This document shows positions 1 through 64,000 of a stretch of DNA of 64,000 nt, one piece after another; the stretch's first letter is position 1; each line of letters starts with the position of its first letter. The translations under genes and the position numbers were made by a program. The stretch comes from Actinobacteria bacterium IMCC26256. GTDB lineage: Bacteria; Actinomycetota; Acidimicrobiia; IMCC26256. The stretch spans positions 1,859,001 through 1,923,000 of the forward strand of contig CP011489.1 of the NCBI GenBank assembly GCA_001023575.1. Direction: 5' to 3'. A model generated the notes under the pieces. The model did no database searches. It was not told the DNA's origin and was given only the letters and a program-made list of their open reading frames with translations.

Positions 1-16
1 GCGGCACTCCAATTCG

Positions 17-1192
17 ATGACGCGCCACTATCTAGATCATGCGAGTGCATCTCCGCTCCGACCCTCTGCCTTCGAGGCGATGCTGCCGTATCTTCGCGAT
101 CACTACGCTGACCCCGGGCGCCTCCACGCTGAGGGCCTCACGACTCGAGTCGCTCTCGAGGTCGCACGCGAGCAGGTCGCTGGTCTTCTAGGGGTTCGCC
201 CTAGGGAGATTGTCTTCACCTCTGGCGGCACGGAGGCTGCAAATACAGGGGTTTTTGGTGCGGTTGCGCGCGCAGTTGATCAATCCCCAGAGCGTGCAAC
301 ACATATTGTCGCCAGCGCCATCGAGCACTCATGCGTCGGAGACTCCATTGAGAGCGTGGTCGCCCAGAGAGGAGGGGCCTCCTCAATCGTGGGGTGCGAC
401 GCTGAGGGGTTGATCGACCCGCAAGAGATCGCATCTGCGATCCGCCCTGAGACTGCTCTCGTTGCGCTGCAACTCGCTAACCATGAGGTCGGCTCTGTTC
501 AGCCGGTGCATGAAGCCGTGCGCGCTATCCGAGCCGCAGCCAAGGAGTGCGGCGCTACTCCACTCATTCTCTGCGATGCAGCATCTGGAGTTGGGCACAT
601 ACCGGTTGATCTAGCAGCACTCGACGTTGACCTAGCGATCATTAGTGCACATAAATTCGGCGGACCTAAGGGGGCAGGCGCGATGTTTGTGCGACGCGGA
701 CTGCGGATACCTCCACTCATGCTTGGCGGCGCACAGGAACGAGCGCGCCGTGCAGGATTAGAAGATGTTGCAGCGATGGTTGGCTTTGGGGTAGCAGCAC
801 AACAGGTCGCAACCAATCTTGAGAATGAATCAGCGGCAAATTTTGCGCAGACCGATTTAATAGAGAAGTACTGCAACGGGATTGAGGGCGTTACGCGAGT
901 TGGGCCTCTTGATCCGGCGAGGCGTCTCCCACATGTTCTCTGCATAACCATCAACGATGTTGAGGCAGAGCCAGTATTACTCGCACTCGACGCACGCGGA
1001 ATTGCAGTGCACTCTGGATCAGCATGCTCTAGTGAAGTACTCGAGCCGTCACCTGTGCTTTTAGCAATGGGGGCAGAGGCAGATCGATCGCTCAGAGTCT
1101 CGGTAGGTTGGAGCACAACACTCGCCGATGCGGCGGCATTTGGGCCTGCATTAGAAGCAGTTTTAAGAGACCTTCGCCAACTGCGCCGGTAA
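17..1192 (+). CDS. Cysteine desulfurase (NifS/IscS family)
   Basis: PLP-dependent enzyme that takes sulfur from L-cysteine as a persulfide for Fe-S clusters and thiolation. The 391-residue length is normal. The PLP lysine is K213 in the SAHKFGGPKG motif, H105 lies in AIEHSC where it can stack on the cofactor, D187 is in CDAAS, and the sulfur-accepting loop holds C337 in HSGSACSSE, so all key residues are present. The loop after C337 fits the NifS/IscS-like group. Only 16 bases precede the ATG, so upstream partners and a ribosome site cannot be judged. No scaffold gene follows. The IscS versus NifS subtype is not decided. Confidence 0.93.
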   Translation: MTRHYLDHASASPLRPSAFEAMLPYLRDHYADPGRLHAEGLTTRVALEVAREQVAGLLGVRPREIVFTSGGTEAANTGVFGAVARAVDQSPERATHIVASAIEHSCVGDSIESVVAQRGGASSIVGCDAEGLIDPQEIASAIRPETALVALQLANHEVGSVQPVHEAVRAIRAAAKECGATPLILCDAASGVGHIPVDLAALDVDLAIISAHKFGGPKGAGAMFVRRGLRIPPLMLGGAQERARRAGLEDVAAMVGFGVAAQQVATNLENESAANFAQTDLIEKYCNGIEGVTRVGPLDPARRLPHVLCITINDVEAEPVLLALDARGIAVHSGSACSSEVLEPSPVLLAMGAEADRSLRVSVGWSTTLADAAAFGPALEAVLRDLRQLRR

Positions 1193-1410
1193 CAGACCCG
1201 AGTATCTGAGCAATAACGCCGCGATACTCGAGAAATCGCCCCTGAGGAGTCAAGAGCGCGAATCCCCAAATATTCACCTAATCGGCACACGGACTCAACA
1301 ATTCGCCTCAGACAATCTCGACCGTGGGCACTATCCTCACCACTCACATGATGCGGTCACCGATTCTTAGAACTACAACTCAGCGCTCAGAGCACCTCGC
1401 GGCAAGCGGC

Positions 1411-2418
1411 ATGCAGGTAATCAGGAGCAGAGCCAACTCGTTACTTCGAGTAGGTGCAGCCCTATTAGTCATAGGCATCGCCGTCGCCGCCTGCGCAGCC
1501 CCCGCTCCACTTAGTGGATCAATCAAAATCCAAGGATCACCCTCGTTCCTCCAAGTTGTCTCTGAGACGGCTGGCAGATTCGAAGAGGCGAACCCATTAG
1601 TTCGCTTCAATGTGGCTCTAACAGGGAGCTCCGATGGCATCGCTCTCCTATGCAATGGTCTCGCACCAATCGCAACCGCAGCAAGGGACTTAACCGAGGC
1701 CGAGAAGACATCCTGTCGAGAGAGCAACGTCTCTCCAGTGCGACTCCTACTAGCGCGAGGTGCTGTTGTTCTAGTTACACGCCCCGCCGATGGTCCCGCT
1801 AGATGTCTTTCATACCCCGCTCTATACGCGCTCTTAGGCATTGAGTCATTCGGAGTAAATACTTGGGACGGATCGCCGCTGCTCCCGGAGACCGAGAAGG
1901 CATCTCTTCCAACTGGCCCCTTAGCCATATTCGGCCCGCCTCCTTCCTCTGGAGTCATGGAGGTCATCTCGGACCAAGGCCTCAGCCAGGAAGCAACAAC
2001 GCGCGGTACTGAGGCGAGCTCAAGGGGCGACTACACCGCCTTCGAGAGCGAGGCGCTTGTCCGGGATTCAACGCTTCGAACTCCCGGTTCTCTCGGGGTC
2101 CTCACCCTCGCAGACTTGAATGTCAAGGGGCGTGCGCTTAGCCCGGTATCTATAAATACAGGGGATGGGTGCGTGGAGCCCTCCACTCGCAACGTCCGCT
2201 CTGCGCTCTACCCACTTACTCGACCTTCGTTATTGTTCGTCTCTCAACAGGCAGTTGCAGACTCCCCTGCACTCAAGGAATTCGTGGACCTAATGCTCGA
2301 TCCGAGTACTACACCAGCCATCAAACGCTCGGGGGGCATACTCCCTACAAAGGCTGAGTCCGCAGAGGTTCGTCAAATTTGGGCATCGGCTGTAGCGAAA
2401 GCAGAATCCAACAAATGA
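1411..2418 (+). CDS. PstS-like solute-binding lipoprotein
   Basis: Extracytoplasmic substrate-binding protein of the phosphate-binding (PBP-like) type. I chose the ATG at 1411 because it gives a compact lipoprotein signal: a basic stretch (RSRANSLLR), a hydrophobic core and a lipobox ending AVAAC. A GTG at 1324 is in frame but would add 29 unneeded residues. After the signal the sequence IKIQGSPSFLQVVSETAGRF and a TGSSDGI segment match the start of PstS-type proteins. The stop overlaps the next start as ATGA, so this is the first gene of a three-gene operon. No pst permease genes are nearby. The ligand is therefore unknown; phosphate is only the family default. Confidence 0.75.
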   Translation: MQVIRSRANSLLRVGAALLVIGIAVAACAAPAPLSGSIKIQGSPSFLQVVSETAGRFEEANPLVRFNVALTGSSDGIALLCNGLAPIATAARDLTEAEKTSCRESNVSPVRLLLARGAVVLVTRPADGPARCLSYPALYALLGIESFGVNTWDGSPLLPETEKASLPTGPLAIFGPPPSSGVMEVISDQGLSQEATTRGTEASSRGDYTAFESEALVRDSTLRTPGSLGVLTLADLNVKGRALSPVSINTGDGCVEPSTRNVRSALYPLTRPSLLFVSQQAVADSPALKEFVDLMLDPSTTPAIKRSGGILPTKAESAEVRQIWASAVAKAESNK

Positions 2419-3218
2419 CCTGGCTTACCTCTCTTTCATCAGGGGCTGTGCTTGCGCTCTGCATACTCGGCACTTTGTTCATCTCCGCTATCTCTTTACT
2501 TTTGCTAATCAAACTGGAGCATGGAGGCTCTGAGATCGCCGGCATGACCGCCGCCGCATACATGACCGCGTTAGGGAGCCTCTTCGCAATCTTGACCGGC
2601 TTTCTCATTAACAGCGAATACCTGACACTGCGCGAGACGCAGCGAGCGATTAGCACCGAGGTCGCCGCCCAGAGTGTCCTTGCTTATGCAAGTGCGAGTC
2701 TGCCTCCACCCGATACTTACCGAATTCAGGCACTACTAAGCAAATACGATAAGGCTCTTATCGATAGCGAATGGAGGGCACTCGCTATTGATGACGAGAC
2801 TCAATCCACCGCATTCGATGCTCTAGGAGATCTGCAGTTAGAGATAGCAGACCTATCCTCGAGGCCCTACGCTCCAGAAGCGCCAATAGCCTCAATGGGG
2901 AGTGCGTTAGAGACGATGACTGAAGCCCGCAGACAGCGAGTCTCGGTAGCCTCTCAGACTCTGCCGATGCCTCTCCTCACTTTGAGTGTCATTTCGGGGC
3001 TGGCACTCATTATCAACGCTCTGGTAATTGCACTAAGGGCTGGGCCAAAATATGGCTTCGTCGCGCTAGGCATAATCGCACTCGTTGCACTCGACATCGC
3101 AGCGGTAATTGCAATCAGCGCACCATTTCGGGGGCCTTTCGTGGCAAGCACTACTCCCATCGAACAAATTCTTCAAGAGATATCAAGCGGGGCATTCTTA
3201 CCGTGGATAGCGCGATGA
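2415..3218 (+). CDS. DUF4239-like (bestrophin-like) membrane protein
   Basis: Predicted integral membrane protein of 267 residues. Two hydrophobic segments lie at the N-terminus (SLSSGAVLALCILGTLFISA and a second around MTALGSLFAILTGFLI), then a long soluble helical stretch, then two C-terminal membrane segments. This two-plus-two layout with an intervening helical domain is that of DUF4239 proteins. The start at 2415 is the ATG inside ATGA shared with the previous gene's stop, and its own stop overlaps the next start in the same way, so the three genes should be translationally coupled. The family's function is not established. Its place between two solute-binding lipoproteins suggests a link to envelope sensing or transport. 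Confidence 0.7.
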   Translation: MTWLTSLSSGAVLALCILGTLFISAISLLLLIKLEHGGSEIAGMTAAAYMTALGSLFAILTGFLINSEYLTLRETQRAISTEVAAQSVLAYASASLPPPDTYRIQALLSKYDKALIDSEWRALAIDDETQSTAFDALGDLQLEIADLSSRPYAPEAPIASMGSALETMTEARRQRVSVASQTLPMPLLTLSVISGLALIINALVIALRAGPKYGFVALGIIALVALDIAAVIAISAPFRGPFVASTTPIEQILQEISSGAFLPWIAR

Positions 3219-4534
3219 GGCTTCGATCTAGATTCATAGGCGCCGCGGTTCTATCTGCAGTCACAATTATCTCCGCCTCTGCGTGCTCGTCGAGTACCTC
3301 TAAAGCCGCCGGAGAAACATCGAGAGAGAGCTCTTGCGCGAAGAAGGCCGACTGCGTCCCCTTGGGCATAGGAGAACCAATATTTATTGGCACACAACTC
3401 TCCGAAAATCTAGCGATAGGCAAAGAATCTCTAGTTGGGGTTGAGTTAGCTATTGATTATTTGGATGGGCATTTCGATGGTGTGCCCGGCACCATTGACG
3501 GGCACGAAGTAATTGCGCTCTCCACCCCAGACACATGCAGCGGCTCGAGCGATGGTGCAAGCGCTGCAAGAGGACTCTTGGCCGAGAAGCGCCTTATCGG
3601 GGTAATCGGAACCACTTGTTCTGGGAGCGCTTTTCAAGGCGCTGCGGAGAAGTACTCGGATAGCAAAGTACTTTTACTCTCGCCATCCAATACCGCCCCA
3701 GCGCTTACCGGAGAAGGGACTCGCCCTCCCTACTACTTCCGTTTCGTAAATAATGACCTAATCAGTCGAGCAGTTACAGCCGCCTTTATTAGAGACAGGG
3801 CAGGTTGGAGTTCTGTAGCGACTATCTCGGATATTGGAGACCCGTACTCCAACGAGTTAGCTGACTCACTTGGAAAGCAATTACGGGTGAATGGTGTAGT
3901 AGTTACAAAACTCTCCTCCTCGTCAGGAGGAGACGCTGCTGGACTTGTTGCACAGCTTGCCCTATTAGCGCCGAAGGCAATCTTCATCCCCACTATTAAC
4001 CCAGGGTGCGCGAACATCACTGCTGCCCTAAGAAGCGATGCGCGCACTCGCGCTATTCCGATAATCGTCGGGGACGGATGCCAAGAAGTATCAACCCTTG
4101 CAGGTATCGGTGTAAATACCAACAATCTTTTTGCGACGGGGCTCGACTTGAGCGTGTTGCAGTCAAATGATTTCTACAGAACCTATTTTCAACCTGCATT
4201 TGTCCGTAGAACCGGGGTCGCCCCCACTACAGGATACGAAGCAAACGCCTTTGATGCAGCGAGCCTCTTGGTCGCCTCAATCTCTACGGCGATTCATTCC
4301 GGAGAACGCGGCTCGTCTGTAATAAATCGCGTAGCGGCGCGCGATGCACTGCTCAAGGTAGCCAACTACTCGGGTATGTCTGGCCAAATTACATGCATCC
4401 CATCTGGGGACTGCATTCCTAGCGCTCGAATAGGTATCTACCAAGCGCCATTCTGGCCCGCAATAAATCCGACCACGGCGCAGATTGTGTACTCAAAAGA
4501 GGTAACCCTCTTGAGTGTGCGCACAGGCGGCTAG
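3215..4534 (+). CDS. Branched-chain amino acid-type ABC substrate-binding lipoprotein
   Basis: Periplasmic-binding-protein fold type I (LivJ/LivK, Peripla_BP_6) protein of 439 residues. It begins with a lipoprotein signal (MRLRSRFIG, hydrophobic core, lipobox SASAC), followed by a Ser/Thr-rich linker. The mature part has the family's typical features: IGKESLVGVELAIDYLD near the start, a VIGTTCSGSAFQGAA loop that would contact ligand, SPSNTAPALT, and RFVNNDLISRAVTAAFI. The ATG at 3215 overlaps the previous stop (ATGA) and is preferred to a GTG at 3203. No liv permease or ATPase gene follows; the next gene converges. It may work with permeases elsewhere or as part of a receptor. Confidence 0.82.
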   Translation: MRLRSRFIGAAVLSAVTIISASACSSSTSKAAGETSRESSCAKKADCVPLGIGEPIFIGTQLSENLAIGKESLVGVELAIDYLDGHFDGVPGTIDGHEVIALSTPDTCSGSSDGASAARGLLAEKRLIGVIGTTCSGSAFQGAAEKYSDSKVLLLSPSNTAPALTGEGTRPPYYFRFVNNDLISRAVTAAFIRDRAGWSSVATISDIGDPYSNELADSLGKQLRVNGVVVTKLSSSSGGDAAGLVAQLALLAPKAIFIPTINPGCANITAALRSDARTRAIPIIVGDGCQEVSTLAGIGVNTNNLFATGLDLSVLQSNDFYRTYFQPAFVRRTGVAPTTGYEANAFDAASLLVASISTAIHSGERGSSVINRVAARDALLKVANYSGMSGQITCIPSGDCIPSARIGIYQAPFWPAINPTTAQIVYSKEVTLLSVRTGG

Positions 4535-4562
4535 TAGCGAAGTAGATGCAAGGCGAGCACCG

Positions 4563-4596
4563 CCATCAATACCTAAGAGCCATCAATACCTAAGAG
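4563..4596. repeat. 17-bp perfect tandem duplication across the aconitase stop
   Basis: The 17-base unit ccatcaatacctaagag occurs twice head to tail (4563-4579 and 4580-4596). The second copy contains the TAG stop of the aconitase gene on the minus strand, so the duplication left a spare copy of the last codons and stop just downstream of the gene. Confidence 0.9.
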
Positions 4597-6875
4597 CGCT
4601 GTGCTGCGAGGAGGTTGAGAGCAGATCCTGCCCTGAACCAACCGATGTGCTCCTCTGACATTGTGTGTCGGACCTCGAAAGACTCCTCGGTACCATCAGA
4701 GTGGTGAAGCACCACATTTAGGTTGCGATCTGGAGCAAGCTCTGCAAGCCCAATTACGTCGACAAAGTCATCGAAGCGAATGCGCTCGTAATCTCGTGCG
4801 TGTACGAAGGTAAGCGGCAGCATGCCTTGCTTCTTGAGATTTGCCTCGTGGATCCGAGCGAATGAACGCACAAGAATCGCACGCCCACCCATGTAGCGCG
4901 GCTCCATCGCAGCGTGCTCACGCGATGAACCCTCACCGAAGTTCTCATCACCGATAGCGATCCAGTCGATGCCCGCGTCCTTGTATTTCTTGGCTAGATC
5001 AGGGAGCGCAACAACTGATCCGTCACGCACATCAATACCTTGGCCAGACTCCTTGAGCGAGAAGGCATTGTTGGCACCTATGTAGAGATTCTGCGAGATA
5101 TTTGTTAGGTGACCTCGGTACTTCAACCACTGCCCTGCAGGCGAGATGTGATCCGTTGTGCATTTGCCTGTTGCCTTCATAAGTACACGAAGGCCTGCGA
5201 AGTCCTCGCCATCCCAAGCGCTAAAGGGCACAAGGGCCTCAAGGCGATCCGAGCCCGGCTTAATTGATACCGAGACATTGGAGCCATCGACCGCGGGCAT
5301 TATGAATCCAGACTCTCCTGAGTCAAAACCACGGCTCGGGAGTTCGTCGGCACTAGGCGCACTGAGAAACACCTCTACCCCATCGTCGCCGATGATCGGC
5401 TCGCGTGTGAAGTCGACATCGAGTCGCCCTGTAAGTGCCATTGCAACAACCGTCTCAGGGGATCCAATAAAGGAGAGTGTCGCTGCGTTGCCGTCGTTGC
5501 GTTTCGGGAAGTTTCGATTGAAGGAGGAGACGATTGAGTTGGCCTCTCCCGCAGCAATATCATCTCGCTGCCACTGCCCGATGCAGGGTCCACAGGCATT
5601 TGCAAGCACGGTTGCACCAATCGCCTCAAGGTCTGCGAGGAGCCCATCACGCTCGATGGTGGCACGCACCTGCTCTGAGCCGGGGGTAATCAGGAGTGGA
5701 GACTTTACGCGCAGTCCCTTCGCTGATGCTTGACGCGCAACGTGGGCTGCACGCCCAATGTCTTCATATGATGAATTGGTGCAGGACCCAACGAGAGCAG
5801 CTGAGATCTCTAGCGGGTACCCCTCGGCACGCGCCGCCGCAGCGACTTTGCTAATCGGACGATCAAGATCAGGCGTATGCGGGCCAACTAGGTGCGGAAC
5901 AAGTTCATCAAGATTGATATCGATAACTTGGTCGTAGAAATCTTCAGGGCTTGCATTTACTTCGGGGTCATTGCGAAGCATCTCAGCGTTGGCATCTGCA
6001 AGTGCTGCAATTGCATCTCGCCCTGTGGCGCGAAGGTATGCAGCGATCCGATCGTCGTACTCAAATAGCGAACACGTTGCGCCAATCTCAGCACCCATGT
6101 TGCAGATCGTTGCCTTACCTGTTGCAGAGATACTGCTCGCACCTGGACCGAAGTACTCGACGATTGCGCCGGTTCCGCCCTTAACAGTAAGGATTCCAGC
6201 GACCTTAAGGATGACGTCCTTAGCCGATGCCCATCCTGAGATTGATCCGGTAAGACGCACTCCAATGTGTTGGGGTAGGCGTGTATTGAAGGGCCATCCA
6301 GCCATTACATCGACAGCGTCAGCGCCGCCGACACCAATAGCAACCATCCCTAAACCACCGGCGTTCGGGGTGTGGCTATCAGTACCGACCATCATCCCGC
6401 CGGGGAACGCGTAGTTCTCTAAGACGACTTGGTGAATGATCCCCGACCCTGGCTTCCAGAAACCGATCCCGTACTTCTCACAGACTGTGCGCAGGAAGGT
6501 ATAGACCTCTGCGTTTTGGTCATTAGCGAACGCAAGGTCTGCATTCGCTCCGACACGAGCCTGGATCAGGTGGTCACAGTGAACAGTGCTCGGGACTGCA
6601 GTGAGCGGCAACTCTGCGAGCATGAACTGCAGCAACGCCATCTGCGCAGTTGCATCCTGCATGGCGACGCGGTCCGGTCGGAAGTCTCCGTAATCGACGC
6701 CGCGCTTTAGACCCAACGTTGTTACATCATCCGCATGGGCGAGTAGGACTTTCTCGCCGAAAGTAAGTGGCCTCCCCAAGCGTTCGCGCGCAATAGGGAG
6801 ACGGCTAGCAAAACGGCCGTATACCTCCTCTACGAGTTCGATTGGTGTTGTAGGGCCAGCAGGTGCTGCAGTCAT
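4590..6875 (-). CDS. Aconitate hydratase, mitochondrial-type
   Basis: TCA-cycle enzyme that isomerises citrate and isocitrate through cis-aconitate using a [4Fe-4S] cluster. The 761 residues and motifs match the compact mitochondrial type rather than the roughly 900-residue AcnA. Cluster ligands are visible: C365 in GSCTNSS and C428 plus C431 in ANACGPCIGQW. Substrate-contact regions VGTDSHTPNAGG (about 163-174) and the C-terminal swivel-domain GSSREHAAMEPR are intact. The ATG at 6875 has a GAGGAA ribosome site six bases upstream. It lies 12 bases after the cyclophilin stop, so the two are probably co-transcribed. The TAG stop sits in a 17-bp tandem duplication. Confidence 0.95.
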   Translation of the reverse strand: MTAAPAGPTTPIELVEEVYGRFASRLPIARERLGRPLTFGEKVLLAHADDVTTLGLKRGVDYGDFRPDRVAMQDATAQMALLQFMLAELPLTAVPSTVHCDHLIQARVGANADLAFANDQNAEVYTFLRTVCEKYGIGFWKPGSGIIHQVVLENYAFPGGMMVGTDSHTPNAGGLGMVAIGVGGADAVDVMAGWPFNTRLPQHIGVRLTGSISGWASAKDVILKVAGILTVKGGTGAIVEYFGPGASSISATGKATICNMGAEIGATCSLFEYDDRIAAYLRATGRDAIAALADANAEMLRNDPEVNASPEDFYDQVIDINLDELVPHLVGPHTPDLDRPISKVAAAARAEGYPLEISAALVGSCTNSSYEDIGRAAHVARQASAKGLRVKSPLLITPGSEQVRATIERDGLLADLEAIGATVLANACGPCIGQWQRDDIAAGEANSIVSSFNRNFPKRNDGNAATLSFIGSPETVVAMALTGRLDVDFTREPIIGDDGVEVFLSAPSADELPSRGFDSGESGFIMPAVDGSNVSVSIKPGSDRLEALVPFSAWDGEDFAGLRVLMKATGKCTTDHISPAGQWLKYRGHLTNISQNLYIGANNAFSLKESGQGIDVRDGSVVALPDLAKKYKDAGIDWIAIGDENFGEGSSREHAAMEPRYMGGRAILVRSFARIHEANLKKQGMLPLTFVHARDYERIRFDDFVDVIGLAELAPDRNLNVVLHHSDGTEESFEVRHTMSEEHIGWFRAGSALNLLAAQRS

Positions 6876-6887
6876 CGGGTTCCTCTT

Positions 6888-7361
6888 CTAGCGATCTAGT
6901 TCTTCGATTACAACGGTCTCCATCGTGTCGCCCTGAGTAATTGCTAGGGCAACAGGCATTCCGTCGATCACGTAACCAAAAAGGTTGTACGACTTTGCGA
7001 GGCCCTTGGTCTGGTCGGCGATGGTGATGAAGAACTGAGAGCCGTTGGTATTGGGCCCGGAGTTCGCCATTGCAACTGCACCGAGTGTGTACTCAGCAAT
7101 AACTGGCTCATCCTCAAACTTGTAGCCAGGGCCACCAGTGCCGCGGCCATCTGGGCAGCCACCCTGGATCACGAAGCCGGGGACAACGCGGTGCCACGTA
7201 AGGCCGTCGTAGTAACCGAGGCGAGCAAGCCCGACAAAGTTGTTGACTGTCTTGGGGGCCAAGGCTGGGTCGAGATCCATCACGATGGTTCCCTTGTTGG
7301 TGACGATTGTGGTTCGGTAGATCTTGGACTCGTCGATGGTGTGTTCTGGGCGCTCTGGCAT
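6888..7361 (-). CDS. Cyclophilin-type peptidyl-prolyl isomerase
   Basis: Cytosolic PPIase catalysing cis/trans isomerisation of X-Pro bonds, 157 residues, without a signal peptide. The bacterial cyclophilin core is complete: ALAPKTVNNFVGLARLGYYDGLTWHRVVPGFVIQGG (the R and Q of RVVPGFVIQGG are catalytic in the family), GYKFEDE, MANSGPNTNGSQFFIT, and the LFGYVIDGM end. The start at 7361 has an AGGAGA ribosome site seven bases upstream. It sits between the ccm cluster and aconitase on the same strand. The 84-base gap on its 5' side holds G/T-rich repeats. Confidence 0.94.
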   Translation of the reverse strand: MPERPEHTIDESKIYRTTIVTNKGTIVMDLDPALAPKTVNNFVGLARLGYYDGLTWHRVVPGFVIQGGCPDGRGTGGPGYKFEDEPVIAEYTLGAVAMANSGPNTNGSQFFITIADQTKGLAKSYNLFGYVIDGMPVALAITQGDTMETVVIEELDR

Positions 7362-7386
7362 TTGTATCTCCTGTTGGGTTGCTAGG

Positions 7387-7426
7387 GGTTTAGTTGGGGG
7401 GAGGTTTAGTTGGGGAGGTTTAGTGG
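7387..7426. repeat. Short G/T-rich tandem repeat between ccmI and the cyclophilin gene
   Basis: The element ggtttagttgggg appears twice and a truncated ggtttagtgg a third time, with spacings of about 16 and 14 bases. It fills most of the gap between the ccmI stop and the cyclophilin start. No function is evident; it may separate the ccm transcript from the downstream genes. Confidence 0.7.
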
Positions 7427-7445
7427 TCGAGAAATTCCGGCCGGT

Positions 7446-8255
7446 TTATGGCCTTGTGGTTGAGGATACGCCACCGCTCGTAGCAGCGACTGCTTGGGCA
7501 AGGAGTTGGCGCACCGCCGCGGACTGCCCACCATCGGGGACAGCCGCTAGATATAGCTGAAACTCCGGGATTGCGGCAGAGGGGTTGGATTTGTCGCGTA
7601 GGTAGATGATGCCCTTGAAGAAACGGGCATCTGGGTAGGAGGAGTCGATCTCCAAGGCCCGTTCAATTCGGACCAATCCATCATCAGGTAGGCCAGCTAG
7701 GCGAAGAATCCATCCCGCATATGCGTGGGCCTCGGTGTCTTCTGGGGCGATTCGAACCACCTCATCAAACTCTTTTAATCCGTCGGCATAACGCTGCTGA
7801 GACAAATATGCACGCGCAAGGGAGCGATGAGCCTCGATGTCATCAGGGCTCTTCTCCACAGCAGCCTCCAGCGCTGCCAAGGATGCCCCGCCTGCAACAC
7901 CGCTCGGTGCGGGGCCGGTAACGAACTGCCCAGGGAGGCGCGCCCCCATTGCAAATGAGAGAGATACAGCAGTGACTAAAGCGAAGGCCACTACACCTAC
8001 CCATACGACTAGGCGGAGGCGACGTGATGATGCATCTTGAGTTGAGTCGCCTTGGCTGCGAGTGATCCTCCGCGATCCAGACTCGGATTCAGAGATGCTA
8101 CGCAGAACGGCTGCACATCGCGCCGTGTAATCACCATGGAGGGTCGCGTACTGCTCCTCATCAATGTTTCCTGCAGCGCGCTCATCATCGAGGTCCCTAA
8201 GAGAACGTAGGAGAAAATCTCGTTCGTTGGCTAGGGCAAACTGCTCGTTATCCAT
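7446..8255 (-). CDS. ccmI: CcmI-like cytochrome c biogenesis protein with TPRs
   Basis: Predicted apocytochrome c chaperone of the System I pathway. The 269 residues begin with the CcmI-type N-terminal region (NERDFLLRSLRDLDDERAAGNIDEEQYATLHGDYTAR, about 9-45), then a membrane segment (LVVWVGVVAFALVTAVSLSF), then an extracytoplasmic TPR domain of about three repeats (LEAAVEKSPDDIEAHRSLAR, KEFDEVVRIAPEDTEAHAYA, RIERALEIDSSYPDARF). In the family the TPRs hold apocytochrome c for heme attachment. It overlaps ccmH by 8 bases and ends the operon. It is shorter than proteobacterial CcmI, as many are outside that phylum. Confidence 0.82.
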   Translation of the reverse strand: MDNEQFALANERDFLLRSLRDLDDERAAGNIDEEQYATLHGDYTARCAAVLRSISESESGSRRITRSQGDSTQDASSRRLRLVVWVGVVAFALVTAVSLSFAMGARLPGQFVTGPAPSGVAGGASLAALEAAVEKSPDDIEAHRSLARAYLSQQRYADGLKEFDEVVRIAPEDTEAHAYAGWILRLAGLPDDGLVRIERALEIDSSYPDARFFKGIIYLRDKSNPSAAIPEFQLYLAAVPDGGQSAAVRQLLAQAVAATSGGVSSTTRP

Positions 8256-8751
8256 TGGTGCCGTCGCGTTCTTTGGCTACAAGAGATTCGTCTTCGGCAC
8301 TCGCATCTAAGCGAGGTTGGCGGCGCCATCTAGCGAAAGCGAATCCGAGACCAGCGCCTCCAAGAATGACTAGGAGTATCGGGAGCGCCCAGACAATGAT
8401 TCCAATGCCGTCTCCACGAGGCTTCAATAATACTGACTCGCCATAGCGGTCTATAAATACAGCCCTAATCTCTGCATCCGACTCGCCATCTGTTATTCGA
8501 GAGCGGATGTCTGCTCTAGCTGCACGAGCCGATGCAGTGGCACTCTCGGCGACGGATAGCCCTTCGCAGTCGACGCATCGAAACTCGCGCGAGAGGCGCG
8601 CAGTATGCGAAGCGATCGATTCAGGGCCGGAACGCGGCCAAAGAGAGAACGTAAAAGCGCCAATGACCACTACAGCGAGAACTATCCACGATATTCGTAC
8701 TCGTGATTTGCTCTGGGTGCGATTAGTAGGTGCACTTGATCTCGACTCCAT
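8248..8751 (-). CDS. ccmH: CcmH thiol-oxidoreductase subunit of heme lyase
   Basis: Membrane-anchored protein that reduces or resolves the CxxCH disulfide of apocytochrome c before heme ligation. The 167 residues have an N-terminal signal anchor (ISWIVLAVVVIGAFTFSLW), the redox motif in LSREFRCVDCEGLSVAES (RCxxC, about residues 56-60), the helix RADIRSRITDGESDAEIRAVFIDRYGESVLLKPR typical of CcmH/CycL, and a C-terminal membrane helix followed by basic residues. It overlaps ccmI and lies five bases after ccmG. All expected functional residues are visible. Confidence 0.92.
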   Translation of the reverse strand: MESRSSAPTNRTQSKSRVRISWIVLAVVVIGAFTFSLWPRSGPESIASHTARLSREFRCVDCEGLSVAESATASARAARADIRSRITDGESDAEIRAVFIDRYGESVLLKPRGDGIGIIVWALPILLVILGGAGLGFAFARWRRQPRLDASAEDESLVAKERDGTNG

Positions 8752-8756
8752 AAAAA

Positions 8757-9299
8757 TCAGCCAACCCGGCGCGCAGCGCCGACCATCTCGTTGATATTGC
8801 CAACTGTTACAGGCCCATACTGGGAAGCAACTACTACTCCACTCGGCGAGATTACATACGTCTCCGGCTGTCCCCTTGTGCCGAATGCAAGTGCAGCCTT
8901 ACTTCCTGGGTCCATAGCAATCGGCCATGTAACTCCCTCGGCCTCGACATAAGTCTGCGTAGCGCTCTTCGTATCTTCACGCACTATCCCAAGCATTGTC
9001 ACCGCCGAGTCGTCTTTATTCGCACTCCACCAATCGACAAGAGCTTGATGCTCCTGGCGACATGGGATGCACCAAGAGTTCCAGAAATTTATGACGATTG
9101 TCTTGCCGGCAAGTGCCTCCGAGGAGGTTCGATCACCGTTTAGTAGCGGTAGATCGAATGCAGGAGCGTCTCGCCCTAATAAGCGCGATCTGTTGGCATC
9201 AGCACGCGGGTCTCTTCCTACGTTGATAGCGAGAACTACCGCCAAAGCAGCGACTACAACTGCAGTGATGATTGCGACTACTCGGACTCGACTCTTCAT
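8757..9299 (-). CDS. ccmG: CcmG/DsbE-type thioredoxin
   Basis: Membrane-tethered thioredoxin that keeps the cytochrome c maturation thiols reduced outside the cytoplasm. It has an N-terminal signal anchor (VRVVAIITAVVVAALAVVLAI) and a thioredoxin fold with active site NFWNSWCIPCRQEH (CxxC at about residues 78-81). The cis-proline loop is at GTRGQPETYVISPSG; the GxPET form is characteristic of CcmG. The ATG at 9299 overlaps the ccmF stop (ATGA). At 180 residues it has normal length. Confidence 0.92.
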   Translation of the reverse strand: MKSRVRVVAIITAVVVAALAVVLAINVGRDPRADANRSRLLGRDAPAFDLPLLNGDRTSSEALAGKTIVINFWNSWCIPCRQEHQALVDWWSANKDDSAVTMLGIVREDTKSATQTYVEAEGVTWPIAMDPGSKAALAFGTRGQPETYVISPSGVVVASQYGPVTVGNINEMVGAARRVG

Positions 9300-11308
9300 G
9301 ACACTGAGACGGATTGGGCCTCAACCTCAGCCTCGCCTGTGACCCTAAAACCTGGTCTGCGCCTAACTGATGGAAGCAGTGCCCCAATTGTTCCAATCGC
9401 AAGCAGCGCTCCACCAAACCAGATCCAGACAACCATTGGGTTGATACCTACCCCTATGGTGACACGCCCTGTTTTGTTCGGCGATGAAACAAGCGTTAGA
9501 TAGATATCTCGCAGGACACCAGTGCGAACAGATGGTGTACCGATTGCTTGGTTTGAGTTTGGGAAGGTTGAGACCGAGGGGGCGTATGTACCTAGAGATT
9601 TACCCCCCTGCTCAATTCGAATATCTGTTGAGAGTGTTGTCTTCTGCCCCGTGACCGATTTACTGCTACCTACATATGTAAACGTGTAGCCCGCTACCTC
9701 TGCAGACTGGCCTTTAGCAAGGCGGATCTCTTGCTTTGTTCCGAAGGTGTGTGACCCTGCGATTGCCACAGCAATAAGTACTACCCCGAGATGCACAGTG
9801 AGTCCGCCATAACGGCGAGGATTCCCGGCGAGGGTGCGCCCAGTCGCTCGCATCCACCCAATCTTGTCAGCGCTACGACGCGACTTAACTGCCATAAAGG
9901 TCTCACGCATAATCCCTGCAATGGCGAATGCGCCTAGCCCAAATGCAAGCGCTGTTGGGAGCGAACGATCGAGGAAGATCAGCGTGAGGACCATCACTGC
10001 GGTTCCGACCCAGGCAGGGAGTAGAAGTCTGCGCTTGAGCACATCCCCACTTGCTGCGCGCCACGGCAGCGCAGGTGCGACCGCCATCAGAAAAAGAAGT
10101 GCGAGACCGAGTGGAATCGTCATTCGGTTGAAGTACGGCTCGCCGACCGATAGCTGCTTTCCTTGAATCGCCTCAACTATTAGAGGGAATACCGTCCCAA
10201 GAAGTACAACGAAAGCAAAGGCAACGAAGAGGAGGTTATTACCTAGAAATGCAGCCTCTCTAGAGAGCATCGAGTCGATACGCCCCGGAGCCCGAAGGCG
10301 ATCTCCACGCCAAGCAATCAACGCTAGGCCTGCGCCAGCGCAGACTCCTAGAAACACAAGAAGCCAAAGCCCAATAGATGACTCTGAGAAAGCGTGCACG
10401 GAGTTAACGACACCGGAGCGCGTAAGGAATGTTCCAAGAATGGTGAGGCAGAAGGTTGCGATTACTAACGAGAGGTTCCAGACGCGCAGCATTGCGCGGC
10501 GCTCCTGAACCATTACTGAGTGAATAAACGCAGTGGCAGTGAGCCATGGGAGAAGTGATGCGTTCTCAACCGGGTCCCAAGCCCAGTAACCGCCCCAACC
10601 GAGTACCTCGTAAGACCACCAGGCTCCGAGGATAATCCCTAGAGATAGAAAGCCCCAAGCGATCAGAGTCGTTCGGCGTGTATCTGCGAGCCACCCCTCA
10701 CCGACGCTCCCAGTAATTAGTGAGGACATAGCAAAGGCAAACGGCACTGTGAAGCCCACGTACCCGAGATAGAGCATCGGTGGGTGAAACGCCATTAACG
10801 GGTGATTCTGAAGGAGTGGGTTTGGGCCACGCCCATCGAGGGGCGCTCCACCGGCAACAAGGCGGAATGGGTTCGCAGGGCCGAGCACTAGCAAGAAGAA
10901 GAAGAGAGCAACCCCGAGCATCACAATCGTTGCCCAAATAACAAGCGGCTCTGATGCACGCTTGCGGAAGTGGCGAACCGTTACCCCTATGTAGCCCGAG
11001 AGTATTAGAACCCATAGGAGTATCGATCCGGCCAGAGCCGACCAGAGACCGGTAATAGTAAATAGCAGAGGGGTTGAGCGCGCGTTGTTCTCTGCGACAT
11101 AGCGAATCGTAAAGTCGTGGCTAACCAGCGCCCACTCCATAATTCCCACGGCTGCCAATGCGGATACCAAAAGAACCGCAACACATTTGCGCCCTACAGC
11201 GAGCAGTGCATCGTTTTTTCGCTGCAGCCCAAGCAGAAGGCTTGTTATGCCAACAACGCATGCACCTCCTCCAAATGCAAGTGCAAGAATTCCTAGTGTC
11301 GCCTTCAC
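9296..11308 (-). CDS. ccmF: CcmF heme lyase subunit
   Basis: Large polytopic membrane protein (670 residues) that transfers heme from holo-CcmE to apocytochrome c. The tryptophan-rich heme-handling signature is clear in WSYEVLGWGGYWAWDPVENA, followed by SLLPWLTATAFIHSVMVQERR and FLTRSGVVNSVHAF, all hallmarks of the CcmF/NrfE family. A large C-terminal extracytoplasmic domain lies before the last membrane helix. The start codon is GTG at 11308, 16 bases after ccmE. It overlaps ccmG by ATGA. No fusion or truncation is seen. Confidence 0.95.
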   Translation of the reverse strand: MKATLGILALAFGGGACVVGITSLLLGLQRKNDALLAVGRKCVAVLLVSALAAVGIMEWALVSHDFTIRYVAENNARSTPLLFTITGLWSALAGSILLWVLILSGYIGVTVRHFRKRASEPLVIWATIVMLGVALFFFLLVLGPANPFRLVAGGAPLDGRGPNPLLQNHPLMAFHPPMLYLGYVGFTVPFAFAMSSLITGSVGEGWLADTRRTTLIAWGFLSLGIILGAWWSYEVLGWGGYWAWDPVENASLLPWLTATAFIHSVMVQERRAMLRVWNLSLVIATFCLTILGTFLTRSGVVNSVHAFSESSIGLWLLVFLGVCAGAGLALIAWRGDRLRAPGRIDSMLSREAAFLGNNLLFVAFAFVVLLGTVFPLIVEAIQGKQLSVGEPYFNRMTIPLGLALLFLMAVAPALPWRAASGDVLKRRLLLPAWVGTAVMVLTLIFLDRSLPTALAFGLGAFAIAGIMRETFMAVKSRRSADKIGWMRATGRTLAGNPRRYGGLTVHLGVVLIAVAIAGSHTFGTKQEIRLAKGQSAEVAGYTFTYVGSSKSVTGQKTTLSTDIRIEQGGKSLGTYAPSVSTFPNSNQAIGTPSVRTGVLRDIYLTLVSSPNKTGRVTIGVGINPMVVWIWFGGALLAIGTIGALLPSVRRRPGFRVTGEAEVEAQSVSVS

Positions 11309-11324
11309 GCGTTACCCACCTAGA

Positions 11325-11756
11325 TCAGCCCCGCGGAAGCGATGTTGTCGTAGTGACCTTTACCTTTGGCGGGGTGTACTCCTCGCCATGCTTAATCATT
11401 ATGCGGTCAGAGTTAAAGGCTGCAACCCCACTCGCTGTTGCGGCACCCCATGCGCCCTCGCAGAGAACCGGTGCACCTGGCTTAAAGAGTTGGGGCGGGT
11501 CTCCCCGATGGTTGATAGTGACGGTCTTCTTACCGTCTGTAACCTCAAAGCTCACACCGGTGCTCGTCTCAGAAATTGTCCCCGGGACAACAGCTCCCGC
11601 GAGCCTAAAACGCGCCTGAGAACTACGAATCTTCACAGCCTCGGAAACAGTTCGGTAATAGACGACGTTCCCAGATAGTTGCACGGCAAGCCCGATAATG
11701 GCGATAACCGCCACCGCGCAGATTCCGATTGCTACCCAAGCGCGCCGCCCCTTCAC
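11325..11756 (-). CDS. ccmE: CcmE periplasmic-type heme chaperone
   Basis: Membrane-anchored OB-fold protein that covalently binds heme and passes it to CcmF. It has an N-terminal signal anchor (VAIGICAVAVIAIIGLAV) and the β-barrel core with RFRLAGAVVPGTI and INHRGDPPQLFKPGAPVLCEG. The heme-binding HxxxY motif is in IMIKHGEEYTPPKV, so this is the histidine type, not the cysteine variant seen in some archaea and other bacteria. The GTG start at 11756 overlaps the ccmD stop (GTGA). The 143-residue length is typical. Confidence 0.94.
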   Translation of the reverse strand: MKGRRAWVAIGICAVAVIAIIGLAVQLSGNVVYYRTVSEAVKIRSSQARFRLAGAVVPGTISETSTGVSFEVTDGKKTVTINHRGDPPQLFKPGAPVLCEGAWGAATASGVAAFNSDRIMIKHGEEYTPPKVKVTTTTSLPRG

Positions 11757-11911
11757 CGATCTACACCGTTCTCTGCTTTTGGAGCAGCAGGCTTAAATAA
11801 TGTTTTCTCTCCGCGAGCAACTGCCGTGCGCAGTGCGATGCGCAGCGCATACCCGCCAAGCACTAACCCGGTGATTACCCAGGATGCAATCACAAATCCT
11901 GCGTCGGTCAT
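11753..11911 (-). CDS. ccmD: CcmD-like small membrane protein
   Basis: A 52-residue gene found by reading the gap between ccmC and ccmE. It starts with an ATG that overlaps the ccmC stop (ATGA, 11911-11908) and ends with a TGA overlapping the ccmE GTG. The protein has a short acidic N-terminus (MTDAGF), one membrane helix (VIASWVITGLVLGGYALRIA) and a basic then charged tail (LRTAVARGEK). This size, topology and position match CcmD, which in the family releases holo-CcmE from the CcmABC complex. Sequence conservation in CcmD is weak, so the call rests on position and topology. Confidence 0.8.
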   Translation of the reverse strand: MTDAGFVIASWVITGLVLGGYALRIALRTAVARGEKTLFKPAAPKAENGVDR

Positions 11912-12663
11912 TTGACACCCCCAGATCTCTGAAGGATCGCGGAATCTAGTGCAGTCTCCTCAAGCCCTTCCTCAAGATAGGCGAGTTGGTATCTACGGTT
12001 AAGAAGCGAGACGTAGAGAAGTGTGAATGCAACTACCCCAATCCAAAGTGTTAGAGCCATAACGCCATGGATCTCAGGATTCAACTCTGGATTAAAGACC
12101 GTCGCCTTTTGGTGGAGTGTTCGCCACCAGTTAACAGAGAAATGCACGATAGGTACATCAATAAAGACAATCACAGCCGTAATTGCGCTGCGGCGAGCAC
12201 GCACGATTGGCTCGGCCGGCACTGCTCTAATTGCGAGGTAACCAAGGTAGAGAAAGAAGAGAACCGCAGTGGAGACGAGGCGAGCGTCCCATGCCCACCA
12301 AACTCCCCAGACTGGGCGACCCCAGAGCGAGCCAAGCAGAAGCGTAAGACCAGTAAAAATAAGCCCTATCTCGGCAGAGGCTCCAGCGACGCGATCCCAG
12401 ACTGCAGAACGAGTGCGCGGCCATAACCAGAGCAGCGACGCGAGTGTTGTGATGCCGAATGCAACATATGCGGCCCATGCAGCCGGAACATGTAGGTACA
12501 TAATGCGCTGCGCATCTCCCTGGACAACATCGGCCGGGGACGCCCAGAGGCCGAAGAAGGTCAACGCCCCGATTGAGACAAGTGTTAGGGAATCAACAAC
12601 ACGCCCAACGGCACGCGGAAGTAACGCAGAGCGATCATCCCTATTATTTATCTTCTCGCTCAT
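11908..12663 (-). CDS. ccmC: CcmC heme-handling membrane protein
   Basis: Polytopic protein that presents heme to CcmE. The tryptophan-rich signature is present in RPVWGVWWAWDARL, flanked by conserved histidines (YLHVPAAWAAY and IVHFSVNWWRTLHQ) that ligate heme in the family. Six membrane segments can be seen. The ATG at 12663 (MSEKIN) overlaps the ccmB stop by ATGA and gives 251 residues; an in-frame start 29 codons upstream lies inside ccmB and is unlikely. The stop overlaps ccmD. Confidence 0.94.
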   Translation of the reverse strand: MSEKINNRDDRSALLPRAVGRVVDSLTLVSIGALTFFGLWASPADVVQGDAQRIMYLHVPAAWAAYVAFGITTLASLLWLWPRTRSAVWDRVAGASAEIGLIFTGLTLLLGSLWGRPVWGVWWAWDARLVSTAVLFFLYLGYLAIRAVPAEPIVRARRSAITAVIVFIDVPIVHFSVNWWRTLHQKATVFNPELNPEIHGVMALTLWIGVVAFTLLYVSLLNRRYQLAYLEEGLEETALDSAILQRSGGVK

Positions 12664-13334
12664 GTGTCCTCCCACAATGGGCCAAAGGCAAGCATTCCGA
12701 CTCCTGTATATAAAAGTGCAAAGACTGTAAGCAATGCGACCCATGGCCAAGCATCACCGGGGACACCCTCGAGTCCATCCTCGAAGGCGCGGGTAGCGCC
12801 GAGCATCACCGGTGCTAATACGGGGAGCAATAGCAACGGCAGCAAGGTCTCACGTGCTCGCAATCCAGCCGCGAGTACTCCATATAACGTACCGGCAGCA
12901 GCGAGCCCCATAGTGGCGGCAGCGGCTGTGGCAACCAATACAACCACGCCATGTACCTCAACCCCGTACAGAACCACGACGGTCAACCCGAGCACGGCCT
13001 CCAGAATCGCGAGTTGAACTGCAATCGCTATCGCCTTACCGATAAATACCGATGACCCGTCTAGCCCGGCGAGCCGGAGCCCGTCGCGGGCGCCGTGCTG
13101 CTGCTCAATCGAGAAGGCACGCCCAATTGCCAATAGCGCAGCCAAGAGAACCGTAATCCAGAACAATCCAGGAGCAACCCGAGCGAGGATTCCGCGATCG
13201 GGGTCAAGGGCGAAGGCAAATAGCAGGACCACAATCGCCCCGAATGGCAGCACCTGAGAGAGCAAGATTCGAGAGCGCATCTCTATACGTAGATCCTTAC
13301 CAGCAATGAGTTTTATCTCGGAGAACGCGTTCAT
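12660..13334 (-). CDS. ccmB: CcmB ABC-type heme exporter permease
   Basis: Permease subunit of the CcmAB complex, whose ATP hydrolysis drives release of holo-CcmE from CcmC. The 224 residues open with the family's characteristic LIAGKDLRIEMRSRILLSQVLPFGAIVVLLFAF and contain FSIEQQHGARDGLRLAGLDGSSVFIGKAIA and six membrane segments with the expected C-terminal LLPLLLLPVLAPVMLGATRAFE. The ATG at 13334 overlaps the ccmA stop and its own stop overlaps ccmC. Confidence 0.93.
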   Translation of the reverse strand: MNAFSEIKLIAGKDLRIEMRSRILLSQVLPFGAIVVLLFAFALDPDRGILARVAPGLFWITVLLAALLAIGRAFSIEQQHGARDGLRLAGLDGSSVFIGKAIAIAVQLAILEAVLGLTVVVLYGVEVHGVVVLVATAAAATMGLAAAGTLYGVLAAGLRARETLLPLLLLPVLAPVMLGATRAFEDGLEGVPGDAWPWVALLTVFALLYTGVGMLAFGPLWEDT

Positions 13335-13987
13335 GCTTGCTCGACCAAGTACGCGCGCCCGCCGCGAATTGAGAACTCCCTATTAGAGAGTGCGCGTGTG
13401 CGCTCTAACTCGTGACTCGCGATGATGACTGTTCGCCCAGTGGCATCTGTCTCACGCAGAATCTCATCAAGTATCTCGCGGCCCTCGGCATCCAAGCCAG
13501 CATGAGGCTCATCCAATAAAAGCAACTCTGGGTCACGCCCAAACGCAGCAGCGAGAGCGAGTCTTCTGCGCTGCCCTGCCGACAACCTTGAGTGCAGCAC
13601 CCCCGCTACATGCGAGAGCCCTAAGCGCTCCATTGCGCTCTCCCCCATTGCTGCTTTATGCCCAGACGCTTTAGCTGAGAAGACGAGGTTCTCGCGCACG
13701 GTTAGGTCGTCGTAACAGAATGTGTCATGCCCAACGAGTGCAAGACGCCGACGGTGACTAACCCGATCAGTATTTAGATCGAATCCCAATACGGTGCCGG
13801 TTCCAGAGTGCAGCGGCACCAGCCCTGCAAGCAGGCGAAGGAGAGTGGTCTTACCCGCGCCGTTGGGGCCGGACAGCAGAGTTATCCCGCCGGCATCGAG
13901 ATCTAAATCGAGTCCGGCGAGTGCAGGGAACCGCCCAAGTAGGCAGACCGCTTCACGGAGTTGGAGAAGGTTTGGCACCGCCCTCAA
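13331..13987 (-). CDS. ccmA: CcmA ABC-type ATPase
   Basis: ATPase partner of CcmB. Walker A is GPNGAGKTT (about residues 40-48), the signature motif is LSAGQRRRLALA, Walker B is ELLLLDEPHAGLD, and the switch histidine is in IIASHE. The length of 218 residues is normal. The start is a TTG at 13987; a GTG three codons later is also possible. It is the first gene of the minus-strand ccm operon and is divergent from the sortase gene, with about 70 bases between them that must hold both promoters. Confidence 0.92.
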   Translation of the reverse strand: MRAVPNLLQLREAVCLLGRFPALAGLDLDLDAGGITLLSGPNGAGKTTLLRLLAGLVPLHSGTGTVLGFDLNTDRVSHRRRLALVGHDTFCYDDLTVRENLVFSAKASGHKAAMGESAMERLGLSHVAGVLHSRLSAGQRRRLALAAAFGRDPELLLLDEPHAGLDAEGREILDEILRETDATGRTVIIASHELERTRALSNREFSIRGGRAYLVEQA

Positions 13988-14056
13988 GGCTACGGAGGCG
14001 TAGTGGTCACAGGCGAACCCACCGGCTAAACCAAGTCTCCCCCTAGGCTCAAGTAT

Positions 14057-14917
14057 GTGATGAGAGTTATTGGAGGGATAGGCCGGGCCTTGGTGACCAT
14101 TGGGCTACTAACCCTGTCTTTCGCCGCCTATCAACTCTGGGGCACCGGAGTCTACGAAGCCAAAGCCCAAGACTCTCTGAAACAGGACTTTGCTAAGGGC
14201 CTCAAGACAACAACCACCACGAACGGCGACCCATCGGCTCCAGAATCAAAGCCACTCCCGATCCCGAGTGGTGATGCGATTGCCATCATCAGCATTCCAA
14301 GTATTGGAGTAGAGCACGCGGTTGTACAGGGCGTGAGGCGCGCGGACCTTCGCAAGGGCCCTGGGCATTATCCCAATACTCCGCTCCCTGGCGAGTTAGG
14401 CAACGCAGCAATTGCAGGTCATCGCACAACCTATGGAGCACCATTTGGTCGACTCGATGAACTAAGACCGGGAAATCTCATTGAGGTTCGAACCGCAGAT
14501 GGCGATTTTCGCTACAGCGTTACCGAGACAATCATTGTTAGGCCAACAGAGTTGAGTGTTCTTAACGCTACCCCAACGGCGACTCTTACCCTCACGACAT
14601 GCCACCCGCGTTTCTCGGCATCAAGTCGATTGGTTGTGCGTGCCAGCCTGGTACCCGCGTCGAGTGCGCCGGTAAGGGATCCTTCTATTACGCAACCAGC
14701 ACCGGTGACTTCAAGTCTTGATACTGCACATGGGAAGGTCGATTATCGCGGCGCGGTGATCTGGGGATTGGCGACTCTTGCAGTTGGCCTCGGCTGGTGG
14801 GCAGCATTCAGGAAGCGCCGCGTATGGCAAGTGCGCTTTGGAGGGTTTATCCCGTTCGCAATCGTCTGCTTTGTTTGGTTCGGCTATCTAGACAGAGCGT
14901 TACCTGGAAATTACTGA
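14057..14917 (+). CDS. Class E-type sortase
   Basis: Membrane-anchored transpeptidase that attaches or processes surface proteins. An N-terminal membrane helix (ALVTIGLLTLSFAAYQLWG) is followed by a Thr/Pro-rich linker and the sortase barrel: catalytic H122 in AIAGHRTTYGAPF, C182 in LTLTTCHPRFS and R191 in SSRLVV (numbers from the GTG at 14057; an ATG one codon later is equally possible). The TLTTC form points to class E. It has a C-terminal hydrophobic pair that may be extra membrane helices. No LPxTG or LAxTG substrate gene is adjacent, so it is probably a housekeeping enzyme. Confidence 0.9.
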   Translation: MMRVIGGIGRALVTIGLLTLSFAAYQLWGTGVYEAKAQDSLKQDFAKGLKTTTTTNGDPSAPESKPLPIPSGDAIAIISIPSIGVEHAVVQGVRRADLRKGPGHYPNTPLPGELGNAAIAGHRTTYGAPFGRLDELRPGNLIEVRTADGDFRYSVTETIIVRPTELSVLNATPTATLTLTTCHPRFSASSRLVVRASLVPASSAPVRDPSITQPAPVTSSLDTAHGKVDYRGAVIWGLATLAVGLGWWAAFRKRRVWQVRFGGFIPFAIVCFVWFGYLDRALPGNY

Positions 14918-14926
14918 CCGCAACGC

Positions 14927-14950
14927 AAAAAAGGCTTTATTTAGCCTATT
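14927..14950. terminator. Possible bidirectional terminator between the sortase and enoyl-CoA hydratase genes
   Basis: An A-run, then AGGCT, a six-base loop and AGCCT followed by T-rich sequence lie between two convergent stops. The five-base stem is short, so this is a weak candidate. Part of it overlaps the final codon of the minus-strand gene. Confidence 0.4.
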
Positions 14951-15743
14951 TACCTGTAAACTCAGGCGGTCGTTTCTGTGCAAACGCTTCGAGCCCCTCT
15001 TGAAGGTCGCTGCTCATGAAGGCAGTCTCCTCCAAGGCCTTTAGCTCTGCGATTCCATCCTGGGATAGCCCCGTCTCGATTAGATGTAGTGCTCGCTTGT
15101 GCCCGTGAACCGTTATGGGAGCAAGGCGTGCAACCTCATCTGCCCATGCGATTGTAAAATCGCGAACATCATCAGCACGACGATTTACTAAACCAGCACG
15201 CTCCGCCTCATCGACGTTTAGTGATCGCGAAGCAAGCAAAAGGTCTCGTGACATAGAGGGACCAACGAGGCGGCTCAGGCGTGAAATGTTGGCGGCTGAG
15301 AGCACAATCCCAAGTTTCGATGCAGGGATCGAGAAGATTGCTTTTGGCGAGGCAACCCTGAAGTCGCACCCAACCGCAAGCTGCATACCTGCACCCATGC
15401 AGGGGCCGTTTATCGCTGCGAATACTGGGAGTGGATGCTCAACGATGCAGTAGAGAAGTCGCTCGAACGCCGGACGGAAGGAGTCATTTCCGCCAGGCTG
15501 AATACCTCCACCGTCAGAGACATCAGCGGCCCGAAGCACTAGATCTGCTCCGGCGCAGAATGCACTCCCCTCAGCAGCGATGACAATTGCGCCAACACCA
15601 TTGACGCGCTCTCCGCCTACGCCAGCAACACTCGTGAAGTGCGCGCGTATCTCGTCACAGATCTCAGCATTCAACGCATTGCGGCGCTCTTGGCGATCAA
15701 GGGTTAGGACCGCAACCCTGTCGATGATCTCGAAGCGCATCAT
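14946..15743 (-). CDS. Enoyl-CoA hydratase/isomerase family protein
   Basis: Crotonase-fold enzyme of 265 residues acting on acyl-CoA thioesters. The CoA-binding segment is GSAFCAGADL and the oxyanion-hole segment is PLPVFAAINGPCMGAGMQLAVGCDFRVAS. At the positions where hydratases carry two catalytic glutamates this protein has AGMQLA (Q/M) and IPASKLGIV (K), so it may not be a classical hydratase; an isomerase, hydrolase or related reaction is possible. The ATG at 15743 overlaps the stop of the biotinyl carrier gene (ATGA), linking the two. A second crotonase gene lies just upstream. Confidence 0.85.
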   Translation of the reverse strand: MMRFEIIDRVAVLTLDRQERRNALNAEICDEIRAHFTSVAGVGGERVNGVGAIVIAAEGSAFCAGADLVLRAADVSDGGGIQPGGNDSFRPAFERLLYCIVEHPLPVFAAINGPCMGAGMQLAVGCDFRVASPKAIFSIPASKLGIVLSAANISRLSRLVGPSMSRDLLLASRSLNVDEAERAGLVNRRADDVRDFTIAWADEVARLAPITVHGHKRALHLIETGLSQDGIAELKALEETAFMSSDLQEGLEAFAQKRPPEFTGK

Positions 15744-15958
15744 GTCTCTGAGATGATCGCTATGAGGTCGCCTTCGCGTACCGTCTGTCCGGCCTCTACA
15801 TGTATCTCTCGCACGATTCCCGGTACCTCCGTAATGACAGGGATCTCCATCTTCATGGACTCAAGAATTGCGATCTCGTCGCCCTCTGCAACGGCTTGGC
15901 CCTCATCTACGACGACCTTCCATACGCTTGCGGTGATCTCAGCACGAATCTCAGCCAT
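15740..15958 (-). CDS. Stand-alone biotin/lipoyl carrier protein
   Basis: Small 72-residue biotinyl-carrier domain with the modification site K36 in AILESMKMEIPV. The whole protein is one hammerhead fold: two symmetrical halves (VWKVVVDEGQAVAEGDEI and GIVREIHVEAGQTVREGDLI). EsMKM is the biotin form rather than the lipoyl form. Such single-domain proteins serve acyl-CoA carboxylases whose BCCP is a separate chain. No carboxylase is in this window, so its partner is encoded elsewhere. It is coupled by ATGA overlap to the downstream crotonase. Confidence 0.9.
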   Translation of the reverse strand: MAEIRAEITASVWKVVVDEGQAVAEGDEIAILESMKMEIPVITEVPGIVREIHVEAGQTVREGDLIAIISET

Positions 15959-16007
15959 GGACCCGCACCCTAGCGCCGCGTTTTACAGAAACCGGCGCTC
16001 AAGTAAT

Positions 16008-16102
16008 GCGTCCGGCGTCAGATCCCCATCTCTACTTTGGGCTCTTCGTACCGGACGCGCAAAAAGCGCGGCCCTACAAGTCAGCGTCCGGCGTCAGATC
16101 CC
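16008..16102. repeat. 19-bp direct repeat spanning an enoyl-CoA hydratase stop
   Basis: The 19 bases gcgtccggcgtcagatccc occur at 16008-16026 and again at 16084-16102, where they contain the TGA stop of the minus-strand crotonase. Similarity extends weakly past the core (tctctac/tctccac). Between the copies a GC-rich inverted repeat around a T-run could form a small hairpin. The effect is a decoy second copy of the gene's last codons downstream of the gene. Confidence 0.8.
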
Positions 16103-16888
16103 TCTCCACATTGGGGGGCGCTTCTCGGCGAATGCTGCGATTCCCTCTGCTGCATCTGCAATCTGCGTGTGCTCGTTGAGTTTGTTATGCAGATACTCAA
16201 GAGCCGGGTCGCTATCCATCTCTAGCGCTTGATAAAACGCATCGCGCCCCAATCGCAGAACGAGTGGCGATTTAGCGGCTAGTTCAGCGGCTAGTTCATC
16301 TACCCGCTCATCGAGGTTGGCGACAGTAACGACTTCGTTAACGAACCCAATAGCAAGCGCCTCTACTGCCCCGACACGCCGCCCAGTCATCTGAAGCTCT
16401 AGGACCTTGCGAGGAGGCATCGAGCGCAGCATCGGAACAGTAACGATGTACGGCCAGAGCCCAACATTTACCTCCGGCGTACCAAACTGCGCATCATCGG
16501 CAGCGATTACAAAGTCGCAGCAGAGCGCAAGCCCCATTCCGCCTGCTAATGCGTAACCGCGCACTCGCGCGATTGTGGGCTTACCGAGAGCCCAAAGGTC
16601 TTGGAATAGCCCAACCAAAACCCCTCGCTTCTCGTGTGCTTCCTCGCCGGTGCCTGCGATCGCGTCGAGGTCTGCGCCTGCACAGAATGCTCTATCCCCC
16701 GCGCCTGTAAGCACCACGACCCTCACGGCTTCGTCGCCCTTCGCAAGAGCGAGAGCATCTCTGAGCCCCTGCATCACTGCAAAAGACATTGCATTGCGCC
16801 GCCATGGGCGGTCAATTGTTATACGAGCAACGCCATTGCTTACGGAGTAGGAGACCTCAGAGTTGCCGAGAGCGGGATTATCAGTCAC
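16094..16888 (-). CDS. Enoyl-CoA hydratase/isomerase family protein
   Basis: Second crotonase-fold protein, 264 residues. CoA-binding GDRAFCAGADLDAI and the oxyanion-hole loop KPTIARVRGYALAGGMGLALCCDFVIAADDAQFGTPEVNVGLWP are clear. One of the two hydratase glutamates has a plausible counterpart at TPEVNVG, while the other position (GGMGLA) is glycine, so the exact reaction is uncertain. The C-terminus (AAFAEKRPPMWRGI) is the usual family ending. The start is a GTG at 16888 (MTDNPALG). It is on the same strand as the biotinyl carrier and first crotonase. Confidence 0.85.
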   Translation of the reverse strand: MTDNPALGNSEVSYSVSNGVARITIDRPWRRNAMSFAVMQGLRDALALAKGDEAVRVVVLTGAGDRAFCAGADLDAIAGTGEEAHEKRGVLVGLFQDLWALGKPTIARVRGYALAGGMGLALCCDFVIAADDAQFGTPEVNVGLWPYIVTVPMLRSMPPRKVLELQMTGRRVGAVEALAIGFVNEVVTVANLDERVDELAAELAAKSPLVLRLGRDAFYQALEMDSDPALEYLHNKLNEHTQIADAAEGIAAFAEKRPPMWRGI

Positions 16889-16941
16889 CTAAGCATCGTA
16901 GAGGCTTAAGACACCCAGGTGCAGGGTGTGGGCCGTAACGT

Positions 16942-17484
16942 ATGGGGGTGCTCTTCACCGCTATCACGCTTCTCCTTGCTCTTGGCATCTCCTTTGCTAC
17001 ACGCGGACAACTCTCACGCATCACAGAACTCCCCTTTCAGCGGCTCGTTCTCCTATTTTTAGGTGTCGCAATTCAAGCTGGCCTCGAGTGGATAACTCTT
17101 CCGTCTGGGCGCGGCGACTACTTAGGTGCTGGGCTCCTGATCCTCTCTTACGTGATGCTGCTTGGATTCTGTGCCGCCAACCTGCGAATCGATGGAATGC
17201 TCGTCATTGCAGTGGGGATAGCGCTAAACGCGTTAGTAATCTCGCTCAATCTTGGGATGCCGTACCAAGCGCCGGTCGGGCATGCTGCAGTGGAGACCGT
17301 TAAGCATCGCCCTGAACGCAGCGATGACATAGCGACGATCCTCTCTGACCAGATTGTGATCCCGCCACTTCGCACATCAATTTCGTTCGGCGACCTAATC
17401 ATCGCGGTAGGCCTTGTCGAGACTTGTTACCGCGGGAGCAGGCGTCAGATACGTTCGAGGGCAGCGAGAACCCTTACGTCGTAG
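16942..17484 (+). CDS. DUF5317 family membrane protein
   Basis: 180-residue integral membrane protein. The hydrophobic profile shows about four to five helices, and the order fits the actinobacterial DUF5317 family: ITLLLALGISFATRGQL, PFQRLVLLFLGVAIQAGLEW, LLILSYVMLLGFCAANLRI, GIALNALVISLNLGMPY, then a loop and a SFGDLIIAVGLVETCYRGSRR end. Function is unknown. Its 3' end overlaps the convergent HD-type gene by 40 bases, an arrangement that could give antisense effects. Confidence 0.72.
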   Translation: MGVLFTAITLLLALGISFATRGQLSRITELPFQRLVLLFLGVAIQAGLEWITLPSGRGDYLGAGLLILSYVMLLGFCAANLRIDGMLVIAVGIALNALVISLNLGMPYQAPVGHAAVETVKHRPERSDDIATILSDQIVIPPLRTSISFGDLIIAVGLVETCYRGSRRQIRSRAARTLTS

Positions 17485-18614
17485 GAGTAACCAGGGCCTC
17501 GATGGAGCTCCTCGATAGCCGAGTCTCTTAGAGTCTCGTCTCCATTTGATATCTCGTCGTATGCGCTTGCGACGCGAAGAATGTCGCTCGCGATGGTTCC
17601 GTCTGTACCGTCCAGGATCGCTGCCGATGGCGTAAGTTCAGCGGTCTGACGCAGAATCTCTGCACCCTTTGTAGCCACATCGGCCTCGTGAACCGGTGCG
17701 CCACTCGGGTCGCCGAAATCAAGACAGAGATGCCCTAGGTGGTGCAAGAGAGCGGCGCTCTGTAGGGCTGAGAGTTGATCGCCGCCTAGCCCTAATTCAG
17801 ATCCGAGACGCTGGGAGAGGCCCGCCACTCGAGTCGCGTGACCTGGGCGAACGATCCCAGCTAACTCGGGGACAAGTGAGAGCGCAGCGATGGTCTGATC
17901 ATGGGTTCTACGAATCGCTACAACTTGTTCGAATGCAAACCACGCTGCGAGTAACGGAATTGCAAAGAGAACGGGGCCCCAGAGGCCCATCCCTGCGTGA
18001 CCCTCAATCCCGTTATACGAGATTGCCATGAGAGCACCAGTTGTGATGATCGCGAGATCGGCGGTCCGCCCGTGGGTTGCAAAATTAGCTTGGCGAGCAG
18101 ATAACGCTATTAGCCCATCAGAGACAACGATCTCGGCTACACCTGCGAATACAAGAGCAAGAAGCACTAGCCAACGTTGATCAGCCAAGCCTCCATAATC
18201 AAGAATTAATCGATAAGTAATGAGTGCAGCCAAGATCGCTGCAAGCCTCACGGCAGTTGTATAAATGCGTCGCCAAAGTGTCGGCTCGGGGCTGAGAATA
18301 AATGCGAGCCCGAGAGCTACGACGATCGTAACGATGACCTCTGCTGGGGTACCAGCACGCACCACAACTAGAAAGAATGCATACGAGAGAGGTAGCGCTA
18401 CACGACCGGCCGGGCGCAGATTTAGCATCTCTCCTGCGGCTATTGCGCTCCCTAAGAATACGAGCACAAGCCACGGACCCTTTGGGTCAACTAGTTCAAT
18501 TACCCCTACGGCTACTGCTCCGAGCATGAGTGGAATAGCGATTCGCGTCCGCCTAGACATTGACTCCGGGCGGCCAATCTGGATTACCGAGTGGACAGTC
18601 GTTACAGCACTCAT
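17445..18614 (-). CDS. Membrane protein with degenerate HD-type domain
   Basis: 389 residues. About seven or eight membrane segments (29-225) precede a cytoplasmic C-terminal domain resembling the HD phosphohydrolase part of the neighbouring gene (VRPGHATRVAGLSQRLGSELGL). Where that protein has the metal-binding MHDVGK, this one reads LLHHLGHL (about 289-296): the aspartate of HD and the lysine are both replaced by histidine. It is therefore probably catalytically inactive or binds metal differently. The ATG at 18614 overlaps the upstream HD-GYP-like gene (ATGA), so the pair is made together; a regulatory partner role is my inference. Confidence 0.75.
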   Translation of the reverse strand: MSAVTTVHSVIQIGRPESMSRRTRIAIPLMLGAVAVGVIELVDPKGPWLVLVFLGSAIAAGEMLNLRPAGRVALPLSYAFFLVVVRAGTPAEVIVTIVVALGLAFILSPEPTLWRRIYTTAVRLAAILAALITYRLILDYGGLADQRWLVLLALVFAGVAEIVVSDGLIALSARQANFATHGRTADLAIITTGALMAISYNGIEGHAGMGLWGPVLFAIPLLAAWFAFEQVVAIRRTHDQTIAALSLVPELAGIVRPGHATRVAGLSQRLGSELGLGGDQLSALQSAALLHHLGHLCLDFGDPSGAPVHEADVATKGAEILRQTAELTPSAAILDGTDGTIASDILRVASAYDEISNGDETLRDSAIEELHRGPGYSYDVRVLAALERI

Positions 18615-20116
18615 AGCGATGCTCCTTCGGTGGAGTTCTCGCGCATCAATTCGCGACCTTTGGCTGCCTCGTTTATACGGCTAGAGGCCATCAATGCTTG
18701 ATCTTGAGCGATTGCAGGCGAGTCAGCAGCCTGCGCATCTGCAAGGTCGCCTAATCCTGCAGAACCAGTCCCCACTGTTGGAGGCTCTACAGCAAACTCA
18801 TGCGGCTCCTCCTCGAATCCGGCACCATGCTGAGCACCAGATCGTGTCAGTGCTCCGATGAGCGACTCCACGACCTCGGCGTTGAACTGCTTTCCGGCGT
18901 TCTTGCGGAGTTCCTCGAAAGCAACTTCCTGGGGAAGCGCCTTGCGGTATGAGCGAGTTGAAGTCATCGCATCATACGCGTCGGCTACTGCAACAATGAA
19001 TGGCTCGATTGGCCGCGCACTGTCATCTGCCCCCGCTGACATTGAGTGAGCCTCGCTAGTTGCAGACGGGGCAACGGGCGCAAGGAAATCAATGCGAGTA
19101 AGGATCTCAACTGAGACAGCCTCATGGCTGCGCACGATGTCAAACTCCTCGGCTGTGAGTTTGCCAGGCTTATTTAATAGGTGATTCGGCACCACAAGTT
19201 TGCCCACGTCATGCATAAGAGCTGCAAAACGAAGCCTCTCGATTCGCGCTGTATTGAATCGCATCTCTCTACCAATCATCACTGCATAACCGGCAACGCG
19301 CTCGGCGTGCCCTGCGGTATATGGATCTTTTGCCTCGAGTGCTCCAATGAGAATGCGAACCGTCGCCTGGTGAGAATCCTTTAGTGCAAGGAATGATGCA
19401 AAGGCTTGGCGCGCCACAAGGATTGGAACAACGAAGAGCGGGATGATCACAGCGCCGTAATCAAGGTAGAGACGCCCCATGAATACACCGAGCAATGCGA
19501 AGGGAAGTATCTGAACAATGCGCGGTCGTAGTTCGCGCAGTACTGCGGAGTAGCTCGTATCTGTAGAGATTGAGACAACCGCACCAAGTAAAAGAAGGTT
19601 CACAAGGCTAAATGCCAGGGCTGCAGGCACTGAAGCAAGTAGCAAGACGGTAGAGGCTCGCTCGCCTGAGCCGTGGACAATCGGTGTAAAGGCAGCGGCA
19701 GCGGCGCATGAACTGAGAGCGAAGTTGGAGCTATTAAAGAGAATTTTGCGCCAGTCGCCGCTGCGTAGATGTGGCCAGTAGAGCCCTCCAGCGAGACCAA
19801 CAATCAACGCACCAAGAAGCGGCCCCTGTCCTTGGAAAGCAACAATTGCAGCCATTGCACGCATGAATGAGGCGCTTGCACTAGCCCGATTCGGGAGAAC
19901 TGCAACCTGATTCTCAGCGAGAGCAAAGAGGGCAGCAAAGACGAGCAACGGAGCAACATCGGGGAGAGGCGAATTACGTGCGAGTACAGCCGCGACTGCA
20001 ATCGTAAACGCGCCGAGACCGAGACAGAAAACAGTCAGGCTGTCGATGGTTCGACTCTTCACCTGATCTCCGATTACGGCATCGGCTGAGCGCGGCTGAC
20101 CTTGAATTATCTGCAT
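18611..20116 (-). CDS. Membrane HD-GYP-like phosphohydrolase lacking the GYP motif
   Basis: 501-residue protein with about eight membrane segments (26-245) then an HD-GYP-like domain. Present: DPYTAGHAERVAGYA (261-277), the HD pair H302-D303 in MHDVGKLVVPNHLLNKPGKL, and the late FIVAVADAYDAMTSTRSYRKAL (373-394). Missing: the HHExxDGxGYP block that should lie between FLAPV and FIVAVADA; only a short Ser/Ala-rich stretch is there. Classical members degrade cyclic di-GMP. Without the GYP block, substrate and activity are open. The C-terminus is a long low-complexity tail. A structured leader and a tiny peptide gene lie just upstream. Confidence 0.85.
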   Translation of the reverse strand: MQIIQGQPRSADAVIGDQVKSRTIDSLTVFCLGLGAFTIAVAAVLARNSPLPDVAPLLVFAALFALAENQVAVLPNRASASASFMRAMAAIVAFQGQGPLLGALIVGLAGGLYWPHLRSGDWRKILFNSSNFALSSCAAAAAFTPIVHGSGERASTVLLLASVPAALAFSLVNLLLLGAVVSISTDTSYSAVLRELRPRIVQILPFALLGVFMGRLYLDYGAVIIPLFVVPILVARQAFASFLALKDSHQATVRILIGALEAKDPYTAGHAERVAGYAVMIGREMRFNTARIERLRFAALMHDVGKLVVPNHLLNKPGKLTAEEFDIVRSHEAVSVEILTRIDFLAPVAPSATSEAHSMSAGADDSARPIEPFIVAVADAYDAMTSTRSYRKALPQEVAFEELRKNAGKQFNAEVVESLIGALTRSGAQHGAGFEEEPHEFAVEPPTVGTGSAGLGDLADAQAADSPAIAQDQALMASSRINEAAKGRELMRENSTEGASL

Positions 20117-20192
20117 AAGGATTGCTAGGGGGTTCGTTACTTACTTCCAAGACAGAGGCGGCAAAGCCTCGGCGATTTACTTTCAGCCCGGG

Positions 20193-20282
20193 TTACTTCC
20201 AACCCATGCCTGCGCCACCGCTAAGCAGTAGAGCAGCCGCACTCGAGACGAGCAATGTGACTCGAACGAAAGACTTCTTCAT
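20193..20282 (-). CDS. Tiny signal-like peptide, 29 residues
   Basis: Small gene candidate found by reading the minus strand upstream of the HD-GYP-like gene. It has an ATG at 20282 with a G-rich ribosome site (GAAGGGGGAA) about eight bases before it, a basic start (MKKSFVR), a hydrophobic core of about 15 residues (VTLLVSSAAALLLSGGAG) and ends GMGWK before TAA. This is the composition of a secretion signal or single-pass micropeptide. It is preceded by several hairpins and ends 76 bases before the HD gene, so it could be a leader peptide for that operon. I do not recognise a family. Confidence 0.5.
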   Translation of the reverse strand: MKKSFVRVTLLVSSAAALLLSGGAGMGWK

Positions 20283-20395
20283 TTGGAGATTCCCCCTTCA
20301 CGATTTATCTCTCCAGGTTCCGCTAATGACCTGGAGGTAAACGCTCCGCTCGGGACTCTCACGTCCTGCTTCGTGTGCCGAGACTCTGCCGTCTC
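20283..20395 (-). promoter_or_regulatory. Structured 5' leader with mutually exclusive hairpins
   Basis: On the minus strand, in transcript order: GAGAC/GTCTC (20395-20380), GGAC-GTGAGA-GTCC (20366-20353), and a perfect eight-base stem CTCCAGGT/ACCTGGAG (20336-20329 with 20318-20311). The last arm plus one base (GGAGA, 20314-20310) can instead pair with TCTCC at 20289-20285, which would enclose the G-rich ribosome site at 20299-20290. The two pairings exclude each other, which is the layout of a translational riboswitch or attenuator. The motif does not match any riboswitch class I know, so the ligand is unknown. Confidence 0.45.
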
Positions 20396-20742
20396 TGTCT
20401 TGGATTTGTCTCTCCCTCTAATGCTCCCTTCGATTACTTCAACTTGACATCAAAACTGGATCAAGCGCAGCCTCAAATCAGCTGGCACCCTCCCGACCGA
20501 GAGGCCTCCAAATGACTCGAAACCCTCCTGCCCCAATTCTCACAATGAGTAACAGGAACCACAACCGTAACACCAGCAACATGCGAATACCATGGCAATC
20601 GCGGTTCTTCGAGCGAGAAATTCTGATCTATCACCACTCAGCGCGACATATTGACGCATACTGCCACCGCCCTCTACTGGGAAAGACCCACAACCTCTGG
20701 GATTGACACGCCTCAACCCCGGAGTCGCCGTATCCTCGCCAT
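20396..20742. other. Intergenic remainder without a supported gene
   Basis: Holds the probable promoters for the minus-strand HD operon and the plus-strand gene at 20743. A TTGACA occurs at 20444 and another at 20703 on the plus strand, but neither has a good -10 at normal spacing. A 34-codon minus-strand frame at 20478-20582 (hydrophobic start MLLVLRLWFLLLIV) lacks a ribosome site and is not called as a gene. Confidence 0.5.
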
Positions 20743-21522
20743 ATGGATGATTGGGCAGATGACTACTCCGAGGAGACTTCCGCTATGCCCAGCCACGATG
20801 AACCAGGGACCGACCACACGACAGGGACCGGGGACCCAATCCAAGACGAGATCCTCGAGCTTGAGCGCGAACTATGCCGCCTCGCTGAGGTCTCCGCTGC
20901 CCGGATTGTCACGGACCGTGTAGGTCGCCCCACCGAGGTCCACATTCTGGCTCAAGGAGCAAAGCACCCGAAGCAGGTTGTGCGTGACATTCAGTCAGTC
21001 GCCCTAGCGTCATTCGGAATTGAGTTAGATCGACGCATCGTCTCTGTGGTTCAACTCGGTGGAGAGGCTGGAGGAAGCCGTTCAGGTGGCGTTTCTTCGG
21101 TTTCACCTGAGGCTCTCGAGAACCCGGTACGCCTTAGCGACCGCACAACGCTTCGCCATGTCGCTGCAGAGGCGAATGGGCTGCGTTCACTCGTACGCGT
21201 CACACTAGTCAATCAAGACCGTGAAGCAATTGGCTTCGCAGAGGGCTCAGTTGCATCGAGTGCGCGCCATCGACTTGTCGCCGCTGCAACAATCGATGCA
21301 CTACGTCAGTTGCTCCCCGCCGCTGAGTGCTGCGACGTTGATACAGCACAGATTCTTAGAGTCGGCACCGAGGATGTAGCGGTAGTAACCGTCGCATTTG
21401 TACTCACCTCTGCAGAGCACCTCCTCTCCGGCTCAGCGGTAGTTCGCCGACGCGATGAGTCTGCTGCAATCGCACGAGCAGTACTCGACGCAACTAACCG
21501 CCGCCTTGCAATCGTTCTCTAA
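20743..21522 (+). CDS. Conserved-type hypothetical protein
   Basis: 259 residues, no signal peptide or membrane helix. An acidic N-terminal tail (to about 30) is followed by a helix (EILELERELCRLAEVSAARI) and a region reading TDRVGRPTEVHILAQGAKHPKQVVRDIQS with LDRRIVSVVQL, which looks like a small α/β domain. A second domain (ARVTLVNQDREAIGFAEGSV through RRRDESAAIARAVLDATNRRL) has alternating strands and helices. I vaguely recognise the first motif from uncharacterised bacterial proteins but can name no function. It is monocistronic, convergent with the pentapeptide-repeat gene, with a 33-base gap. Confidence 0.7.
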   Translation: MDDWADDYSEETSAMPSHDEPGTDHTTGTGDPIQDEILELERELCRLAEVSAARIVTDRVGRPTEVHILAQGAKHPKQVVRDIQSVALASFGIELDRRIVSVVQLGGEAGGSRSGGVSSVSPEALENPVRLSDRTTLRHVAAEANGLRSLVRVTLVNQDREAIGFAEGSVASSARHRLVAAATIDALRQLLPAAECCDVDTAQILRVGTEDVAVVTVAFVLTSAEHLLSGSAVVRRRDESAAIARAVLDATNRRLAIVL

Positions 21523-21555
21523 CTCGCCGTAGCTAGATTCTCAGCAAGGGTGTTG

Positions 21556-22455
21556 TTACAACCATTGGTTCGAGCAACTACCGTTATTGTTATTGCTAAC
21601 AACACCGGTCGGGCAGATCGTATTGCTGTAAATGACGTTCACAAGGGAGAGAGGAGTCCCTGTGGCGCCGGTCAGGTTGGCATTGGTCAGGTTGGACCAG
21701 CCCAGGTCGGCCCCGGACAGGTTGGTACTGGACAGGTTGGCATTGCTGAAGTTTGCAGTGCTGAGGTTGGTACTGGACAGGTTGGCATTGCTGAGGTTTG
21801 CATAGATCACGAAGGCATTGGTCAGGTTGGCATTGGTCAGGTTGGCATTGGTCAGGTTGGACCAGCCCAGGGAGGTACTCAACAGTTTGGCATTGGCCAG
21901 GTTGGCACTAGTCACGTCCGCATCGCGCAGGAAGGCACTTTCCAGGTCCGCATAGCGCAGGTCGGCGCCGGTCAGGTTGGCACCGACCAGGTGCGCAGTC
22001 TTCAACACTGTGCTCCTAAACAGAGTCCCGTGAAGGTCGGTTCCGCCCCATTGATAGTTCTCCAAATTACAGGTGCTGAAGTTCATCATGGGCCCAGGGA
22101 TTGACGAGCAGAGATTCACAGGCCTGTAAGTATCGCCGCCGCTTCCAGTCGCACCAGATGGCCCTGTCGCTCCGGCCACTCCATTCGATCCAGAGGGACC
22201 GGTTGCTCCCACTTCCCCTTTAACCGCATCCCAAGAACGCACAACGTCCGTGACAAGCGGGCACGTTGGTGGAGCCATATTTAGATAAATCTTGCCCTTT
22301 AAGTAATCCGTGTTCGAGAAACACGCGTAGTACTTATCATTAGACGAAGGCTGGACGATCGTGACCGCGTATGCGACCCCGCCAATCATCGCAAGAGCAG
22401 TTGCAGCGCTCGCTACCCCAACAAAAAGTCGTGATTTGAAGATTCTTGCGATCAT
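21556..22455 (-). CDS. Secreted pentapeptide-repeat protein with collagen-like segment
   Basis: 299 residues: signal peptide (MIARIFKSRLFVGVASAATA then a hydrophobic core to AYA), a Cys-containing globular start, a short collagen-like stretch of Gly-x-x triplets (GATGPSGSNGVAGATGPSG, about 88-110), then about 20 pentapeptide repeats of the A(N/D)L(S/T)x type (NLTNANLTNANLTN, NLSNANLSSTNLS) that should form a right-handed β-helix. The C-terminal tail is Asn-rich with two cysteines. The ATG at 22455 is chosen because GTGGGGGA lies eight bases upstream; an in-frame GTG at 22470 is part of that ribosome site. Probably a surface protein. Expression may be phase-variable through a G9 promoter spacer. 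Confidence 0.85.
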   Translation of the reverse strand: MIARIFKSRLFVGVASAATALAMIGGVAYAVTIVQPSSNDKYYACFSNTDYLKGKIYLNMAPPTCPLVTDVVRSWDAVKGEVGATGPSGSNGVAGATGPSGATGSGGDTYRPVNLCSSIPGPMMNFSTCNLENYQWGGTDLHGTLFRSTVLKTAHLVGANLTGADLRYADLESAFLRDADVTSANLANAKLLSTSLGWSNLTNANLTNANLTNAFVIYANLSNANLSSTNLSTANFSNANLSSTNLSGADLGWSNLTNANLTGATGTPLSLVNVIYSNTICPTGVVSNNNNGSCSNQWL

Positions 22456-22575
22456 TATCAGATCCCCCACCCGATAGTTCTAGCCAGAAACATTGCTGTT
22501 CAAATCTTGCTCAACCGGTCTTGCTAAAAAACTAACCAAGGGTCTGGGGCGCTCTCCGCAGCCTCAAACCACCTA

Positions 22576-22605
22576 AAGTATCTACCCCCCCCCGATTCAT
22601 TGTCA
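22576..22605 (-). promoter_or_regulatory. Sigma70-type promoter with G9 tract in the spacer
   Basis: Reading the minus strand: a perfect -35 TTGACA at 22605-22600, a spacer of ATGAATC plus nine G (22592-22584), and a -10 candidate GATACT at 22581-22576 (spacing 18) or TAGATA at 22583-22578 (spacing 16). It lies about 120 bases before the start of the secreted pentapeptide-repeat gene. A homopolymer in this position is the classic site for slipped-strand phase variation. Confidence 0.55.
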
Positions 22606-22658
22606 AGGGCGCCTAAGCGAAGGTGCCCCATGCGAGGCACGATTACTAGTGGCTAGGC

Positions 22659-23450
22659 CTATAAATCCCCTAGTTTTCGGCCTAGAAGAGTCACTAGATC
22701 GCACGCAGCCTCGACGTCGTGGACCCTTATTACGTCGGCCCCGTACTCAATAGCCAATGCAAGATATGTGTGCATGCGGTGGTCCTGAGATTTTCGAGGC
22801 ACCGGAATCATCACGGGTGCACCCGCTACGCGAAGTTCATCTAGGCGACGAATCGTCTCTAATTGGAGCTCTCCATAGCGTGCATAATCGCTGCTGTAGT
22901 TAATGCTCAAACCTGGGTCGACGATCACTCGATTGATTCCGACATCTGACAACTCTGCAACCAGTGACGCGAGACCTGCAGCGACAGCGGCCGGTCTGTC
23001 TCCATCTAATTCGCGTGACGAAACCTCAAGCGGACTAGCCCCCTCGATATGCATGACTACGCACCACACATTGTTCTGGGCAACGACGGAGCGCATCTCT
23101 GGCCTCTGCATGCCTCCGGTGTCGTTCACGATCTGTGCACCGTGCTCTAGCGCTACACGAGCAACCTCTGGTTTCCAACTATCGACCGAGACAATGAAGC
23201 CATCCGCTACCAATAGGTCAAGCGCTGGGAGTAAACGCTCCAACTCCTCGGCGGGTGTTAGTTCGCGGTTCTCAAAGTGGCTGGACTGCGCACCGAGGTC
23301 GATGATCGAGGCGCCTAGGTCTCGCGCCCAGCGCGACCGCTCCAGTGCGCCAGCGGGTGAGTCCACGACAGCCTGGCGAACGCGAGACTCGGGCGAGAGG
23401 TTGACCACCGCCATTACGTGGGTCACATCGGGCGCAAATACAGGGCCCAT
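22659..23450 (-). CDS. Pterin-binding (dihydropteroate synthase-like) protein
   Basis: TIM-barrel protein of 263 residues related to dihydropteroate synthase. Recognisable DHPS segments: THVMAVVNLSPES (DHPS usually NxTPDSF), GASIIDLGAQSSHF, FIVSVDSWKPEVARVALEHGAQIVNDTGG, VCVVMH, and NRVIVDPGLSINYSSDYA. The DSFSDGG loop that closes on substrate is lost, and the usual SRKS near the end reads PVPRKSQDH. So it may be a paralogue with another pterin or folate-like substrate rather than FolP. The ATG at 23450 has GAGGAG nine bases upstream; longer in-frame starts would run into the divergent gene. Confidence 0.75.
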   Translation of the reverse strand: MGPVFAPDVTHVMAVVNLSPESRVRQAVVDSPAGALERSRWARDLGASIIDLGAQSSHFENRELTPAEELERLLPALDLLVADGFIVSVDSWKPEVARVALEHGAQIVNDTGGMQRPEMRSVVAQNNVWCVVMHIEGASPLEVSSRELDGDRPAAVAAGLASLVAELSDVGINRVIVDPGLSINYSSDYARYGELQLETIRRLDELRVAGAPVMIPVPRKSQDHRMHTYLALAIEYGADVIRVHDVEAACDLVTLLGRKLGDL

Positions 23451-23496
23451 TCCGGCCGGCTCCTCAAATTGGGTCACGAGGGGGCAGGATAACGAC

Positions 23497-23802
23497 ATGA
23501 GCATGAGTAAGGCGACGCCAGCGGGCCAAGATCCCAAGCCCGAGCCACTCACTGAGCGGGAGCAGGTACGTATGCGCCGCTGGCGAATCGCCAAATGGGT
23601 AAAAGCGGCCAAGCGTTTTGGGTATTACGCGCTGCTTCTTGCAATGGTCTCATTTGGGGTGGCCCTCGTAACTGGATTCGAGGGTTTCTGGGTGACCCTC
23701 TGCGTGGTCTCGCTTCTTGTAGCGGTCGTCGTGCTGCCGATCCCAATAATTATTTGGTATGGGATACGCGCCGCTGAGCGAGAAGACCGCGCCGAGGTCT
23801 AA
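23497..23802 (+). CDS. Small two-helix membrane protein
   Basis: 101 residues. A charged N-terminal region (EPLTEREQVRMRRWRIAKWV) is followed by two hydrophobic segments (FGYYALLLAMVSFGVALVTG and FWVTLCVVSLLVAVVVLPIPI) and a charged tail (RAAEREDRAEV). An AGGGGGCAGGA ribosome site precedes the ATG at 23497 (a second ATG two codons on is possible). The gene is divergent from the pterin-binding gene with 46 bases between starts. Function unknown. Confidence 0.7.
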   Translation: MSMSKATPAGQDPKPEPLTEREQVRMRRWRIAKWVKAAKRFGYYALLLAMVSFGVALVTGFEGFWVTLCVVSLLVAVVVLPIPIIIWYGIRAAEREDRAEV

Positions 23803-23935
23803 GGTTGCGCTGCTCTACCAACCGGGTCTAAAAACCTGACTGATGTAAATTACCGAAGTAACAAGCAAGAGAATAAGCAAGAGAAACAAAATCAAAATTG
23901 CGAACACCACTACGAACAACACAAGGGGAGACATC

Positions 23936-25042
23936 GTGACCAAGGCAGCCGTATACGCCACGCTCAATCAGCCACTTGAGATTATGGAACTTAACCTCAT
24001 GGACCCACAGGTGGGCGAGGTTCGAATTGCGCTCGGAGCATCTGGCGTCTGCCACTCCGACCTCTCTGTGATTAACGGAACGCTCCCGATCCCCCCACCC
24101 GCAGTCCTCGGCCACGAGGGCGCAGGAACAGTCGTTGCAGTCGGCTTAGGCGTAACAAACGTCAAGGTCGGCGACCACGTCGTTATCTCATGGGTACCGC
24201 AGTGCGGAACTTGCTACACGTGCTCACGCGATCAGGGCGAGCTATGTGAGACGGGCGCAACTGCCTCGATGTTCGGCACCATGCTCGACTACACATCTCG
24301 CTTCTCCATGAAAGACGGAACAGCGGTTGCTCAGATGTCTGCATCCGGCACCTTCGCAGAGGAGACAGTCGTACCCGCAATCTCCTGCATAAAGATTCCA
24401 GATGACGTTCCCTTCCAGATTGCAGCATTGATCGGATGCGGAGTTCTCACCGGATTCGGCGCTGCAGTAAACACTGCGAACATCCGCGAGGGCGACAACG
24501 TTGTTGTTGTCGGAGCAGGTGGCGTAGGCCTCAACACCATTCAGGGAGCTAAGCACAAGGGCGCTGGCAAGATCATCGCTGTTGACATGGTTGACGGCAA
24601 GCTTGAGACAGCCGCCAGCGTTGGTGCAACACACACGATTAATGCCTCCAATGGCGATGCCATTGAGCAGGTCATGGCCCTCACCGACGGACGCGGCGCC
24701 GATGTTGCCTTCGAGGTAATCGGATTCCCCGCAACAATCCGTCAGAGCTTCGACATGACCCGTAAGGGTGGCGAGACTGTGATCGTTGGTGTTCCTCGCC
24801 TCGACCAGACAATGGAGTTCAACCCAGGTATGGACTTCGTTATCGCTGAGAAGACTCTCAAGGGCTGCTGGTACGGAGGAGCAAACGTCCACCGCGACGT
24901 GCCAATGCTCATCAGCCAGTACAAGAACGGCTCGCTCAAACTCGATGAGCTCATCTCACGAGAGATCAAGCTTGAAGAGGTAAACAGCGCAATGGACGAG
25001 ATGCACGGCGGCCACATCGCTCGTTCGGTAATCGTTTACTAA
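23936..25042 (+). CDS. Zinc-dependent alcohol dehydrogenase (MDR family)
   Basis: 368-residue medium-chain dehydrogenase, close in form to class III / mycothiol-dependent enzymes. Catalytic zinc ligands are in GASGVCHSDLSVIN and GHEGAGTV; structural-zinc cysteines are in VPQCGTCYTCSRDQGELC; the Rossmann fold GAGGVGLNTIQGAKHKGAGKIIAVDM would bind NAD(H), with D at the end of strand two. The start is GTG at 23936 with AAGGGGA upstream. It heads an operon with an aldo-keto reductase (two-base gap) and a TetR regulator, which suggests inducible oxidation or reduction of an aldehyde or alcohol pair. Substrate not known. Confidence 0.9.
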   Translation: MTKAAVYATLNQPLEIMELNLMDPQVGEVRIALGASGVCHSDLSVINGTLPIPPPAVLGHEGAGTVVAVGLGVTNVKVGDHVVISWVPQCGTCYTCSRDQGELCETGATASMFGTMLDYTSRFSMKDGTAVAQMSASGTFAEETVVPAISCIKIPDDVPFQIAALIGCGVLTGFGAAVNTANIREGDNVVVVGAGGVGLNTIQGAKHKGAGKIIAVDMVDGKLETAASVGATHTINASNGDAIEQVMALTDGRGADVAFEVIGFPATIRQSFDMTRKGGETVIVGVPRLDQTMEFNPGMDFVIAEKTLKGCWYGGANVHRDVPMLISQYKNGSLKLDELISREIKLEEVNSAMDEMHGGHIARSVIVY

Positions 25043-25044
25043 GA

Positions 25045-26052
25045 ATGCGATACCGAAAGTTTGGAACTAGTGAGCTTCAGGTCTCGGAGGTTGGCTTCGG
25101 GACCTGGACTCTCGCTAGCGATTGGTGGGGAGTCGTTGAGGACAAGCGCGGCATGCTCGATGCCGCTCTTAACGCAGGTATCACCTTCTTCGATACATCA
25201 CCTGTCTATGGAGACGATGGCCTAGGCGAGTCGCTCATGGCAGACTTTCTATCCAAGCATCGTGACGAGATTGTGATTACAACAAAATGTGGGTACGACA
25301 TCTCAGCGAATCGCAAGACCAAGGGACAGTCTGAGCGCCCACACGATTGGCGACCAGAGTCGATCCGCGAGCAGTGCGAATCGTCACTAAAACGCCTTGG
25401 AATCGAGTACATCGACCTGTACCAACTCCACAACGCTCGCATTGAGCCAATCCTCGATGATGACCTCTGGGCAGCGCTTGAAGATCTGCGTACCGATGGA
25501 AAGATCGGCGAGATTGGTGTTGCACTCGGGCCAGCAATTGGTTGGGTCGAGGAGGGTCTTGAGGCAATTCGCCGACGACCAATCTGCTCGCTGCAGACCG
25601 TCTACAACGTCATCGAGCAGGAGCCTGGGCGCACCTTTGTCGAGGAGTCGATTGGTCATGGCTCAAAGGCCGGAATGATCTCGCGAGTACCTCACGCATC
25701 AGACGCACTGAGCGGGCGGGTTACACGCGAGACAGTCTTCCCCCCTAGCGACCATCGCTCTCACCGCAATCGCGACAACATGCTCGACAACTTCGATAAG
25801 GCTGACACTCTCGCCTTCCTCTGGGAAGGCACCGGCCGCACGCGTGGCCAGGCTGCTATCGCTGCGATTCTGAGCAACCCCAACTTCACTAATGTGCTGC
25901 CAACATGCGTAACCGTCGAGGAGATTGACGAATACGCGGCGGCTACAGAGTTTCCTCTAACTCCAGATGAGATTGATGCAGTTGAGGCTCTCTGGTCTCA
26001 GAACTTCGGAGTCACTAACCGCTACGAGATGAAACTCAAGGCAAGCCGCTGA
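25045..26052 (+). CDS. Aldo/keto reductase
   Basis: NAD(P)H-dependent (β/α)8-barrel oxidoreductase of 335 residues. The catalytic tetrad is readable: D in FFDTSPVYG, Y of the same segment, K in VITTKCGYD and H in YQLHNAR. The N-terminal MRYRKFGTSELQVSEVGFGTWTL is typical. It starts two bases after the dehydrogenase stop and its own stop TGA overlaps the probable CTG start of the regulator, so all three are likely co-expressed. Substrate not deducible. Confidence 0.9.
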   Translation: MRYRKFGTSELQVSEVGFGTWTLASDWWGVVEDKRGMLDAALNAGITFFDTSPVYGDDGLGESLMADFLSKHRDEIVITTKCGYDISANRKTKGQSERPHDWRPESIREQCESSLKRLGIEYIDLYQLHNARIEPILDDDLWAALEDLRTDGKIGEIGVALGPAIGWVEEGLEAIRRRPICSLQTVYNVIEQEPGRTFVEESIGHGSKAGMISRVPHASDALSGRVTRETVFPPSDHRSHRNRDNMLDNFDKADTLAFLWEGTGRTRGQAAIAAILSNPNFTNVLPTCVTVEEIDEYAAATEFPLTPDEIDAVEALWSQNFGVTNRYEMKLKASR

Positions 26053-26630
26053 GCCGTCTTACCGCCGAGGCCCGCAAGGAGCAACTGCTCCGAATCGCGT
26101 GCGAGACTTTTGCGGAGCAAGGTTTTCATGGCTCCTCCATGGAGGAGATTGCCGAGGCCGCTGGCGTAACGAAGCCGGTTATTTATCAGCACTTCTCATC
26201 GAAGCGTGCGCTCTACCTCGAGCTCCTTGGGGCCGTTGATGATGAACTCTCGGCCCGGCTTCTCTCCGCCACCGCCGAGGCAACTACAGGTCGCGAACGT
26301 GTCGAGCGCGGCTTCGCAGAGTATTTCCGGTTCGCCGCTGATAGCTCTGCAGCCTTCCGACTCTTATTTGGCGCATCGGTTCGCAATGACCAAGAGTTCT
26401 CCGAGGTTGCAGACCGCGCAATAGAGCGCATCTCGATACTGATCTCGGCCCTCATCGAGATTGATGTTCCCGAGGCGCAGCGAAGAGTCCTAGCGCACGC
26501 AATGGTGGGGATGGCCGAGGCAACAAGCAGAACCCTCGCAAACGATGGTGAGGTGCAAGACCCTGACCTACTCGCTTCTTGGCTCGCCGAGATGGCGTGG
26601 TTCGGCCTCAGGGGCGTACGTACCGAATAA
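26049..26630 (+). CDS. TetR-family transcriptional regulator, probable CTG start
   Basis: DNA-binding repressor type. The complete HTH region reads RKEQLLRIACETFAEQGFHG, SSMEEIAEAAGVTKPVIYQHF and SSKRALYLEL; a C-terminal ligand-binding helical domain follows (193 residues in total, normal for the family). The first ATG in this frame (26139) lies inside the HTH and would remove helix 1 and part of helix 2. The frame is open upstream to 26019 but has no ATG, GTG or TTG; the CTG at 26049, overlapping the aldo-keto reductase stop as CTGA and preceded by AAGG, is the best candidate. It probably controls its own operon. Confidence 0.75.
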   Translation: MSRLTAEARKEQLLRIACETFAEQGFHGSSMEEIAEAAGVTKPVIYQHFSSKRALYLELLGAVDDELSARLLSATAEATTGRERVERGFAEYFRFAADSSAAFRLLFGASVRNDQEFSEVADRAIERISILISALIEIDVPEAQRRVLAHAMVGMAEATSRTLANDGEVQDPDLLASWLAEMAWFGLRGVRTE

Positions 26631-26646
26631 GAGCCCGATCCGTACG

Positions 26647-26694
26647 AACTTCGGGCACTTAACGTCGCTTTAGCGACAACAACTACCCGAAGTT
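26647..26694. terminator. Nested inverted repeat between convergent genes
   Basis: A perfect nine-base inverted repeat, aacttcggg (26647-26655) and cccgaagtt (26686-26694), encloses a second hairpin gtcgc-ttta-gcgac (26664-26677). It sits between the stops of the TetR gene and the convergent thiolase. It could act as a bidirectional terminator, though there is no long T-run, or form a cruciform. Confidence 0.5.
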
Positions 26695-26710
26695 AGGGGG
26701 TTTGGCGGGA

Positions 26711-27907
26711 TCAGCCTAGGGACGAACCAAGTATTGAGACGAAGGAGACCATCTCTCCTGGGTAGCCACCGAGGTTGTGAGTCAATGCCAATTGACGCTC
26801 AGGCCATGTTGAGATGCGCCGATCGTCAGGAGCCTCTCCCCTCAGCTGGAGCCACACCTCAAACATCATGCGAAGGCCGGAGGCACCGATCGGGTGCCCA
26901 AATGATTTGAGCCCACCATCTGGGTTAACCGGAAGAACACCATCAATGTCGAAAGCCCCGGCCTCGATCTCACGCCACGCTTCACCGCGCTCGGCAAAAC
27001 CAAGGTCCTCCATCAGCACAAGCTCGGTGGGGGTAAAGCAATCGTGGACCTCGGCCATAGCAATCTGCGTGCGCGGGTCCGTGACCCCTGCTTGTGCGTA
27101 TGCATCCTGCGCACACGCAACGATCTCCGGGAATGTGGTGTAGTCGTACTCGGGGTCGGTGAGCCCTGAACCATTTCCAGCAACGAGAGAGAGCGCCTTT
27201 ATATATAGAGGCTTATCGGTATAGCGGTGCGCATCCTCTGCCCGAACAACAATTGCTGCAGCGGCGCCATCTGCAACACCGGCACAGTCGAATACCGAGA
27301 GGTCCCCGGCAACCGAAGGCATCGCGCATATCTGGTCTACAGACATCTCGCGTCGAAACTGTGCACGCGGATTACGCGCACCATTAGCGTGATTCTTGGA
27401 CGCGATTCGTGCGAGCACTCGCTTCATCTCATCCATGGGCACTCCGTACTTGCGCGCATATGCAGGAGCAACCATGGAGAACATCGCCGCTGCAGTGAGC
27501 GTGCGGTTCGTACCGTCTGTAGGGATCGGGAATGCATTCAGACCTTGATACCCGGAGTCCTTAACCTTCTCAACCCCTATTGCCATAGCTGAGTCATATG
27601 CACCACTCGCAACCGCATACGCGGCCTGACGCAGTGCCTCTGATCCGGTTGCGCAGTAGTTCTCGACGCGGCTCACTGGTTTACCCTCTAAACCAAGGGC
27701 TTTAGCGAGCATGATGCCGCTCATGCCTGATTGCGCGGTACCGAGCCAATATGCATCAATGTCTTGTCTCGATGTACCTGCATCTGCGAGAGCCGCTGAG
27801 GCCGCATCGCGAAGTAGATCATCGGCACTCTTGTCCCAATGCTCTGCAAAACGCGTGCAGCCCATCCCGACAATTGCTACTCGATCACGAATTCCATGCG
27901 ATGCCAT
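26711..27907 (-). CDS. Thiolase-family protein (SCP-x/lipid-transfer type)
   Basis: 398-residue thiolase-fold enzyme. The nucleophile is in VENYCATGSEALRQAAYAVASG and the general-base histidine in GGLKSFGHPIGASGLRM; the second C-terminal cysteine of biosynthetic thiolases is replaced in HNLGGYPGEM, as in SCP2-type thiolases. The ATG at 27907 has GGAGGG five bases upstream and lies one base after the stop of the upstream fusion gene; a longer reading frame lacks such a site. The pairing with a DUF35-containing partner is the usual arrangement for these thiolases, which work in steroid or fatty-acid side-chain degradation or in archaeal mevalonate synthesis. Substrate unknown. Confidence 0.85.
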   Translation of the reverse strand: MASHGIRDRVAIVGMGCTRFAEHWDKSADDLLRDAASAALADAGTSRQDIDAYWLGTAQSGMSGIMLAKALGLEGKPVSRVENYCATGSEALRQAAYAVASGAYDSAMAIGVEKVKDSGYQGLNAFPIPTDGTNRTLTAAAMFSMVAPAYARKYGVPMDEMKRVLARIASKNHANGARNPRAQFRREMSVDQICAMPSVAGDLSVFDCAGVADGAAAAIVVRAEDAHRYTDKPLYIKALSLVAGNGSGLTDPEYDYTTFPEIVACAQDAYAQAGVTDPRTQIAMAEVHDCFTPTELVLMEDLGFAERGEAWREIEAGAFDIDGVLPVNPDGGLKSFGHPIGASGLRMMFEVWLQLRGEAPDDRRISTWPERQLALTHNLGGYPGEMVSFVSILGSSLG

Positions 27908-27908
27908 C

Positions 27909-29306
27909 TCAGCCCTCCACGCCATTAACGCGCACTGGTCGCGCTTTCCAGAAATAGTTATGAATTCCATCAGCGGTAAAGAGCTTTCTAAATGTCATCT
28001 CAACTCTTCCGCCAATTGCAACGTCCTCAGGGTCAACATCAGTTAGTTCGACCGGCAATCGACCGCCGCCATCGAAGTCAACAACAGCGAATACAACCGG
28101 CGGACTCTGTGAATATGCGAGCCGGTCGATCGTAAAGGTCACGATGGTCCCAAGCACCTCAGACATAGGGCGCATGCTCCAGTCACCATCAGCTGGCGGA
28201 AGGTGCACAACTCCGTCTTCGTCCTCTGAGCCTACGAATCCAAACTTCCACTTAGTGTTACGAGCAGCGGCACTTGAAGACGGGCGCGCTGGCTCGGGGC
28301 GGCGCGGAGGCTCAACGGGAAGAAGACCCCTCCATGCGAGGTACTTGCCGTAAGCAACTGGCGCTCCGGCCGAGATCTGCTCGGATACGGGCCGAGAAGC
28401 CTTGTGCTGCGATATCGCAGGGGTGGTGCGAAGCAACACAGCATCGGCGCCATCCGCTAATACAAGTAAGAGGATTCGCTGCCCGGGCAGAGCACGTTCA
28501 AGTACCGAAGCAAGAACAAGTAGGGGCGCAGCTGCACCCGTGTTGCCAACATTGGTACCGAGGGTATCTACAACGCGATCCGACGCGACTCCAGACTTCT
28601 TAGCCACTGCAGAATTAGCGCGATCGTGTGGTCCAACCACAATTAGATGATCGATAGCGTCAACAGAGAGCCCCGTAGTGCTGAGTAACGCAGCGATCGC
28701 ACGAGCACCTAAGTCGGTATAACGAGTCTCGCCAAAGCGCTCCTCCCATTGACGCGAACGCATATCTCCAGGGGTACGCCAACGATCAAGAAACTCTTCA
28801 GTCAATGACTCCCACGCAACAATCTCAGCGAGCACCGGCGCATCGCTTGCATCGTCAGCGATCAAGACTGAAGATGCACCATCGCCGCCAGCAGATTCAT
28901 CTGGACTACCCGGGAGGCTCCCTCTACGGTCCGCTGTCACAACCAATGAAGTTGAGGAAGAATCCAGCGCAGCGCGTATTGCTCCGAGAGTGGAGCGTAT
29001 GGAGCCGAGAGCGTCATAGGCCGGCACGCCAGAATCCAGACGAAGCGCTGCGTGGATAGCCGTGGCATTTGTCTTGTCAAGATAGGCAGGCTCTGTGGTT
29101 GCGAACCAGAGTGAGAGCGGGTGGGCATCGGGGCAATCCCTCAGGGCTACTCTCGCAGCCTCAACGCCAAGGGTGGTCGTGTCTTCGTCGTAACTAGCAA
29201 CCGATCGGGTTCCCTTGCCGCCGCCTGAGCCGGCAACTGAGGCAATTGTGGTCCGGTCAAGCCGCCGAAATGGTAGATAGGTACCCCAAGAAATAATTCC
29301 GCGCAT
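27909..29306 (-). CDS. HMG-CoA-synthase-like domain fused to DUF35 OB-fold
   Basis: 465 residues. The N-terminal two-thirds are a thiolase-fold HMG-CoA-synthase-like domain (GIISWGTYLPFRRLD, DTTTLGVEAARVALRD, GDGASSVLIAD, NTGAAAPLLVLASVLE). The C-terminal third is a DUF35 acyl-CoA-associated domain: rubredoxin-like linker without its cysteines, then the OB-fold (GTIVTFTIDRLAYSQSPPVVFAVVDFDGGGRL, VAIGGRVEMTFRKL). The whole protein has only one cysteine (ALRDCPDA), not at the catalytic site, so the synthase domain is probably non-catalytic. In archaea thiolase, DUF35 and HMGS form one complex; here two are fused and the thiolase is the next gene. Start at 29306 (MRGIIS) is preferred to 29324. 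Confidence 0.82.
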   Translation of the reverse strand: MRGIISWGTYLPFRRLDRTTIASVAGSGGGKGTRSVASYDEDTTTLGVEAARVALRDCPDAHPLSLWFATTEPAYLDKTNATAIHAALRLDSGVPAYDALGSIRSTLGAIRAALDSSSTSLVVTADRRGSLPGSPDESAGGDGASSVLIADDASDAPVLAEIVAWESLTEEFLDRWRTPGDMRSRQWEERFGETRYTDLGARAIAALLSTTGLSVDAIDHLIVVGPHDRANSAVAKKSGVASDRVVDTLGTNVGNTGAAAPLLVLASVLERALPGQRILLLVLADGADAVLLRTTPAISQHKASRPVSEQISAGAPVAYGKYLAWRGLLPVEPPRRPEPARPSSSAAARNTKWKFGFVGSEDEDGVVHLPPADGDWSMRPMSEVLGTIVTFTIDRLAYSQSPPVVFAVVDFDGGGRLPVELTDVDPEDVAIGGRVEMTFRKLFTADGIHNYFWKARPVRVNGVEG

Positions 29307-29350
29307 GGTGAAACGGTACCGCACTCTCCCCTCCCTCTATCCTCTCCAAC

Positions 29351-30595
29351 GTGCAACTTGGAGATATACGCAACGCAGATGCCCTAGGCAACGGCAAGCC
29401 CCTTGATGGCGTGAGGGTTCTAGCCCTCGAACAGATGCAGGCGCTGCCTTATGCCACCCAGTTACTTGCCCGCCTCGGGGCCGATGTGGTCAAGGTTGAG
29501 CCACCAGGCTTAGGCGACTCAGGCAGAGGCTCGATGCCAGCCTGGACCAACGAGGATGGGACCAAGACCGGAGCAACCTTTCTGCGCAACAACCTCGACA
29601 AGCGCAGTCTCGTCATCAATCTAAAAGACCCGCGAGGGCGCGACCTTGTACTCGCCCTTGCACCGCACTTCGACATCATTGCAGAGAACTCCAAAGCCGG
29701 GACGATGTCACGACTAGGTCTCGGATACGAAGACATCGCAGCGGTTAACCCCGCGGCCATTTACGTATCAGTCTCAGGCTTCGGCAACACCGAGGAGACT
29801 CCCTACTCAACTTGGCCAGCCTTTGCACCAGTAGTGGAGGCTATGTCGGGCATCTATGACATGAAGCAATACGGAGATGCACACCCAAACGTTGCACCAG
29901 TAGGCGCTCTCGGCGATATAAGCGCTGCATTATTCGCAACAATCGGAATACTCGCGGCACTGCGCCATCGCGATGCAACCGGCAAGGGTCAGTATGTAGA
30001 CATTGCGATGTATGACGCGATGGTTGCGATGACCGACATAGTTACAAACTTCTGGTCAATGGGCCTGCGCGGTGGAGACCTTGGGCCGCTAATCATTCAT
30101 GGCTTTAGAGCGAGCGATGGATGGTTCATCATTCAGGTTGGGCGCGAGGCTCACTTTGCAAAACTCGTCGAGACAATTGGCCACCCAGAGTTCATTGATG
30201 ACCCCAAGTTTGCAACACGCCAAGGATGGATCGATCACCTCGACGAATGGCTGCGCCCGGCAATTGAGGGATGGGCATCGACGCTCACTCGGGCCGAGGC
30301 ATGCTCTGCTTTAGGGAGTGCTGGAGTCGCCGCAGGGCCGTGCTTCACAGACGAAGAGGTCGTAAACGATCCCCATGTAGCGGCACGCGGAATGCTCGTC
30401 GAGATCCCTCGCCCGGATGGAGTTGCACAGCCTGTAATTACACCTGGTAACCCGGTCAAGATGAGCAGAGTAAGCGAGGGCCCGGAGACCCCTCCGCCCT
30501 CATTAGGGCAGCACACAGACTCGGTCCTCTCAGAGATACTTGGGCTTGATGACGCGGCCCTTGACGCTCTGCGCAGTGACGGGGTTATCGCGTAA
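29351..30595 (+). CDS. CaiB/BaiF family CoA-transferase
   Basis: Class III CoA-transferase of 414 residues that moves CoA between carboxylic acids. Typical segments: PLDGVRVLALEQMQALPYATQLLARLGADVVKVEPPG at the N-terminus, FLRNNLDKRSLVINLKDPRGRD, the catalytic aspartate in VGALGDISAALFATIGILAALRHRDATGKGQYVD, and a C-terminal QHTDSVLSEILGL. The start is a GTG at 29351, divergent from the fusion gene with 44 bases between starts. With the neighbouring thiolase and amidohydrolase it suggests breakdown of an organic acid, not specified. Confidence 0.9.
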   Translation: MQLGDIRNADALGNGKPLDGVRVLALEQMQALPYATQLLARLGADVVKVEPPGLGDSGRGSMPAWTNEDGTKTGATFLRNNLDKRSLVINLKDPRGRDLVLALAPHFDIIAENSKAGTMSRLGLGYEDIAAVNPAAIYVSVSGFGNTEETPYSTWPAFAPVVEAMSGIYDMKQYGDAHPNVAPVGALGDISAALFATIGILAALRHRDATGKGQYVDIAMYDAMVAMTDIVTNFWSMGLRGGDLGPLIIHGFRASDGWFIIQVGREAHFAKLVETIGHPEFIDDPKFATRQGWIDHLDEWLRPAIEGWASTLTRAEACSALGSAGVAAGPCFTDEEVVNDPHVAARGMLVEIPRPDGVAQPVITPGNPVKMSRVSEGPETPPPSLGQHTDSVLSEILGLDDAALDALRSDGVIA

Positions 30596-30617
30596 TTAGT
30601 CGATAGCTCAAGGCCAA

Positions 30618-30641
30618 TTAGTGCTCGGCTTAGTGCTCGGC
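30618..30641. repeat. 12-bp tandem duplication after the CoA-transferase gene
   Basis: ttagtgctcggc occurs twice without a gap, 22 bases after the CoA-transferase stop. No other feature overlaps. It belongs to the series of short duplications at gene ends in this window. Confidence 0.85.
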
Positions 30642-30737
30642 GCGCATTTTGGGGCCAACTACTCAAATCGTGGTGCCCAAGAGTTACAGCCCTATCGGCT
30701 TACCGTTTAGTCCCTGCTCTGCATTACATTTACAGAC

Positions 30738-31958
30738 ATGACGCCAGCCATCACAGACACTACAGACCACTACACGATCATCTCGGCCGACTGCCATGCA
30801 GGCGCTAACCATGAGACGTACCGTGAGTATCTCGACCCCGCATACCTCGATGATTTTGATGCGTGGCGCAACAAATACAAAAACCCATTCCGTGACCTCC
30901 AAGATGGCGGGCGCGTGCGGAACTGGGATGATGATCGCCGCAACAGTGACCTCTATGCAGATGGTCAAGTCGCAGAGGTCATCTACCCCAACACTGTTCC
31001 GCCGTTCTTCCCATCGTTCGTTCTATTTGCTAAGCCACCGAAGCCCGAGGAGTACGAGCACCGTCGTGCCGGCCTTCAGGCCCACAACCGTTGGCTCGCA
31101 GATTTCTGCTCGCGCTTTCCAAATCAACGCGCTGGCATTGGTCAAGTGTTTCTAAATAACGTTGACGACGCGATTGAGGATGTCCGATGGATTGCCGAGC
31201 ATGGACTACGCGGTGGAGTCCTAATCGCATCACCCCCACCCGACTGCAAGTACGTTCCACCGCTCTACGATCCAGCACTTGATCCGTTCTGGCGAGAGTG
31301 CGAAGAGTTGGGAATTCCAGTCAACTCCCATGGCGGTACCGGTCTCCCCGATTTTGGTCGCTACCCAGCGAGCGCGCTTCTCTTCATCACTGAGGTCTCC
31401 TTCTACTCACAGCGTCCGTTCTCTCAACTTCTCCTCTCCGGAGTCTTTGAGCGATTCCCAAGACTCAAGTTTGTTATGGCTGAGATGGGGTGCGCCTGGA
31501 TCGAGCCGATGATTGAGCGTTACGACTCGCTCCTTGCACAGATTCGCGCGACAGGGCGAACCGGCGAGATGGTCTACGGACCCGAGAGCATCCTTCCTCG
31601 CTCCGCTACCGAGTACTTCAACCAAAACTGCTGGGTTGCAGTAAGCCCACCGCAGCTCATGGATGCACTTGCGATGAAGTCAATCGGCATGGATCGCGTT
31701 ATGTGGGGATCTGATTATCCACACGACGAGGGGACCGGGCCGTTTACTCGCGAGCACCTGCGACAGGTCTGGTCCGATGAGAGCCCAGAGCGCATGCGAC
31801 AGATATTGGGCGAGAATGCCGCCGCCCTCTACGGCTTCGACCTTGCAGCGCTTGCGCCCCTTGCCGAGGTTCACGGCCCAACGGTCGCAGAGATAGCAAC
31901 CCCACTCACCTCGTTACCTGAGAATCCAAATGAGGCTCTGCTCCGTAACGTCTCATAA
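30738..31958 (+). CDS. Amidohydrolase (Amidohydro_2 family)
   Basis: 406-residue TIM-barrel metal-dependent hydrolase or decarboxylase. The N-terminal strand ends ISADCHAGANHE, where related enzymes have DxHxH, so one metal histidine is replaced. Further features: GLRGGVLIASPPPD, GIPVNSHGGTG, RFPRLKFVMAEMGCAWIEPMIERYD and MWGSDYPHDEGTGPFTREH, which gives the last metal-binding aspartate. The reduced metal site is common in the decarboxylase-like branch. A monocistronic transcript is likely. Substrate unknown; context with CoA-ester genes suggests catabolism. Confidence 0.85.
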   Translation: MTPAITDTTDHYTIISADCHAGANHETYREYLDPAYLDDFDAWRNKYKNPFRDLQDGGRVRNWDDDRRNSDLYADGQVAEVIYPNTVPPFFPSFVLFAKPPKPEEYEHRRAGLQAHNRWLADFCSRFPNQRAGIGQVFLNNVDDAIEDVRWIAEHGLRGGVLIASPPPDCKYVPPLYDPALDPFWRECEELGIPVNSHGGTGLPDFGRYPASALLFITEVSFYSQRPFSQLLLSGVFERFPRLKFVMAEMGCAWIEPMIERYDSLLAQIRATGRTGEMVYGPESILPRSATEYFNQNCWVAVSPPQLMDALAMKSIGMDRVMWGSDYPHDEGTGPFTREHLRQVWSDESPERMRQILGENAAALYGFDLAALAPLAEVHGPTVAEIATPLTSLPENPNEALLRNVS

Positions 31959-32100
31959 CCTCGCCTAGAGGGGGAGAACTCAATCCCCAAATGCAGCATG
32001 TCCCACCCCTGACCTATCTTGGGGTTATGAATAACGCGGCGATTACGAATCAATTAGCGGATGAGAGCCCCTCATCTAGAGCCGCGTGTGGAGTCTTCGC

Positions 32101-35100
32101 ATGGCGCTGATTACCTCAGTCTGCTCAACCCCTGACGAACTCCTCCCGGCTTTTCTCGAGTGGGTATCTCATCGCCCCGAGGATCCTTTCGAGTCTCAAC
32201 TAGTTATCGTTCCAAATATTGGTATGGCCGAGTATCTCGATGCGGCTATCCGAGACACTCATGGCATCAGCGCGAATATCGAGTTCGCGTTTACCGGAAA
32301 GTTGCGTGCGAGATCTGGCATCCGCACCGCTATGCCGTGGGGTCTCGATGAAACTACTTGGCTGATACTTAGAGCCCTCGATGATGAGGCACTAGCAGAG
32401 CACTGCGGCCTAGCCCAACGTCTACGAGATCGCCCGCTAGCGGTTGCGCGCCATATTGCGGATCTATTCGATCGATATGGCTCCTACCGACCCGGAATGC
32501 TTAGAGCGTGGCATAACTGTGATGCCCTCGATGATGAAGCAGGCTCCGAGCTAGACCCTCGCTTCCTTTGGCAGTACGAGATCTTTCGAGCGACTCAGAA
32601 ATTCGCAGAGACTCAAGAGAGCACAGAGCGCGACCTCCCCAATCGCATCGCTCTATTTGGGGCTGGTCCCCCTGTTGGGGCACAGGCCGAGTTGGTACAC
32701 GCGTTGGCTAAAGATATTGAGGTTCACGCGTTTCTACTTGTCCCTGGGGCCCTACCCGCAACCCTTGAGCGATGGGCCGCTCCAGCTATCGCCGCACTCC
32801 ATCATTTTGATCCAAGCGCTACTCGCCCTATTACCCCATGCGTCTTACCGAATGCCTCACTTCATATCTGTTTCGGGGCTGCTCGCGAGTTTGATGCTGC
32901 ACGAGACGCCATTCTTGACGAACTCGCTAGCGACATCGGTCTCAATGCGCGCGATGTAACTGTTCTTGTTCCGTCCCTCAATCGAAATGCATCTCTGGCT
33001 ACGCCGATACTTGGCGCACCGCTGCTCGGGAATGCTCAGCACGATAAGCGCTCGCTCCCTGTTCGATTAGCTGATCGAGTCCCCGCCATGACCTCTGATA
33101 CTGCCCGTGCTATCGACGGAATTCTGGGGCTCTGCGCTGGGCGCTGTCGAGCATCAGAGGTTCTCGCTGTACTCCGACTCCCACCGGTCGCAGCCAAGTT
33201 TCAGATCTCTGAGGATGCACTAGATCGATGCTCCGACTGGGTAATTGATGGTCTAGATGTGCGCTGGGGCCTCGATGGAGAGCATCGTTCATCAAAGTGG
33301 CGATACGACTCGAGCCTTGACGTCGGTACATGGGGGCCTGCGATCGACCGCCTCCTCGCAGGCATCCTGATCCAGAACCCAACGGGGATAGAAGCCGCCC
33401 TACCGGGGTTACCGAATGAGCCCATTGTTCCATTTGACGACATCGCCGGTTCGGAGTTCGAGGTAGTTGGAGCGCTTGCTTCATTCGTGGAGCGGCTGAG
33501 AGAGCTTACGGAGAGCCTCAACAAACCACTCTCGCTTACTGAGTGGGCATCTAGCCTCAACTCGATCCTTGAGGTCTTTATTGAGGACAGTACTGATACT
33601 CGACCTGTTATCAATGCGCTGCGCAGATTGGTCTCTCAGATAGAGGGATTGGCTGATCAGATCAAGCGCCCAATTGCTATATCTGAGTTTCGTGGTTATG
33701 TAGCTAGCAGCCTCGATGAACAATCTGGATCAGCGCGCAATCGCTTCGATGCAATAACGATTGGTGGATTGCGCGCCAGACGCGCAGTTCCCCATGCGAT
33801 CACAGCAATTGTCGGGCTCGATGATGACACGACACGCGCATCCGCTGCATCTGGTGACGACATCCTCATTGCGACTCGCGCAGACCGCGACTGGGAGGCA
33901 GAGCGCTCCGAGGAGACGCGACTAGCGATCCTGGATTCAATCCTCGCAACGCATCGCGTCACTCAGGAATCAAAAGAAGCCGGTCCATCGCAAGTCACAA
34001 TTACCCCTGGGGATCTCATCATCACAACGAGCGGCTGGGACATAGTGACGAGTAGAGATCTTGGAGTGCCTGTTGTAATTGTTGAGTTAGGTGAGGCAAT
34101 CCCATCACTTCTTGTAGAGGGCGGCCCAGGGGTTGATCCGTCACTCGGTGCGAAATTTATTCATCGGCGTCGCCTTGCAGATGACTCGACATATGACCCA
34201 AGCGGCAAGCAGTGGTTTGAGGCAACACGAACTCAAGCTCAAGCCACACCTAATAGCGTAATCATGCGCGCTGAGAAAGACCTGCTGACGATCCGCGACT
34301 TAACCGCTCCATACCGTTCGCCTCATGACTTATACCTACGCGATGGCCTAGATGCAGCACTCCCCATCGAGGTGGGGAGTCGAGACGAAGAGGTAGACCT
34401 TGAGATCAGCAACCTTCAGGGATCCATCCTCGCAAGTGACCTCATAGATCACATCGCTGCAGGCGGAGAGATCCTCGATTGGCGCATCGGAATTCAGAGA
34501 CGAGAGAGCCTCCCTCCTGGGCGTCTAGGTGATTCCGCTATTGACGCCTTGATCACCGATGTTCTGGGGCTCATCAACGTAGCGGGAGGAATTTTGACTC
34601 CAACTGAGCGCATTGAGGTCTCGCTCGAGGTTGGTGACGCTCTCATCCAGGCCGAGATAGATGTAATCGGAGACTCCGTGCTTCGAATTCACAACACAAA
34701 GTTGCAGGCACGCCACCTAATCGAGCCGTGGATCACTCTTGCGCTGCTCAACCTTCATGATCCTTCGAGGAATTGGTCTGCGCTGGTTGCAGGGAAGATT
34801 CTGCAGAGCAAAAATAAAGTCTTCTACCCGCACTGCAAAGAGATGAAACTGCTGACGGGTACAGCTGGCGTTGTGATTAAGCACGCTCTAGGTCTGCGTT
34901 CTGCAGCCCGCGTGATGCCGATAGCACTCTTCCCTCGAGCGAGTACCGCAACGGCGCTTGGTAAGGCCGGTGTCAAAGGCTGGGGCAAAGCGGATGGGAA
35001 TGCGCTAGGAACTGAGTTCGAGAACGAGCTCACGAATGATCTAGACCGCGCATCAACACAGTGGTTCTTTGCTGGGTCGACCCTAGATACTCTCGCGGAG

Positions 35101-35295
35101 ACGTCTCTAACAAGTGACGAAGCGGGCCTAATAAATACATTCGGGAGCGATTCAAACAACGGAGAAGATGGCCTGGAAAACCAAGAAGCCGCTTCAATTA
35201 GCGCGGCCCTTGCCTATGTCGTCAACCTCCGCTCTGCCTTCACGAGTACTGCACGCATCACAGAGTTCAAGCCCCAAGTGGAGGCAGCACAATGA
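32101..35295 (+). CDS. recC: Exodeoxyribonuclease V subunit RecC
   Basis: Scaffold and Chi-recognition subunit of RecBCD, 1064 residues. It carries the inactive helicase and nuclease folds: NIGMAEYLDAAIRDTHGISANIEFAFTGKL near the start, LFGAGPPVGAQAELVHAL, GDDILIATRADRDWEAERSEE and TIRDLTAPYRSPHDLYLRDGL are typical. No Walker motifs are present, as expected. The ATG at 32101 has GGAG seven bases upstream; a GTG five codons earlier is possible. A 27-codon reading frame at 32027-32110 overlaps the start and could be a leader. The stop overlaps recB (ATGA). Confidence 0.93.
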   Translation: MALITSVCSTPDELLPAFLEWVSHRPEDPFESQLVIVPNIGMAEYLDAAIRDTHGISANIEFAFTGKLRARSGIRTAMPWGLDETTWLILRALDDEALAEHCGLAQRLRDRPLAVARHIADLFDRYGSYRPGMLRAWHNCDALDDEAGSELDPRFLWQYEIFRATQKFAETQESTERDLPNRIALFGAGPPVGAQAELVHALAKDIEVHAFLLVPGALPATLERWAAPAIAALHHFDPSATRPITPCVLPNASLHICFGAAREFDAARDAILDELASDIGLNARDVTVLVPSLNRNASLATPILGAPLLGNAQHDKRSLPVRLADRVPAMTSDTARAIDGILGLCAGRCRASEVLAVLRLPPVAAKFQISEDALDRCSDWVIDGLDVRWGLDGEHRSSKWRYDSSLDVGTWGPAIDRLLAGILIQNPTGIEAALPGLPNEPIVPFDDIAGSEFEVVGALASFVERLRELTESLNKPLSLTEWASSLNSILEVFIEDSTDTRPVINALRRLVSQIEGLADQIKRPIAISEFRGYVASSLDEQSGSARNRFDAITIGGLRARRAVPHAITAIVGLDDDTTRASAASGDDILIATRADRDWEAERSEETRLAILDSILATHRVTQESKEAGPSQVTITPGDLIITTSGWDIVTSRDLGVPVVIVELGEAIPSLLVEGGPGVDPSLGAKFIHRRRLADDSTYDPSGKQWFEATRTQAQATPNSVIMRAEKDLLTIRDLTAPYRSPHDLYLRDGLDAALPIEVGSRDEEVDLEISNLQGSILASDLIDHIAAGGEILDWRIGIQRRESLPPGRLGDSAIDALITDVLGLINVAGGILTPTERIEVSLEVGDALIQAEIDVIGDSVLRIHNTKLQARHLIEPWITLALLNLHDPSRNWSALVAGKILQSKNKVFYPHCKEMKLLTGTAGVVIKHALGLRSAARVMPIALFPRASTATALGKAGVKGWGKADGNALGTEFENELTNDLDRASTQWFFAGSTLDTLAETSLTSDEAGLINTFGSDSNNGEDGLENQEAASISAALAYVVNLRSAFTSTARITEFKPQVEAAQ

Positions 35296-38200
35296 GCTCA
35301 ACCTTCGATGTAAAACATGATGCTCTACCAGCAGGCCTCGCTGCGCTTGAGGCGAGTGCAGGGACCGGGAAGACCTACACGCTTACCCATATCGTCGCTC
35401 GGCAGATTATTGAGCAGGATGTGAAGATCGATCGTTTCCTGATCGTCACGTATACGCGTGCCGCTGCCGCTGAGCTGCGAACTCGCACACGCGATGCCAT
35501 CGTCTCATGGCGAGATGAGATCGCATCAGGAAAAATTGAGCCTGCGGTCGGGAGAGAGGTCGCTCTCAACCGCCTCGAGGACGCTATTGCGAACTTCGAC
35601 TCCGCCACAATCACAACTATCCATGGCTTCTGTCAGGTTGCACTGGGTTCCCTAGGCGTGCAGTCTGGGCGCGTCGGTAAAGATACATTCGATGAGGCAA
35701 ATGAAGCATTGATTCGCGAGGTAGTACGCGATCACCTACTTCGCCGACTAGCCATGAAGCCTGATGATCTCTCACGCGCCGACGACGCTCTAAGTGCATC
35801 GAAGTCAGAGGAGACGCCGAGGAAAATTGAAGAGGCGGTAATAACAGTTGTCAATCGCTTTCTCGGAAATCAAGGCAGTCTCCTACTCTCCCCTGATGTA
35901 AATATTGCAGAGCCTGATGCCGCTATTTCTCTCGCAGGAGATTGGGGCGCACTGGTTCAGGACATCGTCGCAGATATTAAGGACCGAAGACGCAGTGCCG
36001 GGGTAGCAACCTTCGACACCCTGATATCCGATCTCGCCGAGCAGTTATCTGGCATAAATGGCGATGCCGCTGCGGCAGCGCTTCGAAGCCGCTTCTCGGT
36101 GGTGATGGTCGACGAGTTCCAAGATACAGACCGCATGCAGTGGCAGATCTTCCATCGCGGCTTTGCCGATACATCTCTTGCGAATCCACGCACCCTGATC
36201 ATTGTGGGCGATCCAAAGCAGGCCATCTATAGATTCCGCGGCGCAGATGTAGCAACCTACATTTCAGCCGCGCATACGCAGGCCAACTCGCTCCACGCCC
36301 TAGCGGTCAATCAGCGCTCTGACACGCTCCTTCTAGAGGGCTTAAATGCACTCTTTGCTGGCTCAACTTTTGATGGGGCGGATCGCATCAAGTATGAGAC
36401 CGTCGCCGCACGCGACGGCGCATCAGAGATGGGGATCTCATTCCCCGCTGCTCGAGAGACGCCAGAGAGCGCTCTCCAGTCTGTTAAGCCAATCGAGATT
36501 CGGTGGGTCTCCCCTGATGAGACCTCCGCCTCAACTGACATAATCCTCGCCGACCTCGTTGATGTTGTGCGCGAGCACTTAGGTGCCACTCTCCCCGTCC
36601 TCGATGCAGAGCGCTGCGAGGTTGGCAGACGAGATGTCGAGCCTGGAGACATAGGGATACTCGTGAAGAGCAATACAGACGGCGACAAGATTGCATTGCT
36701 TCTTCGAAAGCACGGAATACCTGCGGTGCGCTCTGGCGTCGGGAGTGTCGAGCAGTCCCCTGCCGCCGTACAACTACGCGCGCTTCTCTACGCCATGGAG
36801 CGCCCTAGCGATACGCGCCGAGGGCGCCTAGTAGCCAACGGGTGGTTTTTCGGGCTTACACCTACCGAGGCATTAGAGGGCACTGCAATTCTCGAGATCC
36901 AGCAGCAACTCGCAGCTTGGGCGGATGCACTCACAAAGTTCGGCGTATTCCACTTATGGACCACCATTAGGCATAGAGCCGGCTCCTTAATCTCAATCGC
37001 AGCACATGGTGATGGCGATCGCGGCTACACAGACCTAGAGCACCTTATTGAGGTCTTGAACCGATGCTTGGAGGGGCGCCCTAGCTCAGTCGATCTCTGC
37101 ATCAATATCCTCGATGACCTAGCGAGTCACGCATCCGAGAGCGAGGAGAGGCGCAGGCGTATCGACTCAGACTCTGCCGCTGTGCAGATCACAACTATTC
37201 ACTCCGCTAAAGGGCTTGAGTACCCGATTGTGTTACTACCTCTAGTGACGAAGCAGCCCAACAACACAAACCCAGAACCATTTGTATTTGGTTACGCAGG
37301 GGAACGCCTTGTAGACGCTGGCCCTGGTATTAGTTGGAGTGAGCCGGGGCGTGAGGGGACACCGGCTGATCGCTCGATTCGCAAGAGTCTCTCTGAGGCG
37401 GAGGTCAACGAAGAGGATCGCAGGCTTGCATACGTCGCTCTTACCCGCGCCAAGCATCGCCTTGTCATCTGGGTTCGACACTCGCGCGGCTCAGAGAAGG
37501 GCGGACTCGGGAGACTTCTCTGGGGAGAGCGAGTCGACGGTGCACTAACGAAACCGAGTGACACACACGCGCCTCTCGCTAAGGATCCTGAGTCGGGAGT
37601 CGTAAAGCCTACGACCACAATTGAAGCGACAGCCTGCTACGAGGCTCTCGCTGCGCTAGCCCCCTTATCAATTTCACAGCGCCAGATTTGGATGCAGACG
37701 CCTGGCAGCGGCGCCGAGATTCTTGGTACTCAGGGCGGCGCACCGGCAACCAAGATTCTTGATGCAGAGCGAGTGCTACTGCGAGCTGGTTGGCGCGCGT
37801 GGTCATACTCATCTCTCACCGATGACAAGAGTGCTATCTCTAACTACGGACCAGAGGCGCTACGCGACGACGAGCCCAACGAGCACTTAAGCGAATCACA
37901 GTCCCCTAGCGAGCCCAACCCGTGGGATGCACTCTCAGCAGGCACCGGATTCGGTGATGCAGTTCATCGGATACTCGAGGAGGCAGATTTTGCTTTACTC
38001 CGCCCAGCGGAGGATGACACAGCGGCAAAGGCAAGCCTGATTGAGACTGTCATGGTTCATAAATACAGGCTCAGTCCGAGTGATAAGCCTGAGACTCTGC
38101 GCGACTGTCTCCTAGATGCAGTGCGCACTCCCTTAGATGCAGGCTTCAATAATCGCAGTATCGCCGAGGTAATTGCAGATGGAAGCCTGAGAGAACTCGA

Positions 38201-38747
38201 CTTCTCCTTCAACCTAGGGAGCAGCCCAGGGGCAACTACGAGAGGCGGCTCTGCAGACCTCGCTCTAATCGCAACGCTGAGCAATCAGTTAGCAGCCGAT
38301 GATCCGTTCCGCTCCTACTTTGCTCGTATCGGGCCGGGGATGCTTAGTGCAGATGTCGTATCCGGTTACCTAAGTGGAAGCATCGACCTAGTCGTGCGGG
38401 CGCCGAACGACTCTGGCGTGCAGCGTTATTTCGTTGTCGACTACAAGACCAACCGTCAGCGACAAGGACACTATGACCCTGGCGCGGTTAGAGGATTGAT
38501 GGAGCATGGTAACTACCCGCTTCAGGCCGCTATCTACCTTGTGGCATTACAGCGCTATCTACGACTACGCATCGGAGACTCCTACGACCCTGCACTCCAC
38601 CTTGGGGGAGCCTCCTACTGGTTCATGAGAGGGCTGCTCGGTGCGGATACCCCAATCACTGATGGAGAGCGCAACGGCGTCTGTTCATGGACTCCATCTG
38701 CTGCATTCATCAATGGCCTCGACAATCTTCTCGGGGGTCAATCATGA
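35292..38747 (+). CDS. recB: Exodeoxyribonuclease V subunit RecB
   Basis: 3'-5' helicase and nuclease subunit, 1151 residues. Walker A is ASAGTGKTYTL (about 21-31), motif II VMVDEFQDTDRMQWQIF, motif III IIVGDPKQAIYRFRGADV, motif V ITTIHSAKGLEYPIVLLP, motif VI LAYVALTRAKHRLVIW. The C-terminal nuclease has DLVVRA and YFVVDYKTNR (about 1047-1053) with the catalytic D and K. All motifs are intact, so the enzyme should be active. Translationally coupled to recC and recD by ATGA overlaps. Confidence 0.96.
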   Translation: MSSTFDVKHDALPAGLAALEASAGTGKTYTLTHIVARQIIEQDVKIDRFLIVTYTRAAAAELRTRTRDAIVSWRDEIASGKIEPAVGREVALNRLEDAIANFDSATITTIHGFCQVALGSLGVQSGRVGKDTFDEANEALIREVVRDHLLRRLAMKPDDLSRADDALSASKSEETPRKIEEAVITVVNRFLGNQGSLLLSPDVNIAEPDAAISLAGDWGALVQDIVADIKDRRRSAGVATFDTLISDLAEQLSGINGDAAAAALRSRFSVVMVDEFQDTDRMQWQIFHRGFADTSLANPRTLIIVGDPKQAIYRFRGADVATYISAAHTQANSLHALAVNQRSDTLLLEGLNALFAGSTFDGADRIKYETVAARDGASEMGISFPAARETPESALQSVKPIEIRWVSPDETSASTDIILADLVDVVREHLGATLPVLDAERCEVGRRDVEPGDIGILVKSNTDGDKIALLLRKHGIPAVRSGVGSVEQSPAAVQLRALLYAMERPSDTRRGRLVANGWFFGLTPTEALEGTAILEIQQQLAAWADALTKFGVFHLWTTIRHRAGSLISIAAHGDGDRGYTDLEHLIEVLNRCLEGRPSSVDLCINILDDLASHASESEERRRRIDSDSAAVQITTIHSAKGLEYPIVLLPLVTKQPNNTNPEPFVFGYAGERLVDAGPGISWSEPGREGTPADRSIRKSLSEAEVNEEDRRLAYVALTRAKHRLVIWVRHSRGSEKGGLGRLLWGERVDGALTKPSDTHAPLAKDPESGVVKPTTTIEATACYEALAALAPLSISQRQIWMQTPGSGAEILGTQGGAPATKILDAERVLLRAGWRAWSYSSLTDDKSAISNYGPEALRDDEPNEHLSESQSPSEPNPWDALSAGTGFGDAVHRILEEADFALLRPAEDDTAAKASLIETVMVHKYRLSPSDKPETLRDCLLDAVRTPLDAGFNNRSIAEVIADGSLRELDFSFNLGSSPGATTRGGSADLALIATLSNQLAADDPFRSYFARIGPGMLSADVVSGYLSGSIDLVVRAPNDSGVQRYFVVDYKTNRQRQGHYDPGAVRGLMEHGNYPLQAAIYLVALQRYLRLRIGDSYDPALHLGGASYWFMRGLLGADTPITDGERNGVCSWTPSAAFINGLDNLLGGQS

Positions 38748-40567
38748 GAGCGGAAGAAATGATTACAGAGACAAGCCAAGAGGGTTACAGCTATGTCAGA
38801 GGCTTGATCGACTACGGAATCCTCTCCTCTACCGAGAGACTCGCAGCCGACCTAATAGAGCGCCGCTGGCAGGTAAGCGACCCCGTTATAGCGTTTGCAA
38901 CTGCGATTGCCGTGTGGGCCGACCGCACTGGCCACGTCGGCATCGATCTCTCGCGCATTGAGATCGTCTTAGGCCAAGCACGGCGCACTCCGGGGAATAG
39001 CACTCCAGCGAACCGCTCCAAAACTCAAGCGGAGGATCAGTTACCCCCGCTCCCGACTGCTCAAGCAATACGAGCAGCGCTGACAAGTCGGCTAGATATC
39101 GTGCGCCACCTACCCGACTCACCGGGGACACATGCAGAAGCAGCAGCAAACCTCTCACCGTTAGTGCTCTGGAGAGATCGCTTATATACGCAGCGCCAAT
39201 TTGTAGATGAGCGCAGCGTCGCCGAGCAGATTCAGGCGCGTTGTGTAGATGCAGCGATTAGTAATCGAGCCGCAGCGGATGCTTTCCTTGATAAAGCGGC
39301 TAAGGAACTTGATGAGAGTCAGCGTGACGCTGTCGAGATGGTGCTATCACGCCGCCTCACGATTATCACCGGAGGACCAGGCACGGGCAAGACCTACACA
39401 CTTGCGCGTGCCCTCGGTGCCCTCCTCTCCGCTGAGCCAGATTTAGAGATCGCTCTCTGCGCACCGACCGGCAAAGCAGCAACTCGCATGCAGGAGTCAA
39501 TCGCTGCGGCTATAGATGAAGACTTTGGGGTTACCGCAGAGACTCTCTCTGCTCTAAAGCCGCGCACAATCCATGGGCTACTCGGAGCGCGAGGCATCTC
39601 GACGCGATTTAGCCATGACGCTGCGCGCCCCCTTCGCCATGATGTTGTTGTCATAGACGAGGCGTCGATGGTCTCATTACAACTAACAGCCCGCACACTC
39701 GAGGCAATCAATCCAAATGCTCGCATTGTGCTAATCGGCGACCCCGATCAACTCTCAAGCGTTGAGGCAGGATCAGTACTCGGTGATATTGCTAACGCAG
39801 AAGGCTCCTCAATCAGGGCGAGTATCTCGACGCTCTCGACAGGTCATAGAGCAGGCGAGGCGATCGTAGGGCTAGCACAGGCAATTCGCGATGGTGACGA
39901 CGCCGCAGTTCGTAGAGCATTTACCAATTCTCCAGATCGCTTGGTGCTCGTTGAGACCAGCAAGAGCGGCCCCACTCATGTTGCTGAGCACCTTGCCAAT
40001 GCGGTGGCTGCATCAAAATCAGCACGCGACTCTGCAGTCTCTGGTGATGGAGTCTCCGCTCATGCTGCCTCGGTATCGCATCGCGTTCTATGTGGGCATA
40101 GAGCAGGGGCAGCAGGCGTAAGCGACTGGAACGAATACTTCGAGCGCTCAATTGGGTGCGCAGGTGCAAACTACGCGGGGCGTCCACTCATAGTCACGCA
40201 GAACAATCCAGTCACCGGTCTAGTAAATGGTGATACAGGGATCATGGTCAGTCATGACGGCAGGACCCAGGCTTGGTTCCCGCCGCGCCAAGCAGAGTCT
40301 GAGCCAATGGAGTTTGAGCAGGTACAACTCCCACCGGTAGAGACTTCCTTTGCAATCACAATCCATAAGAGCCAAGGCTCTGAGTATGAGCATGTAATTG
40401 TCGTTCTACCGCCCGATGGCTCCCCGCTCCTCACGCGTGAGTTGCTGTATACCGCTGTTACTCGGGCTAAGAACTCAGTGACCTTGATCTGCACGGCTTC
40501 AGCCCTCACTAAGGCAATTGAGACAGTTACTGAGCGAGGCTCAGGGCTAATTGAGGCTCTCGCCTGA
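38744..40567 (+). CDS. recD: Exodeoxyribonuclease V subunit RecD
   Basis: 5'-3' SF1B helicase subunit, 607 residues from the ATG at 38744 that overlaps the recB stop. Walker A is ITGGPGTGKTYTLARAL (about residue 210), motif II VVIDEASMVSL, motif III IGDPDQLSSVEAGSVLGDI, and the C-terminal helicase part has TIHKSQGSEYEHVIVVLP and LLYTAVTRAKNSV. The N-terminal region that contacts RecC is present. The complete recC-recB-recD order argues for a canonical double-strand break resection complex rather than AddAB or AdnAB. Confidence 0.95.
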   Translation: MRAEEMITETSQEGYSYVRGLIDYGILSSTERLAADLIERRWQVSDPVIAFATAIAVWADRTGHVGIDLSRIEIVLGQARRTPGNSTPANRSKTQAEDQLPPLPTAQAIRAALTSRLDIVRHLPDSPGTHAEAAANLSPLVLWRDRLYTQRQFVDERSVAEQIQARCVDAAISNRAAADAFLDKAAKELDESQRDAVEMVLSRRLTIITGGPGTGKTYTLARALGALLSAEPDLEIALCAPTGKAATRMQESIAAAIDEDFGVTAETLSALKPRTIHGLLGARGISTRFSHDAARPLRHDVVVIDEASMVSLQLTARTLEAINPNARIVLIGDPDQLSSVEAGSVLGDIANAEGSSIRASISTLSTGHRAGEAIVGLAQAIRDGDDAAVRRAFTNSPDRLVLVETSKSGPTHVAEHLANAVAASKSARDSAVSGDGVSAHAASVSHRVLCGHRAGAAGVSDWNEYFERSIGCAGANYAGRPLIVTQNNPVTGLVNGDTGIMVSHDGRTQAWFPPRQAESEPMEFEQVQLPPVETSFAITIHKSQGSEYEHVIVVLPPDGSPLLTRELLYTAVTRAKNSVTLICTASALTKAIETVTERGSGLIEALA

Positions 40568-40588
40568 AGAGCGTGAGACACTTGGGGC

Positions 40589-41659
40589 GTGTCAAGACAT
40601 GTCATCGTTATCGGGTCAGGGCTTGCGGGTAGCGCGGCCGCTAGATCTATCGCTCAACTCGGCCACCGGGTCACGGTTCTTGAGAGATTCGAGGAGTCTC
40701 ACCTGCGCGGTTCTTCACACGGCACCGAGCGCGTCTTCCGACTTACATATGACGATCCTAAATACATTCAACTTGGGCTAGAGGCTCTAAGTGGATGGGC
40801 TCGCCTATCCGAGGAGACTGGGGCTCCACTACTACACCAAGTAGGCATGCTTGATTATGGAGATGCTGGCGTACTCGCGACTCTTGAGGAATCATGCGCG
40901 TCAAACGGAGTCGAGCTGGAAAGAATCTCACAGCGCGATGCATCACTGCGTTGGGGCGGGATCAAATTTGATTCAGATGTACTTCTCCAGCCTGTTGGTG
41001 GATGGATCGCAGCCGACTTAGCACTCAAAGCATTCGCGAGCTCCGCTAAACGCAGCGGCGCTGAGTTTCACTATCACTCCCCTGTGCTCTCCATTGCGAA
41101 GGTTCGTAGCGGTGGATGGAGTGTAGAGACGCAAGGCGACACGCTTGCGGCGGATGCAGTAGTGGTGACCACCGCAGGGTGGACCCACGAGTTACTCAGC
41201 GAAGTGATTGATGAACGCTTCGAGGTCCCACCGATAAAAGTCACTACAGAGGTCGTCGCATATTTCGAGCGACGCGACGCTTCGCTGTGGCCGAGTTTCT
41301 GTCACCACCTTGAGCCCGAGATCTATGGGCTTCCAAGCCCCGATGGCTTAGTGAAGATTGCCGAGCATGGATCCGGAGCCGAGACACACCCAGATGAGCG
41401 GTCCTTCGAGCCAGACGCTGCAACGATTCAGCGCCTCGAGGAGTACGCACGAGATTGTCTGCCTGGAATCGCTCCAACTGCTGTTCGAAGCGCAACCTGC
41501 CTCTACGCGTCGACCCCGACCGACGACTTCTTTATTGAGCGATCCGGGTCGCTCATTCTTGGGGTTGGGCTCGGCGGTCACGGCTTTAAATTTGGGCCGG
41601 CTCTCGGCGATCGAATTGCAAGTCTCGTCACTGATGCTCTCGCTGAAGCCTCTCAGTGA
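40589..41659 (+). CDS. FAD-dependent oxidase of the sarcosine/N-methyltryptophan oxidase family
   Basis: 356-residue monomeric flavoprotein (DAO fold). The FAD-binding Rossmann motif is VIVIGSGLAGSAAARSIAQLGHRVTVLER, followed by SSHGTERVFRLTYDDPKYIQL typical of monomeric sarcosine oxidases. The C-terminal signature ATCLYASTPTDDFFIE with a cysteine where covalent FAD attaches in MSOX, and GVGLGGHGFKFGPALG, are both present. The start is GTG at 40589. It overlaps the MFS gene (GTGA). Likely substrates are secondary amines or N-methyl amino acids. Confidence 0.85.
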   Translation: MSRHVIVIGSGLAGSAAARSIAQLGHRVTVLERFEESHLRGSSHGTERVFRLTYDDPKYIQLGLEALSGWARLSEETGAPLLHQVGMLDYGDAGVLATLEESCASNGVELERISQRDASLRWGGIKFDSDVLLQPVGGWIAADLALKAFASSAKRSGAEFHYHSPVLSIAKVRSGGWSVETQGDTLAADAVVVTTAGWTHELLSEVIDERFEVPPIKVTTEVVAYFERRDASLWPSFCHHLEPEIYGLPSPDGLVKIAEHGSGAETHPDERSFEPDAATIQRLEEYARDCLPGIAPTAVRSATCLYASTPTDDFFIERSGSLILGVGLGGHGFKFGPALGDRIASLVTDALAEASQ

Positions 41660-42906
41660 GCGCATTCAGCACATTTACCGACGAGACTTTTAGATCCCTA
41701 CGCACGCGCAACTTCCGCCTCTTCTTTACGGGGCAGGTAATCTCTCAAATAGGGAACTGGATGACCCTTGTCGTCCAGACTCTCCTTGTTCTCAAGATCA
41801 CGAACAGCGGAATCGCACTCGGCGTCCTAATGGTCTCGCAGTATGGTCCGGTGCTGCTACTAGGCCCATGGGCAGGGTTGATTGCGGATCGCTCCGATAA
41901 GCGCCGCCTCTTGATGGCCGTTCAGAGCATGGCGATGCTGCAATCTTTTGTATTAGCCGCTCTCGCCTTCATGCCACACCCTCCGCTTTATGGCCTCTAC
42001 CTAGCAGCGCTATTTGGAGGCATCACACTCGCGTTTGACCACCCTGCGCGCCGAGCCTTTGTAGTGGAGATGGTCGAGATTCAGGACGTACCCAACGCGG
42101 TGAGTCTCAACAGCGCCCTAATGACGGGCTCGCGCATTGTTGGCCCTGCACTCGCTGGCCTTGCACTCGCCACAATTGGATTCGGTTGGGCATTCATTGC
42201 CGATGGCGTCTCATACATTGCGGTGATAGTTGCATTCGCAATGATGCGCACCTCTGAGCTTCAGCGCTCAACCCCTGCAAAACGTGAGAGTGGACAAATC
42301 CGCGCTGGATTTAGGTATGCACGGAGTGTCCCAGATATCTGGACGCCACTAATAATGATGGCGGTCGTAGGCACACTTACCTACAACTTTCAGGTGGTAT
42401 TCCCACTCTTTACAACCCGCGATCTTGGCGGCTCCAAAGTTACATTCACACTGCTCTTCTCCGTGATGAGCATGGGTGCTCTAGTAGGGGCGTTGGCTGC
42501 AGCTCGACGCAGACACATTGCACTTCGAACAGTCGCTCTCTCATCGATCGCATTCGGCGCCGGCATGGCGGTTATGTCGGTCACGCCAAATATTTGGCTT
42601 GCATATCCGGTGAGTTTTCTAATTGGGCTCGCCAGCATCGCTTTCCTAACCGCTGCGACCGGAATATTCCAGATCAACTCGACCCCCGAGATGCGAGGTC
42701 GCGTACTTGCGCTGCAGGCGATGGTCTTCTTAGGCAGCACACCAATAGGTGGCCCAATACTTGGGTGGATATGCGAGCGGTATGGAGCACGTTGGGGAAT
42801 TGCAGTTGGGGCGGTGGCGGCAATCGGTGCAGGCCTCTGGGGGATGTCGCGCGTGCGCGCCCGCTCTAACGCAGTCGGTAATCTGCCGGATCAGCTTGGC
42901 GCGTAA
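41656..42906 (+). CDS. MFS transporter (EntS/MFS_3-like exporter)
   Basis: 416 residues with about 12 membrane segments. The N-terminal FRSLRTRNFRLFFTGQVISQIGNWMTLVVQTLLVL and the loop AGLIADRSDKRRLLMAVQ are typical of the MFS_3 exporter branch; PARRAFVVEMVEIQDVPNAVSLNSALMTGSRIVGPALAG is a second diagnostic stretch. The GTG start overlaps the flavoprotein stop. Its last 41 bases overlap the convergent monooxygenase gene. Cargo is unknown. Confidence 0.9.
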   Translation: MSAFSTFTDETFRSLRTRNFRLFFTGQVISQIGNWMTLVVQTLLVLKITNSGIALGVLMVSQYGPVLLLGPWAGLIADRSDKRRLLMAVQSMAMLQSFVLAALAFMPHPPLYGLYLAALFGGITLAFDHPARRAFVVEMVEIQDVPNAVSLNSALMTGSRIVGPALAGLALATIGFGWAFIADGVSYIAVIVAFAMMRTSELQRSTPAKRESGQIRAGFRYARSVPDIWTPLIMMAVVGTLTYNFQVVFPLFTTRDLGGSKVTFTLLFSVMSMGALVGALAAARRRHIALRTVALSSIAFGAGMAVMSVTPNIWLAYPVSFLIGLASIAFLTAATGIFQINSTPEMRGRVLALQAMVFLGSTPIGGPILGWICERYGARWGIAVGAVAAIGAGLWGMSRVRARSNAVGNLPDQLGA

Positions 42907-44707
42907 GGCTCCAGAACTCCTGGAGTGATCCAGGCCAGTTCTGCGTGACCCTTCCCTCCTTATTTCGATACCAGCTCGAGACGCTCGCTTGACCCCAGAC
43001 CCTTGCGTCATTCTCCGCATCAATGCGGTCGTTATAAGCAGCGCAGACCTCGGGTTTGCAATCGATTGAGGAGGCCCCCGCCTCAAGCATTACGCGCACG
43101 GCATCAAGAACGTGATTTACCTCGCACTCTGAGAAGAAGATGATGCTCCCGTTTGCAACAAGGTTGGTATTAGGGCCGTATAGGCAGAAGAGGTTAGGAA
43201 AATCGGGGACGGTCACTCCGAGATAGGCACGAGCATCATCTCCCCATCGAGCACGTAGATCAGCACCATCACGACCATAAATCTGCATAGGCGCAAGAAA
43301 CTGTGACGCCTCAAAACCAGTTGCCCAGATAATTACGTCGGCTTCATGGTGGCGCCCATCAGAGGTGAATATTCCGGTTTCATCTACTGACTCGATACTC
43401 GCGGTAACTAACTCAACATGCTCCGAGGTAAGTGCTCGAGCCCACGAACCATCATCAAGCACCACTCGCTTCGCAAATGGTGGGTACTGAGGCAACACCG
43501 CGTCATATAGATCAGAGTGCCCGGCATACTCGCCCATTAGATAACCGGTAAACATCGCACGAAACAGGTCGTTACCTGGCCCAGGTACTGTCCCAGCCAT
43601 CAATCCATCCGAGAGGCGCCAGAAGAGCCAGAGCCGATACCACGCACGAAGGTATGGCAACTCCATAAATGCGTTTCGCGCGTCGGTAGGAATATCGTCT
43701 AAATAATTTGGTGCAGGTAGAAACCAATTTGGGGTGCGTTGAAATACAGATAGTGAAGATGCGATCTTGGCAATCTCTGGTACACACTGAACCGCGCTTG
43801 CTGCAGCACCAACCACCAAGACTTTTTTGCCGGCTAGATTAACGCTCTCATCCCACTCCGCTGTGTGGAAATTTGGGCCTGCGAATCTCTCAATACCCTT
43901 AAAATCAGGGATCATTGGCCGATGCAATTGTCCTACCGCACTCACCAAAATCTCTGCGTCGCGTATCCGCTCAACGCCAGACGAATCGCGTGTTCGAACA
44001 TGCCAGCAAGATTGGGCTTCGTCCCAAGTTGCGTCTATTACCTCAACACCAAACGAAACCCGCTCCGTGACCTCAAGGTCTCGCGCAACATCCTCGAAGT
44101 ATTTTAGGAGTACCGGCTGGGCACTAAACTGCTGACGCCAGTCCGCACGTGCAGCGAACGAGTACGAGTAGAGATGATTCGGGACGTCGACGCGACAACC
44201 CGGGTAACGATTCTCGCGCCAAGTGCCACCAACCCCTGCACCACGCTCTAGTAACTCAACCTCGATACCCGCCTGCAATAGACGATGAGCAGAGGCGATA
44301 CCCCACATGCCAGCACCAATAATCAACGCTCGGAGTATGCGCCCGGGCGTAATGCTCTCCACACTCCATGCAGGTGCACGCATATCCTCGCCTGGGAGTG
44401 CCAATTCCTCGCGCAGCATGCGAAAAGTTTGATCCTCAATATCGGTCCCTAGGCTGAACTCCATAATCTCGCGAAGGAACGCCTCATCTACCTCGGCAAG
44501 CGGCGCATTCCCGGCCTCGAGATATGCAATCGCCTTCTCAGCCAAAGCGACCGCCTCATCCTGCTGATGATTATTGAGGCCACCATGCGGCTCGAGTTTG
44601 CGGGCCGGGTCAGGGGCTAGATCGGCCCGAAGGAGCGAACGATCTCCTGTCGCCTGGGCAAGGGCGGCAAGCAAGGGTGGGATAGAGATGTCACGGAGAT
44701 TGCGCAA
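42866..44707 (-). CDS. Baeyer-Villiger-type flavin monooxygenase
   Basis: 613 residues. After an N-terminal helical extension of about 125 residues comes the FAD site ALIIGAGMWGIASAHRLLQAGIEVELLERG, then GGTWRENRYPGCRVDVPNHLYSYSF, the Baeyer-Villiger fingerprint FAGPNFHTAEWDE (FxGxxxHTxxW), and the NADPH site VLVVGAAASAVQCVPEIAKI. The N-terminal extension is like that of 4-hydroxyacetophenone monooxygenase. It would insert oxygen next to a ketone using NADPH and O2. The gene stands alone on the minus strand and overlaps the MFS gene's end. Confidence 0.9.
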   Translation of the reverse strand: MRNLRDISIPPLLAALAQATGDRSLLRADLAPDPARKLEPHGGLNNHQQDEAVALAEKAIAYLEAGNAPLAEVDEAFLREIMEFSLGTDIEDQTFRMLREELALPGEDMRAPAWSVESITPGRILRALIIGAGMWGIASAHRLLQAGIEVELLERGAGVGGTWRENRYPGCRVDVPNHLYSYSFAARADWRQQFSAQPVLLKYFEDVARDLEVTERVSFGVEVIDATWDEAQSCWHVRTRDSSGVERIRDAEILVSAVGQLHRPMIPDFKGIERFAGPNFHTAEWDESVNLAGKKVLVVGAAASAVQCVPEIAKIASSLSVFQRTPNWFLPAPNYLDDIPTDARNAFMELPYLRAWYRLWLFWRLSDGLMAGTVPGPGNDLFRAMFTGYLMGEYAGHSDLYDAVLPQYPPFAKRVVLDDGSWARALTSEHVELVTASIESVDETGIFTSDGRHHEADVIIWATGFEASQFLAPMQIYGRDGADLRARWGDDARAYLGVTVPDFPNLFCLYGPNTNLVANGSIIFFSECEVNHVLDAVRVMLEAGASSIDCKPEVCAAYNDRIDAENDARVWGQASVSSWYRNKEGRVTQNWPGSLQEFWSLTRQADPADYRLR

Positions 44708-44800
44708 GATTTTTGAGTTTATGGCCGACCGGGGTGCTGTGCATCTTTTAGCCCTGCACGCTAAGGAATAAAGAAAAAAGAACGGCTAAATTGCTCTGGA

Positions 44801-45679
44801 ATGTCAGATCATCGCGGCCATACCCACCACATAATCGATGCCCACTTAGCGCATGCAGCACGGATGCATGTAACGCGGCACACGCATGATGATTTTGTCG
44901 CCAGCCCTGTATCGACTACCGATCCAGCAAACGACCTCCTCGCTCATGCAGCGTTCCAGACCTCCTCTATCGACGCTCTCCTAAGGGGCTCCTTCGCTGG
45001 CGATCTCACACTCGATGAGTTACTCATACACGGAGACTTCGGACTTGGGACTGTGCAGGGCCTCGACGGCGAGTTGATAATCCTCGATGGTAAATGCTTT
45101 CAAGTGACCTCCGATGGAGTTGTTCGCATGCCTGCAGGCTCTATGCGTACACCATTCGCCGTTGTATGCATGTTTGCTCCACACGTCGTTGAGCCAATAG
45201 GCGCGTCTGGGTCGCTCCCCTCTCTTGTCTCTGAGATTGATCGAATCGCATCCGAGCATGCGCAGGACCTAGGCCCAGCACCCATACTTGCGGTGCGCGT
45301 TGATGGAAGCTTCAGCGAGATCGATCTGCGCAGCGTGCCAGGGCAGAGTGAGCCGTATCCACCCCTAAGCGAAGTTGTTGACCACCAAAGCGAGTGGCAG
45401 GTCATTGCAGAGCCCGGCACGAGCATCGATGGAACGCTCCTCGGCTTTCGTTTTCCACCAGAGGCTCAGGGCATAGAGGTGGCTGGGTACCACCTTCATT
45501 TCATCTCAGAGGATCGAAGCATTGGCGGCCATGTAACCGGTATCTCGATGCTCAGCGGACGACTACGCCTAGACGGCGCTACCGAGCTACACCTTGAGAT
45601 CCCCGAAGGGGTTGAGGTAGCAGAGGCCGATACCTCCGAAGAAACCGCAAAAGCGATACGAGCGGCCGAAGGCGGTTAG
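44801..45679 (+). CDS. Alpha-acetolactate decarboxylase-like protein with His-rich N-terminus
   Basis: 292 residues. The core matches AlsD/BudA: FQTSSIDALLRGSFAGDLTLDELLIHGDFGLGTVQGLDGELIILDG, AVRVDGSFSEIDLRSV and the zinc site GYHLHFISEDRSIGGHV (HxH plus H). The family converts 2-acetolactate to acetoin. The N-terminal 45 residues are an unusual addition with nine histidines (HRGHTHH, HLAHAARMHVTRHTH), which could bind metal; the ribosome site is weak, so a later start (44864) is possible. No acetolactate synthase gene is adjacent. The C-terminal tail is acidic. Confidence 0.82.
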   Translation: MSDHRGHTHHIIDAHLAHAARMHVTRHTHDDFVASPVSTTDPANDLLAHAAFQTSSIDALLRGSFAGDLTLDELLIHGDFGLGTVQGLDGELIILDGKCFQVTSDGVVRMPAGSMRTPFAVVCMFAPHVVEPIGASGSLPSLVSEIDRIASEHAQDLGPAPILAVRVDGSFSEIDLRSVPGQSEPYPPLSEVVDHQSEWQVIAEPGTSIDGTLLGFRFPPEAQGIEVAGYHLHFISEDRSIGGHVTGISMLSGRLRLDGATELHLEIPEGVEVAEADTSEETAKAIRAAEGG

Positions 45680-45694
45680 GCACCACAAGGGACT

Positions 45695-45728
45695 GCTCTA
45701 TTTAAGGGACAGCTCTATTTAAGGGACA
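45695..45728. repeat. 17-bp perfect tandem duplication across the protease stop
   Basis: gctctatttaagggaca is repeated twice head to tail (45695-45711, 45712-45728). The second copy contains the TAA stop of the minus-strand protease. It lies between two convergent genes. Same unit length and same relation to a stop codon as the aconitase duplication. Confidence 0.92.
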
Positions 45729-48019
45729 GTCCAAAACTTGCAGTCGGTTGCAGTGGTTGGAGCGTAGATCGCCGGGTTCCAAGTTGCACCGGTCTTGGTG
45801 ATTGCTGTTACACAGAACTTGAGAGTGTTTCCACTAACTGTAGCGATCGAACCCGAAGTAGAGGTTGCGATTCCTTTGCTTGATGTGCTCTGCGTCTTTG
45901 TAGAGAGAAGGACGTCTCCCTTGTACCAACTTCCAACCACTGATGCGCTGGAAATTAGAACTCCGGTTGCACTCTTCACTGTGATCGTGGCGGTCGCAGT
46001 GCTAGTAGTTGTGCTCTTGACGCCAGTGACCGTAAAGGCAGATATATCCATCGGCGTTGTGACGACGATCTTGATCGTCGCAGCAGCCGATTTGAGTCCA
46101 CGAGAATCTGTCACATAGAGAGTGGCTGTAAAGGTTCCCGCAGCGGTATATGTGAACGAAGGGTTCACAAGTGTGGAGGTAGTGGTACCGGTACCGAAGG
46201 TCCAGGCGTAAGTAATCGTTTGACCCTCAGGGTCAGTCGAGGTTGATCCATCAAAAGCAACTACCAATGGGAAGGTCCCAGCGGTCGGGGTTGCAGTTAC
46301 GCGTGCTGTAGGCGCAAGATTTGCAGTAACCGTTATCGGAATAGTCGCAACCGAGCTCTGGCCCAGCGGGTCTTTTACCGTCAACGTCGCAGTAAATGTG
46401 CCGGCCGTTGTGTATGTAAATGAGGGTTTCGCAAGGGTTGATGCAGTGGTACCGGTACCGAATGTCCAGGCATATGTAATTGCTCCGGACTCAGGGTCGC
46501 TAGAGGTTGAGCCATCAAAAGCAACGACAAGCGAGGCAAGCCCAGATGTGGGGGTTGCGGTTACGCGTGCAGTAGGTGCAAGGTTGACGGTCTGCGAGTA
46601 AGAAGCAGTAACCCTGTAGTTACCAACGCTTCCATAATCGGAGTAACCAGTTGATGCTGCAGTACCCGCACCGACTCCATCGACGGTGAGCGTGTAGAGC
46701 CCTGCGACAAGTGTCTGGGTAATAGATGCAGACATTCCAAATGCAACATCACCATTCGTTGTCCCCGAGAGTGGATCATTTGTCGCTACAACCGTTCCGG
46801 CATTGTTCTTTAGAGTGAGCTTGATATCGAGATCGGGGCTAGTCGCAGATGGGGTTGCATCGAAGGTTGCAGTACCCGCGGCAACATTAAAACTAAATAC
46901 GTCAACATCTGCAGCAGTGCTTATAACTCCATCAACTGTTGCCGGAGCTGTTGAGACATAGGTAGCAGTCGCAGTTGTGTTCCCATAATCATCGGTCTTG
47001 AGGGGCAAGCCATTAGCGCCCATCACCGTAAAATCGTCCTCCGTGTTATTGGCGCCTGTGTACTCGCCCTTGCTCCACTGAGTAATTGGAACGTAGTAAC
47101 TAGCGCCCATGATCGGCGCCCAGCTCCCCTGGCCTTGGTAGTAGCCGGCGGTAGCGGTGCCATCATGACTCAGCCCTACGTTGTGCCCAACTTCGTGAGC
47201 AGTCGCCTCGGCTACATACTTAGGGTTATCGGTTACGCCGTTCTGAAAAATCAATGCCGGCTGGTAATAGTCATGGTTGGTTCCGGTGAGGCCATAAACG
47301 CCTACATATGCGATCCCACCACAGTTGCTACTGCACGTCGATTGATAGAGAGTGGTGCCGTTCGCACAGTTTGTGGTGCTCTTGGTAATTACAGCCCGAG
47401 CTCCGTAATTGACATCAGTCGTTGTGTCACGGGAGAGATTGGCCGCAGTTGGCTCCTCAGTCGTTACATCTACGTTGAACGGGGCGTAGTCCTCAGCTAC
47501 TCGACGCCACACGCTCTGGATATTTGCCAGCTCACTCGATGTGAAGGTTGTGCCGTCGGCATCACTCGAATATGGATCGGCATAACAGTCTCCGCCGGCA
47601 CTTGCGTTCCATGCAGTACCCGAGAGCATGTGTCCGTTGAAGTCGAGATAAATAAGGCGGGTCGCGCCAGGGAGGCTATGCAACAAGAAGGTATTGGCAT
47701 CTGGGTAAGTTGGATCAAGCGTGCTCGACTTCGTTGGCAGCACTGCTGATTGGGGAACAGCCGCATCTAGATATAGGAGTCGATCGTCCCCATCGACGCG
47801 CAGAGCTTTGTCTTTAGAGAACTCGCCACGCAGTTTGGCCTCACTCATTCCATTACGCGCTGCAATAGTTGGGAGCCTCGAACCTAGGTGGCTAATGGCA
47901 GACTTCCCAGACCATCTCTGCGCAGGACCAGGGATCGACTCTGCGGGAGTCGCTGCGGCAACAAGCCCAAGAAGCGATACGACAGCAGTCGTAGCTAGTG
48001 CTCGATTAAATCTGCTCAT
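45719..48019 (-). CDS. Secreted zinc metalloprotease with PKD domains
   Basis: 766 residues. A signal peptide (MSRFNRALATTAVVSLLGLVAAATPAES) leads to a propeptide-like region and a metzincin-type catalytic domain with zinc motif TAHEVGHNVGLSHDGT (HExxHxxGxxH). A β-rich domain follows (PATVDGVISTAADVDVFSFNVAAGTATF, pre-peptidase C-like), then two PKD domains (APTARVTATPTSG...VAFDGSTSSDPESGAITYAWTFG, and a second close copy) and a C-terminal Ig-like domain with two cysteines. Exported and probably degrades protein outside the cell. No LPxTG-type anchor is seen. Confidence 0.9.
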   Translation of the reverse strand: MSRFNRALATTAVVSLLGLVAAATPAESIPGPAQRWSGKSAISHLGSRLPTIAARNGMSEAKLRGEFSKDKALRVDGDDRLLYLDAAVPQSAVLPTKSSTLDPTYPDANTFLLHSLPGATRLIYLDFNGHMLSGTAWNASAGGDCYADPYSSDADGTTFTSSELANIQSVWRRVAEDYAPFNVDVTTEEPTAANLSRDTTTDVNYGARAVITKSTTNCANGTTLYQSTCSSNCGGIAYVGVYGLTGTNHDYYQPALIFQNGVTDNPKYVAEATAHEVGHNVGLSHDGTATAGYYQGQGSWAPIMGASYYVPITQWSKGEYTGANNTEDDFTVMGANGLPLKTDDYGNTTATATYVSTAPATVDGVISTAADVDVFSFNVAAGTATFDATPSATSPDLDIKLTLKNNAGTVVATNDPLSGTTNGDVAFGMSASITQTLVAGLYTLTVDGVGAGTAASTGYSDYGSVGNYRVTASYSQTVNLAPTARVTATPTSGLASLVVAFDGSTSSDPESGAITYAWTFGTGTTASTLAKPSFTYTTAGTFTATLTVKDPLGQSSVATIPITVTANLAPTARVTATPTAGTFPLVVAFDGSTSTDPEGQTITYAWTFGTGTTTSTLVNPSFTYTAAGTFTATLYVTDSRGLKSAAATIKIVVTTPMDISAFTVTGVKSTTTSTATATITVKSATGVLISSASVVGSWYKGDVLLSTKTQSTSSKGIATSTSGSIATVSGNTLKFCVTAITKTGATWNPAIYAPTTATDCKFWTVP

Positions 48020-48065
48020 TATGTCTGGCCCTCTCGGAGTTTTTCTCTGATACCGCCTAGCGGAT

Positions 48066-48269
48066 TCAAGTGCGATTCGGCTGAACCGGCACTCGTCCAG
48101 AACTCCAATCCACAGAACCGTTAGGCGCTATAAATTCTCTAACAAATGGCAGCATAAGCGGCCACTCAATGGGTTCATTCTGCCACGGAAAGAAAGGTAA
48201 CTCAACTCCTAATACTCTCGATATTTGATAATTCAGGGGCTCAAAATGAGGCAAAGAGCCCAGAGACAA
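48066..48269 (-). other. Possible small gene or gene remnant
   Basis: An open frame of 67 codons with protein-like content (FEPLNYQISRVLGVELPFF, EWPLMLPFVREFIAPNGSV, ending PVQPNRT). The only in-frame start is a TTG without a ribosome site, and a stop lies 11 codons further up. It could be the 3' remnant of a lost gene. The rest of the 495-base gap (48020-48514) holds only the S-box-like leader. Confidence 0.3.
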
Positions 48270-48405
48270 GGGAGTTTCGGGAGAGTCTGATCCGTCCGTC
48301 TAGTGAGGGCTGGAATAAAGACGGGCTCCAAGCGGTTAGACCGTGTGCAGGCCCGGCCTCATAAATAATTGAGGCCTGGTCATGCGCCAAAAAACCAGAA
48401 GACAG

Positions 48406-48502
48406 CATCCAGAAGACCCTGAGAGACCCGGCTCTGTGAAGGGCTGGCAACCGATCTCCGCCCTCGGGCGAGGCCACGGTGCCAATGCCGGGAACGATGA
48501 AT
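48406..48502 (+). ncRNA. S-box (SAM-I / SAM-IV-like) riboswitch candidate, copy 1
   Basis: Leader ending 12 bases before the start of the gene at 48515. It carries the core words of the S-box fold in the right order: a stem CCGGCTC-TGTGAA-GGGCTGG, then GGCAACC, a GC-rich hairpin (CGCCCTCGGGCG), then GGTGCCAAT and GCCGGG. CATC at 48406-48409 can pair with GATG at 48496-48499 as P1. The ribosome site AGGAGAGG follows P1 directly, which suggests translational control. Bases 48418-48502 are identical to the second copy at 50033-50117. Assignment to SAM is by motif only. Confidence 0.6.
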
Positions 48503-48514
48503 GAGGAGAGGCAA

Positions 48515-49075
48515 ATGAGTAAACCCGCCAGTAAGGCCGCTATTAAACCGCTCAATAAACCTACCGGTGCAGCGCGCGCTGCTGTCAAGAAGACCGGCTT
48601 CACGACAAAGAAGCCCGCAGCAAGTAGGGGCCGGCGCAAGGAACTCGGTGACGAGGGGTTTGTTCCACTCCCCCCTCGCGTCTCGACCACATGCCAGCGA
48701 TACCGCAACGGACACAACGTTCATTTTATGGTTGTGATGGGCAATATTCGACACCACAAGAGCAAGCCATGCAAGGTGCTCTCAGTCGCAGATGACGGAA
48801 CCGTGGTCGTGAAAATCGGTCGCAAGACCCTCACTCTCTGGTCCCACGACCCCACTTTTCTGAGTAAATGCGTTGGGCCAAATGGAGCTGAATCGTGGTG
48901 GTACGAGTCACGAATTTTAATGGTTCAGGGGCCCGATGGCATGAGCAGGGGCTTTCAACTCGGCGAAGAGCCATCCGAGTGCACCTATATAGAGGAGCCG
49001 ACGTTCAACGAGAAGTACTACGGAATTCGACGCGAGGACGACCCGGCCGAAGACGACCCGGACAACTGGGCTTAA
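48515..49075 (+). CDS. Unknown protein, one GHxV/DDGT/HDP domain, basic N-terminus
   Basis: 186 residues. The first 45 are Lys/Ala/Pro-rich (KPASKAAIKPLNKP, VKKTGFTTKK) and look unstructured and possibly nucleic-acid binding. Then a β-rich domain of about 95 residues: GHNVHFMV, CKVLSVADDGTVVVKIGRK, TLTLWSHDP. The same pattern occurs twice in the protein encoded at 50131, so these are paralogues. The tail is acidic. The ATG at 48515 has an excellent GAGGAGAGG ribosome site directly behind the S-box-like leader. I recognise no known family. Confidence 0.7.
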   Translation: MSKPASKAAIKPLNKPTGAARAAVKKTGFTTKKPAASRGRRKELGDEGFVPLPPRVSTTCQRYRNGHNVHFMVVMGNIRHHKSKPCKVLSVADDGTVVVKIGRKTLTLWSHDPTFLSKCVGPNGAESWWYESRILMVQGPDGMSRGFQLGEEPSECTYIEEPTFNEKYYGIRREDDPAEDDPDNWA

Positions 49076-49097
49076 TTGCGTATTTAAGTTAAAAAAC

Positions 49098-49865
49098 TCA
49101 GCGATTAATTTTGCCGACAATTCGAGGCATAGCGATCCGAACATCGACACCCGGGGACCACCGAGCAATCGGCGTGCCGGTCGGAAGTGGCAATCCTGCG
49201 GCGCTCAGAAGAGACTCGTCACAGTGAAGCACCTCGGCTTCATGTATTGGCCACGCGTCATGGTGGATATTCGCCCAGAGTCTGCGCGAACCAAATACCG
49301 ATCCAAGTGCCCACCGTGCTGTTAGAAAATGGTCAAGCTCCGTGAGTTCACTCGTTAAGAGTTCTCTCCCAACGCGCACCGTTACCGAACTCGATGCTTC
49401 ACCACGCGGCCACTTGCGACGCGATGTATAGGTACGAATCTGCGCATCTCCATCGGCTTGCTCACTCATCGTCATTGACGACCAGCAGTACGGAAGACCA
49501 TAAGTAACTCTCGCCACCAAAGCTGGCAGCATGCGCGATACGTCGAGACTGAAGAACCACACTCCCCTCCTGCCGTTTTCGTCGCGAATATAAGTTCGCA
49601 CATTGGTCTCAGGGAAGGTCGATAGTGGACCAAAGGAGGGTGTATGCGGTACTCGAATACGCCGCATGTGAAATGGAATCAAGCCAACCCATGCAGCGCC
49701 ATCAAACGTGTCAACGGTAAAACCACTAGGCAGGAACGCTTGGATGACTGAGGGCTCATACCGCCAATGCAGTGCGGTGAGGTTGTACCAACCCTGGAGC
49801 ATGACCGGTCGCCTTACCTCAACGGTAGGTTCGATCGAGATCGGTTCGGGTTCTGTGGTCGTCAC
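49098..49865 (-). CDS. DUF2071 (YqjF-like) protein
   Basis: 255 residues. The sequence follows the DUF2071 family: VMLQGWYNLTALHWRYEPSVIQAFLPSGFTVDTFDGAAWVGLIPFHM, then FPETNVRTYIRDENGRRGVWFFSLDVSRMLPALVARVTYGLPY, and a C-terminal HDAWPIHEAEVLHCDESLL. The fold is acetoacetate-decarboxylase-like, but the function is not established. It lies on the minus strand between the two leader-controlled paralogues and is not obviously related to them. Confidence 0.85.
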   Translation of the reverse strand: MTTTEPEPISIEPTVEVRRPVMLQGWYNLTALHWRYEPSVIQAFLPSGFTVDTFDGAAWVGLIPFHMRRIRVPHTPSFGPLSTFPETNVRTYIRDENGRRGVWFFSLDVSRMLPALVARVTYGLPYCWSSMTMSEQADGDAQIRTYTSRRKWPRGEASSSVTVRVGRELLTSELTELDHFLTARWALGSVFGSRRLWANIHHDAWPIHEAEVLHCDESLLSAAGLPLPTGTPIARWSPGVDVRIAMPRIVGKINR

Positions 49866-49969
49866 CTAAGCCCCTTATGAAGAGTTATTTGAATATCCAA
49901 CCAGAAAACTTTCGATGAATGGGAATACTTGAGGATCTTGTTTCGTTTCATGCTCCAAGAGGCGACCAT

Positions 49970-50000
49970 TCAAGAGCGTTTTTGGTCAAGAGCGTTTTTG
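49970..50000. repeat. 15-bp tandem repeat, period 16
   Basis: tcaagagcgtttttg occurs at 49970-49984 and 49986-50000, with one G between, followed by a partial third start (ttcaag). It lies just upstream of the second S-box-like leader, so it may sit in or near that gene's promoter. Confidence 0.85.
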
Positions 50001-50021
50001 TTCAAGTCTTGAAAACCAATC

Positions 50022-50117
50022 CATCAGGAAGTCCTGAGAGACCCGGCTCTGTGAAGGGCTGGCAACCGATCTCCGCCCTCGGGCGAGGCCACGGTGCCAA
50101 TGCCGGGAACGATGAAT
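50022..50117 (+). ncRNA. S-box (SAM-I / SAM-IV-like) riboswitch candidate, copy 2
   Basis: Second copy of the leader. Bases 50033-50117 are identical over 85 positions to copy 1, including GGCAACC, the GC-rich hairpin and GGTGCCAAT. Upstream of the identical block the sequences differ, but both keep a CATC (here 50022-50025) able to pair with GATG (50111-50114). The ribosome site TAGGAGA follows at once and the ATG is at 50131. The downstream proteins have diverged far more than the leader. Confidence 0.6.
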
Positions 50118-50130
50118 TAGGAGAACAGGC

Positions 50131-51270
50131 ATGAGCAACGCTTTTACGCCCCACACCCCCAGACGCGCCTTTATCTGCGGGTTTACACCTGGGCATCTAG
50201 TGCACCCGCATCAACTGATCACCGAACTGAAGAGCGGCAGCAGTATTCAGGCGCGCATCCTCTCAGTCTCGGATGATGGCACCATCGAATTAGGCAGCAG
50301 TGATGGTTCCATAACAACCGTTTGGAACCACGACCCCGAGCGAGCACGCTCGCTCTGGGGCGCAGAGGAAACCCCTCTCGTCTCGTTATTAGGAGACTCG
50401 CTATTAGCAATCGGTGAAGGATGCCTATCGGTCACAAAAATCCCGACGCAGTGCTGGGGGGTTGACGCGAGTGAAAACTCTCAGCACCCTGCATGGCTTG
50501 GCTCGGAGTCTCATCAATGGGTTCCCGACCCCGAATCGTATTATCCGAGCGATGGGAGCATAGGCCCCCCTTATTGCGGATGTGCTCCGGGGCATCGGGT
50601 TTCGTTGAAACGTCTTGATCGCGCTCTGAAGGCTGGCCCTGGGCAACGCGGCGATGTGCTTGAGATTACCGATACTGGGCGGGTCGTTCTTGGGCTCGGA
50701 GGACGAGAAATGGTCCTGCATAATCACAATCCGAAGAGGATGAGCAGCGCACTCCACACATATCGCAACCCTCTTGATAGAGAGTACCCGCTCGACTATG
50801 GAGACCATCCGGAGGCTTCGCTACTAGATAGGGATGTGCTGCGCATTGGCCATTTTTATTTCTGGACTACTTATGAACCTCGAGCACTGTGCTCGTACGA
50901 CTACACAGAAGAACATTACGAAGGAATGAGGCGCGTGTTATCGCGCAACGGAGCAAGACCGCCTAAATACCCTTCGCAGGAAGATCTGAGTATTCCCGGC
51001 TTCACTTATGAGATCGTCCGGAGCGGCGTCGCGGAAGAACGATTCCGATTAACAGCGAGTCTTCAAGAAGAGAGGAGTGTAGGGGGTACCTATATTCCAA
51101 TCGGATTGCAGCCCTCAAGCCCCGAGTGGGGAAGTGAGGAACATGTCGAGAGGATATATAACGCTCTCGTATCCTCGTTGAGCAAAACGGAAGAGCAACC
51201 AACGTATGAGCTAACGCCAGATCAGGTTGCAGAGAAATTTATTACCTCACTATATGGAGAGACGAGATAA
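50131..51270 (+). CDS. Unknown protein with two GHxV/DDGT/HDP domains
   Basis: 379 residues, no signal or membrane segment. Domain 1 (about 12-105): FTPGHLVHPHQL, ARILSVSDDGTIELG, TTVWNHDPERA. Domain 2 (about 148-255): CAPGHRVSLKRLDRAL, GDVLEITDTGRVVLGLG, MVLHNHNPKRM. Each seems to be a small β-barrel. A C-terminal region (SYDYTEEHYEGMRR to DQVAEKFITSLYGE) is more helical. It is paralogous to the 48515 gene with an extra domain. The ATG has AGGAGA seven bases upstream. It is coupled to a small acidic gene. No function can be assigned. Confidence 0.7.
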   Translation: MSNAFTPHTPRRAFICGFTPGHLVHPHQLITELKSGSSIQARILSVSDDGTIELGSSDGSITTVWNHDPERARSLWGAEETPLVSLLGDSLLAIGEGCLSVTKIPTQCWGVDASENSQHPAWLGSESHQWVPDPESYYPSDGSIGPPYCGCAPGHRVSLKRLDRALKAGPGQRGDVLEITDTGRVVLGLGGREMVLHNHNPKRMSSALHTYRNPLDREYPLDYGDHPEASLLDRDVLRIGHFYFWTTYEPRALCSYDYTEEHYEGMRRVLSRNGARPPKYPSQEDLSIPGFTYEIVRSGVAEERFRLTASLQEERSVGGTYIPIGLQPSSPEWGSEEHVERIYNALVSSLSKTEEQPTYELTPDQVAEKFITSLYGETR

Positions 51271-51548
51271 TGGAGGAGATAAAGGAATCAGAGGGTTTTC
51301 TGGACCCTTATAAAGAAGGCAGCGGCTACTCCGAAGAGGCGGTCGCTTCTATGCGGGCAGAGATGCAGGAACTAGCCGATGTCGTCAATGACGAAGAGAG
51401 TTGGCCTGCTTGGATTGACGCCCAAATCGGTACGGGGATGACTCCCGAAGAGGAGAAGCGTTCGCGTTCGCGGTGGCTTTCATTTTTAGAGGACGAACGA
51501 GATCACCCGTTTATGACAGACCTCGATACATCGCCCGAGTTCTGGTGA
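51270..51548 (+). CDS. Small acidic protein coupled to the two-domain orphan
   Basis: 92 residues, strongly acidic, rich in Glu and Asp, with Trp near the end (DLDTSPEFW). Predicted mainly helical (SEEAVASMRAEMQELADVVND, TPEEEKRSRSRWLSFLEDE). The ATG overlaps the previous stop as TAATG, with no gap, so it should be made together with the upstream protein under the same leader. It may be a partner or antagonist, which is inference. No known family recognised. Confidence 0.65.
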   Translation: MEEIKESEGFLDPYKEGSGYSEEAVASMRAEMQELADVVNDEESWPAWIDAQIGTGMTPEEEKRSRSRWLSFLEDERDHPFMTDLDTSPEFW

Positions 51549-51552
51549 GCCG

Positions 51553-52068
51553 TTACCCTTTATAAATAAGGTTCGGAAGGCTCGGGTCGAGAATCTTCGC
51601 TGCGTGGTTCATAGCGATCGGCAGGCCAGTCGGATCCAGTAATCCGATCTGCGCAAGCAACGAGGCTTGGTCCCAGTAGATGTGCTCATGGGTGACCTTT
51701 CCATCTACCACGCCGACGATTACAACCATCGCAATCTCAACCTTCATGTTCGTCGGCTCTACTCCTGGGAGTATCCAATCAAGAACCTCCGTGTGGGTAA
51801 AGCGCACAACATCTTCATTAATGACCTGTGTCTCACCAACAGTCTGGGAGATGTTGATGATCTCTCCATCGGGAGGGAGGAACCTGCCTATGAAGTGATT
51901 CTGATACCACTCTCGTACCGCAACGCTCCCGAACCCACCTGCAAGGGTTGGAGCAACCGTTAGATGAGGCTCGTCTGCCATTGTCTCCATTGTGCGGTCA
52001 AGATCACAGTCGATCTCGGCCTGAATATGCTCGGCTACTACCTCATCTATCGGTCGTTTGTCTCCCAT
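51553..52068 (-). CDS. NTF2/SnoaL-like protein
   Basis: 171 residues with an α+β barrel pattern of the SnoaL / ester cyclase group: VAEHIQAEIDCDLDRTMETMADEPHLTVAP, GGFGSVAVREWYQNHFIGRF, VVRFTHTEVLDWILPG, VVIVGVVDGKVTHEHIYWDQASLLAQIGLLDP. The pocket would bind a small hydrophobic ligand. The ATG at 52068 overlaps the TGA of an acyl-CoA dehydrogenase remnant (TGATG), so it was the second gene of an operon whose first gene is now interrupted. A longer in-frame start would run into that remnant and beyond the junction. Confidence 0.75.
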   Translation of the reverse strand: MGDKRPIDEVVAEHIQAEIDCDLDRTMETMADEPHLTVAPTLAGGFGSVAVREWYQNHFIGRFLPPDGEIINISQTVGETQVINEDVVRFTHTEVLDWILPGVEPTNMKVEIAMVVIVGVVDGKVTHEHIYWDQASLLAQIGLLDPTGLPIAMNHAAKILDPSLPNLIYKG

Positions 52069-52154
52069 CACGCCATGAGGATACCTGAGATGGCGCGTGC
52101 GACTACCAAGCACTGGATTTCCGAGGTCCCCTCGAAGATCGTGTAGATCTTCAG
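52068..52154 (-). pseudogene. 3' end of an acyl-CoA dehydrogenase gene, cut by an insertion
   Basis: Twenty-eight codons and a stop. They read KIYTIFEGTSEIQ followed by VVARAISGILMA, the unmistakable C-terminus of an acyl-CoA dehydrogenase (the FEGTxEIQ FAD-contact motif). Upstream of LKIY the frame stays open but no longer resembles the family, and the integrase cluster starts within 150 bases. The 5' part of the gene should lie beyond the right end of the element, outside this window. Its TGA overlaps the ATG of the NTF2-like gene. Confidence 0.8.
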
Positions 52155-52286
52155 CGAAGGCCCGGAATCCCCTGTAACTATGCGGGGAACCGCGCCGGAA
52201 CTGTGTCAGCGCGTAACAGTTTTCGTTCACTCGTGGCCGCCGGAGGCAGCGATTGCGTGGCGCGATGACACGGGCACCGTGTGGCT

Positions 52287-52544
52287 ATGACCATACACAT
52301 CGCACCCAGCCCATCGCCCACATGGACCATGGAGGACATCGCCGCGTACTACCGGCGCTCACTGCGCCAGACGCGCCGCATCGTCACCGCGGACGGCTTC
52401 CCTCCCCCACTGCTCGGCGACAACCGACGTTGGTCCTCGGCCAAGGTCCGCTCTTGGGCCGAGGGCACCGACGTCGACGCCCATGTACTGCGGGCCTCCG
52501 TACCCCGCGGTGCTCGCATGGTCCGGCGAGGGAGTGCTCCATGA
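52287..52544 (+). CDS. Excisionase-like MerR/AlpA-type HTH protein
   Basis: 85 residues. The central part WTMEDIAAYYRRSLRQTRRIVTADGFPPPLLGDNRRWSSAKVRSWA is a winged-helix of the AlpA/excisionase kind: helix, turn, recognition helix, then the FPxP...RRW wing. Its stop overlaps the integrase ATG (ATGA), the usual xis-int order. It would bind near the attachment site to direct excision. The start could be the ATG at 52287 or the GTG two codons upstream. The tail is basic. Confidence 0.8.
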   Translation: MTIHIAPSPSPTWTMEDIAAYYRRSLRQTRRIVTADGFPPPLLGDNRRWSSAKVRSWAEGTDVDAHVLRASVPRGARMVRRGSAP

Positions 52545-53746
52545 AATATTTGAAGCCTGATTGGGTTCCCGACTGGGTTGGCATCTCGGCCGACGGTCGA
52601 GTCTCTTGGTATGACGGCGGAGCAAAGGGAGTCGGTACTCGTCGCCAGAAGCGTTGCGGAGATACGGAGAAGGCCGAGGTCGCGGCCCTTGCTCTCGTTA
52701 AGAACGCCGAGCGCACAGCGGGACTGCAAGTCGGTCCCGGTGTGACGTGGGCGGACATTTGTCAAGCATGGACCGATGCGCACGACGGTCTCATCGTCGA
52801 GGGCACCATGCGCCGGCGGCTCACCGCAATCAACGCGTGGATAGTCCCGAACGCTGGGGCCGTGACCGTCGGCGACACGAGCCTCTCGACGCTGCTACTC
52901 GTAGGCGACGCGCTCGTGAGCGCGCGTACCGGGCGTTCAAACTTTGACTCGACCACCCAAGCGATGTCCGTCATCGCGGACTGGGCCCGCGAACGCGACT
53001 GGCTGCCAGCAGATCCGTTCGGTTCAGACGGCGACCGCAAGCGGGCACTGCGTCGACTGCGCCGCAAACTCGCCGACCCATCGAAGCGCGCCTCCACCGA
53101 CGACGACGACGACGATCAGGGCATCGAGTTTCATCAGGTCCCAACGTGGAAGGAAGTCGTGAGCTTCGCCGACGCGGTGGCCGATCGCGTCGGTGGTATC
53201 ACCAAGTCACGTGAGATCGGCATCCTCTACGGCCGTGCGATCCGAGTCGCAGCGGGAACCGGTCTGCGCCAGTGTGAGCTCCTCGCTCTCACCGCTGAGC
53301 GCGTCGACATGACAACCGGCCTCATCACAGTGGACCGTCAGCTCGACCGCTACACAAAGTGGAAAGGCGGCGAAATGCCGACAGCGGCTCCGAAGTATGA
53401 CAAGCGACGTCAGGTCCTCGCATGGGACAAGGTGCGCCGGGACCTCAAAGCCCTCATCGACGCGGCCGGCGATGACGGCATCCTGATCCCGCCGTTCGCG
53501 CAACAGGCATGGTGGGCCGACGCGTGGGGGCGCACGCTGCACGCCAGCCGCGAAGCGATCGGATGGGGATGGCCGCCACACTGGCTGCGACACCACTACG
53601 GCTCGTTCTCGGTAGCCCCGCGAGAAGTTGGCGGTTTCGGTTTGTCGCACGCCGAGCTCCAGCACAGCTTGGGCCACAAGTCCCTCACGACGACGCTCGA
53701 GACTTACATCCAGCCGACGCGTAGCGCGTCCGGGTGGGTCAAGTAG
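52541..53746 (+). CDS. Tyrosine-type site-specific integrase
   Basis: 401 residues from the ATG at 52541, with GAGGGAG seven bases upstream. The N-terminal part is an arm-binding-like domain, then a core-binding domain (TWADICQAWTDAHDG), an acidic insert (TDDDDDD) and the catalytic domain. Catalytic residues: R in AGTGLRQCELLAL (about 241), HxxR in HWLRHHYGS (about 347), H in LGHKSLTTTLE and Y in ETYIQPT (about 388). All are present, so the enzyme should be active. It reads out of the disrupted acyl-CoA dehydrogenase into the element. Confidence 0.92.
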   Translation: MKYLKPDWVPDWVGISADGRVSWYDGGAKGVGTRRQKRCGDTEKAEVAALALVKNAERTAGLQVGPGVTWADICQAWTDAHDGLIVEGTMRRRLTAINAWIVPNAGAVTVGDTSLSTLLLVGDALVSARTGRSNFDSTTQAMSVIADWARERDWLPADPFGSDGDRKRALRRLRRKLADPSKRASTDDDDDDQGIEFHQVPTWKEVVSFADAVADRVGGITKSREIGILYGRAIRVAAGTGLRQCELLALTAERVDMTTGLITVDRQLDRYTKWKGGEMPTAAPKYDKRRQVLAWDKVRRDLKALIDAAGDDGILIPPFAQQAWWADAWGRTLHASREAIGWGWPPHWLRHHYGSFSVAPREVGGFGLSHAELQHSLGHKSLTTTLETYIQPTRSASGWVK

Positions 53747-54020
53747 CGAGCCCGGGGACACATTCAGAGGGCGCGCTCGGCTTAGTCGCGATGCGATGTC
53801 GCCGAGTGGCTGCGCACTTATGTCTGCGACTCCGTGCCGGCGTCGACCTGACTCAATCTCAGCAATTTTAGACCGAGGCGAGCGACGATGAACCTGCTGT
53901 TACGTGGCCTGATGCCCCACGCTTCGTGCATTAGCGCCCGCGACCACGAATGATCACGTGGAGGTGCGCATTTAGATCGACGAGACCCCCGGCTCGGCGG
54001 ACCTGGGTGGGAGTGCGAAA

Positions 54021-54989
54021 GTGCCCATGCTCTTGCCTGCAAGTCCCCTGCAGAACGGGGATCGTCTGACGTTCGGAGGCGTGGACCTGTCACTTGTGGT
54101 CCGTGTCGCGCACTATCGGAAGGTGCCAAACAATCGATTTAATAGCGAGCATCAACCAAACTTCCCGGTGACGGAACGTCTGCGACGAGTGCTGCAAGCT
54201 GGTTGCATACTCCGACGACGCATTTCGGTGAAACACTTCGGACTCTTCTCCTCCGAGGGGATCGCCGCCAACGCAGCCTCGCTGATCATTGTGGCGTTAG
54301 TCGTCGATGTCACCCTGCTGCCAAGGGTCTTCTGGTGGTGGTACGCAGCAGACCCCTGGGTGTACCGATTCGCGATCGCCTTAGCCGCGCTGATCGGTAT
54401 GACGGCGATCATTGTCCTGCATGAGGTCAGCCATGCCCTTTTCGTTGCATGGCGGGGAGCGAAAGTTGTGATTCGAATCTCTGCTGGCTTTGGCTACGTC
54501 GAGACAGAAGGTGACTTCTCGTCCGCAGCGATCATGGCTGGACCATTCGCGAACCTGTGTTTTGGTTTCATGCTCATAGGCGTTGTCCGAGCGGATTGGC
54601 TGTCGTTTCTTCCACTGTTAGGGGTCGTCTTGGTCAAATGGCTAGCAGTGATGTCAATACTTCTTGGGTTCGGGAATCTCCTCCCGCTGCCACCGCTCGA
54701 CGGGTACCGGCTCCTGCAGCGTGCAATCGGTAACGTCCCAATCGGTCTCGTCAGCACGAGATCGCTCGTCGTTTCGGCCGTCAGTCTGGCGGTAGCCGTC
54801 GCCTTATTCATCATCGCTCTCGGCGGGCCCGTCGTGATCTCGCTCGAGTCGATGCTGTTCGTCGTCTTGGCCCTGATCGAGTTGGGTCCTCTCGTCGTTT
54901 CCTGTTGGAAACTACGAGCTGGCAAAGCCTCACGCACTAGCGACCTTTTGCGCTCGCGTCATGAAAGTGACCCCATACGCCGGAACTGA
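54021..54989 (+). CDS. M50-type (site-2 protease-like) membrane metalloprotease
   Basis: 322 residues. A soluble N-terminal part (about 1-75) precedes five or six membrane helices. Zinc motif VLHEVSHALF (HExxH, about 134-138) lies in one helix and the third ligand in NLLPLPPLDGYRL (about 218-230), the paired motifs of M50 proteases. These cut membrane proteins within the bilayer, often releasing sigma factors or regulators. The start is GTG 54021 or ATG 54027; the 274 bases before it hold no supported gene. It is next to the integrase and could process element-encoded or host membrane proteins. Confidence 0.82.
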   Translation: MPMLLPASPLQNGDRLTFGGVDLSLVVRVAHYRKVPNNRFNSEHQPNFPVTERLRRVLQAGCILRRRISVKHFGLFSSEGIAANAASLIIVALVVDVTLLPRVFWWWYAADPWVYRFAIALAALIGMTAIIVLHEVSHALFVAWRGAKVVIRISAGFGYVETEGDFSSAAIMAGPFANLCFGFMLIGVVRADWLSFLPLLGVVLVKWLAVMSILLGFGNLLPLPPLDGYRLLQRAIGNVPIGLVSTRSLVVSAVSLAVAVALFIIALGGPVVISLESMLFVVLALIELGPLVVSCWKLRAGKASRTSDLLRSRHESDPIRRN

Positions 54990-55147
54990 TCGGCTCGTAG
55001 AGTTCTCGCGGACCTGTCACCGCGGGTCGCTTGGCAGCGCTCAACGCGCATGTGCATACTCAAAGAGATTCAGAAGGACACCGTTCGGGTCAAGGATTCC
55101 GAGCGATCTCGGGCGCGTATTCCGAACCCCGAGGGCAGGGTTGAGCG

Positions 55148-55924
55148 ATGAGTGGCGTCGAGCGATTCGGACGGAGCCGCAGCGGTCGACCCGGCGCGTA
55201 CTCGGATCGGGCGCGCTGGCTGTTGCCGATAGCTGTCGCAGCACTTTTGCTGTCGTGGCCCGCGGTGCTCGGTATGACTAAGCACAGCGGGTCCAGCGCA
55301 CCCCCTGTTAGGCCGGTTGTAACGCCGTGGGTGCTTGATCCGCCCGTCGGGCAACGGCTCACCGGTCCGTTTGACCTCGCGGTGCTGGTTGACGAATCCG
55401 CGAGCACGAATTCGTCGGATCCGGGTGGTGCAAGATGGGTCCAGTTCAGCGAGTTGGTTCGCTGGCTCGCGCTCTACGGCCGAGGAGACCGCATCGGGGT
55501 CAGCGCATTCACGACGACCGCATCGCCGATGTCGCTGAGCGTCCCGTCCGAAGGTCTCGCAAAGAGCCGGCCGCACGTGGCAACCGGGAACGGCACTGAC
55601 GTGCTTCCGGCGGCACGCGTGGCTCGGCAGGCGTTCGGTGCGACCCCGCCGACAAGCCGGCGGGTCGTGCTCTTCATCACCGATGGGGCCAGTGACCACG
55701 TCCCCGAGGCCCTCCGGGCCGTCCGTGGAGCCGACGTATGGGTCTTCGGCTTGAACGGAGATGGAACCTGGTCGAAGGCACAGAGAGTCTGGGGCCGAGG
55801 CATCCGATCGATTGCGATCGACGGCACCAGCAAGTCGATCGCGTCGGCGGAGGCCAAGCTCCTCGAGGATCTCACCGGCCAATCGGTCACCACGCACGAA
55901 GCCCCTCGGGTGAACGCCCCCTGA
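55148..55924 (+). CDS. Membrane-anchored VWA-domain protein
   Basis: 258 residues. An N-terminal anchor (WLLPIAVAALLLSWPAVLG, about 24-42) is followed by an extracytoplasmic von Willebrand A domain with a full MIDAS: DxSxS in VLVDESAST (about 80), T in GNGTDVLPA and D in LFITDGASDH. It would bind a metal and a protein ligand outside the membrane. It is the first gene of a four-gene plus-strand cluster, 39 bases before the next gene. The ATG has an AGGG ribosome site. VWA partners often assemble multi-protein surface complexes. Confidence 0.82.
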   Translation: MSGVERFGRSRSGRPGAYSDRARWLLPIAVAALLLSWPAVLGMTKHSGSSAPPVRPVVTPWVLDPPVGQRLTGPFDLAVLVDESASTNSSDPGGARWVQFSELVRWLALYGRGDRIGVSAFTTTASPMSLSVPSEGLAKSRPHVATGNGTDVLPAARVARQAFGATPPTSRRVVLFITDGASDHVPEALRAVRGADVWVFGLNGDGTWSKAQRVWGRGIRSIAIDGTSKSIASAEAKLLEDLTGQSVTTHEAPRVNAP

Positions 55925-55963
55925 GACCTGTCACTAAGTCGGCTGACCCGTGCCTTTATCGGC

Positions 55964-56734
55964 ATGAGAATAAAAAAGAGCACACCCAGGAACACCCAAC
56001 ACGCGTCACCTAACTTCGAACAGTCACTCGAACGCGAGGACCGTCGGAGCCGCAACCTCGCAGCTCGTGCCGCGGTGACGCTGCTCGCGATCGGTCTCAG
56101 CGCGTGCGGCGGTTCTACGACAACCGCACAGTCTGGAGGACGACTCATCGACGCAGAAGTACCTGGTCAAACCGTGGTTGTAGTCCCCACCGGTTGGCGC
56201 GGCGACCTCGCCGGCCTTTTCGGAGCCGACAAATCCGTAACCAACGTAGAGGTCATAGCGGTTGGTCCTGAAGGCTCTCCGCTCGCCATCGGCGCAGCAA
56301 ATCTCGGCGACGGCGGTGCTACGAACCCAGCAGTGGAGGAAGCGCAACGAAGTGCCGGTGTAGCAGATCTTGCTTTGCTCAACATTCCCGACGGTACGGG
56401 TTACGGGGACCTGCTCGCTGGCGCCCGCTCAGCTTTCCAGGCTCACCCGAACCCGGTGCGCGTTGTCCTTTTGTCGACTGGCTGCTTGGACATCGCGGGC
56501 CAAACCCTGACAGGGGCCGATCTGAGCACTCCGCAGGCAATCGAGACTGCAGCCAACGCGTTCGCAGGGGCTGGCCTCCTCGGGATGCAGGGAAAGGGCC
56601 TGCTCGTCATGGGCGGCCTCGGAGCCTGTAGTGCTGGAGGCTCTGACCGAACATCAAGAGCAGCGCTTGGTGCTCGACTATGCGCTCTCACCCAAGTGCC
56701 GTGCAAATCTTTAGAGACGGAGGCCACCCGATGA
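55964..56734 (+). CDS. Lipoprotein of unknown function in the VWA operon
   Basis: 256 residues. A long charged N-terminus (about 32 residues) leads to a hydrophobic core and lipobox IGLSACGG; the mature protein would be attached to the outer face of the membrane. The body has an alternating strand/helix pattern (QTVVVVPTGWRGD, NVEVIAVG, PVRVVLLSTGCLDIAG, GLLVMGGLGACSAGG) suggestive of an α/β Rossmann-like fold and contains four cysteines in its second half. No family recognised. The stop overlaps the next start (ATGA). Confidence 0.7.
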   Translation: MRIKKSTPRNTQHASPNFEQSLEREDRRSRNLAARAAVTLLAIGLSACGGSTTTAQSGGRLIDAEVPGQTVVVVPTGWRGDLAGLFGADKSVTNVEVIAVGPEGSPLAIGAANLGDGGATNPAVEEAQRSAGVADLALLNIPDGTGYGDLLAGARSAFQAHPNPVRVVLLSTGCLDIAGQTLTGADLSTPQAIETAANAFAGAGLLGMQGKGLLVMGGLGACSAGGSDRTSRAALGARLCALTQVPCKSLETEATR

Positions 56735-57972
56735 GCCTTTTAATCCTCCTCCTGGTGACGACGGGCGTTGGTGCCCTAGTGAGCTCAGTTCGCCGTCGCA
56801 GTGGGCGTGGATTGCCTGTCGGTCGCGCGCGCACTGCAATCCGACGGAGAGCGGACCGAAACCAGCCAGACGCGGCGAACACCCGCCTACTCGCGGCCGG
56901 GTTTGCCTCGCAGGTAGCTTCGCCACTCCTCGCGAGAGCGGCCTCCACTGTGAGAAGTGCTGACGGCAAGCGTTCAGTCCTAGAGAGACGCCTTCGAGCC
57001 GAACAGCACATTCGAGATGACGCTAAAGCCACCGTCGAGCGACTAGGAGCTAATTACGACAATCTCCGCCCGTCGGCCCACCGATGGATGCGCTACGCGA
57101 CATACTCCCTTGTGCTAGTCGCGGATTACGCGTGCGGAGTGGTGATTAGCCGAGGCATGGACTTGGGGTCACTTGACCTCTTGGCCTTCAGTCTCACGCT
57201 TGCGACGTTCCAGTTCTTCGCTGGGAAGATCCTAGGCATCGGACTTAGAAGGCTTGATCTTTCACCCTTCCGCCCCAAGGTCGAGACTGTGGGCGGTGTT
57301 GCGGCCGAGGAGAATGCGGTCTCGGTAGGAGCGGGCGAGGCCGGAAGGACGTGGGTTTCTTGGGCCCTCGTTTTATTCGGGTCGGCAGCTGCGGCCGGAA
57401 TCCTAGCCGCATTATCCGCGAGCCGAAAAATAGCCGAGGACCTTACGTACGCCTCCCTGCTCGCTAGAGCTCGGACTCAGGACGTCCTCTCCGCTGTTAC
57501 GGCAGCGCGTAACGGAGTTCCAGCCCCGCAGCCCAAAGTCGTGCAACTGGTTCATACCTCAATCTGGCTTTACGTCCTGATGTCGACGGTGGCACTAGCA
57601 GGATTCTGTGCGACTCTCTACTGGGCCATGCGGTCCCATCCGGTTGCTCAGCGCCTGGAACTACTGGAAAGTCGTCAGCGGAGGGCGGAGCGCAGGACCG
57701 ACCGAGCGATGAGGCCTCTCGTCAATCGAACGGTTGATGCTGCTAGAGCACTGGCGGTTTATCACGCGTCAATCGCAGAGATCGGTGAGAGGCTGGGGAA
57801 TGGCGCAACTGAGGAGGAAATGCCAGCATGGAAGGGGGTCTTCGCAACCGCTAGCCAAATTGAAGAGGACCACCAAAAGTGCCTAAAACTGCTCGACAAG
57901 TTCGACACGCAACGTCAGCACCCAAACCCAGTCGTGTCCATCACGTCATCGGCTGAGGAGGAAGAAGCATGA
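56731..57972 (+). CDS. Multi-pass membrane protein of unknown function in the VWA operon
   Basis: 413 residues. One N-terminal helix (SLLILLLVTTGVGALVSS), a basic linker, a helical segment (KRSVLERRLRAEQHIRDDAKATVERL), two helices (about 125-175), one at WVSWALVLFGSAAAAGILAAL, one at SIWLYVLMSTVALAGFCATLYWAM, then a long cytoplasmic coiled-coil-like tail (RLELLESRQRRAERRTDRAMRP). It lacks MotA or ZorA signatures. The ATG at 56731 overlaps the lipoprotein stop, so an upstream in-frame start at 56680 is unlikely. It overlaps the OmpA-like gene by ATGA. It is probably the membrane hub of the operon. Confidence 0.7.
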   Translation: MSLLILLLVTTGVGALVSSVRRRSGRGLPVGRARTAIRRRADRNQPDAANTRLLAAGFASQVASPLLARAASTVRSADGKRSVLERRLRAEQHIRDDAKATVERLGANYDNLRPSAHRWMRYATYSLVLVADYACGVVISRGMDLGSLDLLAFSLTLATFQFFAGKILGIGLRRLDLSPFRPKVETVGGVAAEENAVSVGAGEAGRTWVSWALVLFGSAAAAGILAALSASRKIAEDLTYASLLARARTQDVLSAVTAARNGVPAPQPKVVQLVHTSIWLYVLMSTVALAGFCATLYWAMRSHPVAQRLELLESRQRRAERRTDRAMRPLVNRTVDAARALAVYHASIAEIGERLGNGATEEEMPAWKGVFATASQIEEDHQKCLKLLDKFDTQRQHPNPVVSITSSAEEEEA

Positions 57973-58580
57973 GTTCTCCCAATGCGCGACGCCTGGCGGG
58001 ATTCGCCGGTTCCCGGCGGGAGGTGTGGCGTTCGACGTTGATTGTCGCGCTAGCACTCTGCGCCGCCACGGCGTGCGCGACCAGGACGGAAGACAGCGCA
58101 TCAGGCAACTCGACGGGCAGTGATTCCAGCGGGACGGCGTTCTCGCTCCCTCGCGGGACTGGGAACACGTTCCGCCTTCCGCCTGGTTCGACAGTCAAGT
58201 TCATGCTTGAAGGACGAACCCATATGGCAGTGGTCACGGTGGAGTTCGATGCGCTGGGGTTCGGCTTGGATCAAGCGAGACCGGTTGACGAAGCCGCGGC
58301 TGTGACGCTGTTGCGAGGTGCGCTTACTGCGGCCGGCCGGCCGTACGAACTGCGCTTAGCTCAAAGAGTTGAAGTGTTCGGTTACGCATCGGCCGAAGGT
58401 ACTCCACAGCACAATCTGGAACTGTCCCAGCGACGCGCGGATTGGGTATGCGGCGAAGTAGCGCGATTGGGCGCAGCCCACCTGACCTGTCAGGGACGCG
58501 GAGTTAGCGACTTCCCACCGTCCGGACCCGGCCCCGAAGACCGACGGGTGGAGATCCGCGTCGTGGCAACTACTGGTTAA
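57969..58580 (+). CDS. OmpA/MotB-like lipoprotein
   Basis: 203 residues. A signal sequence ends in a lipobox ATAC (residue about 37), then a Ser/Gly-rich linker, then an OmpA-like peptidoglycan-associated domain: VTVEFDALGFGLD, VEVFGYASAEGTPQHNLELSQRRADWVCGEVARLG, GRGVSDFPP and DRRVEIRV. The NxxLSxxRA...R pattern that contacts diaminopimelate is recognisable. It would tie the complex to peptidoglycan. OmpA-like domains on lipoproteins are less common in Gram-positive envelopes. Last gene of the operon, 24 bases from the convergent STAND gene. Confidence 0.82.
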   Translation: MSSPNARRLAGFAGSRREVWRSTLIVALALCAATACATRTEDSASGNSTGSDSSGTAFSLPRGTGNTFRLPPGSTVKFMLEGRTHMAVVTVEFDALGFGLDQARPVDEAAAVTLLRGALTAAGRPYELRLAQRVEVFGYASAEGTPQHNLELSQRRADWVCGEVARLGAAHLTCQGRGVSDFPPSGPGPEDRRVEIRVVATTG

Positions 58581-58603
58581 GCAGTCTCATCAACGGACGC
58601 GGC

Positions 58604-60892
58604 TTAAGTGCCTTCGACTGCGTCCGCGTCCTCTTGTCGGCCGACCCGCCTGAGCTGGGTTGCGAGCGAGGAGCGGGTGTTGAGGGTGTACGGGTCGTCG
58701 GGTCCGAGAACCCTTGCACTATCTTCGAGGAGTTCGGTGAAGAGTTGGATCGCGTGTTCGCGGTCTCCGTTGTCGCCGATCGCTAACGCGAGGTTGTGAC
58801 GGGTGCTGAGAGTGGCCCGGTTGTCGGGTCCCGGATCGACGATCCGGATGGCGAGGACTGCCTCGAAGTGTGGGATCGCTTCCGCGTTACGGCCGGCCCG
58901 CACGAGTTGGGTTGCGAGCGAGTGGCGGGTGTTGAGGGTGTACGGGTCGTCGGGTCCGAGAACCCTTGCACTATCTTCGAGGAGTTCGGTGAAGAGTTGG
59001 ATCGCGTGTTCGCGGTCTCCGTTGTCGCCGATCGCTAACGCGAGGTTGTGACGGGTGGTAAGAGTGGCCCGGTTGTCGGGTCCCGGATCGACGATCCGGA
59101 TGGCGAGGACTGCCTCGAAGTGTGGGATCGCTTCCGCGTTACGGCCGGCCCGCACGAGTTGGATTGCGAGCCAGTCGCGGGTGTTGAGGGTGTACGGGTC
59201 GTCGGGTCCGAGAACCCTTGCACTATCTTCGAGGAGTTCGGTGAAGAGTTGGATCGCGTGTTCGCGGTCTCCGTTGTCGCCGATCGCTAACGCGAGGTTG
59301 TGACGGGTGCTGAGAGTGGCCCGGTTGTCGGGGTTAGAAACTGTGGTGACGAGTTTGAGGAGATTCCTGCATTCGCGGTATGCGTCCTCAGTCGCGGCGC
59401 ATTCAATCAATATCCGCGTCAAGTGCAGACGCGTTTGGATCGTCAGTGGGCCCGGTGTCGGGTCAAGCCGCTCAATATCGCTGAGCACGCCCCGTGCCGC
59501 TTCGCAAACATCTTGACTGACGGCGTGTTGGCGAGCGTTGCTCGCCCACTCGCGGTCATGGAAGAGCTGCCAAGCGACACCTGCTGCGACTTTTCTCCGA
59601 GCGGTTCTGGCGGTGCCTGGTGCCACGAGGGCCACCGACCGGCTGAGGTGCCAAGGAATGCGGAGGCGTTGATCTGGGTCGAGTTCGTTGAACACGTCAG
59701 CTGATACTGACCATTGGGCGGCCGCGAGATGGGCATCACTGGCACGGTTCTTCTGCATGCTGGAGCGCTCTTCCGACAGCATGAATTCGGCGAGCGACTG
59801 GTGGTAGCAGGCCCACCGGTCGTCAGGAAGGAGCCTCAGCAGGCTACGCGAGGTGGTGAGTAATTTCGGGATCGCATTTCGCTCGAGTTGAGTGAGAGCT
59901 TGCAACTCGGGTTGCGTCACCCCCTGCGGCCCTGCGGCAGCGACCTGTGTTAGGAGCAGATTGATTGCCTCACCATCGGCGTCCGCTCTCCTCGTGAGTC
60001 TGCTGAGAGCGTTGACGTAGTAGTTGGCCAACGGACTGCCGTCGCCGTCAACAAACGTGTACGGATCTGCCGTCGGATCGTCGCGAAGTTCCGTTGCGAG
60101 GTAACGCGCTACCAAGAAGCACCCGTCAGCAACCTCACTGGCAGCCGAGATCATCGATGCAGCGGGAGTTCTATCGAGTTGTAGCGTGAGGTACGCGGTG
60201 ATGCTCTCGCGCGTGTCCTCTCTCGCCAGGTCAATTACTGTCACGGCTTCGTAGTCCGGCTCGTCGGTCCAGTGTTCGGGACGCGTCGCTACAATCCAGC
60301 GAAGTCCAAGAGCTGATCGGCCGTGAAGTAGTCGTGTGACAAATGCTGCGACGGATCCGGCGCTCGCGTCATCGTCCAGACCGTCAGCAATGACAATGGT
60401 TGGTCGTCCGTCGTCACGCTTCGCAGGCGCCAGAACTTTGGACACAACTCTCTCGTAAAGCTCCCAGGTCGGGTCTTTGGTATGGGCTTCTTGATGAATT
60501 ATGACGTCATCGACTGTGTTGTGCTCGATCACGATATTGAGCGTCTGGTTCACAGCCGCATCGGGGAGCGCCGCTAGTCGTGCATCCGTGTCGTCCTGAT
60601 CCACGGTGCGGCAGTAATCAATGAGTTCATCGATGAGGATCGCTGCGGTCGTTGTGCCTAAGTTTGATGGAAGCCGAAGTACTGCGGCTCCTACCGGCCA
60701 GTTGAGCGCGTCTAGGTGCTCCTGTACCTGAAGGAGGAGTTCCGACTTCCCGGTGCCAGGAGCGCCAACTAGCGCAAGTACCGGCGGGCCCTGGGGCGTG
60801 TCGAGCCACATTTGAACTTGGTCGAGCACGCGAGTTCGGCGAATCCGGTCATTCGCACTATCCGGACGGAGAAACCCAATCTCATCGCCCAT
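58604..60892 (-). CDS. STAND/NACHT-like NTPase with TPR tail
   Basis: 762 residues. Walker A is LVGAPGTGKSELLLQ (about 42-56), Walker B TIVIADGLDDD (165-174), and a sensor-like arginine motif RWIVATRPE (198-206), as in STAND NTPases. A winged-helix-like middle (about 300-400) follows, then TPRs from about 480. The TPR unit pairs are 84 residues (LSTRHNLALAIGDNGDREHA; LNTRHSLATQLVRAGRNAEA) and are encoded by near-identical 252-bp DNA repeats. There is no N-terminal effector domain; the P-loop starts at once. STAND-TPR proteins act as switches that sense a trigger through the repeats. Confidence 0.82.
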   Translation of the reverse strand: MGDEIGFLRPDSANDRIRRTRVLDQVQMWLDTPQGPPVLALVGAPGTGKSELLLQVQEHLDALNWPVGAAVLRLPSNLGTTTAAILIDELIDYCRTVDQDDTDARLAALPDAAVNQTLNIVIEHNTVDDVIIHQEAHTKDPTWELYERVVSKVLAPAKRDDGRPTIVIADGLDDDASAGSVAAFVTRLLHGRSALGLRWIVATRPEHWTDEPDYEAVTVIDLAREDTRESITAYLTLQLDRTPAASMISAASEVADGCFLVARYLATELRDDPTADPYTFVDGDGSPLANYYVNALSRLTRRADADGEAINLLLTQVAAAGPQGVTQPELQALTQLERNAIPKLLTTSRSLLRLLPDDRWACYHQSLAEFMLSEERSSMQKNRASDAHLAAAQWSVSADVFNELDPDQRLRIPWHLSRSVALVAPGTARTARRKVAAGVAWQLFHDREWASNARQHAVSQDVCEAARGVLSDIERLDPTPGPLTIQTRLHLTRILIECAATEDAYRECRNLLKLVTTVSNPDNRATLSTRHNLALAIGDNGDREHAIQLFTELLEDSARVLGPDDPYTLNTRDWLAIQLVRAGRNAEAIPHFEAVLAIRIVDPGPDNRATLTTRHNLALAIGDNGDREHAIQLFTELLEDSARVLGPDDPYTLNTRHSLATQLVRAGRNAEAIPHFEAVLAIRIVDPGPDNRATLSTRHNLALAIGDNGDREHAIQLFTELLEDSARVLGPDDPYTLNTRSSLATQLRRVGRQEDADAVEGT
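58646..59332. repeat. 252-bp tandem coding repeats in the STAND gene
   Basis: Two full units (58796-59047 and 59048-59299) differ at only a handful of positions, for example gtgctgag versus gtggtaag and ggcgggtgtt versus cgcgggtgtt regions. A partial unit precedes (from about 58646) and another follows (to about 59332). Each unit encodes 84 residues, two TPRs. The period is a multiple of three, so copy-number change keeps the frame. Confidence 0.9.
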
Positions 60893-61097
60893 GCCCGTAA
60901 TCTAGAGACGCTCAAATTGGTTGTCAAGGTTCAGAACTTTGCGCATGGCAATCTGATTAAGCATGGAGGATGCGAATGAGGTTCTTACTTTGTGCGGACT
61001 GGATGTTCCGCAGTAGCGAAATGGCCTGAGGCAAGGTGCGGGAGCACCAGTGGCACGCCATCGGCCAAGACAAGAACTCTGAGCCGCTGGCGATGAC

Positions 61098-63212
61098 TTA
61101 CCTTCGACGCATCAAGGAGGCGAGGTTCTTGCGTGTAATCACCACTTCGGGATGTTCGCTCCCTAGGTGTGTTTCGCGATCGAACAATACGCTCTCCAAC
61201 TCAGCAATGGCTTCGGTGAGTTCCTCGGCGGTTGAGGCGCGTACCCCGAGCCTGTATGCGTAGAGGGCGCGGCTCGCCATGGAGTCACGGTGGACGCGGC
61301 CGCCTGGTAGGTGCGTGCATCGATCGCTCAGAACTACCTTGAGGATCTGCAATGCCTCAGTCTTCTGAGCATCGTTGTTCAGCTTGCCCATCCAGTACGC
61401 AAGGTTGTGGCGGGCCTGCAGCGTCGAACGGTCGAACGGACCGAGGAACTCAGCCCTTCGGTCTGAGACATCGCGAAGGATAGTTACCGCCTCTCCGATG
61501 CCGCCGGCTTTCGCGGTCCAATAAGCCAGATCGTGCAGCGTCTGGAGTGTGGCCGGATCATTCGGGTATCCGGTGATGCCGTTCCGCTTGGAGAGTGCTT
61601 CACGAAACAATGCTGCTGCTTCGTCCGGGCGTCCCGACTGGCCGACCCGATATGCGAGATTCTCTAAGGAGTTCAGAGTGGCTTGATCCGTGTCGCCGAG
61701 CAACTCTGCGCGCAAACCAACGACTCGTTGGAGCACGCTGATAGCTGCAGCCTGTTGATTGAGTCGTCCGAGCCAGTGAGCGATGTTGTGCCGCGACGCA
61801 AGCGACTCAGGCGTCGGTTCGGGATCAACGTCTTCAAGATTCGCAGCTAAGAAGAGGAGCATGGCGTGGTGGAACGGGTTGTACATCGCGTGTACGTCTT
61901 CCGTCTCCATCGTGCGGTTGGCAACGCCGCACCCGTGATACATGCGCCAAAGGAGTGCGTTCGGATCAGGTACAAGGAAGGATCGATCTTCAGGTGAGGT
62001 CAGATCGATGATGCGGCTGATGTGCCACGGCAGCCGCCCGTACTCGATCGGCCCCAAGTGCGTGAATCTGCTTGGATTGAGATCATCTATGATCGTCGCC
62101 CGATGAGCGTCGCGGATCAGCGATTGGCTGGTCGGGTCGGTATCTGATGGCGTCAACAGGTGGTCACTGAATGATTGGTGATACGTCGCGTAACGGTGGT
62201 TATCGATACTGAGAAACGGGCGGGCTCTTTGGATCGCGTCGCGAATCACGTCGCTATCGTCCGAGGCGCACCGTCGCTGGATTGCATCGAACGTGGCGCC
62301 ATTGCGGCCTGCAGCGGCGATGAGCGTCAGCACTTTAATATCGTCGTTAGTCAGACGTTTGAGGAATCGTTCGTACACGCCGCTGAGTCCCGGGTTAGCG
62401 ATCCAGACACGTGGATCGAGGTTCGGATCTTCCAGCAGGTCTTCGAGAAGGTGGTGAGCAACGAGGAAGTTGCCGGCACAGACTTCCTGCCACGGGATGA
62501 TCGCGCTCTCGTTGAAACCCCGCTTCGTAAGTACGTCGTGTAGATAGGTGTCAACATCGAGACTCTGGGTTGCTGCGTCAAGATCGACGACCTCATAGGG
62601 GGATTCTGGCGTTGTCAGGCCTGTGAGCGTTCCGGGCCGCGTCGTTACTAGCCAGCGAACGCGGTGCTCGAGAACCGAGCGAGCGCCGTGCTCGGGCTCG
62701 ATGAATCGGCGTGTCGATGCGGTCGCCTCTTCATCGATTGCGTCCACGAACGCGACGACGTTGGTCTTTTTTTGCAGAAGAATCGGTTCGACGACAGCGT
62801 GGAGGAGCTCCGCAGGTTCGATTGCTTCGTAGTTCTGCTTAAACGTGGCGTTCACAGAGCCGCCGACAGTCGTGTTGTGGAGCGTGATGACGGGATAGTC
62901 GTTGGAAGGCGCTGGCCCGAATAATCCAAGGTTCTCGAGCGCTTTGGCGGCCGCATCCGAATCAAGTTTCCGAACAATCGCCATGAGGAGGGCGACGGTC
63001 TCGCGAACGCCGGTCCCGTAGACGCTCCGAACGACATCCTCGGTGGCGTCGAGAATCTGGCGGCCGAGAATCGACTTGCCCGTGCCCGGTGCGCCGACGA
63101 TGACGCAGATACCAGGGGCGTCAGTCTTGGATACCCAGCGGAGCGCTGACTCAACCAACGTAGAACGGTTGAACGCCTGTTGCTGCACCAAGCGCAGCGG
63201 TGTCCCTTCCAC
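61098..63212 (-). CDS. STAND/NACHT-like NTPase with TPR tail
   Basis: 704 residues. Walker A is VIVGAPGTGKSILGRQ (38-53), Walker B NVVAFVDAIDEEA (151-163), then RWLVTTRPGTL (186-196). A segment before Walker B, LHNTTVGGSVNATF, resembles EHNTVDDVIIH in the other NTPase, which supports common origin. The middle is helical and winged-helix-like; the C-terminal third has TPRs (SLENLAYRVGQSGRPDEAAALF, TLQARHNLAYWMGKLNNDAQKTEALQIL), more diverged than in the partner. No effector domain is fused. It may work with the gene at 63333, which is divergent. Confidence 0.8.
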   Translation of the reverse strand: MEGTPLRLVQQQAFNRSTLVESALRWVSKTDAPGICVIVGAPGTGKSILGRQILDATEDVVRSVYGTGVRETVALLMAIVRKLDSDAAAKALENLGLFGPAPSNDYPVITLHNTTVGGSVNATFKQNYEAIEPAELLHAVVEPILLQKKTNVVAFVDAIDEEATASTRRFIEPEHGARSVLEHRVRWLVTTRPGTLTGLTTPESPYEVVDLDAATQSLDVDTYLHDVLTKRGFNESAIIPWQEVCAGNFLVAHHLLEDLLEDPNLDPRVWIANPGLSGVYERFLKRLTNDDIKVLTLIAAAGRNGATFDAIQRRCASDDSDVIRDAIQRARPFLSIDNHRYATYHQSFSDHLLTPSDTDPTSQSLIRDAHRATIIDDLNPSRFTHLGPIEYGRLPWHISRIIDLTSPEDRSFLVPDPNALLWRMYHGCGVANRTMETEDVHAMYNPFHHAMLLFLAANLEDVDPEPTPESLASRHNIAHWLGRLNQQAAAISVLQRVVGLRAELLGDTDQATLNSLENLAYRVGQSGRPDEAAALFREALSKRNGITGYPNDPATLQTLHDLAYWTAKAGGIGEAVTILRDVSDRRAEFLGPFDRSTLQARHNLAYWMGKLNNDAQKTEALQILKVVLSDRCTHLPGGRVHRDSMASRALYAYRLGVRASTAEELTEAIAELESVLFDRETHLGSEHPEVVITRKNLASLMRRR

Positions 63213-63332
63213 GTTCAGAACGGTACTCGGGGACTCCGACTAAGTCCACAGGCCCAGCCCCAGAGAGCCTGAGAAGTGGACTTACCCCTAAAGATCCTGT
63301 CACCAAGGAACGCTTTGTGGCACTCATCTGTC

Positions 63333-64000
63333 ATGACTACGACATTGCAGCCAGGAGCCAGTATCGAGAAGAACGACGGGAGCGAAAATGTTGAGACGCA
63401 GCCGCCTCAGGACTTGAAGGTTGCGCTCGAAATCGGCGCGCTCCGCAGGACTTCGCAAGAGAGCGCGCTTGAAGCCTCCCGGCTCGCTCTTTCCTCGATT
63501 CCCCATGTTCTGGGTTCTTCGTTCTCGGTTGAGTACTTGTGGTCTCCGGAATCAGGACTGTCCGTTGCGATCCAAGGGTCTGGGGTGTCGCTCGATGGCA
63601 TGTCTGCGGCGCTAGATCGAACCCACGAAATCAGGGCCGTGGTAACCGCCGAGCCTGCGAGAGGAATCGATTGCGAGTTGTCCACGATCGAACGGAATGG
63701 ATTCGTCTTGGATGCCAACGCCAGCCACCACCCCACCTACTTGCCTCAGTCGAAGTCCGTTGCAACCGCGGCGCGACATATCTCATCGGTGCTCCAACTG
63801 CAGCGAGACCCGGTGTTCGTGCGGTTCGTCGCAACGGCAGTCGAGCTGACGCCCGACGAAGAGGAAGCCGTGGTATCGAGCTACCCGGATGCGGAAGCGA
63901 CAGACTTCGCTCGCCTTATGCGACGTGCAGAGGGAGCGCGGAGCAGAACGGACCAACTTTTTCGCCTCTTGCCGACCTTCGAAGTCAGTATCGTGGTCGG
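63333..64000 (+). CDS. 5' part of an unknown gene, cut by the window end
   Basis: The frame is open from the ATG at 63333 to the last base, 222 codons so far. It was read directly because no stop falls in the window. The start is Thr/Gln/Pro-rich (MTTTLQPGASIEKND), then an α/β-looking region (VALEIGALRRTSQESALEA, GSGVSLDGMSAALDR), and an acidic helix (LTPDEEEAVVSSYPDAEAT) then RTDQLFRLLPTFEVSIVV. No known motif is recognised. It is divergent from the second STAND gene with 120 bases between, so the two may share regulation. An effector role is possible but unsupported. Confidence 0.6.
   Translation, partial: MTTTLQPGASIEKNDGSENVETQPPQDLKVALEIGALRRTSQESALEASRLALSSIPHVLGSSFSVEYLWSPESGLSVAIQGSGVSLDGMSAALDRTHEIRAVVTAEPARGIDCELSTIERNGFVLDANASHHPTYLPQSKSVATAARHISSVLQLQRDPVFVRFVATAVELTPDEEEAVVSSYPDAEATDFARLMRRAEGARSRTDQLFRLLPTFEVSIVV

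Follow-up and report, generated by a model that had tools for sequence, protein, structure and literature searches.

The locus and its genes

The stretch of DNA analysed here, referred to as the window, is 64,000 bases long and corresponds to bases 1859001-1923000 of the single-contig 2.46 Mb genome of Actinobacteria bacterium IMCC26256 (G000), the relatives of which are actinobacterial MAGs that, going by the isolate names, are of freshwater origin. Within it lie two orphan genes, each with an RNA element in its leader, and a 92-aa ORF that is probably in one operon with gene 2 (Table 1). The gene pair is syntenic in the genome G003, with the spacing unchanged. In G000 the locus is followed after about 1 kb by a phage-type integrase (window:52253-53746), where G003 has an acyl-CoA dehydrogenase, which places an insertion boundary near 52.2 kb. 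The same synteny, along with a 92% identical protein, is also found in CAMDSG010000042.1 (L057), a record titled Bifidobacterium breve, although this title looks wrong.

In a sequence-only reading of this DNA it had been claimed that the two proteins share scattered motifs only. The proteins (186 and 379 aa) are indeed just 33% identical over 67 residues, but they have in common a domain of ~70 residues, here called HxIQAR/NHDP, which in the alignment shows GHxVHxIQAR towards its beginning and WNHDPxRL about halfway along, and which occurs once in gene 1 and twice in gene 2. No credible or significant match to this domain was found in Pfam, NCBIfam, PHROGs or solved structures, and a structure model of protein 2 (mean pLDDT 34) gives only a hint of a possible repeated helix-strand-strand-strand-helix pattern.

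Table 1. Features of the locus (window coordinates)
Feature	Position	Strand	Basis and remarks
SAM-clan aptamer, copy 1	48403..48503	+	cmscan RF00162 38.5 bits, E 1.2e-6 (2 kb scanned); genome search E 3.4e-7; gathering score 44.4 not reached
85-base block in copy 1	48418..48502	+	direct comparison; holds P2, P2b, pseudoknot, P3 and most of P1 3' strand
Shine-Dalgarno AGGAG, gene 1	48504..48508	+	sequence, leader table; 8 bases past start of P1 3' strand (GAUG at 48496)
Orphan gene 1, 186 aa	48515..49075	+	ORF; G003 ortholog 68% identical; no Pfam above cut-off, no NCBIfam match
HxIQAR/NHDP domain of gene 1	48683..48955	+	profile A2 E 1e-24 (protein itself is a row of A2)
SAM-clan aptamer, copy 2	50018..50118	+	cmscan RF00162 52.5 bits (E 3.3e-9, 64 kb scanned); gathering score 44.4 exceeded
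P1 5' strand of copy 2, AAUCCAUC	50018..50025	+	cmscan alignment; pairs with 50111-50118 GAUGAAUU, 7/8 pairs
85-base block in copy 2	50033..50117	+	direct comparison; identical to 48418-48502
Shine-Dalgarno AGGAG, gene 2	50119..50123	+	sequence, leader table; directly 3' of P1 3' strand
Orphan gene 2, 379 aa	50131..51270	+	ORF; orthologs 92% identical in two genus relatives; no Pfam/NCBIfam family
HxIQAR/NHDP first repeat, gene 2	50167..50418	+	profile A2 E 1e-22 (stretch itself is a row of A2)
HxIQAR/NHDP second repeat, gene 2	50575..50976	+	profile A2 E 1e-18 (stretch itself is a row of A2)
92-aa ORF over gene 2 stop	51270..51548	+	ORF; G003 arranged alike; no Pfam family

Two identical blocks of the SAM-I family

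The two blocks are the same at all 85 positions, exactly as had been claimed, and on direct comparison the identity cannot be extended by one base on either side, with the next-closest match to the block in the window having 42 mismatches. The sequence just outside the block was also said to differ, and this is true of the P1 5' strand, which lies outside the blocks, yet the flanks are still related (left CATC..GAAG, right GATGAAT.AGGAGA). Conservation is thus far higher in the RNA than at the protein level, with 85/85 bases against the protein identity given above.

The covariance-model check proposed in the sequence-only reading gave RF00162 (SAM-I) as the best model of the SAM clan for both copies, ahead of SAM-IV (RF00634) and SAM-I/IV (RF01725). 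Copy 2 passes the RF00162 gathering cut-off and copy 1 on its own fails it, copy 1 being assignable to the SAM-I family by its core, the sequence of which is identical to that of copy 2. The lower score of copy 1 results, at least in part, from its weaker P1 outside the block, which is made up only of CAUC/GAUG, four pairs. A score under the cut-off and so short a P1 might be expected if copy 1 were a decaying remnant, with regulation at copy 2 only, however the core is unchanged, and between G000 and G003 the copy 1 leader agrees at 92/92 bases in front of genes that are 70% identical. As a decaying RNA would have diverged, decay of copy 1 is thought unlikely.

A search of the whole genome gave three SAM matches, each of them 5' of a gene. 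The leader is therefore not a dispersed repeat, as there is one other match only, before threonine synthase, and the mobile repeat that further copies might have pointed to finds no support. This third match (G000:C1:270323-270411; L004:3324-3412) is the strongest SAM-I in the genome at 78.8 bits and precedes thrC, it too is P4-less, with the start codon ~100 nt downstream.

Aptamer structure and covariation

The GGCAACC, GGTGCCAAT and stems that had been picked out from the letters as lying in riboswitch order are present, and the order is that of SAM-I. It runs from the P1 5' strand through J1/2 with GA, P2 (kink-turn-like GA..UGAA), P2b, the loop CCCGG, P3 (GGCA-A-CC ... GG-UGCC) and GCCGGG, which closes a pseudoknot with the P2b loop CCCGG, to the P1 3' strand GAUG. 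The P4 helix is absent from both window copies, the cmscan alignments having ~1 base where the P4 segment would be, and by their sequence the window RNAs are classed as P4-less SAM-I-type switches of the SAM clan.

When 15 related RNAs are aligned, 95.9% of cells in the named structure, pseudoknot included, are standard pairs, and 14 pairs have changed on both sides, compensation being seen in each of P1, P2, P3 and the pseudoknot. P3, for example, covaries from GGCA/UGCC to GCCA/UGGC and ACCA/UGGU. The observed pairing and covariation was reached by 0/500 shuffles and by no slid version of this alignment. The motifs that contact SAM in SAM-I (J1/2, the P3 internal loop and P1), at positions which we take to be those of the T. 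tengcongensis structure, are kept in 85/85 aligned switches, before orphan and methionine genes alike.

Why the two leaders match

Conservation of the leaders extends to copy 2, which is identical at 91/91 bases between G000 and G003 in front of a gene that is 93% identical. Leaders that stay identical while the genes behind them diverge point to an RNA under strong selection. Gene conversion or strong selection on the RNA had been put forward to account for the identical window copies, and of these strong selection is indicated by the comparison across genomes. What fits best is strong RNA selection combined with a leader that was recently copied or gene-converted.

A second identical pair is found in G280 (L117, L118), where two aptamers that are the same at 80/80 positions, with the compensated P1 CCAUU/AAUGG, precede two proteins sharing only their first ~60 residues. 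A different form of duplication is seen in the copy 1 leader of G003 (L036:5750-5829), in which the 14-mer AGCATCCAGAAGAC is perfectly repeated in tandem 5.7 times. This 14-mer corresponds to the aptamer P1 5' strand, J1/2 and the start of P2, so that the aptamer is preceded by a series of alternative P1 5' strands, and the beginning of the repeat is seen in window copy 1.

Identical copies before diverged genes, both here and in G280, and the phage integrase close to the locus would also be compatible with the leaders being a mobile or repeated cassette whose position before genes is incidental. Against this, all of the three SAM matches in 2.46 Mb lie before genes, aptamer and start codon are in phase across ~50 leaders (see below), synteny is kept in G003 where acyl-CoA dehydrogenase replaces the integrase, and other same-genome copies are widely different, a further copy within G003 agreeing at 53/91 positions and differing at 38. 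Phage and plasmid records contain no match to either the aptamer or the HxIQAR/NHDP domain, and neither the domain nor protein relatives were found in viral contigs. The idea of a mobile cassette is thus largely refuted and is considered highly improbable.

Start-coupled switches across the bacterial class

With the Rfam model alone, 61 close and wider kin genomes yielded threonine synthase matches and a second group of matches of ~89 nt, nearly all of the latter placed right at a small gene's start codon, most often as CGATGAGGAGG-N5-7-ATG. A model of this group (R1) was then run against 395 genomes of the class and matched in 111 of them at E 1e-12 or better; as columns for the ribosome site are part of R1, it is biased towards start-coupled RNAs. 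The 85 aligned switches comprise 31 before metH, metX or thrC and 54 before other genes (tblastn). In 45/54 orphan leaders the P1 3' strand begins no more than 9 nt from the ribosome site and 12-20 nt before the start codon, with 5 more showing the same design by eye (P1 CCAUU/AAUGG or UUAUU/AAUGA), whereas the start-coupled design is found in 5/31 metH, metX and thrC leaders (Fisher p ~1e-9, treating leaders as unrelated). The unbiased Rfam search of the 61 genomes shows the same contrast between orphan and methionine genes, on fewer sequences. In the class, small orphan genes account for about 50 switches placed at the start codon, whereas methionine-pathway genes mostly have a distal platform.

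The orphan targets are unrelated small families, with HxIQAR/NHDP the most frequent among them. Others are zinc-ribbon-like or have LRV repeats (PF01816), pentapeptide repeats (PF00805), TPR or, in one case, TY-Chap3 (PF22552), and several have no family match. The genes neighbouring them show no common theme in Pfam, the few scattered defence-type matches being taken as unenriched. A single genome can carry several such switches. G037 (L050, L049) has three, of which two are separated by 10 kb, and the proteins behind them are two zinc-ribbon-like paralogs and a member of the YVER family. The methionine content of the orphan proteins is 1.0% compared with 1.6% in their neighbours (p 0.01, 11 residue classes tested), a difference too weak to use; low methionine content might suit proteins made in methionine shortage.

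Domain homologs in distant Actinomycetota

Homologs of the HxIQAR/NHDP domain were sought by protein profile alone and their surroundings were then scanned with all Rfam families. Matches in G022 and G040 were rejected as spurious. A SAM-I, SAM-I/IV or SAM-IV switch was found upstream in 7/14 homologs at E 1e-5 or better. Two have a SAM-I abutting their start (G390, 54.6 bits; G596, 56.3 bits), and in G184 (L175:500-899) a SAM-I with P4 (69.5 bits) is followed by a terminator-like hairpin between aptamer and HxIQAR gene, so that here the same domain is under a transcriptional-looking platform. SAM-I/IV RF01725 precedes the homolog in G049 (52.8 bits, cut-off 41.1). SAM-IV RF00634 (cut-off 38) precedes those in G610 (57.8 bits) and G503 (84.9 bits), the family of the latter having no further homologs of the domain that could be found, and also a 116-aa HxIQAR/NHDP protein of Corynebacterium lemuris (NZ_JANWTC010000007.1; L058:4893-5375; 61.4 bits), the start codon of which is 17 nt past the aptamer. 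The C. lemuris homolog was found via its similarity to protein 2 and is also a row of the profile. In the all-Rfam scan no switch was found upstream of the homologs in G121, G081, G130, G290, G228 and G600, nor of the weaker-E homologs in G629 and G639, and for the G640 homolog the contig holds only 185 nt of upstream sequence.

It had been suggested that other copies be checked for the same domain downstream, and they do precede it, with the association extending beyond SAM-I to SAM-IV and SAM-I/IV switches. The chance expectation is <0.01, and 7 in 15 would have a probability of ~1e-20 at the base rate of SAM switches, a rough figure that takes ~1.2 SAM switches per genome of ~2500 genes (the gene number being assumed) and is open to bias toward such relatives as most profile rows come from switch-linked proteins. 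As the cases span orders, classes and aptamer classes, simple inheritance of a single leader cannot explain them all, and that three aptamer classes were recruited independently suggests that it is important for this domain to be controlled by SAM.

SAM is the probable ligand of the window aptamers, since the pocket is unchanged and two other SAM aptamer classes are found at homologous genes. Target genes without a link to sulfur metabolism could instead mean that the aptamers have switched ligand and that the orphan genes answer to a non-SAM signal, for which the rare spermidine-sensing SAM-I variants provide a precedent (PMC10853860). In those variants J1/2 and the P3 internal loop are altered, whereas both are unaltered in all 85 switches here, and with SAM-IV and SAM-I/IV before the same domain the common denominator is SAM. 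A change of ligand is accordingly regarded as very unlikely.

Ribosome site and control logic

The block had been described as ending beside the ribosome site, and in both copies AGGAG does follow or overlap the P1 3' strand. The leader of copy 1 ends in GAUGAAUG-AGGAG-N6-AUG and that of copy 2 in GAUGAAUU-AGGAG-N7-AUG. The start codon is ~12 nt past the end of P1 in both, which is within the ~15 nt of the core that, with a ribosome site at P1, marks the direct translation attenuation platform (PMC2258182). Placing the ribosome site within the 3' half of P1 is an arrangement already described for SAM-I, and it is commonest in Actinobacteria (PMC2258182). As there is no space for a terminator between aptamer and start codon, control should act on translation.

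Plentiful SAM would bind the aptamer and stabilise P1, the 3' strand of which overlaps or abuts the Shine-Dalgarno sequence, such that ribosome initiation would be blocked. When SAM falls P1 would open and the orphan protein would be made. SAM-I switches are typically OFF switches, and this behaviour together with the position of the ribosome site suggests OFF logic here as well. That P1 blocks the ribosome site in the window leaders is a deduction from position rather than energy, because the loss of accessibility in folding is small; in ensemble folding with a P1 bonus the mean accessibility of the ribosome site drops from 0.52 to 0.47 over 45 leaders, with the window copies nearly unchanged.

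A different SAM logic, either transcription termination or an ON switch that frees the ribosome site, can also be envisaged, as P2 of copy 2 contains a UCCU that, in an unfolded aptamer, could pair with AGGA in the ribosome site, and there is the hairpin of G184. However, the window leaders and most of their relatives have no space for a terminator before the start, formation of P1 occupies or abuts the ribosome site, and an ON switch would depart from the usual SAM-I behaviour, making such logic improbable. It is likely that the two blocks are the core of P4-less SAM-I-type aptamers in the 5' UTRs of orphan genes, that these act as translational OFF switches, and that the proteins are needed when SAM or methionine runs short.

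Relation to known riboswitches

The window RNAs share with SAM-I (S box, RF00162) P1, the kink-turn P2, P3, the pseudoknot, the pocket motifs, GGCAACC and GGTGCC, but differ in having no P4, in orphan rather than methionine or sulfur gene targets and in the sub-cut-off score of copy 1. SAM-IV (RF00634) and SAM-I/IV (RF01725) are of the same clan and have the same pocket, and precede the domain homologs of C. lemuris, G503, G610 and G049, but their architecture differs from the class in the window. With the direct translation attenuation of Barrick and Breaker 2007 (PMC2258182) the window RNAs have in common the ribosome site at P1, the start near the aptamer and the occurrence in Actinobacteria, although the window ribosome sites abut or barely overlap P1 whereas those of most relatives (GATGAGGAGG) overlap it by ~3 bases. 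The spermidine riboswitch (PMC10853860) is likewise a SAM-I-like scaffold before non-sulfur genes, but the window RNAs lack the alterations that it has in J1/2 and the P3 internal loop, and no polyamine gene lies downstream of them. Sixteen Mycolicibacterium prophages have been reported to carry SAM-IV RNAs, in a passage that names no target (PMC8190616).

The sequence-only reading held that SAM control beyond methionine metabolism would be new. The RNA class and the ribosome-site-in-P1 platform are already known (PMC2258182), and it is the targets that appear to be new, namely the domain itself, the scale of orphan targets in the class and the presence of three aptamer classes on one domain. 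SAM riboswitches before these orphan families are unreported in the open-access literature searched.

A probable role in SAM shortage

SAM riboswitches have been used to annotate methionine and sulfur genes, yet here they mark dozens of genes without such a link. Since in Actinomycetota the shared domain has come under a SAM riboswitch time and again, the most likely role of the proteins is in responding to a lack of SAM or methionine, apart from methionine biosynthesis as such. This points to an unrecognised gene set that is switched on when SAM is scarce. More tentatively, Actinomycetota may possess a SAM-scarcity programme outside methionine biosynthesis, in which HxIQAR/NHDP and other small orphan proteins would be held off by three classes of SAM riboswitch and released when SAM collapses, be it through starvation or through phage or other SAM-destroying enzymes. 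An uncharacterised domain gains a testable handle in that the condition for its expression is predicted, C. lemuris offering a named strain for such work, and the level of SAM is suggested to be a wider physiological signal than is currently described.
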